From a virus, in IMG/VR virus record IMGVR_UViG_3300042691_009717, positions 1 through 36,833 of that record: 36,833 nucleotides of DNA. One strand, given 5' to 3'. The translations under genes were made by a program, and so were the position numbers. A model generated the notes under the pieces. That model had not been told where the DNA came from and searched no databases. It worked only from the letters and a program-made list of their open reading frames with translations. Positions 1 to 36,833 of this stretch are shown here, piece after piece. Position 1 is the stretch's first letter; every line of letters begins with the position of its first letter.

Positions 1-35
1 ACTTCATAAGTATTTGATACTGTTATTGTTTTCAT
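1..35 (-). CDS. Start of a truncated small gene (partial)
   Basis: A leftward ATG opens a frame that runs off the left edge of the window after 11 complete codons (MKTITVSNTYE). It follows the leftward small genes in the same direction. The frame leaves the window so that its next full codon would begin at base 36832 if the sequence is circular. There an open frame of 20 codons ending in TAA is found, giving a joined product of about 32 residues. Function unknown. Confidence 0.45.
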   Translation of the reverse strand, partial: MKTITVSNTYE

Positions 36-48
36 AATTTAGGTTCCT

Positions 49-92
49 GTTAGTAGGTAGTTAGCGGTAATTGCACCCCACCGCACAGTTAG
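49..92 (-). repeat. Degenerate attC-like palindrome downstream of the 89-481 gene
   Basis: Three copies of GTTAG (starting at 49, 60 and 88) surround a short stem GCGGT/ACCGC (64-68 and 80-84). The CTAAC on the leftward strand includes the TAA stop of the upstream gene. It looks like a reduced member of the palindromes lying between the neighbouring leftward genes. No U-tract follows, so a terminator is less likely. Weak on its own. Confidence 0.35.
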
Positions 93-481
93 AGTTCCTT
101 ATGAATTTGTAAATAGTCCTCTAATTCGGTTAATGTATTTGCGGGTATATTAAAACCATCACTTTGCAAGTCGGGATTTTCTACCTTCATATTATCAAAC
201 ATCCATCTCATAGTTTCTTGGGCGTTTTTTAATAAATTGAATTGCTTTGAAATATCCCTTGCATTTTGGTTTTTAAAAAATGCGTATTCTAAACAAGTTC
301 TTGAGCAATAATGGTGCATCCCATTACTTTCAATAATATGACTATCAGTACTATCATTTTTTATACTACCGTTAATCGTAATCCACCTAAATGGATGTTC
401 TTTAATATTATTAACCTCATAGGTTTGTTCGCATTTTTTACCATCTTCAAAACGGTGTCCATCACATTTGTATATTAACAT
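89..481 (-). CDS. Cysteine-rich hypothetical protein (130 aa), possible zinc-binding
   Basis: I do not recognise a family with certainty. The N-terminal half has spaced cysteines and histidines (C6, C17, then HHYC and TC near residues 56-63) that could form a zinc ribbon or treble-clef knuckle. The rest is predicted mostly helical and charged. It is the leftmost complete gene of a leftward series of small unrelated genes, each followed by a palindromic intergenic sequence. It starts at ATG after an A/T-rich leader with no Shine-Dalgarno sequence. Probably an accessory phage gene. Confidence 0.7.
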   Translation of the reverse strand: MLIYKCDGHRFEDGKKCEQTYEVNNIKEHPFRWITINGSIKNDSTDSHIIESNGMHHYCSRTCLEYAFFKNQNARDISKQFNLLKNAQETMRWMFDNMKVENPDLQSDGFNIPANTLTELEDYLQIHKEL

Positions 482-522
482 ATATTTTTATTTTTAAATT
501 GTTTCTAATCCTCTGCTGTGCA

Positions 523-585
523 ACTAACCGCTAACACAGTATTTGCGCCATTAAAACGAGCGCAAATACCCGTCCGTTAGGTGCA
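523..585 (-). repeat. attC-like imperfect palindrome between small genes
   Basis: A perfect 10-bp stem GTATTTGCGC/GCGCAAATAC (539-548 and 560-569, 11-nt loop) is nested inside CTAAC (531-535) and GTTAG (576-580), with unequal spacers. A second CTAAC begins at 523. The arrangement of core-like pentamers around an interrupted stem resembles folded integron attC sites. There is no T-run, so it is a poor intrinsic terminator. It lies downstream of the 619-900 gene. Confidence 0.6.
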
Positions 586-618
586 ATAAAAAATAAATTT
601 CCCACCGCACCCGTACTA

Positions 619-900
619 TCAAGCATCCTTCTTTTTAATAACATCATCCAAATCAATTCCAACAGCATCAGCAAATTTTCTAAGCATTGCCATTTTCTCC
701 TCAATTTCGCAATTAGGCTCGTTGTTCTTTTCGTCATACTCTTTTGCTCGTTTAAGCAATGCTTTCATTTCCTCTACTTCCTTTTTGAGTGCTTCAAATT
801 CTGCTCTGCTCACATCAGGAATGTTAGTGAAAATTTGCTGATAAGGTGGCTGTTTCCATTTGTCATTAAAGTGGTCGCCAATCATTGATACTGTACACAT
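619..900 (-). CDS. Small phage accessory protein (93 aa), coiled-coil
   Basis: The N-terminus (MCTVSMIGDH then W and PP) resembles small conserved proteins I associate with phage accessory regions, though I cannot name a characterised family. The middle (residues about 30-70) is a strongly charged helix with heptad character, followed by a short helical tail ending in lysines. It is leftward, with its own palindromic sequences on both sides. No catalytic motif is visible. Likely cytoplasmic; role unknown. Confidence 0.75.
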   Translation of the reverse strand: MCTVSMIGDHFNDKWKQPPYQQIFTNIPDVSRAEFEALKKEVEEMKALLKRAKEYDEKNNEPNCEIEEKMAMLRKFADAVGIDLDDVIKKKDA

Positions 901-951
901 TTTGTTTAATTATTAGAGTTAAGCCCACGCTAAATTTATTTTTTACAGACA

Positions 952-1051
952 CCTAACAGCAGGTAGGCAAAATGCCGCTATGAGCCTGAGTGCTTTGATA
1001 TTTACATTTGTGGTAAGCGGCACTATCGCCTACCTGCAAACCGTTATAAGC
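952..1051 (-). repeat. attC-like palindrome, 100 bp, best preserved copy
   Basis: Two nested stems are separated by an asymmetric spacer: GCAGGTAGGC/GCCTACCTGC (959-968 and 1028-1037) and TGCCGCT/AGCGGCA (973-979 and 1016-1022). They are flanked by CCTAAC on the left and GTTATAAG on the right. Read on the leftward strand it begins TATAACGG and ends TGTTAGGTG; GTTAGGT fits the GTTRRRY core of integron recombination sites. It follows the stop of the 1057-1257 gene, as an attC follows its cassette gene. Confidence 0.7.
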
Positions 1052-1056
1052 AATGC

Positions 1057-1257
1057 CTACGGACGTTTTACATCATCCCAATTTGGAATAAAGTAACTCC
1101 ATCGCATCGGCATAGGTATTGCTAAACACTTTTGCCTATTTTTATTTTTAACCATACAAGTATATCCTTCGTATAAAACAGTATCACCAATTTTAAAATC
1201 GGCACTGCTTATAACAGCAGGTTGCTTCAATGGCTTAGTTTCGTTCTTCTTTGACAT
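1057..1257 (-). CDS. Hypothetical small protein (66 aa)
   Basis: A short basic N-terminal segment (MSKKNETKP) precedes a compact region containing FKIGDTVLYEG, a pattern seen in small SH3-like or KOW-like beta barrels. The C-terminus is rich in W and P. No catalytic residues are apparent. It is in a leftward cassette-like position: ATG after an A/T-rich leader, stop, then a long palindrome. Its function is unknown and the SH3-like reading is only suggestive. Confidence 0.7.
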   Translation of the reverse strand: MSKKNETKPLKQPAVISSADFKIGDTVLYEGYTCMVKNKNRQKCLAIPMPMRWSYFIPNWDDVKRP

Positions 1258-1333
1258 ATTTTCGTTTATTTAAAGTTTGTAATTCTAATTAAGTTTATCG
1301 GTTAAGGTCGCCAATAAAGCAACCTGCGAAACG

Positions 1334-1579
1334 TTAGTGGCAAGTTGCATCGCCCATCCAAACAGCTTTCTCAATATCTAACCGCATACGCCATTGCATT
1401 TTTACGGTTGTAGTTTTCATAAAGTCTTTTTCTTCAACCAAAGTAATTATATCGTCAGTAAGTTGGCGTATGCTTGCTTCGTACTTTTGTTTCATCTTTT
1501 GGTAAGAAGACAACCTGCCACTAACATCGGTTTTGCGTAATGCCTTCTTTGGTGCTTGTTTTGAACTTTTGTTTTTCAT
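1334..1579 (-). CDS. Basic coiled-coil hypothetical protein (81 aa)
   Basis: The first 20 residues are lysine-rich. The middle (residues about 25-60) is a charged helix with heptad spacing, followed by MQWRMR and a short tail. No known domain is recognised. The TAA stop lies within a CTAAC word. The 76-base gap downstream contains only a weak palindrome (AGGT/ACCT and TCGC/GCGA), unlike the stronger ones beside other genes in this block. Probably an accessory protein of unknown role. Confidence 0.65.
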   Translation of the reverse strand: MKNKSSKQAPKKALRKTDVSGRLSSYQKMKQKYEASIRQLTDDIITLVEEKDFMKTTTVKMQWRMRLDIEKAVWMGDATCH

Positions 1580-1602
1580 ATCAACTTTTGTGGTTTATTG
1601 AG

Positions 1603-1650
1603 CATTAGTTTTTCAATTACGGCACTAACGCAAAGCCGTTTACCGTTATC
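1603..1650 (-). repeat. Short attC-like palindrome
   Basis: The stem ACGGC/GCCGT (1619-1623 and 1635-1639) is flanked by CATTAG on one side and CCGTTATC on the other. On the leftward strand it starts GATAACGG, matching the left end of the copy at 1990-2080 and close to the TATAACG of others. Shorter than its relatives and possibly a decayed site. Confidence 0.4.
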
Positions 1651-1657
1651 GGCAACC

Positions 1658-1948
1658 TTAAGACTGCAACTTTGAAACAGTTTTGCTAATCATTGAAGTC
1701 ACCAACTCTTTCACATCATCGGTGAAAAAAGTACAAGCACAAAATGTAGTGTCGTGTCCATCGTACTGATATGTACTTCTAAGTTCTTTAAAGTGTCCAA
1801 GCGGATAAATTATCCATCCAGTACCTTCACACTGTTTACATTTTGGGTCTGGATTATGTTTTGAACTTGGGTGCAAGTTTGGCAACTGTGTAAGAGTTAC
1901 GTTCTCTTTTTCAGCTTTCATCTTAAAAAATGCTTCTGGTCTTTTCAT
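1658..1948 (-). CDS. CxxC zinc-knuckle hypothetical protein (96 aa)
   Basis: The centre carries CKQCEGTGW, which matches half of a DnaJ-type CxxCxGxG zinc motif, and a second cysteine pair, CAC, about 30 residues later. Together these could bind one zinc ion. The N-terminus is basic and helical, and the C-terminal 25 residues form an amphipathic helix. Similar CxxC-G-W proteins are common small phage accessory genes. Leftward, followed by a short palindrome. Specific function unknown. Confidence 0.7.
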   Translation of the reverse strand: MKRPEAFFKMKAEKENVTLTQLPNLHPSSKHNPDPKCKQCEGTGWIIYPLGHFKELRSTYQYDGHDTTFCACTFFTDDVKELVTSMISKTVSKLQS

Positions 1949-1989
1949 TATATTTTTGTATTTAATTGATAATCTAATAAAAGGCAGCC

Positions 1990-2080
1990 GATAACACGCA
2001 ATATAAAAAAATTGGCTATCAAACTGCTGTGGTAAATTGAAAGTGACTGCAAAGCCAACTTTTCATATTGCCACCGTTAC
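1990..2080 (-). repeat. attC-like palindrome, 91 bp
   Basis: Nested stems GCAATAT/ATATTGC (1998-2004 and 2065-2071) and TTGGCT/AGCCAA (2012-2017 and 2053-2058) are separated by unequal spacers. They are bounded by GATAAC and GTTAC. The geometry matches the copy at 952-1051 although the stem sequences differ, which is the hallmark of attC-type sites, where structure rather than sequence is conserved. Confidence 0.6.
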
Positions 2081-2088
2081 CTGCAAGG

Positions 2089-2313
2089 CTACCATTCTGC
2101 CTTCTCATCGTTCCTTATGCTTTTAAGACCGTGAACAATTCCCATTGCGCCAACAGTCAGCCAAGAGCCACTACTAAGTAAAATTGAGAATGCCCTATCT
2201 CCTTTTGTCCACTCTCTGTGATAGTTATTATTCATTAAATTAAATTTTGAGTATTGATAACCGCAAACACACCCAATCAAATAAATTGCTAATACTAAAA
2301 TTGTTTTTTTCAT
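2089..2313 (-). CDS. Small membrane protein with two predicted TM helices (74 aa)
   Basis: Residues 4-19 (around LVLAIYLIGCVCG) form a hydrophobic N-terminal helix or signal anchor. A second hydrophobic segment spans roughly 43-62 (around SSGSWLTVGAMGIV). A short charged loop separates them and a charged tail follows. It presumably sits in the inner membrane. Leftward, with a 91-bp palindrome after the stop. Function unknown; small membrane proteins of this size occur in superinfection exclusion and as accessory cassette products, but nothing here decides. Confidence 0.7.
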   Translation of the reverse strand: MKKTILVLAIYLIGCVCGYQYSKFNLMNNNYHREWTKGDRAFSILLSSGSWLTVGAMGIVHGLKSIRNDEKAEW

Positions 2314-2326
2314 TTCGTTTTTAAAT

Positions 2327-2524
2327 TTAAGTTCCTACTGATAAACCGCCCGAAAACGTTAGCTTCAATCTTTCTTTTAATGCTTTAATAACTTCTTTAT
2401 CTTTACAATCGGTTGTTAGTTTCCCTTTTTCAAAAGAGTAGGAATATACCTCACCCCCATTTGTTTTAAAAAGTCCATGTATTGTACCATCTGACTTCTT
2501 TATCTTCTTTATTGCTTTAATCAT
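2327..2524 (-). CDS. Hypothetical small protein (65 aa), first gene of the leftward block
   Basis: A small basic protein with alternating hydrophobic residues (VYSYSFEKGKL) suggestive of a beta hairpin, then a helix (KEVIKALKERLKL). No family recognised. It is the promoter-proximal gene of the leftward block: a TATTTTTG box lies only about 5 bases before its ATG, implying a very short 5' leader. The 13-base gap to the next gene lacks the palindromes seen further along, so these two may form one unit. Confidence 0.7.
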   Translation of the reverse strand: MIKAIKKIKKSDGTIHGLFKTNGGEVYSYSFEKGKLTTDCKDKEVIKALKERLKLTFSGGLSVGT

Positions 2525-2528
2525 GATA

Positions 2529-2536
2529 CAAAAATA
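2529..2536 (-). promoter_or_regulatory. Bacteroidota-type -7 box TATTTTTG for the leftward genes
   Basis: The leftward strand reads TATTTTTG, a match to the TANNTTTG -7 consensus of Bacteroidota primary sigma promoters. It lies just upstream of the 2327-2524 gene. The distance implies transcription starting at or within a few bases of the ATG. A clear -33 TTTG was not identified. Confidence 0.5.
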
Positions 2537-2588
2537 TAATACATTTTGTAAACCATAACTATTTAAAAAATCTTTTTTCTGTTAATTT

Positions 2589-2614
2589 TTGTTAAAGAAC
2601 CTATGTTTTAACAA
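2589..2614. promoter_or_regulatory. Inverted repeat in the divergent region, candidate operator
   Basis: TTGTTAAA (2589-2596) and TTTAACAA (2607-2614) form a perfect 8-bp inverted repeat with a 10-base gap. It sits between the leftward and rightward -7 boxes, 20 bases from the rightward one. The size and placement suit a dimeric repressor or activator controlling the first rightward operon. No U-tract follows, so it is not a terminator. Confidence 0.4.
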
Positions 2615-2634
2615 ATATGTAAGGAATTAATGTG

Positions 2635-2643
2635 TAATTTTAC
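2635..2643 (+). promoter_or_regulatory. Promoter-like box TAATTTTAC for the early rightward operon
   Basis: TAATTTTAC resembles the Bacteroidota TANNTTTG -7 box and matches the TANNTTTAC form found before four other rightward gene groups in this window. It is 20 bases before the first early ATG, with an A-rich leader (AAAACAAAAACAAAC) between. Confidence 0.5.
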
Positions 2644-2663
2644 ATCATAAAACAAAAACAAAC

Positions 2664-2795
2664 ATGACAACAAACCTAATTATCCACCTATCAATACTAG
2701 CAGTTCTAGTATTAGGTGTAGCTTACATCGGTAAAAAAATGTGGGATGAGATGTACCCCGAATTTAAAGAATGGTTAAACGATAAACATAAGTAA
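2664..2795 (+). CDS. Small single-pass membrane protein (43 aa)
   Basis: Residues 5-22 (around LIIHLSILAVLVLGVAYI) form one hydrophobic helix. A charged, W-containing cytoplasmic or periplasmic tail follows. It is the first gene after the early promoter-like box and has the A-rich leader typical of this genome. It is separated from the next start by a single base. Function unknown; the hydrophobic profile and operon position support it being a real gene despite its size. Confidence 0.6.
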   Translation: MTTNLIIHLSILAVLVLGVAYIGKKMWDEMYPEFKEWLNDKHK

Positions 2796-2796
2796 G

Positions 2797-2940
2797 ATGG
2801 AAAAGCTAATTGAAAAACTAAAGGAGCTAATCGCAAATGAAACTAACATAGATGTTAGAATAGGATTACGCTCAGCTTTATTGGAAGCACAAGTAATTTA
2901 TCACGATGAAATTAAAGAATCAATTAAAAAATTCAACTAA
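2797..2940 (+). CDS. Small helical hypothetical protein (47 aa)
   Basis: Entirely helical and highly charged, beginning MEKLIEKLKELIANE. The ATG is one base after the preceding stop, and its own TAA overlaps the next ATG (TAATG), indicating translational coupling in the early operon. No domain recognised. The tight junctions on both sides are the main reason to call it. Confidence 0.6.
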   Translation: MEKLIEKLKELIANETNIDVRIGLRSALLEAQVIYHDEIKESIKKFN

Positions 2941-3122
2941 TGAAAACAGTAAAAGAGATAATAGATATGAATCCTCAATTAAGTAATGAAGCAATAAACT
3001 TAATAAACGCTTATGATTACTATGCAGAATATATTGAGGACTTAAATCAGTATACTAATGCAATGAATAGAAACAGAGAAATAGTAAAACAATTAAATAA
3101 ACTAGGAGTAAAAACAAAATGA
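2940..3122 (+). CDS. Small helical hypothetical protein (60 aa)
   Basis: A charged helical protein with many N, E and Y residues in its middle (around residues 22-46). It starts within the TAATG junction of the previous gene and overlaps the next gene by 4 bases (ATGA). No catalytic or metal-binding motif. Part of the early small-gene operon; function unknown. Confidence 0.65.
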   Translation: MKTVKEIIDMNPQLSNEAINLINAYDYYAEYIEDLNQYTNAMNRNREIVKQLNKLGVKTK

Positions 3123-3757
3123 AAACAACAAAAGAACGTATAGATGCTTTAGAAGCAGAATTACAACAATTAAAAAAAGAGTTAGAAACCCCTACTTTTG
3201 AAGTTGGTAAATGGTATAATTCAGATGGAGATTCATTGCTTTTTATTACAGAATTTAATGCTAATGGTGAAAAAACATTCAAAGGTTATGGGTTTCATTT
3301 TAGTAAATGGTCATTTGAGCAATGGTGGAATTATGATAACTTCTTGACTCCAGCCACAGATAAAGAAGTAGAAGCAGCATTAATTAAAGAAGCTAAAAAG
3401 AGAGGGTTTAAAGATGGGGTTAAAATAAAGCCAGTTTCAGGTGATATAAATATATTATTTGATAATAAATTTGAATATCTTAAAAAGTGGCACGAATATA
3501 AAAATGCATTATTTATTGATAATTATCTTGTATTTTCAAACGGCAAATGGGCTGAAATAATAAAAGACGAACCCATTAAAGTAGGTGGTTATGAGGTGAA
3601 GAAAAATGCTGACTATTATGAAATAGGATGTAGAGAAATACCAAAATGCGATATTAAAGATTTGTCAATTTTTATGAGTAGCCAAAGATTCACTAAAGTA
3701 TCATTTGATGGTGTTGAAACAGATTTAGAAACAATTAATAAAATTTTAGACTTATGA
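3119..3757 (+). CDS. Early phage protein with N-terminal coiled coil (212 aa)
   Basis: Residues 5-25 form a coiled coil (heptads of L, A and E, with QQLKKELE). Then come a W/Y/F-rich segment (FEVGKWY ... FSKWSFEQWW), a helical stretch with EVEAALIKEAKKRGF (about residues 83-100), and a C-terminal beta-rich half containing a repeated GxYxV-type pattern. The TDKEVEAALIKEAKKRGF block is a module I associate with Bacteroidota phage proteins of unknown function. It overlaps both neighbours by 4 bases, so it is cotranslated with them. Confidence 0.75.
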   Translation: MKTTKERIDALEAELQQLKKELETPTFEVGKWYNSDGDSLLFITEFNANGEKTFKGYGFHFSKWSFEQWWNYDNFLTPATDKEVEAALIKEAKKRGFKDGVKIKPVSGDINILFDNKFEYLKKWHEYKNALFIDNYLVFSNGKWAEIIKDEPIKVGGYEVKKNADYYEIGCREIPKCDIKDLSIFMSSQRFTKVSFDGVETDLETINKILDL

Positions 3758-3948
3758 GCAATTTAAAAACAAAAGCGATATTGGACTATGACATAACCGA
3801 AAACGGAAAGAGAATCATAGCATACACACTAAATAAGATAGAAGGAAACACTCAAGAATTTGCAGGAAGAATCACTATCACTTTAGAAAGTCCCCATCAT
3901 TATAATGGGGATAAAATAAAAAATCTTTTAAGTTTAATTAATAGTTAG
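3754..3948 (+). CDS. Hypothetical small protein (64 aa)
   Basis: Mixed alpha/beta composition with alternating hydrophobic residues (RIIAYTLNKIEG, GRITITLES), so probably a small beta-sheet protein. It overlaps the preceding gene by 4 bases and is the last gene of that group; a promoter-like box begins just after its stop. No recognised family. Confidence 0.65.
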   Translation: MSNLKTKAILDYDITENGKRIIAYTLNKIEGNTQEFAGRITITLESPHHYNGDKIKNLLSLINS

Positions 3949-3957
3949 TATATTTAC
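3949..3957 (+). promoter_or_regulatory. Promoter-like box TATATTTAC
   Basis: TATATTTAC starts directly after the stop of the preceding gene and lies 11 bases before the ATG of the DUF3127 gene, separated by an A-run. It matches the TANNTTTAC pattern of other gene groups here and approximates the Bacteroidota -7 box. Confidence 0.5.
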
Positions 3958-3967
3958 AAAAAAAACA

Positions 3968-4219
3968 ATGGAAACAAAAGGAACAATTAAAGCAATATTT
4001 GATACTCAGGCAGTATCGGATAAATTCAAAAAAAGAGAGTTTGTAATAACAACAGAAGATAAATATCCTCAAGATATTATGTTTCAAACTACTCAAGACA
4101 AATGTGGATTACTAAACAACTTTACAGAAGGGCAGACCGTTACTGTTTCCTTTAATTTGCGAGGTCGTGAATCTAATGGTAAATACTATAACACTTTAGA
4201 AGCATGGAAAATAAATTAA
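3968..4219 (+). CDS. DUF3127-family OB-like protein (83 aa)
   Basis: The stretch KFKKREFVITTEDKYPQD, then CGLLNNF, then VSFNLRGRE and a W near the end is the signature of DUF3127. This is a small family typical of Bacteroidota and their phages that is expected to have an OB-like fold. Length is typical for the family. Context supports a single-strand-DNA-related role: it is transcribed with and overlaps the ERF annealing protein. Binding to ssDNA is an inference; the family has no firm biochemical role known to me. Confidence 0.85.
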   Translation: METKGTIKAIFDTQAVSDKFKKREFVITTEDKYPQDIMFQTTQDKCGLLNNFTEGQTVTVSFNLRGRESNGKYYNTLEAWKIN

Positions 4220-4707
4220 TTGAGTTTCAGAAAAGGGTTAACGCTATCAAGAAAGATGGAAAGAACCCACACTTTAAAAGTAATTACGCTACATTAAGCC
4301 AAATATTAAGCGAGGTTAAACCCATACTATCAGATATTGGATTAGTTCTTTTACAGCCAATTAAAGATGGTAAAGTTTGGAGTATTTTAGTAGATGATAA
4401 GAACGTTGTGTTGTTTGATTCATGTATTGATTTGCCGTTAAATTTAACCCCTCAACAGATCGGTTCTGCAATTACTTATTATAGACGTTATACGTTAGCA
4501 AGTCTTTTAAGTTTAGAATTAGAAGATGATGATGGGAATGCTGCAAGTGAAGCAAAACCAGACAATAGACCTTGGCTAAACAAGGGAACTGATTTATACA
4601 AACAAGCAGTAGACTTTTTAAAGAAAGGTGGAAACATCACAGGTATTGAGGCTAAATACAAACTAAGTAAGGAAGTAAGGGAAACATTATTAAGTGATGG
4701 AATTTAA
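4204..4707 (+). CDS. erf: ERF-family single-strand annealing protein
   Basis: The N-terminal domain (residues about 5-120) has the ERF pattern. NPHFKSNYATLSQIL and VKPILSDIGLVLLQP are followed by the conserved QQIGSAITYYRRYTLASLL and an acidic EDDDG. ERF proteins anneal complementary single strands during phage recombination and genome circularisation. The 167-residue length suits the family's short members. The C-terminal 40 residues are a variable linker plus helix. It overlaps the DUF3127 gene by 16 bases and lies upstream of the NinG-like gene, forming a recombination cluster. Confidence 0.9.
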   Translation: MENKLIEFQKRVNAIKKDGKNPHFKSNYATLSQILSEVKPILSDIGLVLLQPIKDGKVWSILVDDKNVVLFDSCIDLPLNLTPQQIGSAITYYRRYTLASLLSLELEDDDGNAASEAKPDNRPWLNKGTDLYKQAVDFLKKGGNITGIEAKYKLSKEVRETLLSDGI

Positions 4708-4951
4708 CCCAGATATTGAGTTTAACCCTAAAGCAGACTATCAGCAACTGGATATGTTAGAAGAGTTATTAAAGACTTCTACTATTTCAGAAGAAAACAA
4801 GGAATATTGGTATAAAAGATTAAGCCTTTTAACGTATTCAGAAGCTGAGAATCTAATTGAGTTTTTGTATAAAAAACAAGTAAACAGGGTTCATGCAGGA
4901 TTAAATTATAATGCTACTTACTTAAATAAATTTTTAAAAGACACATTATGA
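4697..4951 (+). CDS. Helical hypothetical protein in the recombination cluster (84 aa)
   Basis: Predicted all-helical, with a run of acidic and leucine residues (QQLDMLEELLKTS) and a C-terminal amphipathic part. The ATG at 4697 is preferred over a GTG one codon upstream; both overlap the end of the ERF gene. It overlaps the next gene by 4 bases. No family recognised. Similar small helical proteins often lie between annealing proteins and nucleases in phage recombination operons. Confidence 0.7.
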   Translation: MEFNPDIEFNPKADYQQLDMLEELLKTSTISEENKEYWYKRLSLLTYSEAENLIEFLYKKQVNRVHAGLNYNATYLNKFLKDTL

Positions 4952-5268
4952 AAGACCTAGAATCAATACTCCAAAAAATAAGAGATACCAATGATAAATA
5001 CAGGACTCTTAAATTAGGTGACACTCACACACAAAGCGAACTATTAAGAGATATTACGTGTTGTTACGTTGATTTAACCGACCATAAAAGAGAAGCAAGG
5101 GAATCCTGGATGAACGCTTATAACCTACATAAAGGAAGCCATGCAGCAAAAGAAAGGTTTGCAGATACAGAAGCCCCTGAATACGATCTTATAAAAGACG
5201 TGTTAACAGCTTGTAAGTTATTAAAGGAATCTATTGTGAGTACCCTTAGTGCTAATAAGAATGGCTAA
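4948..5268 (+). CDS. Hypothetical protein in the recombination cluster (106 aa)
   Basis: A helical protein with charged segments (ESILQKIRDTNDKY, KREARESWMNAYNLH) and a conserved-looking middle CCYVDLTDHKREARESW. It has no metal-binding or nucleotide-binding motif that I can see. It lies between two overlapping genes (4 bases upstream, 8 downstream into the NinG-like gene), so it is cotranslated with the recombination functions. I regard it as a conserved phage protein of unknown role. Confidence 0.7.
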   Translation: MKDLESILQKIRDTNDKYRTLKLGDTHTQSELLRDITCCYVDLTDHKREARESWMNAYNLHKGSHAAKERFADTEAPEYDLIKDVLTACKLLKESIVSTLSANKNG

Positions 5269-5797
5269 AAAAAAGACCTGTAAATACTGTTTAAAGCCGT
5301 TTACGCCTACTTATTCAAGTTTGCAAGTTTGTTGCTCAATTCCTTGTTCACGTGCTTTTAATAGCACAAAAGAGGTAAAAAAGAGGGTTAACCAAATGAA
5401 GAAAGATTTAAAAACGCATAAGGATTATTTAAACGTTTTACAGGTCGTTTTTAATAAGTGGATAAGAATTAGGGATAAGGGGTTACCGTGTATAAGTTGT
5501 GGGTGTAAAGTTGATAATGGTCATGCATCTCACTTCTTTTCAGTTGGTGCGCATCCTTCGCTTAGGTTTGATGAAGATAATGTCCATCTTAGTTGTATTA
5601 GGTGTAATACTGAACTTCATGGAAACATCACTAATTACGCTTATAGGCTACCAAAAAAAATAGGTTGGGAAAGATTTGAAGAGTTACATTTTAAAAGTCA
5701 ACAATCAAATAAATTAACAATTCCTGAAATTTTAGATAAAATAAACTATTATAAAACAAAAATCAAACAACATGAAAACAAAGAAAACACAAATTGA
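5261..5797 (+). CDS. ninG: NinG-like recombination protein with zinc fingers
   Basis: Resembles the phage lambda NinG (Rap) family. An N-terminal zinc knuckle (CKYC at 7-10 and cysteines at 24-29) is followed by a basic helix. Then comes KWIRIRDKGLPCISCG and an HNH-like core: NGHASHFFSVG, FDEDNVHLSC, CNTELHGN, YRLPKKIG (cysteines 77, 80, 112, 115; histidines 88, 91, 120). Rap of lambda is a structure-specific endonuclease cutting branched DNA. The ATG at 5261 (MAKKKTC) is preferred over an upstream GTG. Neighbouring ERF supports a recombination role. Confidence 0.88.
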   Translation: MAKKKTCKYCLKPFTPTYSSLQVCCSIPCSRAFNSTKEVKKRVNQMKKDLKTHKDYLNVLQVVFNKWIRIRDKGLPCISCGCKVDNGHASHFFSVGAHPSLRFDEDNVHLSCIRCNTELHGNITNYAYRLPKKIGWERFEELHFKSQQSNKLTIPEILDKINYYKTKIKQHENKENTN

Positions 5798-6041
5798 AGT
5801 AGTATTAGATATGCTACAAACAGATCAATTAGTAAGCTGTACAAATGCTTATAAAGTAACAAAACAAGTAACAGGAGTAGGGACAATGAGATTAGCCAGC
5901 ATCATTTACCGTTTAAAAGATAGAGGCTATAAAATAGCTACTCACACAGTAATAAGCAAAAATGGGAACTATGCAATTTATGAACTTGTTAATAAACCTG
6001 TTAATAAAAATAAAAAGAAAGTTTCAAAAGCAAGCAAATAA
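5772..6041 (+). CDS. Helix-turn-helix domain protein (89 aa)
   Basis: Residues about 5-75 follow the HTH_39-like pattern: an N-terminal helix (TQIEVVLDMLQT), a recognition region GTMRLASIIYRLKDRGYKI, and a beta wing (NGNYAIYEL). A lysine-rich tail follows. Such proteins are probable DNA-binding regulators in phage early operons. It overlaps the NinG-like gene by 26 bases and ends this operon; a new promoter-like box follows five bases after the stop. Target unknown. Confidence 0.8.
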   Translation: MKTKKTQIEVVLDMLQTDQLVSCTNAYKVTKQVTGVGTMRLASIIYRLKDRGYKIATHTVISKNGNYAIYELVNKPVNKNKKKVSKASK

Positions 6042-6045
6042 GTAT

Positions 6046-6054
6046 TAACTTTAC
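6046..6054 (+). promoter_or_regulatory. Promoter-like box TAACTTTAC
   Basis: TAACTTTAC fits the TANNTTTAC pattern of other gene groups in this window. It lies just after the HTH gene and 10 bases before a 9-bp inverted repeat. Transcription from it would enter the T-rich segment that precedes the HNH gene. Confidence 0.45.
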
Positions 6055-6064
6055 AACCATAATA

Positions 6065-6121
6065 CCCGCGAAATGAAAAACTTTAATTTATACCCTCTTT
6101 ATACAAATGCCTTTTCGCGGG
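6065..6121 (+). repeat. Inverted repeat CCCGCGAAA/TTTCGCGGG with 39-base loop
   Basis: A perfect 9-bp inverted repeat (6065-6073 and 6113-6121) is the most G+C-rich sequence in this stretch. It begins about 10 bases after a promoter-like box and is followed by G5 and T8 runs. It could fold in RNA as an attenuator, a structured leader or part of a small RNA. A 29-codon frame beginning MKNFNLYPLYTNAF starts at 6073 within it (ending 6162) but cannot be confirmed as coding. Confidence 0.5.
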
Positions 6122-6352
6122 GGCTATGTATATTGGGGGTTCTTTTTTTTAGTTATGGCTAAAGTGTTTTATTTCCCTTTTAAGCCAAAGAAAGGTAATC
6201 AATGGAGCAACTTACTACTAAATAGTTTGGATCGTGTAAATGCCTCTTTTGTAGGCGAAACGGTTTGTTTTTTGGGGGACTTTTTTCTTTTTTGTTTTTT
6301 ATTTTCTTCTTGTTACTTGTTTACTTTTTTACTTTTTCTTTTTAGAATATGA
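6107..6352 (+). CDS. Doubtful hydrophobic small protein, or T-rich non-coding RNA region
   Basis: An open frame of 81 codons; a shorter version starts at ATG 6155 (MAKVFYFPFKPKKG, 65 aa). The first half is basic. The last 25 residues are almost all F, L, C, S and Y, and could be one membrane helix, but are also what poly-T runs encode by chance. In favour: it ends in an ATGA overlap with the HNH gene. Against: extreme T-richness unlike neighbouring genes and an inverted repeat at its start. The coding status is open. Confidence 0.35.
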   Translation: MPFRGGYVYWGFFFLVMAKVFYFPFKPKKGNQWSNLLLNSLDRVNASFVGETVCFLGDFFLFCFLFSSCYLFTFLLFLFRI

Positions 6353-6684
6353 TAGATAATAAATATAAGCAATACTTACAAAGTAAGGAATGGTTACAGC
6401 TAAGATTAGATATTTTAACTTTAAGACCTAAATGTGAAAAGTGTGGATATGGTAAAAACTTACAAGTTCATCACTTACATTATAAAAACATATTTAAAGA
6501 AGAACCGAGTGATTTAATGGTTTTGTGTAATAAGTGCCATTTAAAAGAACACGGATTACATAACAAGAAAAGAGCAGTAAAAGTAAAGTTAACGCTTGAG
6601 CAAAAGGTTAAACTAAAAGCCAAAAAGAAAGCAATAAAAAAGAAGAATAAATTTAGATTAAAAAAGAAATACGGAATAATTTAA
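6349..6684 (+). CDS. HNH endonuclease (111 aa)
   Basis: Contains CEKC (29-32), the HHLHY histidine cluster (41-45) and CNKCHLKEHG (60-69), the zinc-bound beta-beta-alpha metal core of HNH nucleases. A long lysine-rich C-terminus (from about 73) probably binds DNA. HNH proteins of this size in phages act in packaging or as homing nucleases. Here it is not next to the terminase genes but upstream of a methyltransferase. ATGA overlap with the preceding frame. Confidence 0.88.
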   Translation: MIDNKYKQYLQSKEWLQLRLDILTLRPKCEKCGYGKNLQVHHLHYKNIFKEEPSDLMVLCNKCHLKEHGLHNKKRAVKVKLTLEQKVKLKAKKKAIKKKNKFRLKKKYGII

Positions 6685-6737
6685 CCACGTGATTATAGGT
6701 GGTGTGCAAAGTAATAAACAAACAAAAACAAACAAAA

Positions 6738-7628
6738 ATGAAAAAAAAAGAAGTAGATTTATTTGGAAACGAAATTGTAAAAGATGTTCTATTAAGGGAC
6801 AAATTTTTAGAGCCACCTTTTAGTGTTTTAGACACAAAGGGAGGTGGATGGCAAACAAGAAAACGCCAATGGAAACAACTCGGCATTGAAAGCCATTTAG
6901 GTAGAGAAGCAGAGTGTATGCCATCACAATTTGGAAGTAAATTAGATGAGAACGGTCTTGACCAATACGGTAGGAAACCAATGATAGGGACAAGCGTATT
7001 CGACCCTGCATTATGCGAGTTAATTTACAACTGGTATTGCCCCGAAAACGGAAATATTTTAGACCCCTTTAGCGGTGGTTCTGTTCGTGGAATTGTAGCC
7101 AATTATTTAGGTTATAATTATACAGGAATAGACATAAGGCAGGAGCAAATAGATAGCAACAGAGAACAGGCTTTAAAACTGTTGCCAGTAGATAAACAAC
7201 CACAATATTATGTTGTTGATAGCAATGTTGTATTAACTGAATTAATGCCTATGTATGATTTGGTTTTTAGTTGCCCACCTTATGCTGATTTAGAAGTTTA
7301 TAGCGAAATAAAAGAAGATTTAAGCACAATGGAATACAACGAATTTATAAAAGTGTATGCCGAAATAATTAAAAAGGCAGTAGCTAAATTAAAAAGCGGT
7401 GGTTATGCTTGTTTTGTGGTTGGGGATATAAGAGATAAAAAAGGTTTTTACAGGGATTTTATAAGCCACACAAAACAGGCTTTTATAAATGCTGGTGCAG
7501 GTTTATACAATGAGGCTATTTTGTTGCAACCTTTAGGAACTGCAATGTTAAGAGCAGGGAAAATATTTGAAGCAGGTGGCAAATTAACAAAGGTTCACGA
7601 AAACGTATTAATATTTAAAAAGCCGTAA
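6738..7628 (+). CDS. DNA methyltransferase, N6-adenine/N4-cytosine type (296 aa)
   Basis: Has the methyltransferase SAM-binding motif I LDPFSGG (about residues 108-114), YTGIDIR as motif II, and the catalytic motif IV SCPPY (178-182) of amino-methyltransferases (S/N/D-PP-Y). The C-terminal half has GGYACFVVGDIRD, a late motif in this class. It transfers a methyl group to an exocyclic amine of A or C. The start at 6738 is chosen because the A-rich leader (AAACAAACAAAAATG) sits directly before it. No restriction partner is adjacent; one base separates it from the PLP-fold gene. Recognition sequence cannot be read. Confidence 0.9.
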   Translation: MKKKEVDLFGNEIVKDVLLRDKFLEPPFSVLDTKGGGWQTRKRQWKQLGIESHLGREAECMPSQFGSKLDENGLDQYGRKPMIGTSVFDPALCELIYNWYCPENGNILDPFSGGSVRGIVANYLGYNYTGIDIRQEQIDSNREQALKLLPVDKQPQYYVVDSNVVLTELMPMYDLVFSCPPYADLEVYSEIKEDLSTMEYNEFIKVYAEIIKKAVAKLKSGGYACFVVGDIRDKKGFYRDFISHTKQAFINAGAGLYNEAILLQPLGTAMLRAGKIFEAGGKLTKVHENVLIFKKP

Positions 7629-7629
7629 T

Positions 7630-8322
7630 ATGATAACAATAGAGCAACACAAAGGAGTAAACGTATTAAGAGATGATTTACTCACAGGTGGCACAAAGTC
7701 AATTTTAATGCCTTCAATAATTAGCGATGATTTGGAGTATGTTTATGCTTCTCCTGTTTACGGTGGCTTTCAAATAGCCTTATCTGCTTATTGCCAAAGC
7801 GTAAATAAAAAAGCTACTATATTTTGTGCCAAACGAAAAGAGATGCACCCAAACACGCTAAAATGTATTGAATACGGTGCAAAGGTTGTTGAAGTGCCTT
7901 ATGGATATTTAACGGTGGTTGAAAAACACGCTAAAGATTACTGCTTACTCACTGGAGCTAAAAAGTTGGTATTTGGTGCAAACACAATGGAAAATAAAAT
8001 ACTGATAGGAAACAGAATGCGACAAATTATAAACCAATTAGGCAAAGAGCCTGATGAAATTTGGTGCGCTATTGGAAGCGGAACTTTAGTTGATAGTATT
8101 TTATTGGCTACTGAAACCGCTAAAATATACGGTGTTCAAGTTGGTGCAGAATATACAGCCAAACACGAAAGATTAACGGTTTTAAAATATCCTAAGTCTT
8201 TTGATAAGCTGAGTAAATTTGATGCTGGTTTCACTTCAATGCCAAACTATGACTTAAAAGCATTTGAGTTATGTGTTTTAAATAAAAAAAATAATAACGT
8301 TTTATTTTGGAATGTATTATGA
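7630..8322 (+). CDS. PLP-dependent enzyme of the fold II (tryptophan synthase beta) type, phage form
   Basis: Residues 14-30 (RDDLLTGGTKSILMP) resemble the GGxK segment holding the Schiff-base lysine of ACC deaminase-like fold II enzymes; K23 is the candidate. SPVYGGFQIALSAY lies where the substrate-binding SSGN-type loop is expected, and GSGT (149-152) matches the PLP-phosphate loop. At 230 residues it is shorter than typical members (about 300), so it may lack part of the second domain. It is downstream of the DNA methyltransferase by one base. The substrate is unknown; a link with DNA modification is only inferred from this pairing. Confidence 0.7.
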   Translation: MITIEQHKGVNVLRDDLLTGGTKSILMPSIISDDLEYVYASPVYGGFQIALSAYCQSVNKKATIFCAKRKEMHPNTLKCIEYGAKVVEVPYGYLTVVEKHAKDYCLLTGAKKLVFGANTMENKILIGNRMRQIINQLGKEPDEIWCAIGSGTLVDSILLATETAKIYGVQVGAEYTAKHERLTVLKYPKSFDKLSKFDAGFTSMPNYDLKAFELCVLNKKNNNVLFWNVL

Positions 8323-8618
8323 CAAAACAAGAATTTGAAGAAATGGTATATTTTAAGCTATTAGGAAAGGATGAGATGTTAGTAATGGAGTTTATATCTT
8401 ATTGGACTGAAACAGACTTAAAAGGTAAAAAAATGAGATTTCAAGGAGAGAAATATTTTGATGTTATCCGTAGGTTTTCTACTTTTGAAAAGAACCATAA
8501 GAACTGGAATCCAGTAAAACCCGACTTTCAACAAAAGGCAATAGATAAAACAATACAAGCTCAAGAATTATTAAACGAATGGACAAATGGAAATAACAAA
8601 ACAAACAGACTTGATTGA
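8319..8618 (+). CDS. Hypothetical phage protein (99 aa)
   Basis: A helical protein with aromatic clusters (MEFISYWTETD, FQGEKYFDVIRRFSTFEKN, KNWNPVKPDF). The ATG at 8319 makes an ATGA junction with the PLP-fold gene and is preferred to an upstream in-frame TTG. It overlaps the next gene by 32 bases. I recognise no domain; its position suggests involvement with the replication-region protein that follows. Confidence 0.7.
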   Translation: MTKQEFEEMVYFKLLGKDEMLVMEFISYWTETDLKGKKMRFQGEKYFDVIRRFSTFEKNHKNWNPVKPDFQQKAIDKTIQAQELLNEWTNGNNKTNRLD

Positions 8619-9375
8619 AAAGGTTTCTGCTCATTACAGACCTTACATAGAAGCATTAAGAACACCTGACTTAAAAAGCAAAGATATTGCTACAAATCTA
8701 TTCGCAATCCTTCAATCAATTACAGAAGCAAGTGCCTTAACAGGAAAGATAAACCTGGACAAAAACGTAGATAAGTTCATTTGTGAGCAGTTTTATGAAC
8801 AGATCAAAGTAAAGTACCCACACGCTAGGCACGGTGAAATATCCCTTGCTTTTAAAAAGGGTGCATTAGGGGAGTACGGTGAATACTTTGGAATCAATGT
8901 TACAACCTGTTGGAAGTGGTGGAAGTCTTATATCGAATCTAAGGAACTAATAGAAGCTAAGAGGGAGTGGGTAAACTTAATGGAAATGCCTAGACATGAC
9001 CCAGATGTTAAACCTTTAAACTTAAACGAATCGATGAAAGAACCTATTTTAAACGCTTTTAAAGACTTCAAAGAAACTGGAAGGCTTCCATATACAGCCG
9101 CTTCATTTTATAACGTTATATGTCAATTAAAGGGGGTTAAAACACTAATTGGAAACGTAGAGTTAAGAAACCAAATTAAAAAGGAAGCATTTGATAATTA
9201 CAGGGAAAGTTTAGTACAAAAGGGAACAAACAGAAAAGACCCTAAAACCTTCCAAGAGTTATTAGATTGGTGTACAAAGCCTAAGATGAATCCAACTTAT
9301 GAAACAGAAACAAGGAAACTAGCATTAAAGTACTATTTTAAAGAATGTCAATTAATGAATAAAGAACCGATATGA
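8587..9375 (+). CDS. Conserved phage protein of the replication region, unknown function (262 aa)
   Basis: Mostly helical. The stretch HGEISLAFKKGALGEYGEYFGINVTT, followed by a W-rich WKWWKSYIES, resembles a segment I associate with Bacteroidota phage and prophage proteins near replication genes. A central HTH-like region could bind DNA. No ATPase, helicase or primase motif is visible. It may be a replication organiser or loader, but this is inference from position. It is the last gene of the cotranscribed group starting at 6738. Confidence 0.65.
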   Translation: MEITKQTDLIEKVSAHYRPYIEALRTPDLKSKDIATNLFAILQSITEASALTGKINLDKNVDKFICEQFYEQIKVKYPHARHGEISLAFKKGALGEYGEYFGINVTTCWKWWKSYIESKELIEAKREWVNLMEMPRHDPDVKPLNLNESMKEPILNAFKDFKETGRLPYTAASFYNVICQLKGVKTLIGNVELRNQIKKEAFDNYRESLVQKGTNRKDPKTFQELLDWCTKPKMNPTYETETRKLALKYYFKECQLMNKEPI

Positions 9376-9447
9376 AATTATGTTATTGATAATAAGTAAG
9401 TTAGAAAAATAATCTTGAAATTAGTTGCATAATCAAAATAAAGGATA

Positions 9448-9456
9448 TATCTTTAC
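9448..9456 (+). promoter_or_regulatory. Promoter-like box TATCTTTAC with upstream TTG
   Basis: TATCTTTAC lies 18 bases before an ATG and has TTG at 9424-9426, about 21 bases upstream. This is the spacing seen between the -33 and -7 elements of Bacteroidota promoters. It starts the group of small genes after the 99-base gap that follows the replication-region protein. Confidence 0.55.
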
Positions 9457-9474
9457 ATTATAAAACTAAACAAT

Positions 9475-9654
9475 ATGAAAAACTTAACTAACACAATCGC
9501 TCAAAACTTTAACACTGAATTTGAAATGACTGCTAAATTAGTAACTATTGAAAACAATATTGCTAATGTTTTAAGTAATGAAAATAATACTTGGTACGCT
9601 TGTTTATTAACAACTAAAGGAATTAAAAAGAACTCATGGAGAGCGCAACACTAA
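9475..9654 (+). CDS. Small hypothetical protein (59 aa)
   Basis: Begins MKNLTNTIAQNFNTEFEM and contains TWYACLLTTKGIKK, suggesting a small beta-rich fold. It directly follows a promoter-like box with an A-rich leader and overlaps the next frame by 19 bases. No family recognised. The promoter and ordered overlaps support it as a gene despite its size. Confidence 0.6.
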   Translation: MKNLTNTIAQNFNTEFEMTAKLVTIENNIANVLSNENNTWYACLLTTKGIKKNSWRAQH

Positions 9655-9794
9655 TAAAGGCAGTAGGTTATTCAAACGGAGTAACCTACGAACTTTTTGA
9701 ATATGATTTAAATGATATGACTGGGTTAATTGATAACTTAAATATATGGGGACATTCTGTTTGGTGTAAATTTGATAAAATAAATATAATATGA
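9636..9794 (+). CDS. Small hypothetical protein (52 aa)
   Basis: Begins MESATLIKAVGYSNGVTYEL; small, acidic and W/Y-containing. It overlaps the upstream gene by 19 bases and joins the next through ATGA. No domain is seen. Called from the overlap chain and the absence of other coding sense in the interval. Confidence 0.5.
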   Translation: MESATLIKAVGYSNGVTYELFEYDLNDMTGLIDNLNIWGHSVWCKFDKINII

Positions 9795-9994
9795 CAAAGA
9801 AAATAAAAGGAGATTATGATACTGCAAAGTATAATATAGAACACGCTCTATTAGATGCTGGGTTTAAATGGTTAATAAAATCAAACTATATGATTCACAT
9901 ACCATCTAATACGGTTTTATTTATTGATGGCAGAGAGGTTTTTGTACTTAAGCCATGTAGAAAGGGAAGTAAACACAGATATAAATTAATATAA
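9791..9994 (+). CDS. Small basic hypothetical protein (67 aa), HicA-like features
   Basis: The sequence DAGFKWLIKSNYMIH ... VLFIDGREVFVLKP followed by a basic KGSKHRYKL tail recalls small dsRBD-like proteins such as HicA, but the HicA catalytic G-S-H order is not clear, and no partner antitoxin is adjacent. I leave it as unknown. It starts in an ATGA overlap with the preceding frame and is followed one base later by a membrane protein. Confidence 0.6.
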   Translation: MTKKIKGDYDTAKYNIEHALLDAGFKWLIKSNYMIHIPSNTVLFIDGREVFVLKPCRKGSKHRYKLI

Positions 9995-9995
9995 A

Positions 9996-10190
9996 ATGGA
10001 TTATATAATAGGATTTATAATAGGGTTAATAACAATGTATTATGGTTTTGTTAAAATATTTAAAGACCAAATTATTACACAAGAAGAATATCAAAATGAA
10101 ATTTCAGAATTAAAAGATTCTTTAAAAACATGGATGAAATATTGTGATTATTATGCAAAAGAATTAATAAGGAAAAATGAAACAAGATAA
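9996..10190 (+). CDS. Small membrane-anchored coiled-coil protein (64 aa)
   Basis: Residues 3-20 (around YIIGFIIGLITMYYGF) are a membrane helix, followed by a charged coiled-coil region (about 29-60). This layout resembles i-spanin (Rz-like) or small phage membrane proteins, but the position is far from the lysis genes. One base separates it from the preceding gene and it overlaps the next by 14 bases. Function unknown. Confidence 0.65.
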   Translation: MDYIIGFIIGLITMYYGFVKIFKDQIITQEEYQNEISELKDSLKTWMKYCDYYAKELIRKNETR

Positions 10191-10353
10191 ACCAACACAC
10201 AAATCACCGTATCCAATTAGATTAAATAAACACGGAGGCAAGCGCAAAGGCTCAGGAAGAAAAAAAAAGTATGGTGAACCAACAACGACAATACGTATAC
10301 CTATGTCTTTAAAAGAAGAGATAATAAAGTTTATTAAATCATTTACCTATTAA
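10177..10353 (+). CDS. Small ribbon-helix-helix-type DNA-binding protein (58 aa)
   Basis: A basic N-terminus with GGKRKGSGRKKKYGE (AT-hook-like GSGRKKK) is followed by TTTIRIPMSLKEEIIKFIK. This matches a ribbon-helix-helix strand (TTTIRIP) and first helix. It resembles a widespread Bacteroidota small-protein family of the same layout. It probably binds DNA and may regulate phage genes. It overlaps the membrane protein gene by 14 bases and ends just before a new promoter-like box. Confidence 0.7.
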   Translation: MKQDKPTHKSPYPIRLNKHGGKRKGSGRKKKYGEPTTTIRIPMSLKEEIIKFIKSFTY

Positions 10354-10362
10354 AATAATATA

Positions 10363-10371
10363 TACCTTTAC
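10363..10371 (+). promoter_or_regulatory. Promoter-like box TACCTTTAC
   Basis: TACCTTTAC, 17 bases before the 10388 ATG, with an AAAACAAACAATT leader. It belongs to the TANNTTTAC set and heads the rightward cassette-like genes. Confidence 0.5.
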
Positions 10372-10387
10372 AAAAAAACAAACAATT

Positions 10388-10585
10388 ATGAAATACCAAG
10401 CAGAAGAAAAAGGATTAGAAACTCAAATAAGAGAGTTAGAAACCACCATTTTAAAAAAGGCAGAACAATACGCTCACAGGTTAAAAATAAACCATGTAAA
10501 CACAGAGGACTTGAATAAAGAAATCGGTGATTTAATGAAAACAATGAGAAATAAAACAAGGGAACTTTGTAGTATGTATAAGTAA
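10388..10585 (+). CDS. Coiled-coil hypothetical protein (65 aa), cassette-like
   Basis: Almost entirely helical and charged (KGLETQIRELETTILKKAEQ, then a second helix about 38-60). The TAA stop lies in TAACG, the left end of a 91-bp palindrome, exactly as a cassette gene runs into its attC. Promoter-like box and A-rich leader upstream. Function unknown. Confidence 0.7.
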   Translation: MKYQAEEKGLETQIRELETTILKKAEQYAHRLKINHVNTEDLNKEIGDLMKTMRNKTRELCSMYK

Positions 10586-10673
10586 CGTTTTGGGGCTTTG
10601 CGTAGTAGCCCTTAGTAGTAACTTAAATTAACCACGACACTTGATAGGGCTATTACGCAAAACCCTTCTTATG
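10583..10673 (+). repeat. attC-like palindrome, 91 bp, rightward
   Basis: A 15-bp arm TTTGCGTAGTAGCCC (10597-10611) pairs with GGGCTATTACGCAAA (10647-10661) with one mismatch around a 35-base loop. TAACG overlaps the upstream stop codon at the left end. The right core-like word is degraded (CTTATG instead of GTTA). There is no terminator-like T-run directly after the stem. It fits the palindromes at 523-2080 in geometry. Confidence 0.6.
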
Positions 10674-10692
10674 TGCCTTTTTTATTCGCAAG

Positions 10693-10899
10693 ATGAAAGT
10701 AGAAACGAAAAAGATATTGAAGGAACAAGGAAAACTTGACCTTTACACAGATGAACGATTTGAGCAAGTGAAAGCCATAATGAAACACGGAATGACCAAA
10801 GATGCTTGGTTAAAGAATTATTTGTCATTAGACCCACTAAATAAGGCTCAATGGTGTGCAGACCACTTGGTCAAGTTTGTTGAAGGTGGTCATTTATAA
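10693..10899 (+). CDS. Hypothetical protein (68 aa), cassette-like
   Basis: A charged helical protein (KKILKEQGKLDLYTDERFEQ) with a W- and H-containing C-terminal part (QWCADHLVKF). It is enclosed by two palindromes of the same geometry, each with core-like words, so gene plus downstream palindrome makes a unit of about 320 bases, typical of an integron cassette. Base composition is slightly richer in G and C than the flanking phage genes. Function unknown. Confidence 0.7.
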   Translation: MKVETKKILKEQGKLDLYTDERFEQVKAIMKHGMTKDAWLKNYLSLDPLNKAQWCADHLVKFVEGGHL

Positions 10900-10904
10900 T
10901 GGCA

Positions 10905-10996
10905 TATAACGTTGAGGCGGTTGGCGATGTGCCACTTCAACGGACAAAATTGATACACGCACTATCCTGTGGCATATTGCCAACCGCTTGTTATAG
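10905..10996 (+). repeat. attC-like palindrome, 92 bp, rightward, well preserved
   Basis: TATAACG at the left and GTTATAG at the right enclose GCGGTTGGC/GCCAACCGC (10917-10925 and 10979-10987) and TGCCAC/GTGGCA (10930-10935 and 10969-10974). A 4-base spacer on one side faces a 4-base AT-rich spacer on the other. The order of elements equals that of the 952-1051 copy. A third GCGGTTGGC occurs at 11015-11023, before the next gene. Confidence 0.7.
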
Positions 10997-11039
10997 GATA
11001 GTTTTATTTTTTGTGCGGTTGGCTTAAACAAATTTAACA

Positions 11040-11228
11040 ATGAACAATACACATTTATCAAGGCGAGTTGATAACGCCAAAAGAGATTTTGAAGGCATCA
11101 TTGATGACCTAATTGCAGAGGTTGAAGAACTTGAAGGCGATAAGGACAAAATGCAAGATGAAATTGATAGCCTAAATGCCACAATTGAAAAGATGGCTGA
11201 AAGGATTAGTGAACTCGAAAGTGCGTAG
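11040..11228 (+). CDS. Coiled-coil hypothetical protein (62 aa), cassette-like
   Basis: From residue 15 to the end it is one long acidic coiled coil (LIAEVEELEGDKDKMQ, EIDSLNATIEKMAERI) and would be expected to dimerise. It follows the palindrome at 10905-10996. A remnant with TATAAC and GTATAACCGCC lies about 20-40 bases after its stop. No catalytic residues. Function unknown. Confidence 0.7.
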   Translation: MNNTHLSRRVDNAKRDFEGIIDDLIAEVEELEGDKDKMQDEIDSLNATIEKMAERISELESA

Positions 11229-11313
11229 GGGAAAAATAAAATTTCCTATAACATATGTATAACCGCCATAAAGCTTTTAACTATCTGATTATTAACACTG
11301 AAATACCACACAA

Positions 11314-11586
11314 ATGCTAAACAAAGAAATGCAACAGCAGTTTGCTAGAGATGCTGAAAATTACAGCAAAGAAGAGTTAATGGATAAATACAAAATATCC
11401 TATAATGAAGTTCAATATTATATAAAAAAAACAGGGGTATTACGTTATAGTTCTCTTAAGAAGCTAACCAAACAAAAAGCTGACTACCTAAAAGATAATA
11501 TAGAAAAGGATGATAAGTTAATAAGCATGGTATTAGATGTACCTGAATACAGAGTAAAGATATTTAAAGAACGTTTAAAAAAATAG
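11314..11586 (+). CDS. Putative HTH DNA-binding protein (90 aa)
   Basis: The N-terminal part, YSKEELMDKYKISYNEVQYYIKKTGV, has the spacing of a homeodomain-like helix-turn-helix. The second half repeats a related helical pattern (DKLISMVLDVPEYRVKIFKERL), so it may carry two HTH units. Such small proteins in this position often regulate late genes or bind packaging sites. Three bases separate it from the next gene. Regulation target unknown. Confidence 0.65.
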   Translation: MLNKEMQQQFARDAENYSKEELMDKYKISYNEVQYYIKKTGVLRYSSLKKLTKQKADYLKDNIEKDDKLISMVLDVPEYRVKIFKERLKK

Positions 11587-11588
11587 AT

Positions 11589-11999
11589 ATGAAAATTACA
11601 GAGTTAAGAATTGGGAATTGGGTTGAACAAACCGAACACAAAGAGTCAGGTATGCCGTTTAAAAAACACATTCAGTTTAGCGAATCTAACTGGTATAGAA
11701 TGGGGGATTGTGTTGAGTATGAAGAAGATTTTGAACCCATCACCCTAACAGAAGAATGGTTAGTTAAGTTTGGTTGGGTTTGGAATAAAGAAACAAACTC
11801 TTATGAAAAATATCCCAATGGAGATGCAAGGATGCACTTAGAATATAGACCATTAAATGGGTCGTATAAAATGTTTAATTATGTTTTAAAAGCATTAATT
11901 TGTGAAAGAATTTGGTACGTCCACCAACTTCAAAACCTTTTCTTTGCATTAGCAGGAGAAGAATTGTTAATAACAAATAATAAAACAAATAAGCAGTAA
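11589..11999 (+). CDS. Conserved Bacteroidota phage protein of unknown function (136 aa)
   Basis: The opening ELRIGNWV, the middle FEPITLTEEWLVKFGW, and the end VHQLQNLFFALAGEEL form a pattern I recognise from many Bacteroidota phage and prophage genomes, with no assigned function. The N-terminal half is beta-rich, with W residues; the C-terminal region is helical. It lies just upstream of the sigma-like gene. Confidence 0.75.
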   Translation: MKITELRIGNWVEQTEHKESGMPFKKHIQFSESNWYRMGDCVEYEEDFEPITLTEEWLVKFGWVWNKETNSYEKYPNGDARMHLEYRPLNGSYKMFNYVLKALICERIWYVHQLQNLFFALAGEELLITNNKTNKQ

Positions 12000-12024
12000 A
12001 TTAATAAAAAAGTAATTTTAGCAT

Positions 12025-12570
12025 GTGGTTAAAGACTTAATAGATAGGCACATTGTTGAATATGAAAGATACTACAAATCTATATGCTACTCATATTATA
12101 ACGGAAGATACCTTTATGAAGATTTATTCCAAGAACTCTACATCGGTTTCTTCAATTGTAAGGAAGATGTTATACTTAAGTTCTCCAACGGTAACAGGCT
12201 CAATTACTTGGGTGCGTTAATACTTCGTAACCTTTTTAGTAAAAGGGGGTATCACAAAAAACATATAGATGGACAAACATCCCCGTTATTTGAGTTGAGT
12301 AATGTATCTGAATTAGTAGACAAAAGAATAGTAGATGAAGATGATGAGTTCACAAAATTTATTGATTCAATACCAACCGAACTAATAGAACAGAAGATGA
12401 ATGAGTTATATCAAAAGGACTGGTTTAGTCATGACGTTTTTAAAAGAGTGGTAATAGAAGATGAGAACATTTACCAACTAAGTAAGAACACAACAATAAA
12501 TAGAAAGTATTTAACAGAAAATTTTAATGAAACAAAAGCCTATTTAAGAAAGCAATTATCTGATTTTTAG
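12025..12570 (+). CDS. Putative sigma-factor-like transcription regulator (181 aa)
   Basis: The N-terminal part (residues about 5-70) looks like sigma-70 region 2: a helix followed by YEDLFQELYIGFF, comparable to the DLxQExxL core-binding segment, then a helix with NYLGALILRNLFSK. The C-terminal part has a weak HTH (IYQLSKNTTINRKYLTENFN) in place of region 4. Starts at GTG; the overlapping ATG at 12023 is out of frame. Placed immediately before the packaging genes, it could drive late transcription. This is inferred from position and weak similarity. Confidence 0.6.
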   Translation: MVKDLIDRHIVEYERYYKSICYSYYNGRYLYEDLFQELYIGFFNCKEDVILKFSNGNRLNYLGALILRNLFSKRGYHKKHIDGQTSPLFELSNVSELVDKRIVDEDDEFTKFIDSIPTELIEQKMNELYQKDWFSHDVFKRVVIEDENIYQLSKNTTINRKYLTENFNETKAYLRKQLSDF

Positions 12571-12576
12571 TATTAT
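12569..12576 (+). promoter_or_regulatory. AGTATTAT element, exactly 5 nt before ATG (copy 1)
   Basis: The word overlaps the TAG stop of the sigma-like gene and lies 5 bases (ATATT) before the ATG at 12582. The same word at the same distance recurs before four other late genes. A preceding T5 is shared with copies 2 and 5. Confidence 0.6.
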
Positions 12577-12581
12577 ATATT

Positions 12582-12836
12582 ATGGAAAAATGGTTACAAC
12601 ACGTAAAAGACAATGAAGAAACAATTGCCTTTTGGATAGAAAGACATGAGAAACTTCAATTAAGCGATGACATGCTTCAACCAATTATTGAACCTTTTTT
12701 AAAGGAGTTCCCAACCCATAACCTAAGATCATGCAACGATTGTATAATTGATATGTTAAGATGGGCAAGAATAGAACTAAGAAAACATGAGCAAGGTTTA
12801 CCCCCAAACAAAAAACAAAACAAGGTTTCAAACTGA
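12582..12836 (+). CDS. Hypothetical protein upstream of terminase (84 aa)
   Basis: A helical, charged protein with cysteines near the middle (LRSCNDCI) and W residues (MEKWLQHVKDNEETIAFWIE). It is the first gene after the sigma-like factor and bears the first AGTATTAT element. No domain recognised. Its position ahead of the small terminase suggests a packaging-associated role, which is inference only. Confidence 0.7.
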   Translation: MEKWLQHVKDNEETIAFWIERHEKLQLSDDMLQPIIEPFLKEFPTHNLRSCNDCIIDMLRWARIELRKHEQGLPPNKKQNKVSN

Positions 12837-12885
12837 AATCTTCATAAGTAACTATTTAGGAGAGATAGCACTAATATTAAACTAA
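12787..12885 (+). CDS. Small hypothetical protein bridging to terminase (32 aa)
   Basis: Starts inside the end of the preceding gene and stops in a TAATG junction shared with the ATG of the small terminase gene, so reading it would deliver ribosomes to the terminase start. It begins MSKVYPQTKNKTRFQTEIF. The evidence is this junction and the otherwise unexplained 48-base gap; the encoded peptide resembles nothing I know. Confidence 0.45.
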   Translation: MSKVYPQTKNKTRFQTEIFISNYLGEIALILN

Positions 12886-13301
12886 TGGCAAAGAATAGAA
12901 CATATCTATCAAACTTACAAGAGTATGCCTATAAGTACATAGAAGAGTGTGAGAATAAACGTAAAGAACAATTATCTAATAAAGGTGACATTGTTAAAAT
13001 AGAGGATAGAAAGAATCCAACTATTGACTATTTCTTAACTATTTGGCTTCCAAAGAATTGTAAAAAGAATAAGAATATCCACATGAGTACTTATTATAGG
13101 TGGATGAAGTGGGAAAATACTGAAAAACAAAAGGTTATAAATGAAATAGATAACTTATTCAAATCACTTCAATTAGATATAGCAGCAAACGAAGGTAAAG
13201 GATTGCAATACCTTAAATATAAGTTTGGATGGACTGATAAAACAGAGAACAAGAACGAACACTCAGGAACGGTTAACATTACTGGGATGGAAATAAAGTG
13301 A
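12885..13301 (+). CDS. terS: Terminase small subunit (probable)
   Basis: At 138 residues it is within the size range of small terminases. It has an HTH-like segment (residues about 47-75, ending MSTYYRWMKW) and a C-terminal YLKYKFGWTDKTE, a pattern common at the end of small terminase proteins of Bacteroidota phages. Its role is to recognise the packaging site and recruit the large subunit. It overlaps the large subunit gene by 4 bases, in the standard TerS-TerL order. Confidence 0.75.
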   Translation: MAKNRTYLSNLQEYAYKYIEECENKRKEQLSNKGDIVKIEDRKNPTIDYFLTIWLPKNCKKNKNIHMSTYYRWMKWENTEKQKVINEIDNLFKSLQLDIAANEGKGLQYLKYKFGWTDKTENKNEHSGTVNITGMEIK

Positions 13302-14614
13302 AGTTACTATTTGACACAAATGAAAACGAAAAGCAGAAACAAGCTGCTGCGTACTGGATAGATAAAGAAACCTTTGAGATTATTTACGGGGGTTCTAAAG
13401 GGTCTGGCAAATCTTATTTAGGTGTTAATCTTATTTTCGGGGACGCTTTCATATATCCTGAAACGCATTATTTTATAGCACGTAAAGCCCTAAACGATCT
13501 AAGAAAGTTTACAATACCTTCTATACATGAAGTTTTTAATGTATGGGGTATAACTCCAAACTACTATAAATTTAATGGTCAGGATAATGTGTTTACTCTT
13601 TATAACGGTTCAAGGGTTTACTTATTAGAAGCTAGTTATCAACCTAGTGACCCTCAATATTATAGGTTTGGTTCTATGCAAATGACTAGGGGATGGATAG
13701 AAGAAGCTGGACAAATAGAAGAAGAGGCTAAAAACAACCTAGCAGCTAGTATAGGACGTTGGTATAACGATAGGTATAATATCAAGGGTAAACTACTGCA
13801 AACGTGTAACCCAGCTAAAAACTATCTTTATAAGGATTATAAGCTAAATAAAGAAGGCAAGTTACCACTAAGAAAGAAATTCATTCAGGCGTTGCCAACA
13901 GACAACAAAATGTTGGATTCAGGTTATTTGGATAACTTAGAACAAACGCTATCAAGAAACGAGAAAGAAAGGTTATTATTTGGTAATTGGGAGTATGACG
14001 ATGACCCATCGGCTTTATGTGACTATAATAAGATTATCGATATATTCTCAAACAACTTCGAAACATTGAATGGTGATAAGTACATTACGTGTGACGTTGC
14101 TCGTTTAGGGTCAGATAAAATAGTGATAGGTTTGTGGAATGGTTTAAAGGTTAAATTATACACATTTGAGAAACAAAGAATTACAGAATCGTATCAATTC
14201 ATTGAAAAGTTAAGGGTAGATAATAACGTGCCATTGAGTAAGGTTATAGCTGACGAAGATGGTGTTGGAGGCGGTTTGGTTGATATGCTTAAATGTAAGG
14301 GGTTTGTAAATAACAGTAAACCATTAAACGGTGAAAATTACACTAATCTTCAAGCTCAATGTGCCTTTATATTAGCTGAAAAAATCAACAAAAATGAGCT
14401 ATATATTCAGGAATGTGAGCCACAAGAACAGGCTTATATAATAGAAGAGTTAGAGCAATTAAAGCGAAAAGACGTAGATGGTGACGGCAAAATGGGTATA
14501 GTTCCAAAGGATTTGGTTAAGTCATTAATAGGTAGGTCACCAGATTATAGGGATGCATTATTAATGCGTATGTATTTTGAGTTAGATAAATCAGTTCCAA
14601 TGACATTCATGTAA
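13298..14614 (+). CDS. terL: Terminase large subunit
   Basis: Walker A GGSKGSGKS (31-39), Walker B region ending WIEEAGQ (133-139), coupling motif TCNP (169-172), and the nuclease domain carrying CDVARLGSDK (D266), IADEDGVGGG (D319, D321) and SPDYRDALLMR (D417, D420). ATPase plus RNase H-like nuclease is the packaging motor that cuts and pumps DNA into the procapsid. The 438-aa length is normal for the PBSX-like group. Followed by an AGTATTAT element and the chaperone. Confidence 0.97.
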   Translation: MKLLFDTNENEKQKQAAAYWIDKETFEIIYGGSKGSGKSYLGVNLIFGDAFIYPETHYFIARKALNDLRKFTIPSIHEVFNVWGITPNYYKFNGQDNVFTLYNGSRVYLLEASYQPSDPQYYRFGSMQMTRGWIEEAGQIEEEAKNNLAASIGRWYNDRYNIKGKLLQTCNPAKNYLYKDYKLNKEGKLPLRKKFIQALPTDNKMLDSGYLDNLEQTLSRNEKERLLFGNWEYDDDPSALCDYNKIIDIFSNNFETLNGDKYITCDVARLGSDKIVIGLWNGLKVKLYTFEKQRITESYQFIEKLRVDNNVPLSKVIADEDGVGGGLVDMLKCKGFVNNSKPLNGENYTNLQAQCAFILAEKINKNELYIQECEPQEQAYIIEELEQLKRKDVDGDGKMGIVPKDLVKSLIGRSPDYRDALLMRMYFELDKSVPMTFM

Positions 14615-14630
14615 CAAAATACTAATTTTT

Positions 14631-14638
14631 AGTATTAT
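14631..14638 (+). promoter_or_regulatory. AGTATTAT element (copy 2)
   Basis: Lies between the large terminase stop and the ATG at 14644, with a 5-base spacer TATAC. It is preceded by TAATTTTT. Confidence 0.6.
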
Positions 14639-14643
14639 TATAC

Positions 14644-15234
14644 ATGATTCCTTTAAGTGTAGGTAACCTAACTATAAAACAATATCACAAGTTCATTAAA
14701 GCCGTAAAAGAACGGTCTAATATTATTTTAGCTATTACTGATTTAACTCAGGATGACTTGGATAACATGCCATTAAAGAAGCTACGTAATCTTAATGACC
14801 GTGTAGGATTCCTTTTAAGCGATTATAATGACTTAGTTAGTGGTGTAGGTAAGATTCGCAAAAGAAAGTATCTAATAGTTAAAGGAAAGGTTTATAAAGC
14901 CTGTTTAGATGCTGACAAACTTAATACTAATCGATACACAGCATTAAAGACATTTAACCCTGATGAGAATTTAAATGATGTTTGTTCAGTAATCTACACC
15001 CCATTAAAAGGATTTGATAAGAATAAAGTATCTGACATCTCAAAAGACTTTGAGAACATAAAGGTTAAAAGAGTGTTAGGGGTTGTTTTTTTTTATTCAA
15101 ACTTATCAAAGAAACAGAAAGCAGATTTAAAATCATCTTTGATACAAGCGAAGTTGAATCTAATGAGCAAACTGTTGGAAGCGCAAGCCCCTCAGGAAGT
15201 TTTAGACAAAGTTATGGATGGTATTACGTTATAG
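14644..15234 (+). CDS. Tail assembly chaperone, short form (G-like)
   Basis: A 196-residue protein with an N-terminal domain (MIPLSVGNLTIKQYHKFIKA ... DNMPLKKL) and a basic central region of the kind found in tail assembly chaperones. The frame is overlapped from about residue 142 by a second open frame (-1), which extends 140 bases past its stop. Such G/GT pairs make two chaperone forms that coat the tape measure protein during tail assembly. Here the tape measure gene is about 7.5 kb downstream. AGTATTAT element at the start. Confidence 0.75.
   Translation: MIPLSVGNLTIKQYHKFIKAVKERSNIILAITDLTQDDLDNMPLKKLRNLNDRVGFLLSDYNDLVSGVGKIRKRKYLIVKGKVYKACLDADKLNTNRYTALKTFNPDENLNDVCSVIYTPLKGFDKNKVSDISKDFENIKVKRVLGVVFFYSNLSKKQKADLKSSLIQAKLNLMSKLLEAQAPQEVLDKVMDGITL
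15087..15093 (+). other. Candidate -1 slippery heptamer T TTT TTT
   Basis: Part of a T9 run (15086-15094). In the zero frame the codons are GTT TTT TTT TAT, giving an X XXY YYZ arrangement of all T. The -1 frame is open from 15069 onward, so slippage here would also reach the extension. Secondary to the TTTAAAA site 33 bases downstream. Confidence 0.4.
15126..15132 (+). other. Candidate -1 slippery heptamer T TTA AAA
   Basis: In zero frame the codons are GAT TTA AAA, so the heptamer T TTA AAA is correctly phased for simultaneous -1 slippage. TTTAAAA is a classic -1 frameshift sequence. After slipping, the next codon is ATC at 15132, and the frame stays open to 15374. I regard this as the better of two candidate sites; no downstream pseudoknot was worked out. 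Confidence 0.6.
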
Positions 15235-15374
15235 ATCAGGTTGCAAATGGAAGCGCAAACACAAGTTTTAATGATGTATTAGAGTGGAACATGGTTGATT
15301 TTTTAGTAAGAATACAGTATTTAAAACATAAAGGCGAAGTAGAGTTATTTGAATTAAAGTATGGGCGTTCTTGA
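15126..15374 (+). CDS. Tail assembly chaperone extension in the -1 frame (GT-like form)
   Basis: The -1 frame (codon starts at 15120, 15123 and so on) is open from 15069 to a TGA at 15374. Its products read as protein: IIFDTSEVESNEQTVG ... YGWYYVIDQVANGSANTSF, DVLEWNMVDFLVRIQYLKHK, ending FELKYGRS. It fills what would otherwise be a 126-base gap between the chaperone and the tail-completion gene. Fusion to the upstream frame by -1 slippage gives about 243 residues. The end overlaps the next ATG by 14 bases. The extension has no good start codon of its own, which favours frameshifting. Confidence 0.8.
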   Translation, partial: FKIIFDTSEVESNEQTVGSASPSGSFRQSYGWYYVIDQVANGSANTSFNDVLEWNMVDFLVRIQYLKHKGEVELFELKYGRS

Positions 15375-15906
15375 TAAAATAGATGCTTTTAGTTTAAAGC
15401 TAGTTGAAGACTTAAGAAACAACTTAGAAAGCAAAGACAGGTCAAGTAATAAGTCAGCTAATAGATTAGCAGCAAGTATAACACCAAAGGTAACCTTAAC
15501 AAGTGGCGGTGTAATACTTCAAGTACTAATGAATGATTATTGGTATTGGGTTAATTATGGAAGGGACAATGGTCCAGTAGCAGAAGAAGCAAAGATTAAG
15601 GATTGGATAAGAAGAAAGGGAATAGACCCAAGGGCGAAGATAAATAGTTGGAGAGAGGCTTACAGAAATAAAGTAGTAAAGAATAAAAGAGTAGAAGATT
15701 TAAAGCCAGTAAGCTATAAAAGTGCTATTCAACAGTTCGAGTACTTGGTAAGAAGGAAAGTAAAAGAAAAAGGGTTTGAAGGAAACAACTTTTTTAGCGA
15801 GGTTGTAGATGATGGTAGGTTAGATATATTAATGAATGAGGTAGCTCAGGAATTAGATATAGATGTAAACGGAACAGATTTAACACTATTAATAACAAGT
15901 AAGTAA
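15361..15906 (+). CDS. Tail completion / HK97 gp10-like protein (181 aa)
   Basis: The pattern NDYWYWVNYGRDNGP, followed by IKDWIRRKGIDP, is characteristic of the HK97-gp10-like tail or neck completion family in Bacteroidota phages. The N-terminal third is helical and the C-terminal third acidic. These proteins join the tail to the head or cap the tail tube. It overlaps the chaperone extension by 14 bases and the next gene by 1 base. Its exact structural position is inferred. Confidence 0.75.
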   Translation: MGVLDKIDAFSLKLVEDLRNNLESKDRSSNKSANRLAASITPKVTLTSGGVILQVLMNDYWYWVNYGRDNGPVAEEAKIKDWIRRKGIDPRAKINSWREAYRNKVVKNKRVEDLKPVSYKSAIQQFEYLVRRKVKEKGFEGNNFFSEVVDDGRLDILMNEVAQELDIDVNGTDLTLLITSK

Positions 15907-17156
15907 TGGCAATAACTGTAAATCAGCAGCCCTCAGCATATCAACCAGCGTACTCACCACTTATATTTGAGGCTACAAGCACACAAATAGCATCAGCTAA
16001 CTTTACTTACACTATTGTATGTACTGACTTAATCACATCAGCTACTGAAACATTCGAATATGAACAAGCCCCAGTAACAGGAGAATTAGTATTTGATGCT
16101 TTTGATTTCGTAAATAGATACATAAAAAACTACGTACCTAATAACGTTTATGGGTTTCAAAAGTGTACCGATGCTATTCGTAAAATAAGAGTAAACATAG
16201 GAGAAACTTACGGAACTACTCCTACTTATTATGTAGGGTCAAACATTGATTTTATTGTATGGAATGGGTGTGTTGAATATTTAGAATATCCAAACTACGA
16301 CCAAACAGATTATGTTTATAAGAACTCAACAAACAATTACAAGTATATCACTTCAGATACTTACAACACATTAACAGGGTTCTACACGTCTAACAAAGTA
16401 ACATATGAAGATAAAAGCCATTTCTTATATTGTTTATCAAGTGAAGATAATGACTTAGAGTTCATAAGAATTAATTGTTATGATTCAAGTGGGACGTTAT
16501 TACACTATTCGGATATAGATAATCCTTACGAAGCTGGTACTAATTATTTGGACAAATTTGTCTGCATTGATGTAGGGGCTAAGGGTTTAACCGAAATATC
16601 GTCTGGTCTAGTAACTGGTACATATCCGATATTAACGTCTTCAGTAGCTTATTACGATGTGATAGATGCTTATACTATGCCACCAGCAACAGCTAGACAA
16701 AACGTGTCAAGATTTTATATAGGATGTGAGGCAAAGCACGATTTATACACTTTACACTTTTTAGATAAAAAGGGTAACTATGAAACATTACACTTCCCTA
16801 AAAAGAGTGAGATAAGTTTAGAGGGTGAAAAGTCAACGTATAATCAAACACCTTATAGATTAAGTTCTAACACATGGGCTTATTCAACTAACACCCCAAA
16901 CAAAAGGGTGTTTAATTCTAATTCACAAAAGGCATTTAAGTTAAACTCTGATTGGTTGCAAAAGAATACAGTTGAGTTTTATTCACACATAGTTAATAGT
17001 CCTAGTGTTTATTTAGATATGGGTTCAACTATTGGTTTAATTCCTGTGATAGTATCAAATAATGCTATTCCTATTCCTAACATGAATGATAGAAATTTAC
17101 GTTCTATTCAGGTAGACATTCGTTATACATTTAAAGAAACTTGGCAAAATGGCTAG
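15906..17156 (+). CDS. Tail tip or baseplate structural protein (416 aa)
   Basis: Beta-rich, with many T, S, N and Y, and no signal peptide. The segment YTLHFLDKKGNYETLHFP is a motif found in tail proteins of Bacteroidota phages. It ends IRYTFKETW, followed by the start of the next gene with an 8-base overlap. Its place between tail completion and the larger baseplate protein suggests a distal-tail component. Exact role not resolvable from sequence. Confidence 0.7.
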   Translation: MAITVNQQPSAYQPAYSPLIFEATSTQIASANFTYTIVCTDLITSATETFEYEQAPVTGELVFDAFDFVNRYIKNYVPNNVYGFQKCTDAIRKIRVNIGETYGTTPTYYVGSNIDFIVWNGCVEYLEYPNYDQTDYVYKNSTNNYKYITSDTYNTLTGFYTSNKVTYEDKSHFLYCLSSEDNDLEFIRINCYDSSGTLLHYSDIDNPYEAGTNYLDKFVCIDVGAKGLTEISSGLVTGTYPILTSSVAYYDVIDAYTMPPATARQNVSRFYIGCEAKHDLYTLHFLDKKGNYETLHFPKKSEISLEGEKSTYNQTPYRLSSNTWAYSTNTPNKRVFNSNSQKAFKLNSDWLQKNTVEFYSHIVNSPSVYLDMGSTIGLIPVIVSNNAIPIPNMNDRNLRSIQVDIRYTFKETWQNG

Positions 17157-19497
17157 GACTAGATTAGCATTATATAACGAACAAGGCTCACCAACAATAA
17201 GCCTAACTAACTGCCCTGTATTGGAGGACATTCCTATTTCTTTAACTTATGAAGTAGCAGATGTAAGAACCCCTGAAAAGGGAAAGGGGTCAAGAAGTAA
17301 GACTGTTTTAATACCAGCTACGCAGGAAACAAATATATTCTTTCAAAACATATTTAATGTTAATATAAGTCTATCTAAGTTCAATCCTGCTAAAAAGGTA
17401 ACAGCCATTTATTATAAGAATGAAATACCTCAAATAGTAGGGTTATTAAGATTAATAAAGATACGTAGGTCAGATAATGGAAAGAAGTTTTATGAGTGTA
17501 TTATCGTATCTGGTTCTTCTGCTTTCTTTAATTCAATAGGAGGTCTTTATTTAACCGACCTAGACTTTAGCGAGATTGACCACACTTTGAATTATGGCAA
17601 TATAGCTGGTAGTTGGGCAAATACTTCAGGTAGTACTTGGACATCAACCAATGCAAGTAGAGCTTATCCAATGATTAACTGGGGGGATAATAAAGATGTT
17701 TTAACTACATTAAGCCCTAAGAACTTTAGATTATGTTTATTTGCTAGGGACATTTTATTGAAAATGTTTATAGCACAGGGTTATACATGGGAAAGCACAT
17801 TCTTAGATTCAAATTTATTTAAAAGGTTAATAGTAACCCCAACAAAAGGAATATCTTTAGATTCAACTACAATAGCTAATAATAAAATGTTAGCAGTAGC
17901 AAATGGTACTGAGAAAGTATATAACGGTGTTTCTTTAACTTATAACACTGGCTTGCTGACTTATAATAATGCTTCATATACAAACGTTAACTTTCAAAGT
18001 GAAACGTATGATACAGGCAATATATTTACTACTCCAAACTTAACACCAGCCACATCAAATACTTATAATACGACTACTAATATAGGATTAACAATAGTTA
18101 TAAAGAAAGGAGTAAATGATGTAAGCGCACAATGTGCAGGTGTAAGTGGTCAATTTATTGTAACCATATTAAAAGGCTCGGCAGCTATTGGAAGTGCATC
18201 GGTTAACTTATCGAATATATCTTTAGGCTCAAGTGCAGTAAATTACTGTACTGTAAGTCTACCTAATGTTAACTTGTTAGCAGCAACAAACTATACCGTA
18301 AACATTCATGCTATTAGTTTAAATATGATCTCGTCTGCTGGCTCAGGAACTTATACAATGGATGTTACTGTGGCTAATGGGTCTAACTATTCGACTGAAT
18401 TTTCAAGCAATCAAGCCTACGATGGTATTTCAGTAAGTGCTAATAATGCAATACCAGAGAATGTTAAGCAGTCAGACTTCTTTAGTTGGATATGTAGAAG
18501 GTTTCATTTGTTTGTAATGCCTGACAAAAACAATCCAAAGAATCTAATAATAGAAGATAGAGAGAATTTCTATTTAACAACTTCAAAGAATTGGACATTA
18601 AAGCATGATTCAAGTATAGATGAAGAAATTATACCATTAGGTGAGTTTGATACAACCGTATATAAGTTTACTGATAAAGAAGATAAAGACTATTTCAATT
18701 CATGGCATCAAGATACTTATAAAAATGTTTACGGCTCTTATGATAAGATAGTAACTAATGACTTTGTAAATAGTGATAAAACTATATCAACTGGATTCAG
18801 TCCTACACCTTATGGAAAGAACCCGTATAGTAATATATTAACGGCAGTAATAGAACAGAAACAAAATGGAGTAGTTACCGAGATTAAACCAAACATTCGT
18901 TTATTATATTACAAACAGATTAATTTGGTTAATGCTCAATGGACTTTTACAACAAATTCAGGAAATTACACATATACCAATTACCCTCATGCTGGGCATA
19001 CTGACAATCCTTATAATCCAACTTTAGATTTAAACTGGGGTTTACCTAACTTACCTTATGTTTATCCTAATCAGTTTTGGACTACAAATAATGCTTATAA
19101 TAAGTATTATTCAAGATACATCAATCAAATAACAGATAAGAACTCAAAGATAGTAGTTACACATTTTTATTTAGATGCACAGGACATAATGGACTTTGAT
19201 TTTAGAAACCCTATTTATTATGTGAATAAGAGTAATGAGGGAGCTTATTATTTAGTGAATAAGATAATTGATTACAACCCTTTAAAAGAACAGAGTACAA
19301 AAGTAGAGTTATTGAAGTTAACTAATTACGATGAGTTCACTCCGACTGATATTGATATGAGTGGTGGAGTAGGAGGGGGTAATAACTCGTATGAAAGAGT
19401 TTTCTTAGATAATATTACTAAGGGGGATGATAACACAAATTACGGGGAAAATTCAATGATTGTAGGTGGTACAGGAAATTATATAGCAAATGGCTAG
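17149..19497 (+). CDS. Large tail/baseplate protein (782 aa)
   Basis: The N-terminal domain (RTPEKGKGSRSKTVLIPATQ) and the following region are of a family I recognise from Bacteroidota phage tail-tip proteins, analogous in placement to tail-associated adhesion or hub proteins. The middle is rich in T, S, G and N, and beta-strand-like. The C-terminus (GGVGGGNNSYERVF ... IVGGTGNYIANG) is a glycine-rich head of the kind that attaches fibres. No lysozyme or peptidase motif was seen. It overlaps both neighbours by 8 bases. Confidence 0.75.
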   Translation: MARTRLALYNEQGSPTISLTNCPVLEDIPISLTYEVADVRTPEKGKGSRSKTVLIPATQETNIFFQNIFNVNISLSKFNPAKKVTAIYYKNEIPQIVGLLRLIKIRRSDNGKKFYECIIVSGSSAFFNSIGGLYLTDLDFSEIDHTLNYGNIAGSWANTSGSTWTSTNASRAYPMINWGDNKDVLTTLSPKNFRLCLFARDILLKMFIAQGYTWESTFLDSNLFKRLIVTPTKGISLDSTTIANNKMLAVANGTEKVYNGVSLTYNTGLLTYNNASYTNVNFQSETYDTGNIFTTPNLTPATSNTYNTTTNIGLTIVIKKGVNDVSAQCAGVSGQFIVTILKGSAAIGSASVNLSNISLGSSAVNYCTVSLPNVNLLAATNYTVNIHAISLNMISSAGSGTYTMDVTVANGSNYSTEFSSNQAYDGISVSANNAIPENVKQSDFFSWICRRFHLFVMPDKNNPKNLIIEDRENFYLTTSKNWTLKHDSSIDEEIIPLGEFDTTVYKFTDKEDKDYFNSWHQDTYKNVYGSYDKIVTNDFVNSDKTISTGFSPTPYGKNPYSNILTAVIEQKQNGVVTEIKPNIRLLYYKQINLVNAQWTFTTNSGNYTYTNYPHAGHTDNPYNPTLDLNWGLPNLPYVYPNQFWTTNNAYNKYYSRYINQITDKNSKIVVTHFYLDAQDIMDFDFRNPIYYVNKSNEGAYYLVNKIIDYNPLKEQSTKVELLKLTNYDEFTPTDIDMSGGVGGGNNSYERVFLDNITKGDDNTNYGENSMIVGGTGNYIANG

Positions 19498-19714
19498 GAA
19501 TATTATATTATTAAATTGTAACAGAGTAGTTGTTCAACCAGACGTTGAAAACTTCACAGGTATAGGATTGAGTGATATGGTAATAGATTCAAGTTACTCA
19601 AATACAACACAAATAGCAGGCTTCTCAGGTGGAGGCGGTTCAGGTAGTGGAGAGGTAATAGATTTAGGAAATAGAAATGATTTAGGACAATTTAACATAG
19701 GCGATAGAGTTTAA
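19490..19714 (+). CDS. Small glycine-rich tail protein (74 aa)
   Basis: Short, with a glycine/serine linker (GFSGGGGSGSGE) near residue 45. The start context CAAATGGCTAGGA repeats that of the large upstream tail gene. It lies between the tail-tip protein and the fibre, overlapping upstream by 8 bases and ending 2 bases before the next start. It may be a connector or fibre adaptor; function not established. Confidence 0.65.
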   Translation: MARNIILLNCNRVVVQPDVENFTGIGLSDMVIDSSYSNTTQIAGFSGGGGSGSGEVIDLGNRNDLGQFNIGDRV

Positions 19715-19716
19715 AC

Positions 19717-21474
19717 ATGGGTAAATTTATATTAGGAGGCATAAGTTCCTCACAACTTTCGACATTAGTATTAGACCAAAAAGAGTTGGTTTACGATGTT
19801 GATAATAACCAAATATTCTACGGTGATGGAACTGCAACTGGCGGACTTCCTTTAGCTGGTATTACTGGAATCAATGCAAGTGCAGGGACTACTTCAAACA
19901 ATTTATCTAATATTGTTTTTAGCAATTCTAATGGTGTTTCATTTGGTTTAAATGGTTCAACAGTAACAGCTAGTGTTTCAGTAACAGCAGCAGGTGATGG
20001 GATAAATAGAATCTCAGCAGGGACACAAATAGCTGGCACAAATCAAACAGTTGTATTCAGTAATTCAAACGGGATTACGTTTGGAATGAGTAACAACAGT
20101 GTAGTTACCGCATCTCATAATGGGTTAACAACTGCTATGGCTTCAAATGCAGGTAGTAACTTTGTTAATACATCTCAATCTAGTTTATTCCAACAAGTAT
20201 CTAATACCTCTAACATTACAGTTAATGCTGTAAACATTACTGATGCAAGAATAAGAGCTATTGTAGATGGTGCAGCAACTATAAGTACTGGCTCAGTGAG
20301 ATTCTCTAACTCTAATGGCATTACATTTGGGATTAATGGGAATACAATCACAGCAAGCCATAACGGGATAACTCAACAATCTACACAGCCAGTTGCTTTT
20401 TCAGCTTCCAATGGTTCGGCTCAATTTGAAACACTTTATTTTTCAGAAGGTAATGGTGTTACATTTTCAACCGACCACATAGCAGGTACGGATATTTTAA
20501 AGGCAAGCGTTAAAACAGATTATGCAGGAACTCAAACAGGAGCAACAAATGCAAGTATAACAGTAAATTCAAATGGTGTTTCTGTATCTGTAGCCCCTGC
20601 TGGTGGTAACGTAGTAATTAGTGCAGGTGGAGCATTTACATCAGTAAGCGATTTTAGTTTTGCAAATGGTGGCGGTGTAAGTTGGGGATTGAATGGCTCT
20701 ACAATTACAGCAAGTGTTAACGCTGGTGGTGGAGCAAATACAATAAGTACTTACATACCTTATTATCCTGCATCAACAGGAGCGCAAACATTAGGGGCGC
20801 AAGGTACTAGTTCTGCTTCAGCTTGGTTCTTCCCTGTATCAGTTGTTCAACCAGTAGCAATGGATAGACTTGAACAGTTAATGACTGCTTCACTATTATC
20901 GTCTTCTGTTTCATTTCAGCAAACTGTAACACATCAATTTGGTATATTCTCAAACAATGCAGGAACTTTAAGCCGTATTAGTTCAAGTTCTTATTCAGTA
21001 GCTATCACAGGTAGTTCAGTATCTCACACCTTATCATGCCCAGTTTCTTATGGCACAGGTGGAGGATATACATATACAACCATAACAGCAACAGCAACAA
21101 ATGCGGCTCAATCTTTATTTGGAACGGCTGGTAATAGAATTATGACTTTTGGATTTGGTAATACAATGACATTAAGCGAGGGTTTATATTGGTTAGGTAT
21201 TCATCAAAGACAAAGCTCATCAAGTGCTAACGGAGGTATGGCATTTGCCTTAGCTGGTAACGTTATGGCAGCCCCAGTTAACGCAGGTGGTTTAGGTTCA
21301 AGTACAGCAGCTTATACAGGAACGGCAAACACTCTTTATAAAATTCCTTGGGGTGTTGCAACTTCAACAGGCTCGGCTGGTTATGGTGGTTCTGTTTTAC
21401 CAGATGCAGTTAATGTAACTGCTATGGGTATGACTGTAACCGTTATGCCAATGATGACTTTTATAGATAGATAA
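19717..21474 (+). CDS. Tail fibre / receptor-binding protein with internal repeats (585 aa)
   Basis: Starts MGKFILGGISSSQLST. It then contains about five imperfect copies of a roughly 20-residue block: FSNSNGVSFGLNGSTVTAS near residues 68-86, then FSNSNGITFGMSNNSVVTAS, FSNSNGITFGINGNTITAS, and degenerate forms further along. These look like trimeric beta-prism or beta-helix shaft repeats. The C-terminal 250 residues are a different S/T/G/A-rich region, likely the receptor-binding tip. Mode of assembly and receptor are unknown. Confidence 0.8.
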   Translation: MGKFILGGISSSQLSTLVLDQKELVYDVDNNQIFYGDGTATGGLPLAGITGINASAGTTSNNLSNIVFSNSNGVSFGLNGSTVTASVSVTAAGDGINRISAGTQIAGTNQTVVFSNSNGITFGMSNNSVVTASHNGLTTAMASNAGSNFVNTSQSSLFQQVSNTSNITVNAVNITDARIRAIVDGAATISTGSVRFSNSNGITFGINGNTITASHNGITQQSTQPVAFSASNGSAQFETLYFSEGNGVTFSTDHIAGTDILKASVKTDYAGTQTGATNASITVNSNGVSVSVAPAGGNVVISAGGAFTSVSDFSFANGGGVSWGLNGSTITASVNAGGGANTISTYIPYYPASTGAQTLGAQGTSSASAWFFPVSVVQPVAMDRLEQLMTASLLSSSVSFQQTVTHQFGIFSNNAGTLSRISSSSYSVAITGSSVSHTLSCPVSYGTGGGYTYTTITATATNAAQSLFGTAGNRIMTFGFGNTMTLSEGLYWLGIHQRQSSSSANGGMAFALAGNVMAAPVNAGGLGSSTAAYTGTANTLYKIPWGVATSTGSAGYGGSVLPDAVNVTAMGMTVTVMPMMTFIDR

Positions 21475-21484
21475 ACAAACAAAT

Positions 21485-22195
21485 ATGATAATAGGACTAG
21501 AATCAGGCAAACACAATGAAGATTTAGAATCTTCTGCAAAGCGAATCAAAGAAAGTGGTTCGTGGAAAAAACAAAGGGTTATAATGTTAATCCCAGCAGG
21601 TAAAATGATACCTACAAAAGTTTATTTAAGCCATTGCGCTTTAATATTCCCACCAAACCAAGCGAGTTATAAAATGGCTGCAATAGGTATGGAAGTAGGC
21701 GAAGCATTTAGTGAATCAATAGAACAAATATTACAACACCCTGAACTATCACAATGGGAATACATATTGACTATTGAACATGATAATATCCCTCAACCCG
21801 ATGCACTTGTAAAACTTTTGGAAAGAATGGAGCAACACCCTGAGTTTGATTGTATAGGTGGTCTTTATTGGACAAAAGGAGAGGGTGGAGTACCTCAAAT
21901 TTGGGGAGACCCTAATGATGCTTTAAATTTTAGACCACAAGCACCAGACCCAAACGGCGGTTTAGTAGAATGCTGTGGAACTGGAATGGGTTTTAATCTT
22001 TGGAGAATGTCAATGTTTAAAGATGATAGATTAAGAAAACCATTTTTTAAAACACTAAAAGGACATGAAGGCGAAGGTGTAGGAACACAAGACCTATATT
22101 TCTGGGGTGATGCAAGAAAATACGGTCACAGATGCGCTATTGATTGCAGTGTAAAGATTGGTCATTACGACCACGTAAATGATATAACATGGTAA
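21485..22195 (+). CDS. Family 2-like glycosyltransferase (236 aa)
   Basis: The central motif ILTIEHDNIPQPDALVKLLE matches the GT-A DxD-type nucleotide-sugar region (EHDN). DCIGGLYWTKGEG and ECCGTGMGFNLWRM match later GT2-like motifs, and EGVGTQDLYFW resembles the general base/acceptor region. No TM helix, so cytosolic. It has the AAACAAACAAAT leader of later-acquired genes here. It could glycosylate the fibre, capsid or phage DNA, or alter host glycans. It overlaps the methyltransferase start region by 7 bases of upstream frame only. Confidence 0.8.
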   Translation: MIIGLESGKHNEDLESSAKRIKESGSWKKQRVIMLIPAGKMIPTKVYLSHCALIFPPNQASYKMAAIGMEVGEAFSESIEQILQHPELSQWEYILTIEHDNIPQPDALVKLLERMEQHPEFDCIGGLYWTKGEGGVPQIWGDPNDALNFRPQAPDPNGGLVECCGTGMGFNLWRMSMFKDDRLRKPFFKTLKGHEGEGVGTQDLYFWGDARKYGHRCAIDCSVKIGHYDHVNDITW

Positions 22196-22206
22196 AACAA
22201 ACAAAT

Positions 22207-22752
22207 ATGGAAACAGTAAAACTAGACATCGGCTGCGGACCGAACCCAAAAGAAGGATATATCGGATGTGATATTATCCCGTTTAATGACAAAATAAAAG
22301 TATTTCATGCAGGGCGTGATAAATGGTTATTTGAAGATGAGAGTGTTGATGAGATACACGCATCTCACTTTTTAGAGCATTTAACTAATCTTAATGAAGC
22401 ATGGGAAAGAACACACTTTTTTAACGAAGCATTCAGAGTACTTAAGAAAGGCGCAAAGATGACTTTAATATTTCCTCACTGGGCTAGTCAAAGATATTAC
22501 GGCGACCCTACACATAAAGAACCATTTAGTGAGTTTGGATTCTATTATTTAGATAAAGAATGGAGAGCAATTAATAGTCCACACGCAGATAAAAAATACA
22601 TGGACAAAGGTTATGATTGTGATTTTCATTGCACTTGGGGATATAATTTAAGGCAGGATATTTTAACTAGAAACCAAGAATATCAACAGTATGCAATGGC
22701 AAACTTTAAAGAGGTACTAACTGATATAATAGCAACCTGTACAAAGAAATAA
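22207..22752 (+). CDS. SAM-dependent methyltransferase, class I (181 aa)
   Basis: Motif I LDIGCGPNPKEGYIGCDI is a clear class I SAM-binding sequence. ASHFLEHL is a further conserved region of small-molecule methyltransferases of this type. W, H and D residues follow in the C-terminal half. The start at 22207 is preferred over an upstream ATG at 22189 because it directly follows the AAACAAACAAAT leader. Paired with the glycosyltransferase; together they may modify a sugar. Substrate unknown. Confidence 0.85.
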   Translation: METVKLDIGCGPNPKEGYIGCDIIPFNDKIKVFHAGRDKWLFEDESVDEIHASHFLEHLTNLNEAWERTHFFNEAFRVLKKGAKMTLIFPHWASQRYYGDPTHKEPFSEFGFYYLDKEWRAINSPHADKKYMDKGYDCDFHCTWGYNLRQDILTRNQEYQQYAMANFKEVLTDIIATCTKK

Positions 22753-22753
22753 A

Positions 22754-24406
22754 ATGGCAAAAAAAGAAATAGCATTAGAGATAAAGATTGAAGCAGCTAA
22801 CTCGGCTAAAACTTTGGGAGAAATGAAAAGCTCCCTTAAGGCTTTAGTTGCTGAACAACAAAACGTAGCAAGGGGTACAAAAGACTGGGACAGGTTAAGT
22901 AAAGCCATTAATGATGCTGAGGGGAAAATAGGGGATTTAACAGATTCATTCTCTACTTTAAAAGGTAGTGGAATAGAGAGAGCTTCAAGTTCATTAAGTT
23001 TACTTCGTGAAGGTATTACTAACTTAGATTTTGAGAAAGTAAAGATAGGTTTAGGCGGTGTAAAAGCTGCTTTAGCTGCAACTGGTATAATGTTATTTGT
23101 GCAGGGGATTACTGCATTGATTCAAAACTTTGACGAGTTAAAAGAGAGTGGCGGGGTAATAGGAACTGTCTTTACAAAGATAGGCGAGGGCATAGATTGG
23201 GTTCTTGAAAAGTTAGAAGTATTTGGTGATTGGATAGGATTAATAGATAAGGAGCTAAATGATATGTCCGAGGCTATTGATACCAATGCAGAAAAGAATA
23301 AAGAGGCTTTAGATGCTACAACAGCCGCTTATGATAGGCAAATAAAAGTAGCTCAAAGTGCTGGTAAAAGTACAGTTGAATTAGAGAAAGCCAAACAGCA
23401 AGCTATTATCGACACTAACTTAGCAGTAGTAAAACAGATTGAAGCCTTTGTAAGAGCAGGAGGTGAATTAGATGAACAAAAGAAAAAACTCTTAACGGCT
23501 AGTTTAGAATCAATAAGAAATGCCAAAACAGAAGAGATAGTAATTAGCAATAAGGCTGAACAGGATAAAGCTAAACAATCGGCTGAAATAAACAAAGCAG
23601 CACAAGAAAAAAGAAAGGCACAAGCAGCACAGGATGAAAAAGACTACTATGCAGCACTTGACCAAATAGCAGACACCCAAAAAGAAAACGATAAGTTAAT
23701 AGCAGATGAAGCTGCTTTACAGAAAAAAGCTCAAAGGGATTTAGAACAACAAGAGTTTGACCAATTTATAGCACAACAAAAAGCGTTAAAAGATGCAGAC
23801 AGTTTAGCAGACTTAACAAGAGAACAACAAGCCTATGCAGATAAATTGCTTTTACATCAGCAATGGGAAGCATCTAAACAACAAATATCAGAGGCTGGAT
23901 TAAATGCCGCTAAAGGATTAACAGAGGCGTTCTTTGCATTCCAATTAAATGGGGCTAAAGGTAATGCTGAAAAAGAACTTCAGATTAAAAAAAGAATGTT
24001 TGAAGTAGACAAAGCCTTTAGTGTTGCTAGGGCTATTCAAGATGGTATTAGATCAGTTAATGGAGCTTTGGCGCAAACTGCTACACTTGGTCCTTACGCA
24101 TCTGTTTTGGCTGGTATTAATGCTGCTTTAGCTGCTGCCAATGTAGCAAAGATATTAGCAACTAAATTCGATGCTGGTAGTGCAGGAGGTGGTTCTATTT
24201 CTGCTCCAAACATTCCTACAAGCGGCTCAGGGACTAACACAGTACCAACAATTAATAATGCTGCTAACTCTGCTCCTATACAAGCTACATCTTTTAATGA
24301 AGATGGAAGTAATAAGAGCATGGTAGTTAAAGCAATTGTAGTAGAAACGGATATAACAGATTCACAAAGGCGAATATCTAAAATAGAGCGCATGAGTGAG
24401 TTTTAA
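22754..24406 (+). CDS. Tape measure protein (550 aa)
   Basis: A long mostly helical protein: coiled coil from residue 10 to about 95, a hydrophobic segment near 100-123 (VKAALAATGIMLFVQGITAL), extended charged coiled coils rich in E, K, Q and A, and an alanine-rich C-terminus around AGINAALAAANVAKILA. This architecture marks the tape measure that sets tail length. At 550 residues, about 1.5 angstrom per residue would give a tail near 80 nm. It begins one base after the methyltransferase stop. Confidence 0.85.
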   Translation: MAKKEIALEIKIEAANSAKTLGEMKSSLKALVAEQQNVARGTKDWDRLSKAINDAEGKIGDLTDSFSTLKGSGIERASSSLSLLREGITNLDFEKVKIGLGGVKAALAATGIMLFVQGITALIQNFDELKESGGVIGTVFTKIGEGIDWVLEKLEVFGDWIGLIDKELNDMSEAIDTNAEKNKEALDATTAAYDRQIKVAQSAGKSTVELEKAKQQAIIDTNLAVVKQIEAFVRAGGELDEQKKKLLTASLESIRNAKTEEIVISNKAEQDKAKQSAEINKAAQEKRKAQAAQDEKDYYAALDQIADTQKENDKLIADEAALQKKAQRDLEQQEFDQFIAQQKALKDADSLADLTREQQAYADKLLLHQQWEASKQQISEAGLNAAKGLTEAFFAFQLNGAKGNAEKELQIKKRMFEVDKAFSVARAIQDGIRSVNGALAQTATLGPYASVLAGINAALAAANVAKILATKFDAGSAGGGSISAPNIPTSGSGTNTVPTINNAANSAPIQATSFNEDGSNKSMVVKAIVVETDITDSQRRISKIERMSEF

Positions 24407-24423
24407 ACATTTTAAACTAATTA

Positions 24424-24431
24424 AGTATTAT
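24424..24431 (+). promoter_or_regulatory. AGTATTAT element (copy 3)
   Basis: Upstream of the head protease gene; spacer AAACT is 5 bases before ATG 24437. It is preceded by ACTAATTA rather than T5. Confidence 0.55.
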
Positions 24432-24436
24432 AAACT

Positions 24437-25021
24437 ATGGAAAGACCAATAAAAGTAGCTGTATTTGACCCTGAAGATATGGACATGGGGTTAAAGATAA
24501 TTTCATTTGTAGAAACTCCTGCAATTGGATTTGAGGCTATTAAAATGAGTGAACAAACAGAAATTAAGTTAGAGATTCAAGATGAAGAGGAAAGGATAAT
24601 TTTTACACCTATTTTAATCCCAGACCAAAAGATTTACAGAAACATTAAAGGTGAAGAGTTTGATTTAGTATTCCCAAAAGAGGTTATTAAACAAATATTA
24701 ATCCAATTCTCTAAAAAGAACATAAATAGTAATGTGGATGTTAACCATTCAGAAGAGTTAATAAAAGGTGCTACATTCTTTGAGTTCTTTTTAAAAGATT
24801 CAAGAAGGGCTAAGTCAGTAGGTAATTATGATGAATTGCCAGATGGTACTATGTTTGGTTCTGCTAAAGTTGAGAATGATGAGGTGTGGGCAGACATAAA
24901 AGCAGGCAAAATAAAAGGGGTTTCAATAGATGGAATGTTTAAAACAGTTCCTAAAAAGACTGAGTTAAGTCAGGAAGATGTGGACACTATATTAGAAATA
25001 ACTAAAAATTTTATACAATAA
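24437..25021 (+). CDS. Head maturation protease, XkdF / S78_2-type (194 aa)
   Basis: NVDVNHSEELIKGATFFEFFL (H104) and IKGVSIDG (S163), with KSVGNYDELPDGTMFGSAKVENDEVW between, match the XkdF family of phage proteases. These cleave the scaffold and capsid precursors during prohead maturation. The His and Ser are candidate catalytic residues. It precedes scaffold, decoration and capsid genes in the expected order. An AGTATTAT element is at the start. Confidence 0.85.
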   Translation: MERPIKVAVFDPEDMDMGLKIISFVETPAIGFEAIKMSEQTEIKLEIQDEEERIIFTPILIPDQKIYRNIKGEEFDLVFPKEVIKQILIQFSKKNINSNVDVNHSEELIKGATFFEFFLKDSRRAKSVGNYDELPDGTMFGSAKVENDEVWADIKAGKIKGVSIDGMFKTVPKKTELSQEDVDTILEITKNFIQ

Positions 25022-25031
25022 TTAACATATA

Positions 25032-25039
25032 AGTATTAT
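25032..25039 (+). promoter_or_regulatory. AGTATTAT element (copy 4)
   Basis: Upstream of the scaffold gene; a 5-base spacer TGATT precedes ATG 25045. It selects this ATG over an in-frame TTG at 25039. Confidence 0.55.
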
Positions 25040-25044
25040 TGATT

Positions 25045-25623
25045 ATGAACGTAAAAGAATTAAAAGATAAAATAGCGTTAAAGCTAGAATCTTGTTTACC
25101 AAAGGAATTGGTAGATGAGATAAAAGACTTGCACACTAAATTATCAGAAGGTGTTAAGCCAGAGGTAAATGATATTAAAATGTCAGTAGAGGCTAAAACA
25201 TTGGATGGTAAAGTGGTTGCAACTGAAACTGAGTTCGTAGAAGGTGCGCCCTTAATGGTTGTAACTGAAGAGGCTGCTGTAGTTGCTGAAGATGGCGAAT
25301 ACACGCTTGAAGATGGTACAGTATTAACGGTAGTTGGTGGTTTAATTACAGCCGTTAAAAAAGCTGAAACACCTGCTGCTCCTGCTCCTGCTACTGCTCC
25401 TGGAGTTGATGCTGACATGAAAGCACAAATGGATTCTCAGAAAAGTGAAATCGCAGAGTTAAAAACTCGCTTAGAATCAGTTACCAAACAGAATATAGAT
25501 TTGGCTGCTGCTCTAAAAAAGATTTTAGAAACTCCTGTTAATGTGCAACAATCAGCACACCAAGAAATCAAGTTGGAAGACATGACACCTTACCAACGTT
25601 ATAAACACTCATTAAATAAATAA
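25045..25623 (+). CDS. Probable scaffold/capsid assembly protein (192 aa)
   Basis: An acidic N-terminal region with a beta-rich stretch (EDGEYTLEDGTVLTVVGG) is followed by an Ala/Pro linker (AETPAAPAPATAPG, about 110-124), then a C-terminal coiled coil (about 126-160) and a basic tail. This organisation, located between the protease and the capsid protein, fits a scaffold. Start chosen at 25045 from the upstream element. Being cleaved by the neighbouring protease is an inference. Confidence 0.75.
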   Translation: MNVKELKDKIALKLESCLPKELVDEIKDLHTKLSEGVKPEVNDIKMSVEAKTLDGKVVATETEFVEGAPLMVVTEEAAVVAEDGEYTLEDGTVLTVVGGLITAVKKAETPAAPAPATAPGVDADMKAQMDSQKSEIAELKTRLESVTKQNIDLAAALKKILETPVNVQQSAHQEIKLEDMTPYQRYKHSLNK

Positions 25624-25628
25624 TAAAA

Positions 25629-26192
25629 ATGGCAAGATTAATCACAGTAACAAAAGTCGGTCTTTACGACATTAACGGTTCTTACTTTGCAGTTGATTCA
25701 GAATCAATCAGAGTATATGACCAAAATATTTCAAGTATTGAAACTCATACATCAGGTGCTTCTTTGATGTTTGGTAACCCACAAGTAACTCCAGAAGGTG
25801 TAACAGTTAAAGGTTTTGTAGTTTCTCAAACTCCTGCTCAAATTCAAACGTTAATTGATGCTTCAGTTAGTACAACTAATCCAGTTTCGGTAATCAGTGC
25901 AGATGGGGCTATCTCAATTCCTTCAGTAAATACTACTTTCTACTTTACAAAAGCTGGTGTAGCTGTTACTACTTTAGCTGCTCCAACTGCTACTACTCAT
26001 GATGGTTTACGTTTAACATTTGTAGCCACAACTGCACAAGCTAATACTATCACTCATAGTGCTGGTTTTGGTGCTGGTGGAGCTTCTTTAGACGTAGCAA
26101 CATTTGGTGGAGCTATTGGTGATAACATTACTATCGAAGCTTACCAAGGTAAATGGTATATCGTAGCTACTAGAAACGTAACAATCGCTTAA
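25629..26192 (+). CDS. Head decoration-like or minor capsid protein (187 aa)
   Basis: Begins MARLITVTKVGLY. The middle portion (STTNPVSVISADGAISIPSV) leads to a beta-rich, T/A/G-rich domain ending ITIEAYQGKWYIVATRN, typical of beta-barrel virion surface proteins in Bacteroidota phages. It lies directly before the major capsid gene after a short A-rich leader. Decoration is the best guess; it could also be a stabilising head protein. Confidence 0.65.
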   Translation: MARLITVTKVGLYDINGSYFAVDSESIRVYDQNISSIETHTSGASLMFGNPQVTPEGVTVKGFVVSQTPAQIQTLIDASVSTTNPVSVISADGAISIPSVNTTFYFTKAGVAVTTLAAPTATTHDGLRLTFVATTAQANTITHSAGFGAGGASLDVATFGGAIGDNITIEAYQGKWYIVATRNVTIA

Positions 26193-26219
26193 TAATTAAC
26201 TTAATAAAAATAAAATAAA

Positions 26220-27239
26220 ATGGCAATATCTTATAACATTGTTGATTTACGTGGCAAAGCTGCTGCTGATATTAACGAAGAAATCTTATTTGAAAATGGC
26301 ACTATTGCAAATGACTTAGTGACTTTTGAATCAGATGTAAAAAATGAAATTATCTTTACTGAGGGTTCAGTAGCTTCTGCAATGCAGGCTTACACTTCAG
26401 GTAACCCTAGTGCTTCAGGTTCTATCGACTTATTCGATGTATCTATCACTCCTTACAAATATATGTTCTATGATGAATTTGACCCTAACACTTTACGCCC
26501 TTCACGTTTCAAACGTGATATGAAGTCAGGTGCTTGGAACACTTTAAGCTCTGAGTTTGAACAAGTAGTAATTGGTGGTTTATACGCTAAGAACATTTCT
26601 TACGATGTTGAGTATCAATATTGGAATGGTGTTACTTCAGCTACTAAAACAGCTATCGCAGCTTTAACTCCGGGTACTGGTCAATCTTCTGCTGGTGCTG
26701 CTGAGCAAGCATGGGTAGCGGCTCGTACTGCTGGCTTATTTAATGGTGTAGTTACAAACATGATTTACAACTCATGGAACTCATCTTTCTCTGCTGCTGT
26801 AGGTGGTCGTTATAAAGTAGCTGGTACAACTGTAACAAGTTCTAACATCTACACAGAGATCAACAAAGTTTATGCTGCTGCTAGTCCTGCTTTATTAGCT
26901 GATACTAAAAAGACAGTATATATTTATGTACCTCACGCTTACAAGCAATTAATTAACATCTATAATTCAAATCCAACTAACTACTTAAAGCCTTTCGGTG
27001 TAAGTAATGGTAAATATACTTTCAATGATATTGAAATTAAGTTTGTGCCTTTAGCTGGTGATGTTATGATCTTAGCACCAAAACAACACTTATTCTGGTG
27101 TACTGATTTAACTTCAGATGTTAACTATATGCAAATTGATAAGATTGCAAACAACCAAGATAAAATGTTCTTAAAGAACGTTGCGACTATCGCTCCTTAT
27201 GTTGGTCAACAATCTTTCAACGTACTTTACATTGGGTAA
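26220..27239 (+). CDS. Major capsid protein (339 aa)
   Basis: Located after protease and scaffold and ended by an intrinsic terminator, as expected for a highly expressed capsid gene. The region YKYMFYDEFDPNTLRPSRF, then SEFEQVVIGGLY, resembles capsid proteins in Bacteroidota phages. The C-terminus contains a repeated APKQHLFWCTDLTSD pattern. HK97-like fold is likely but not visible directly. The leader is a pure A/T sequence with no SD. Confidence 0.8.
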   Translation: MAISYNIVDLRGKAAADINEEILFENGTIANDLVTFESDVKNEIIFTEGSVASAMQAYTSGNPSASGSIDLFDVSITPYKYMFYDEFDPNTLRPSRFKRDMKSGAWNTLSSEFEQVVIGGLYAKNISYDVEYQYWNGVTSATKTAIAALTPGTGQSSAGAAEQAWVAARTAGLFNGVVTNMIYNSWNSSFSAAVGGRYKVAGTTVTSSNIYTEINKVYAAASPALLADTKKTVYIYVPHAYKQLINIYNSNPTNYLKPFGVSNGKYTFNDIEIKFVPLAGDVMILAPKQHLFWCTDLTSDVNYMQIDKIANNQDKMFLKNVATIAPYVGQQSFNVLYIG

Positions 27240-27244
27240 TGAGT

Positions 27245-27270
27245 AGAGGGCTAGTCCCTCTCTCTTTTTT
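27245..27270 (+). terminator. Intrinsic terminator after the major capsid gene
   Basis: A 6-bp stem AGAGGG/CCCTCT with loop CTAGT is followed by a T-rich run ending in T6, just after the capsid stop codon. Confidence 0.85.
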
Positions 27271-27293
27271 ATAAATTTAAAAATATTAATTAA

Positions 27294-27839
27294 ATGACTT
27301 GTGCATTAACAAAGGGGTACGACTTTAACGGTTGTAAAGGTGGAGCAGGAGGTATTAAAAGGGTTCTAATTACGGAAGCTGCTAATATCACTGCTTATAC
27401 TTTAACAGCAAACATTATAACTGCAATAACCCTACCAACTGGTAAACAGTTTAGAGAATATAAGTTAGATGCTGAAATGGGTATGGCTGAAAGTCCTTTC
27501 ACTGGTGACCCAAAAACAGATAACATGACTTGGGCTCATAAGGTAATGTTTACTATTAAGAAGTTCACTACTTCAATGGCTGCTGAATTAAAATTAGTAG
27601 CTAGTAACTGGACTGTGGCTATCGTAGAAGATAGAAATGGAACTTACAGAGCTTACGGTTTAGGTACAGCATTAAGTAAATCTAACTTCTTACAAATGGT
27701 TTCTGCTGGTGATTCAACAGGTACGGCTATGGCTGACTTCAATGGATTTGCAGATATTACTTTACAAAGTACTGAAGATAACTTTGCATACGAATGTAAC
27801 TCAAGTATTATTACAGCTTTACTTTCCCCTGCATCATAA
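27294..27839 (+). CDS. Tail tube or virion structural protein (181 aa)
   Basis: The opening TKGYDFNGCKGGAGGIKRVLI is a pattern seen in Bacteroidota phage structural proteins assigned as tail tube or similar. The rest is beta-rich, with alternating hydrophobics (FADITLQSTEDNFAYEC). It lies between two strong terminators and so is expressed as a separate transcript or by readthrough, consistent with a high-copy tube protein. Alternative: capsid-associated protein. Confidence 0.65.
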   Translation: MTCALTKGYDFNGCKGGAGGIKRVLITEAANITAYTLTANIITAITLPTGKQFREYKLDAEMGMAESPFTGDPKTDNMTWAHKVMFTIKKFTTSMAAELKLVASNWTVAIVEDRNGTYRAYGLGTALSKSNFLQMVSAGDSTGTAMADFNGFADITLQSTEDNFAYECNSSIITALLSPAS

Positions 27840-27864
27840 TTTTGTTCTGTTGTTTGTTTGGATT

Positions 27865-27894
27865 GGTAGCCCCGTAAGGCTACCTTTCTTTTTT
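27865..27894 (+). terminator. Intrinsic terminator after the tail-tube-like gene
   Basis: A 7-bp stem GGTAGCC/GGCTACC with loop CCGTAA is followed by TTTCTTTTTT. The leftward gene 27893-28081 stops at the edge of this structure. Confidence 0.9.
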
Positions 27895-28081
27895 ATACAT
27901 TATCACTAAAACAGTTTTCTGTAACTTGGTCAGCTATTTTAAACCAATCTTCTTTTGATAGTACGATTTTATCTCTAGTTTTCTTTTTATCAATTTGAAT
28001 AACTACAGATGTTGATTCTCCATTCTTAACTGGGTAGACAGAGAATACTAGGTTTGATTTTTGTATTCTAATTACTTTCAT
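27893..28081 (-). CDS. Small leftward hypothetical protein within the late region (62 aa)
   Basis: The only leftward gene between the ends of the genome. It has a beta-rich N-terminus (KVIRIQKSNLVFSVYPVK) and a helical C-terminus (SKEDWFKIADQV). ATG 28081 is preferred to an upstream GTG because a Bacteroidota-type TATATTTG box is a few bases before it. It converges with the preceding rightward gene at the terminator. Function unknown; it may be a regulator or lysogeny-like accessory gene. Confidence 0.7.
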   Translation of the reverse strand: MKVIRIQKSNLVFSVYPVKNGESTSVVIQIDKKKTRDKIVLSKEDWFKIADQVTENCFSDNV

Positions 28082-28091
28082 AGTTTTTTTA

Positions 28092-28099
28092 CAAATATA
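28092..28099 (-). promoter_or_regulatory. Bacteroidota-type -7 box TATATTTG for the leftward 62-aa gene
   Basis: The leftward strand reads TATATTTG, a full match to TANNTTTG, ending about 10 bases before the ATG. The rightward AGTATTAT element starts 9 bases away, so two divergent signals occupy about 40 bases. Confidence 0.6.
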
Positions 28100-28107
28100 C
28101 ACTTTTT

Positions 28108-28115
28108 AGTATTAT
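28108..28115 (+). promoter_or_regulatory. AGTATTAT element (copy 5)
   Basis: It has a 5-base spacer ATATT before ATG 28121 and a T5 before it. Sequence around it is nearly identical to copy 1 over 16 bases. It fixes the start of the next gene, whose frame is open further upstream. Confidence 0.6.
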
Positions 28116-28120
28116 ATATT

Positions 28121-28510
28121 ATGATTCTTTTCAATAAAAATGCAGTAAATAACATTTGCCCTACTCTTTATGAAAAGACCACATTAGACCCTGTTTACTA
28201 TTTATTTGAGTTTGAGAATGACCAAACAAAGGTAAAATACTATTGCATACCAACAGAGTTAAGTACTGAGTTACTAAGATATAATGAGTTTGATATTGAA
28301 GATAAAACTAATCCAGTAGCCTTAAATGGTGAGGTTGATTTACCAATAGGGACTTATACTTATAAAGTTTACGAACAGTCAAGCTCAACCAACTTAGACC
28401 CAACGGGATTAGATGTAGTTGAAGAAGATATATTACAGGTGAAAGATAGTTCAACTTATACAAACACTACTTATTCACCCGATTTAGAGAATACATATTA
28501 TGAAGGATAG
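28121..28510 (+). CDS. Conserved phage virion-associated protein (129 aa)
   Basis: Beta-rich (DPVYYLFEFENDQTKVKYYC) with acidic tail sequence and EQSSSTNLDPTGL, a segment conserved in Bacteroidota phage virion gene clusters. It lies directly before the portal gene, overlapping it by 11 bases. The start at 28121 is supported by the AGTATTAT element. Likely a connector or neck component, but the role is inferred. Confidence 0.7.
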   Translation: MILFNKNAVNNICPTLYEKTTLDPVYYLFEFENDQTKVKYYCIPTELSTELLRYNEFDIEDKTNPVALNGEVDLPIGTYTYKVYEQSSSTNLDPTGLDVVEEDILQVKDSSTYTNTTYSPDLENTYYEG

Positions 28511-30533
28511 AAATGTCATAAGTACTAAAATAACCGAGAATGTTTACATGGTACAACTGGAATCAAACCAGATACCTAAATTTTCGGTTGATAGAAATAA
28601 GAAATTAATTAAGTATGGGGATAAAAATGACTTTCCAGACCATTTAATTTACTTATATCAAAACAGCCCAATACATCAAGCTATTGTAAACACAAAGGCT
28701 AATTATTTAGCTGGTTTAAGTTTAAGAGCTAAAAACAATCCAAAGGCTGACCAATGGCTAATGAAGGCTAATCCTTTTGAGAGTTGGTATGAAGTAACTA
28801 AAAAAGAATTTACCGATAAGCCTGTTTTTGGGGCTTATGCCATTTTAATAAAGACAAATGCAATAGGTACACCCATTCAATTCTTTCATGTAGATTATGG
28901 TAAATTAAGACTATCAGAAGATTTTGAGTTCTTGTTATATTCGGATGATTGGAGTGAAAGAAATCCAAAGATAACACCTTATCCTTTTTATACTAAAGGA
29001 AACATAGGTGATTCAATATTAATAAGAAAAGACTACCAACCAAGCACATCAAGATTGAAGGGAGCTTATCCATTACCTGAATATGAGGGGGGTATGATGG
29101 ACATTGAAACAGATATTGAAATAAGTAACTGGTGTAACTCATATATTAAAAATGGTTTTTCAGCTACTTCGATGATAACTATTTTCGATGGTCAAGTAAA
29201 ACCAGAAGAGAAAAAGAACTTAGCGGAAAGATTAAAACAGTCACATACAGGAAGTGGAAACGCTGGTAAATTTGTTTTGGCATTTGCTGACAAGGATGGG
29301 AAAGGTGCAGAAATTTCAAGCTTACAGGCTAATGATGTTTATAATCAGTTTCAAGAAATAACAAAGAGAAACCAGCAAAATATAATCACAGTACATCAAT
29401 TTCACCCTATTTTAGCAGGTATCAAAACAGAGGGACAATTAGGTGGTAGAAATGAATTTAGAGAAGCGCACGAACAGTTTTTAAATGGATATGTAAGAAC
29501 AGAGCAGGCGAGATATTTAAAGGATATTGAGATGCTTTATTTTGATGCTACTGGTGAAAAAGCAGAGTTTGAATTTGAGCAAGTTAAGGGATTGGGCTAT
29601 GACTTATTAGACCCTAATGTGAGTAAGTTCTTAACACAGGATGAGGTAAGAAAAGAGTTAGGATTTGAACCTTTAAACGCTCCACAAGTAGGTGAGAATG
29701 GTCAACCATTACAAGTTGAGCAAGGGCAAGCTAATGAGAATTTAAAATCATTAAGCAGAAGACAAACAACAAACCTATTAAAAGTGGTTCAGGATTACAA
29801 CAATGGAAGAACTACAAAGGAACAAGCAATGATTCTTTTAAAGGGTTATGGTTTAACTGATTCTGAAGCTACTGACTTTTTAGGTGTTGCAGAAGAAGAT
29901 GGCATCCCTATTAAACAAGCTAAACAACAGGATAAATTCTTTAATATGATTGACAAATACATTGTTGATTTAGAAGAAGATTCAATCCTTTTGGAATCTA
30001 CTCCAATGTGTAAGGACAATATTAAAATGGCTTACTCTGGTACTTCAAACGAGTTAAGAACAGGAGTACTAAACCAGATAAAAGGAAACCCATTTATAAA
30101 GCCTAAAGAATTAGCGAAGTTATTTAAGGCGGATATAAAAGAAGTTGAAGAAACAATCAAATGGTTATCTAAGAAAGAACTAATTGATATAGATACAGAA
30201 ACAAACTCTTTTACAGGGACTAAAAAGGCTTTTAATACAGAAACAGAACAAGTAGAAACAGAAGTATATACCGTTTACTATTACGACAAAGCACCAGATG
30301 TAGAGGGTAACACAATAATTCCGACTACTAGAGATTTTTGTCGTACCATGTATTCTAAAGCAAATGCTAATAATGGAAAGCGAGTAACATTCGAGTGGAT
30401 AACCGACCAAGAAAATGAAATGGGCGATAATGCGTGGGATTTTAGAGGTGGTTTTTATAATAACGGAACACAAACAACCCCTTGGTGTAGACACGTATGG
30501 GTAGCAGAAACAAGAATTAGACGTAAGAAATAA
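28500..30533 (+). CDS. Portal protein with additional C-terminal domains (677 aa)
   Basis: Residues 1-385 form the portal: KYGDKNDFPDHLI, SYIKNGFSATSMI and HPILAGIKTEGQLGGRNEF (about 302-320) are portal-type sequences. After a Q/G/N-rich linker (395-415) there are helical segments, then a winged-helix-like region (about 525-567, NPFIKPKELAKLFKADIKEV). The C-terminus has TTRDFCRTM and WDFRGGFYNNG followed by TPWCRHVW (608-667). The last part resembles head-morphogenesis or MuF-like C-terminal segments. Such fusion makes it longer than the usual 400-500-residue portal. Confidence 0.88.
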   Translation: MKDRNVISTKITENVYMVQLESNQIPKFSVDRNKKLIKYGDKNDFPDHLIYLYQNSPIHQAIVNTKANYLAGLSLRAKNNPKADQWLMKANPFESWYEVTKKEFTDKPVFGAYAILIKTNAIGTPIQFFHVDYGKLRLSEDFEFLLYSDDWSERNPKITPYPFYTKGNIGDSILIRKDYQPSTSRLKGAYPLPEYEGGMMDIETDIEISNWCNSYIKNGFSATSMITIFDGQVKPEEKKNLAERLKQSHTGSGNAGKFVLAFADKDGKGAEISSLQANDVYNQFQEITKRNQQNIITVHQFHPILAGIKTEGQLGGRNEFREAHEQFLNGYVRTEQARYLKDIEMLYFDATGEKAEFEFEQVKGLGYDLLDPNVSKFLTQDEVRKELGFEPLNAPQVGENGQPLQVEQGQANENLKSLSRRQTTNLLKVVQDYNNGRTTKEQAMILLKGYGLTDSEATDFLGVAEEDGIPIKQAKQQDKFFNMIDKYIVDLEEDSILLESTPMCKDNIKMAYSGTSNELRTGVLNQIKGNPFIKPKELAKLFKADIKEVEETIKWLSKKELIDIDTETNSFTGTKKAFNTETEQVETEVYTVYYYDKAPDVEGNTIIPTTRDFCRTMYSKANANNGKRVTFEWITDQENEMGDNAWDFRGGFYNNGTQTTPWCRHVWVAETRIRRKK

Positions 30534-31090
30534 TGGCACATTTACTAATATCACAGGACTACTTAAATAAGAAGTCTTTAATACCTTCAAATGTTGAGTG
30601 GCAGTCACTACTTCCATTTTTAGAGTTAGCTCAAATTAACGATTTAATGCCGTTATTAGGCTCTGATTATTATGATGAGTTAATTACACAGTCTACTGCT
30701 CCAACATCATTTACAGGGTTAAATAAATATGTTTTAGATACGTATGTTATACCAGCTTTAACTTGGTATTTTTTAGCAAGAGCTACACCTTTTATAAGAG
30801 CGAGATATGCTAATAAGGGTGTGATGTTGAATAACGCTGATAATAGCAATAATACTGATTTAGGAGAAACAAAATATTTAGTAGACATTCACAAGAACAC
30901 GGCTGAAGAAATAAGTGATAGAATGATAAAGTACCTAAATTTAAAAGGTGCTAGTTATTTTCCAACTTATTTTAGCTCTAATAATCAAACATTGATTCCA
31001 CCAGCTAATGATGCTTTTGATTGCCCTTTGTACTTAGAAGATTTAAACGATGTTAAACCTTATCCAAACTGGGGTGACCCAAGAGATTAA
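30533..31090 (+). CDS. Head-tail connector-like protein, DUF6712-type (185 aa)
   Basis: Begins MAHLLISQDYLNKKSLIPSN and contains LPFLELAQINDLMPLLGSDYY and TWYFLARATPFIRARYANKG, a pattern I recognise from connector proteins in Bacteroidota phages. It lies immediately after the portal (one-base overlap), the usual place for the first connector. Mostly helical. Its assignment rests on family resemblance and position. Confidence 0.75.
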   Translation: MAHLLISQDYLNKKSLIPSNVEWQSLLPFLELAQINDLMPLLGSDYYDELITQSTAPTSFTGLNKYVLDTYVIPALTWYFLARATPFIRARYANKGVMLNNADNSNNTDLGETKYLVDIHKNTAEEISDRMIKYLNLKGASYFPTYFSSNNQTLIPPANDAFDCPLYLEDLNDVKPYPNWGDPRD

Positions 31091-31200
31091 TGAAAAACAA
31101 AGTAAGAATAAAAAACGAAAAGAAACTTAAAGACTATTTAATTAAATTAAATGCTAACACTAAACCGACTAATAACGGAGATAGAAACATTCAAAAGTAA
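31090..31200 (+). CDS. Small basic hypothetical protein (36 aa)
   Basis: Lysine-rich (MKNKVRIKNEKKLKDY). It starts in a TAATG junction with the connector gene and overlaps the following gene by 50 bases out of frame. It may be a short linker peptide, or the frame may be an accidental bridge. Coding support is only the junction. Confidence 0.4.
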   Translation: MKNKVRIKNEKKLKDYLIKLNANTKPTNNGDRNIQK

Positions 31201-31750
31201 CCATAAGATTTTGAAGTCATGGATATTTGGTGACCCATGGGAAGCTAATGCAAAACATGATATTCAATACCCTTTACTTTTTGGGATGATTCAACCTAGC
31301 CCTATAAGTGGGACAAAGGAAACCTTTTCTATTTCTTTTACGGTATGTGATAGGGAGCGAGTAGATAAGTCAAACACTTTAGAGGTTTTAAGTAATACTA
31401 AACAGTTAGTAAATGACTTATTAAGTTACTTTAAATACGAAGAGTTCACTGATTATTTCACTATTGATGAAACCATTACTCCTGATCCTTTTATAGAATC
31501 ATTTAATGATAATTGTGCAGGATGGACATTTACGGTAAACTTTAACCAGCCTTTTGAATGGGATTTGTGTTCAGTTCCTTATACTGGAAGTCCTGCCCCT
31601 TTGAGTACTGACTATGTTACTATTGTAGATCAAGATGGTAATATTTTAGCAACAATGCAAACAGGAACATACACAGTAACACAGTTAACTACTTTATTAC
31701 AAGATTTAAGTTCAAACCCAACAACAACAATTATTCAAGATATAGTATAA
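31151..31750 (+). CDS. Tail terminator or completion protein (199 aa)
   Basis: The pattern LEVLSNTKQLVNDLLSYF and CAGWTFTVNFNQPFEWDLC is characteristic of tail-terminator or tail-completion proteins in Bacteroidota phages. The C-terminal 50 residues are a T/Q-rich segment that may be an attached peptide. It ends one base into the next gene. Position after connector supports the role. Confidence 0.75.
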   Translation: MLTLNRLITEIETFKSNHKILKSWIFGDPWEANAKHDIQYPLLFGMIQPSPISGTKETFSISFTVCDRERVDKSNTLEVLSNTKQLVNDLLSYFKYEEFTDYFTIDETITPDPFIESFNDNCAGWTFTVNFNQPFEWDLCSVPYTGSPAPLSTDYVTIVDQDGNILATMQTGTYTVTQLTTLLQDLSSNPTTTIIQDIV

Positions 31751-33036
31751 TGGCTACAGTTAATGCAGAAATAAGATTTGCCCCAAAAGATGCTGCTTGG
31801 GTAACAGCCAATGCTTCTTTAGTATTACAGGATGGAGAAATAGTTTACAGAAGTAGTGATGGTAAATATGTTATAGGTGATAATTCAACAGCTTTATCAG
31901 GTTTAACTTGGTATGGTGGTGTTTCATCTTCAGGCTTAACAGTAGGAACTACTACAATAACAGGCGGAACTAACACAAGAATCCTTTATAATAATAATGG
32001 GGTTGTTGGGGAGTATGCTGTAACAGGAACGGGAACAACGGCTGTGTTGGGAACTAGTCCAACTATAACAAACTTAGGTATTAATAAAACAAGCCCTGTT
32101 TATTTCTTAGACATTCTTTCAGATAGCCAAACGGGTACAGAAGCTATATCTTTTAGATATCACGCTGGAGCAACAAGCGGATCTCCTCAAATGTTTTTTG
32201 AAAAAGCAAGGGGTACGTTAGCTACTCCAACGGCATTATTAAGTAATGATGATATTGGGTATTTATCATGGAGGGGACATACTGGCTCTGCTTTTACAGG
32301 GACTAGAGCTGCAATATATTGTGAGGCATCAGAAAATTGGTCACCAACCGCTAACGGGACGCAAATAACATTTTCTGTAACTCCAAACACAACATCATCC
32401 ACAATAAATGCTGTTAGGATATTACAGAACGGAAATTTACACATATTAAATACAACTTCATATTTACACATGGGTAGTGCTGCTCCTACAACTTCTAATT
32501 ATAAAATACAAGCTGACGGAACAAATACACTATTAAACGGTAATTCTGCCGTATATATAAGAACAGGAGATAATTCTTACAATAACGCAATATTTAATAC
32601 GACATCAACTGTTTTTACTTGTAGTACAATAGGAAGCGGAGCAAATACAAATTTTACATTCACTGTACCTACTAACACTAATCAAACAGCCACAACTAAC
32701 ATACCTAACTTTAGAGTAACTGGTTCAACTAAACAATGGGCAACAGGGACTGTAAGTTTGCAGTATTTTAATTGGTTTTCTGCCAATACGGTTGGGGCTG
32801 TTGGAGCATCAACGTTTACTCATGTTTCTAATTTTAGAAGTGATGCACCTTTACAAGGCACTAATGCAACAGCTACCAACTTATACGCTATTGATTGCGG
32901 TGGTCATATGTTTATAGCTAACTCAGTAGGTGTACCAAGTAACAACCCAACTGGCGGAGGTATATTATATGTTGAGGCTGGAGCTTTAAAATATAGAGGT
33001 TCAAGTGGAACGGTTACCACAATAGCAAACGCTTAA
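31750..33036 (+). CDS. Second tail fibre or adhesion protein (428 aa)
   Basis: The N-terminal sequence EIRFAPKDAAWVTANASLVLQ, followed by DGEIVYRSSDGKYVIGD, is typical of fibre head domains, and the C-terminal GGILYVEAGALKYRGSSG is typical of phage fibre tips. The intermediate region is T/N/S/A-rich and beta-strand-like. Likely a receptor-binding or accessory fibre. It overlaps the previous gene by 1 base. The two fibres (this and the one at 19717) are different in repeat type. Confidence 0.75.
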   Translation: MATVNAEIRFAPKDAAWVTANASLVLQDGEIVYRSSDGKYVIGDNSTALSGLTWYGGVSSSGLTVGTTTITGGTNTRILYNNNGVVGEYAVTGTGTTAVLGTSPTITNLGINKTSPVYFLDILSDSQTGTEAISFRYHAGATSGSPQMFFEKARGTLATPTALLSNDDIGYLSWRGHTGSAFTGTRAAIYCEASENWSPTANGTQITFSVTPNTTSSTINAVRILQNGNLHILNTTSYLHMGSAAPTTSNYKIQADGTNTLLNGNSAVYIRTGDNSYNNAIFNTTSTVFTCSTIGSGANTNFTFTVPTNTNQTATTNIPNFRVTGSTKQWATGTVSLQYFNWFSANTVGAVGASTFTHVSNFRSDAPLQGTNATATNLYAIDCGGHMFIANSVGVPSNNPTGGGILYVEAGALKYRGSSGTVTTIANA

Positions 33037-33078
33037 CTTTTAACATTTGCGTATTAAAATAAATATTAATTTAGCCGT

Positions 33079-33441
33079 ATGAAAACAACAATAATAATAC
33101 TTTTGTTAGCATTCGGGATGAAAGCGCAAATAAACGATCAGGATGGTTCAGTTAAACACGTCTATGCAAGTTGGATAGGTTCAACATTAATAGGCACTTC
33201 TATTAATCATTACATAGATAAACCGACTTTATCAACATGGTTAGGTTCTGTTTCTATGTTTGGAATTGGTTTAGGAAAAGAGTATATTTGGGACAGAAAA
33301 ATGAAGAAAGGCGTATTCAGTAAAGAAGACATTATTCATAACGGTTGGGGATGCGCATTAGGCTTGATAAGCACGAGAGTAGTAATTGACATAAGATATA
33401 AAAAAGAAGATAAACATAAACCTAAAAACACATGGAATTAA
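33079..33441 (+). CDS. YfiM-like exported protein, lysis-module member (120 aa)
   Basis: The N-terminus (MKTTIIILLLAFGMKAQ) is a signal peptide or signal anchor. The middle has hydrophobic segments (YASWIGSTLIG, LGSVSMFGIGLGKEY) and a conserved-looking KEDIIHNGWGCALG. This is reminiscent of the YfiM/DUF2279 group of predicted lipoproteins. No lipobox Cys is obvious. Position at the beginning of the lysis module, 36-base gap, with an A-rich leader. Function in lysis is speculative. Confidence 0.65.
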   Translation: MKTTIIILLLAFGMKAQINDQDGSVKHVYASWIGSTLIGTSINHYIDKPTLSTWLGSVSMFGIGLGKEYIWDRKMKKGVFSKEDIIHNGWGCALGLISTRVVIDIRYKKEDKHKPKNTWN

Positions 33442-33584
33442 AGGATAAGACAATTGAAGAATTAAAGGTTATTGCATTTGACATTGACCAATCAATTAAG
33501 AAGAGCCAACACAATTATCAAGTAGTAATTAATTTGATTAACGAGAAACTACAAGCTCAAAAGAATGAACCTAGCGAATCTTAA
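33432..33584 (+). CDS. Small helical protein (50 aa)
   Basis: All-helical and charged, beginning MELKDKTIEELKVIAFDIDQ. It overlaps the YfiM-like gene by 10 bases and the next gene by 20 bases. No family. The overlaps on both sides suggest it is translated with the lysis genes. Confidence 0.6.
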   Translation: MELKDKTIEELKVIAFDIDQSIKKSQHNYQVVINLINEKLQAQKNEPSES

Positions 33585-33816
33585 ATTCTCGTTTGAAGAC
33601 TTTGTAAAACTAGCAGGGTTTATGGGTACTTTCTTAGTAGGGTACTATAATATAGTTAGTGAGATAAGAGAAAACAAAGTAGTAAACAATGCAGATAAAG
33701 TAATAATTAACTTTAGGCTTGATAAGATAGAAGCTGCCTTACATATTAATGATGTACCAAGTAGTGTAGCAGTATTACCTAGTCAACCTAATGTACCTAA
33801 AAAAGAAGATGAATAG
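33565..33816 (+). CDS. Small membrane protein, possible holin accessory (83 aa)
   Basis: A hydrophobic segment spans residues 13-31 (FVKLAGFMGTFLVGYYNIV). After it comes an amphipathic helix (NNADKVIINFRLDKIEAAL) and a Pro-rich tail. One membrane helix and a short tail are usual in small phage lysis proteins. Its place between lysis-associated genes is consistent. A three-TM holin follows about 570 bases later, so a secondary role is likely. Confidence 0.6.
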   Translation: MNLANLKFSFEDFVKLAGFMGTFLVGYYNIVSEIRENKVVNNADKVIINFRLDKIEAALHINDVPSSVAVLPSQPNVPKKEDE

Positions 33817-34012
33817 AATACAACAAATGTCTACTGAGTATTTAAAATACTTAACAGAAAATATGTATAAAAACTTTTGTACTGAAGAATCTTTAGTTAC
33901 TGGTAATTTAGAGATAATAGAACCTAGAACATTCACTAAAGATGATTTTACAAAGGGAAGTATAGTTTATCAAATTTTTGAAGAATACGAAAAAAGACTT
34001 GTAAATGCTTAG
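33809..34012 (+). CDS. Hypothetical protein in the lysis module (67 aa)
   Basis: Starts in an ATGA-type overlap; an in-frame ATG 18 bases upstream is less likely because it is deeper in the previous gene. The protein begins MNRIQQMSTEYLKYL and ends with a charged helix (IFEEYEKRLVNA). No known motifs. It overlaps the endolysin gene by 8 bases and so is coordinated with it. Confidence 0.65.
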   Translation: MNRIQQMSTEYLKYLTENMYKNFCTEESLVTGNLEIIEPRTFTKDDFTKGSIVYQIFEEYEKRLVNA

Positions 34013-34382
34013 CCAAAGAGATTTAGACCGTTTAAAAGGAGTGAAACAATGCTTAATTGATTTATTAATTGAAGCAGCTAAAGATAGTCCTTATGAGTTT
34101 CACATTCCTGCTGATGGTGGGTTAAGAACTGCTGAGATGCAGAACGCCCTCTTTTTAAAAAAGGTGAGTAAATGTGATGGTTATAATACTATTTCAGAAC
34201 ACCAAAAAGGTACTGCTTTTGATATTTTCTTATTAATTGATGGTAAGGCTAGTTGGGATAAAGTAAAGCTAACAGAAACAGCAAAACATATTAAACAAGT
34301 AGCAAAGGATAAATTTAAAATCTCTTTAACATGGGGTGGGGATTGGAAGACATTTAAAGATTTACCTCATTTTCAATTGTAA
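34005..34382 (+). CDS. Endolysin, peptidase M15 family (125 aa)
   Basis: The zinc-binding site of D-Ala-D-Ala carboxypeptidase-type M15 enzymes is present: SEHQKGTAFDI (H66, D73), GGDW and PHF (H122). R41 in DGGLRTAE is the conserved arginine. M15 endolysins cut peptide bonds in peptidoglycan. It has no signal peptide, so release needs the holin. It lies one base before the holin start. Confidence 0.93.
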   Translation: MLSQRDLDRLKGVKQCLIDLLIEAAKDSPYEFHIPADGGLRTAEMQNALFLKKVSKCDGYNTISEHQKGTAFDIFLLIDGKASWDKVKLTETAKHIKQVAKDKFKISLTWGGDWKTFKDLPHFQL

Positions 34383-34383
34383 C

Positions 34384-34848
34384 ATGCCAATAGGAAACGT
34401 AATAAAAAACATCTTTTCAGGTGGTGCTAGTAAGCTAGTAGAAACAGTATCTAATGTAGTGGATGAGTTCACTATTTCAAAAGAAGAAAAAGAAGCGATC
34501 AAAATTAAATTGATTGAAGAAACAAACAAGCACATTCAGTTAATGGAGCAGGAAGCCACAAAACAAATGGATATTCAGGCTAAAGAAAATGAATCTGCTA
34601 GACAAAGAGAGATTCAAATTGCTAGTTCTGATAAAGTCCCATACATTAATAAAATAATTACCCCTGTTTTAGCTTTAATAGTTATTATAGGTGGCGGATA
34701 TATTTATAAGACCGCACACACCTCAGAAGAAAGAACTATTGTTATAAGCGTTATAATGCTTGTTTTAGGCTATTACTTTGGAAGTTCAATTGGCTCTCAC
34801 AACAAACAAATACAGCTAAATAAACATGCAGACCTTAACTCCAAATAA
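34384..34848 (+). CDS. Holin, three-transmembrane-type family (154 aa)
   Basis: The N-terminal half (GNVIKNIFSGGASKLVETVS ... ISKEEKEAIKIKLI) is a charged amphipathic region. Two hydrophobic helices lie near residues 98-113 (around ITPVLALIVIIGGGYIY) and 121-139 (VISVIMLVLGYYFGSSIG). This matches the 'holin of 3TMs' type common beside M15 lysins. The ATG at 34384 is used, one base past the endolysin stop. Its pore formation in the inner membrane would time lysis. Confidence 0.8.
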   Translation: MPIGNVIKNIFSGGASKLVETVSNVVDEFTISKEEKEAIKIKLIEETNKHIQLMEQEATKQMDIQAKENESARQREIQIASSDKVPYINKIITPVLALIVIIGGGYIYKTAHTSEERTIVISVIMLVLGYYFGSSIGSHNKQIQLNKHADLNSK

Positions 34849-34918
34849 TCCCGAACGGTGGTTCTATTGGTTCATGTTAGGTGTGGCGTGTGCTATGCTG
34901 ATAATATTATGTAGATAA
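34826..34918 (+). CDS. Very small membrane peptide after the holin (30 aa)
   Basis: MQTLTPNNPERW is followed by one hydrophobic helix (FYWFMLGVACAMLIILC). It overlaps the holin gene by 23 bases. It may be a lysis accessory (spanin-like or antiholin), but only the hydrophobic profile and position support it. Confidence 0.45.
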   Translation: MQTLTPNNPERWFYWFMLGVACAMLIILCR

Positions 34919-34932
34919 AAACAAACAAACAA

Positions 34933-35682
34933 ATGATAAACAGACTTTACTTTGACATTGAAACTTCCCCTTGTTTGGGGTGGTTTTGGAGGCCATCTTA
35001 CCAAACAAACCTAAACCACAAAAACGTAATTGAACAGGCAAAGATAATTTGTATCTGTTATAAATGGGAAGGCAAAGATAAAGTCTATCATTTAACATGG
35101 GATTCAAAACAAAACGATAAAAAGATGCTTCAGGACTTTGTAAAGGTTCTTGATTCAGCAGATGAAATAGTAGGGCATAACTCAGATAAATTTGATATAA
35201 AGTGGATAAGAACAAGATGCTTATTCCATAATGTAGGCATGATGCCTGATTATAGCTCATTAGACACGTTAAAAGAAGCACGTAAAGGGTTTTTATTCCC
35301 TTCTAATAGATTGGATGCTATTGGACGTTATACAGGCGTAGGAAAGAAAATAAAGACAACTGAGGAACTTTGGTTTGACGCTTGGTATAAGAACTCAAAA
35401 AGGGCATTAAATGAAATGGTAAAATATTGCAAGCAGGACGTTTTATTATTAGAAGAGGTACACCAAAAACTTAAACCTTACACGAAAATTAAAACAAGGG
35501 TACAAACAGATATAACCGTATGTGGTGCTTGTGGTTCTGATGACTTAAGAATACGTAAATATTCAATCTCAAAAGAGGGTTCAAGGTTTGCTCACTATCA
35601 ATGTCATGGATGTGGAATGTATCACAAGGTTAACGATAATAGATATACGTCGAATTTAAAAGCTAAACAAGGGTTAAAATGA
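34933..35682 (+). CDS. DEDDy-type 3'-5' exonuclease with C-terminal zinc ribbon (249 aa)
   Basis: Exo I is LYFDIETSP (D8, E10), Exo II GHNSDKFDIKWI (D85 or D88), and Exo III is VKYCKQDV (Y165, D169), giving a DEDDy RNase H-like exonuclease. The C-terminal part has two CxxC pairs (C197-C200, C224-C227), a zinc ribbon likely for binding nucleic acid. It could degrade host or linear DNA, or proofread or aid recombination. Late location is unusual for such a nuclease. A-rich AAACAAACAA leader. Confidence 0.85.
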   Translation: MINRLYFDIETSPCLGWFWRPSYQTNLNHKNVIEQAKIICICYKWEGKDKVYHLTWDSKQNDKKMLQDFVKVLDSADEIVGHNSDKFDIKWIRTRCLFHNVGMMPDYSSLDTLKEARKGFLFPSNRLDAIGRYTGVGKKIKTTEELWFDAWYKNSKRALNEMVKYCKQDVLLLEEVHQKLKPYTKIKTRVQTDITVCGACGSDDLRIRKYSISKEGSRFAHYQCHGCGMYHKVNDNRYTSNLKAKQGLK

Positions 35683-35765
35683 TAAAATTAAGAAGATATA
35701 TTTGTACAGTTTGGCTAATAGATAGCAATGGTTATATGTATAAGCATTTTGATATATGGAGTTAG
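35679..35765 (+). CDS. Small hypothetical peptide (28 aa) bridging to the SPFH gene
   Basis: Starts in an ATGA overlap with the exonuclease gene, and its stop lies 10 bases inside the next gene. It begins MIKLRRYICTVWLIDSNGYM. A TATATTTG box (35697-35704) lies inside it. The coupling pattern suggests real translation, but there is no other support. Confidence 0.4.
   Translation: MIKLRRYICTVWLIDSNGYMYKHFDIWS
35697..35704 (+). promoter_or_regulatory. Possible promoter box TATATTTG upstream of the SPFH gene
   Basis: A full TANNTTTG match, 51 bases before the SPFH ATG and internal to the preceding small frame. It could give the SPFH gene separate expression, but could also be a chance match in A/T-rich sequence. 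Confidence 0.3.
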
Positions 35766-36283
35766 TAGCTCATTTATTTGATTTTTTAAAATCATTTTGG
35801 AGTAATATAATACCGTTTTATGTTCTTAATGAATATGAGCATGGTGTTGTTTTAAGGTTTGGCAAACATCATAAAAACATAGAAGCTGGTTTTTATTGGA
35901 AGATTCCTTTTGTTGATGCTCCAGTTCATTGTCATAATACTGTCACAACAATGGCTATAAAAAACCAATCATTAACTACATTAGATGGGGAACAAATTAC
36001 TATTGAATCAATAGTAAAGTATAAAATAGTTAACGCAAAAAAGTATATATTAGAAGTAGAAGATAGTATAGATGCTATAAATGACATAACCCAAGGTAAA
36101 ATAAAACAGATCGTAAATTCAAAAACATGGGAAGAAATAAGAAGATTACGAGATGAAGAGATAAGGGAATTGGTAGGTAACGAAGCAAGAGAATGGGGTA
36201 TAAAAATATATTATATAACTATAACAAGCTTAGTAAAAACAAGGGTATATAAATTAATAAACAATAACTCTCATACTGGTTAA
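35756..36283 (+). CDS. SPFH/Band 7-domain protein (stomatin/HflC-like, 175 aa)
   Basis: YVLNEYEHGVVLRFGKHHKNIEAGFYWKIPFVD is a near-standard SPFH beginning. TLDGEQITIESIVKYKIVNAKKYI and the RDEEIRELVGNEAREWGIKIYYITITSL part complete the domain. A weak N-terminal hydrophobic segment (LFDFLKSFWSNIIPFYVL) could anchor it. The length is short (175), lacking the usual C-terminal coiled-coil. SPFH proteins organise membrane complexes; host HflKC regulates the FtsH protease. A phage member near lysis genes is unusual. Confidence 0.85.
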   Translation: MELVAHLFDFLKSFWSNIIPFYVLNEYEHGVVLRFGKHHKNIEAGFYWKIPFVDAPVHCHNTVTTMAIKNQSLTTLDGEQITIESIVKYKIVNAKKYILEVEDSIDAINDITQGKIKQIVNSKTWEEIRRLRDEEIRELVGNEAREWGIKIYYITITSLVKTRVYKLINNNSHTG

Positions 36284-36290
36284 TCACACA

Positions 36291-36341
36291 ATGAAGGCTT
36301 ATTATGAATCATTACCTGAGCCTACTTCTGACCAATCCTAA
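36291..36341 (+). CDS. Very small hypothetical peptide (16 aa), uncertain
   Basis: A frame beginning MKAYYESLPEPTSDQS starts 7 bases after the SPFH stop. It converges with and overlaps the leftward gene ending at 36322 by 20 bases. Too short to be convincing. No terminator hairpin was found in this convergent junction. Confidence 0.25.
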   Translation: MKAYYESLPEPTSDQS

Positions 36342-36525
36342 AGCAAGTTTTATGTATATTTTGTATTGAATCAGCCATTATAAGATAATTCTCTTTGTAG
36401 CATTCTAATAACTCGATCTGTTTGTTTAGGTTTTCTATTTGAGATTTATAATTTTCTATTTGATATATTAGCACCATAACAAGAATAGTATATAATGCTG
36501 CTATTTTAAATGTTAAATTATTCAT
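36322..36525 (-). CDS. Small membrane-anchored coiled-coil protein (67 aa)
   Basis: The N-terminal hydrophobic helix spans residues 5-22 (around FKIAALYTILVMVLIYQI). It is followed by a coiled coil (residues 23-50; QIENYKSQIENLNKQIELLE). This layout fits an i-spanin (Rz-like) protein, but it is leftward and opposite to the lysis genes, so the assignment is uncertain. It overlaps the next leftward gene by 4 bases (ATGA). Confidence 0.65.
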   Translation of the reverse strand: MNNLTFKIAALYTILVMVLIYQIENYKSQIENLNKQIELLECYKENYLIMADSIQNIHKTCFRIGQK

Positions 36526-36749
36526 AATCTTCTATGTTTAAAACATTTTTGTGTATCTAATTGGCAGGTGTTTGGAATGAAAGTTACCTCTTTTTTAAAG
36601 AAAGAACAAAACCCATAGCTTATTCTGTGGCTTGCATTCTTTTGGTCTTTATGTAATTCTGTATTATCCCATTCCTTTCGTTTGGCTAAATCTCTAACCA
36701 TGTAAATACAGTCATTACAGTTGCAGTCTATACATTGTAGTTCTATCAT
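36522..36749 (-). CDS. Cysteine-rich small protein (75 aa), probable zinc-binding
   Basis: Several cysteines are arranged as LQCIDCNCNDC at the start, then GFCSFF and TCQLDTQKCF towards the end. With the conserved-looking YMVRDLAKRKEW this resembles small Cys-rich proteins common in Bacteroidota phage genomes. It likely coordinates one or more zinc ions. ATGA overlap with the next gene. Function unknown. Confidence 0.75.
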   Translation of the reverse strand: MIELQCIDCNCNDCIYMVRDLAKRKEWDNTELHKDQKNASHRISYGFCSFFKKEVTFIPNTCQLDTQKCFKHRRL

Positions 36750-36769
36750 TTCAATCTTTTTTTATAGTT

Positions 36770-36833
36770 TTAAAACGGGCATTCAGTTTTTAATTCAGTT
36801 AATTCTATATCATGTACAAATTTAGAGTTAAGA
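36770..36833 (-). CDS. 3' end of a truncated small gene (partial)
   Basis: A leftward frame open from the right edge through 20 codons (LNSKFVHDIELTELKTECPF) to a TAA. In a circular genome it would be the continuation of the frame opening at 35 on the left edge; the phase matches exactly. Function unknown. Confidence 0.45.
   Translation of the reverse strand, partial: LNSKFVHDIELTELKTECPF

Follow-up and report, generated by a model that had tools for sequence, protein, structure and literature searches.

The left part of a 36.8 kb Bacteroidota phage genome very probably contains a CALIN, an integron-type cassette array that lacks an integrase, in which the palindromes between the genes are attC sites. 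This genome is the window (the whole stretch of DNA analyzed, 36,833 nucleotides), and it encodes a terminase, a portal, an Erf-like annealing protein and NinG, as well as a DNA polymerase exonuclease subunit and a holin-like gene. The array comprises seven leftward ORFs at 89–2524 with a palindrome between most of them (Table 1), much as an earlier note on this DNA had described. A CALIN is recognized as at least two attC sites close together with no intI, and in the window there are five sites in 1.6 kb and no match to TIGR02249 or PF00589. There being no integrase in the genome, this is not a complete integron, and the earlier note was right that neither an integron integrase nor a Phage_integrase-family gene is to be seen in the window. 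There are no convincing Pfam matches for the cassette genes of the window, searches of the window for tRNA genes and Rfam families gave none, and a scan of it for sigma-70 promoters and terminators gave no signal above shuffles.

Position of the array in the phage genome

The array lies at an edge of the contig, its first gene is cut off and no integrase is seen, all of which would fit a left end made of host chromosomal integron DNA beside a prophage, or a chimeric assembly. However, the two ends of the window (36833/1) close into a single open ORF of 32 aa (MKTITVSNTYEV up to the join and LNSKFVHDIELTELKTECPF after it, followed by the stop codon), so the array is internal to the phage and not at the edge of its genome; the record is probably a complete, circularly permuted genome, although it is classed as linear. 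Reading across the join, the exonuclease gene is followed by another rightward gene, two or three small leftward genes and the attI-like core, and past this are the seven leftward genes and, beyond a divergent intergenic region, the early genes, which run rightward. An array between the exonuclease and divergent early genes is also what is found in the virulent muminviruses and in L177 and L333, and its genes are reversed relative to those of chromosomal arrays. A chromosomal or chimeric origin of the left end is thus extremely unlikely.

Table 1. Array features, the flanking exonuclease gene and the second group of sites in the window.
Feature	Coordinates	Strand	Evidence and remarks
Putative attI-like first site, core CCGCTAAC/TACC	57..66	-	predicted cut near 61/62 on +; L333/L334 homology stops here
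Cassette gene 1, 130 aa	89..481	-	ORF; 100% protein identity in L333/L334
attC-type site, short hairpin, 52 nt (atypical)	530..581	-	scan 33.5; R1 E=0.0045, outside training set; fold z=-4.2
Cassette gene 2, 93 aa	619..900	-	ORF
attC-type site	952..1048	-	scan 48; R1 E=2.5e-10; fold z=-3.5
Cassette gene 3, 66 aa	1057..1257	-	ORF; start codon within site 1210-1338
attC-type site across start of gene 3	1210..1338	-	scan 39.5; R1 E=5e-13
Cassette gene 4, 81 aa	1334..1579	-	ORF; start codon within site 1520-1650; stop TAA overlaps next core
attC-type site across start of gene 4	1520..1650	-	R1 E=1e-15; 71% DNA match to Flavobacterium muminvirus arrays
Cassette gene 5, 96 aa, cysteine-rich	1658..1948	-	ORF; 84% identical copy in viral contig L335
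attC-type site	1990..2081	-	scan 37; R1 E=1e-4
Cassette gene 6, 74 aa	2089..2313	-	ORF
Degenerate attC-type site inside genes 6/7	2256..2363	-	R1 E=0.06 only
Last leftward gene before divergent intergenic region, 65 aa	2327..2524	-	ORF; homologue at matching position in L177
attC-type site, 3′ core degenerate	10581..10673	+	R1 E=2.4e-8, outside training set; fold z=-3.3
Single cassette gene between two sites, 68 aa	10693..10899	+	ORF; no Pfam match
attC-type site	10905..10995	+	R1 E=1.1e-6, outside training set; fold z=-4.3
Exonuclease gene flanking array across circular join	34933..35682	+	PHROG 403 E=2e-60; synteny with L161, as in muminviruses

Identification of attC-type sites

A mechanical scan for TAAC and GTTA words with an anchored stem between them found the five minus-strand sites at 530–581, 952–1048, 1210–1338, 1520–1650 and 1990–2081, with scores of 33.5–48. 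Dinucleotide shuffles gave 0.43 matches per region with a maximum score of 29.5, and the sampled rest of the phage did not exceed 29.5. Relatives were fetched by way of their Erf, terminase and exonuclease genes, and a scan over 3 Mb of these loci yielded 69 distinct sites, which almost always occurred as several on a single strand of a single locus. In attC sites, the core words RYYYAAC and GTTRRRY bound an imperfect palindrome of variable sequence. The phage sites have such core words, some of which depart from the strict form (e.g. GTTATC), and their consensus is TAACG (66 of 69) at one end and TGTTA (68 of 69) at the other, of which the G and the T were not imposed by the scan. In an alignment of 54 phage sites there are compensatory changes in 16 of 21 pairs, such that structure is conserved over sequence.

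A covariance model, R1, was built from the 54-site alignment. It recovers all five scan sites in the window (E values from 1e-15 to 0.005) and adds the two plus-strand sites and the degenerate 2256–2363 site (Table 1); of the seven main window sites, four were in the training set and three (530–581 and those beginning at 10581 and 10905) were outside it. R1 finds no sites in P12002S, a sister of the experimentally tested Polaribacter phage P12002L, or in Cellulophaga phi12:1. The attC-like reading offered in the earlier note is borne out by the strong covariation and by a site family common to chromosomal integrons. Its list of palindromes is confirmed, with five sites found by both the scan and R1, but the two that it had described as weaker rank with the strongest and extend across the start of the following gene. 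Folded as single-stranded DNA, as the note had proposed for each site, the window sites have z values of −4.3 to −0.8, with long loops weakening z for the ~130-nt sites.

Palindromes between co-directional genes, forming hairpins in the 5′ leaders as RNA and with strong conservation of base pairs, could also belong to a leftward operon as transcription terminators or regulatory RNA hairpins, with the resemblance to attC coincidental. However, there are no T-tracts and no terminator-like sites in 1–2700, in agreement with the earlier note's view of the palindromes as poor terminators. The TAACG/TGTTA cores are moreover invariant, and whole units are gained and lost exactly at the core (see below); the same sites also occur in chromosomal arrays by integrase-like genes, with the genes on the other strand, where they could not serve as such RNA. 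We consider an RNA function highly improbable as the explanation of the palindromes, although they may have a secondary RNA role.

Gene orientation relative to attC

In a canonical gene cassette the gene is on the attC top strand and the attC is at the 3′ end of the gene. The bottom strands of attC sites (e.g. aadA1 and VCR) run 5′ to 3′ from TAACG to TGTTA, and crossover is between the A and C of the bottom-strand AAC. The coding strand of the phage arrays has both of these bottom-strand properties, the TAACG and TGTTA ends and the position of crossover, with unit boundaries in isolate phages at TAA/C. Against a class 1 integron and a Vibrio cassette array, R1, which is a coding-strand model, gives full-length matches only on the strand opposite to the genes, and these are weak (E of 0.26–4). 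Because the coding strand corresponds to the attC bottom strand, each palindrome is 5′ of its own gene.

The phage cassette is an attC plus the predicted gene downstream of it, reversed relative to chromosomal cassettes, and with the start codon in or just after the attC. The earlier note had taken the unit to be a gene plus the palindrome following it, which we do not retain; on the coding strand it is the 5′ end of the palindrome that carries the crossover core. Our own first reading was likewise the canonical order, with the palindrome after the gene, until the position of the junctions, on the 5′ core, led us to abandon it. In phage arrays the longest ORF between sites is on the R1 strand in 71 of 75 intervals, whereas in chromosomal arrays it is opposite to the R1 strand in 42 of 45 (Fisher p=5e-24, with gene strand called by longest ORF and the chromosomes drawn from one bacterial order). 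All five scored intervals of the window have the gene on the bottom strand and the attC at its 5′ end, and so depart from the canonical cassette. Among the cassettes of three isolates, 17 have their start codon inside the attC and 23 have it no more than 50 nt beyond, and the TAA of TAAC often doubles as the stop codon; genes 3 and 4 of the window also start inside their own attC.

Cassette gain and loss in Baltic Flavobacterium phages

A blastn search with the array led to isolated Baltic Flavobacterium phages (Muminvirus, Lillamyvirus and Hattifnattvirus), which have a leftward array of about 10–17 sites in the same place beside the exonuclease gene. There are 171 R1 matches in 126 kb of 14 isolate phages, on one strand throughout. 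These arrays are related to one another, and the gain and loss series comes from such relatives, not from near-identical copies of the window. Nearly identical isolates can differ by entire units. One example is a 506-bp unit of mumin6-1 that mumin6-3 does not have, with a junction ambiguity of 7 bp, TAACGTT. Similarly, snork6-2 is without a unit of snork9-1, at the first core, and sniff9-2 without a unit of sniff9-1. Over all pairs of the 14 phages, 85 of 94 distinct homology breaks lie, in both genomes, no more than 12 bp from a TAAC core, where 4.7% of positions would do so by chance; the 85 are not independent events, as the phages share ancestry and breaks recur between pairs. An attI site is a single core at the head of an array, adjoining intI, into which new cassettes are inserted. 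Thirty-one breaks are at the first, attI-like core, which is single and has no adjoining intI, and whose conserved motif, TAAC/TAC, is found at the same array end in L177, Mumin, L187, L193, L183 and L237. The cores used for this analysis were those of the covariance model, and a stricter first site list had left many junctions unexplained. About five of the nine off-core breaks sit on the opposite core (R″) of a site, which is what rarer top-strand events would be expected to give.

The location of the breaks on the TAAC core indicates that these sites are where whole cassettes are gained and lost. The earlier note had proposed comparing related phages, and held that a lack of covariance hits, or a fixed gene order with non-compensatory stem changes, would speak against it; what we find instead is compensatory change in the stems and units gained and lost at cores. 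Homologous or single-strand-annealing recombination between similar palindromes, for instance by the phage Erf and with no integrase, might have a similar outcome, and we note that the window phage encodes an Erf-like annealing protein, that the sites are partially similar to one another, and that a few breaks are inside or at the far end of sites. However, the breaks cluster on a 4–7 bp core at one end of mostly dissimilar ~130-bp sites, where annealing would be expected to switch at random, and new units also enter at the attI-like core, which has no palindrome. Annealing is therefore quite an unlikely account of the gains and losses.

The cargo of the isolate arrays is mostly DNA methyltransferases and small proteins, and this abundance of methyltransferases suggests that the array is probably an anti-restriction store. 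Phages lillamy9-1 and morran9-1 plated poorly on LMO6 until grown there (PMC7077304), a study that reports a specific methyltransferase as missing and ties methyltransferase differences to plating efficiency on LMO6. Both phages are without a methyltransferase cassette that is carried by sniff9-1, snork9-1, mumin and filifjonk, and we infer, making a link not drawn in PMC7077304, that the low plating on LMO6 may be tied to this particular cassette. In some Baltic phages the exchanged unit includes the divergent promoter region (L176 9459–9937 and L171 9216–9224), because the final site of the array is overlain by the first of the rightward genes.

Cassettes of the window in other phages

The segment 60–536 of the window, containing gene 1, has 97% DNA identity in L333/L334, a phage with otherwise different cassettes and an exonuclease only 74% identical to that of the window. 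The common stretch runs from TAAC near 61 to TGTTAGC at 536, so that the boundary at the 530–581 site is on its other core (R″, 536) and not on the usual one. Sharing of this piece amid differing cassettes shows single-cassette exchange in the window itself, with the 5′ break at the R″ core. The relative of gene 1658–1948 in L335 has no neighbouring R1 sites, and a DNA search of plasmids and phages with the array gave mostly unrelated methyltransferases.

Chromosomal counterparts

Relatives of a methyltransferase cassette of mumin6-1 occur in bacterial bins, where they too are inside such arrays. One of them is on a contig that is itself phage-like, in a bin of the Chitinophagales (L262 954–12840); it has roughly 12 attC sites and numerous cassettes for DNA methyltransferases, both N6/N4 and C5, and this array adjoins ribonucleotide reductase genes, one with an intein-like segment, and a homing endonuclease is also present. 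In the order to which this bin belongs, R1 has matches in 88 of 150 genomes, to sites of the same type and with scores up to 113 bits. An IntI-like recombinase is encoded in 56 of the 150 and is beside arrays in several (L286, L287 and G116:C3). The two recombinases examined score 208–223 bits with TIGR02249, for which the cut-off is 265, and nearly equally with a XerA-like model, and we therefore call them, with caution, 'IntI-like'. In L286 (5559–6692), L287 (7747–8880; both 377 aa) and L322 the integrase-like genes point the same way as the cassettes, an inverted integron layout that would be missed with the standard cut-off.

The chromosomal integrons of this order (L286, L287 and L322) have the same attC family, core asymmetry and attI–attC geometry as the phage arrays. 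They differ in that the chromosomal genes are on the attC top strand, pointing away from attI, and there is an IntI-like gene, whereas in the phages the genes occupy the bottom strand and are directed towards the attI-like end. A distinct phage-specific recombinase that uses attC-like sites, and is not an integron integrase, might explain why the reversed orientation is peculiar to phages and why they have no IntI, but there is no candidate tyrosine recombinase in 12 phages and the sites are of the same type as those beside chromosomal IntI-like genes; we regard such an enzyme as unlikely.

A model for cassette exchange

The site family, its covariation and polarity, the gain and loss at cores in relatives, the gene reversal and the absence of an integrase can be read from the sequences themselves. 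We suggest that recombination at AA^C in the coding-strand TAAC (the attC bottom strand) would bring cassettes in, remove them and exchange one for another, with the attI-like end near 57–66 as the putative main insertion point. No Phage_integrase-family gene was found in the window, nor in a further 11 phage records with arrays, among which are four complete genomes of isolates, and with no tyrosine recombinase in the array phages the enzyme would most likely come from the host. A host integron integrase might then act in trans on single-stranded phage DNA during infection, and the array would probably serve to keep anti-restriction genes, and others for host takeover, in exchangeable form. 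On balance we favor the view that Bacteroidota phages keep their own pool of reversed cassettes, in which attC is a 5′ leader, the stop codon is often over the crossover core and the attI-like end is the point of entry. Host integrases would shuffle cassettes between infecting phages, virulent phages would swap anti-restriction methyltransferases singly, and a reversed cassette would occasionally enter a chromosomal integron.

Integrons are usually regarded as bacterial tools; here, integrase-less virulent phages carry large arrays that differ by whole cassettes between co-located sister isolates. They are a natural system, and one amenable to culture, in which to ask whether the genomes of infecting phages are rearranged by host integrases, and offer a mechanism for the fast gain and loss of anti-restriction genes. 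The reversed orientation shows that phage and chromosomal cassettes are largely separate pools despite having one attC type, which bears on the origin of cassettes.

Relation to known cassette arrays

Class 1 integron attC sites and Vibrio VCRs share with the phage sites the cores, the palindromic bottom strand with TAACG 5′ and TGTTA 3′, and the AA^C crossover, but are distant in sequence and have the opposite gene orientation. CALINs in virulent phages (including TJE1, P12002L and PH101) have been reported by Qi et al. 2023 (PMC9892861), whose main text describes recombination of five of six tested phage attC sites with attI1 through IntI1, and the emphasis of the earlier note on how unusual a phage-borne array would be is therefore too strong. 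As presented there, these CALINs are, like the window array, attC clusters without an integrase, some with DNA methyltransferases, but they are short, whereas the present arrays are large and in a widespread Bacteroidota phage group. The main text of that paper has no gene reversal, attI-like end or gain and loss between sister phages, and Flavobacterium phages are absent from it, although they might be in its supplementary list of 17 CALINs. The Baltic muminviruses (Nilsson et al. 2020, PMC7077304), which are isolated and virulent, have the same array position and sites as the window; in their description the array was not recognized as cassettes, and attC and integrons are unmentioned. In the open-access literature we found no report of reversed phage cassettes or of muminvirus attC beyond Qi et al. 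2023. Phage CALINs are thus already known, and it is the reversed architecture and the natural exchange of cassettes that look new.

A second mini-array and other observations

Far from the main array, the window has a two-site mini-array at 10581–10995 on the plus strand, with one small gene and the same reversed architecture. Within the main array, the decayed site at 2256–2363 overlaps one gene at its end and the following gene at its start, and is possibly a frozen old cassette boundary. The right arm of an attC is translated into the N-terminus of the gene at 1334–1579 in the window (...KTDVSG) and of L161 5426–6268, and such attC-encoded N-termini give unrelated proteins a similar tail, e.g. 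KTDVS[RG]. Among the exceptions to the chromosomal gene orientation, two are clear reversed, phage-type cassettes in otherwise canonical arrays, at L326 2681–3420 and L330 6253–7652. Judged from sequence, one of these reversed chromosomal genes resembles an LRIGN family, also found at 11589–11999 in the window, and the other appears to be Fic-like.
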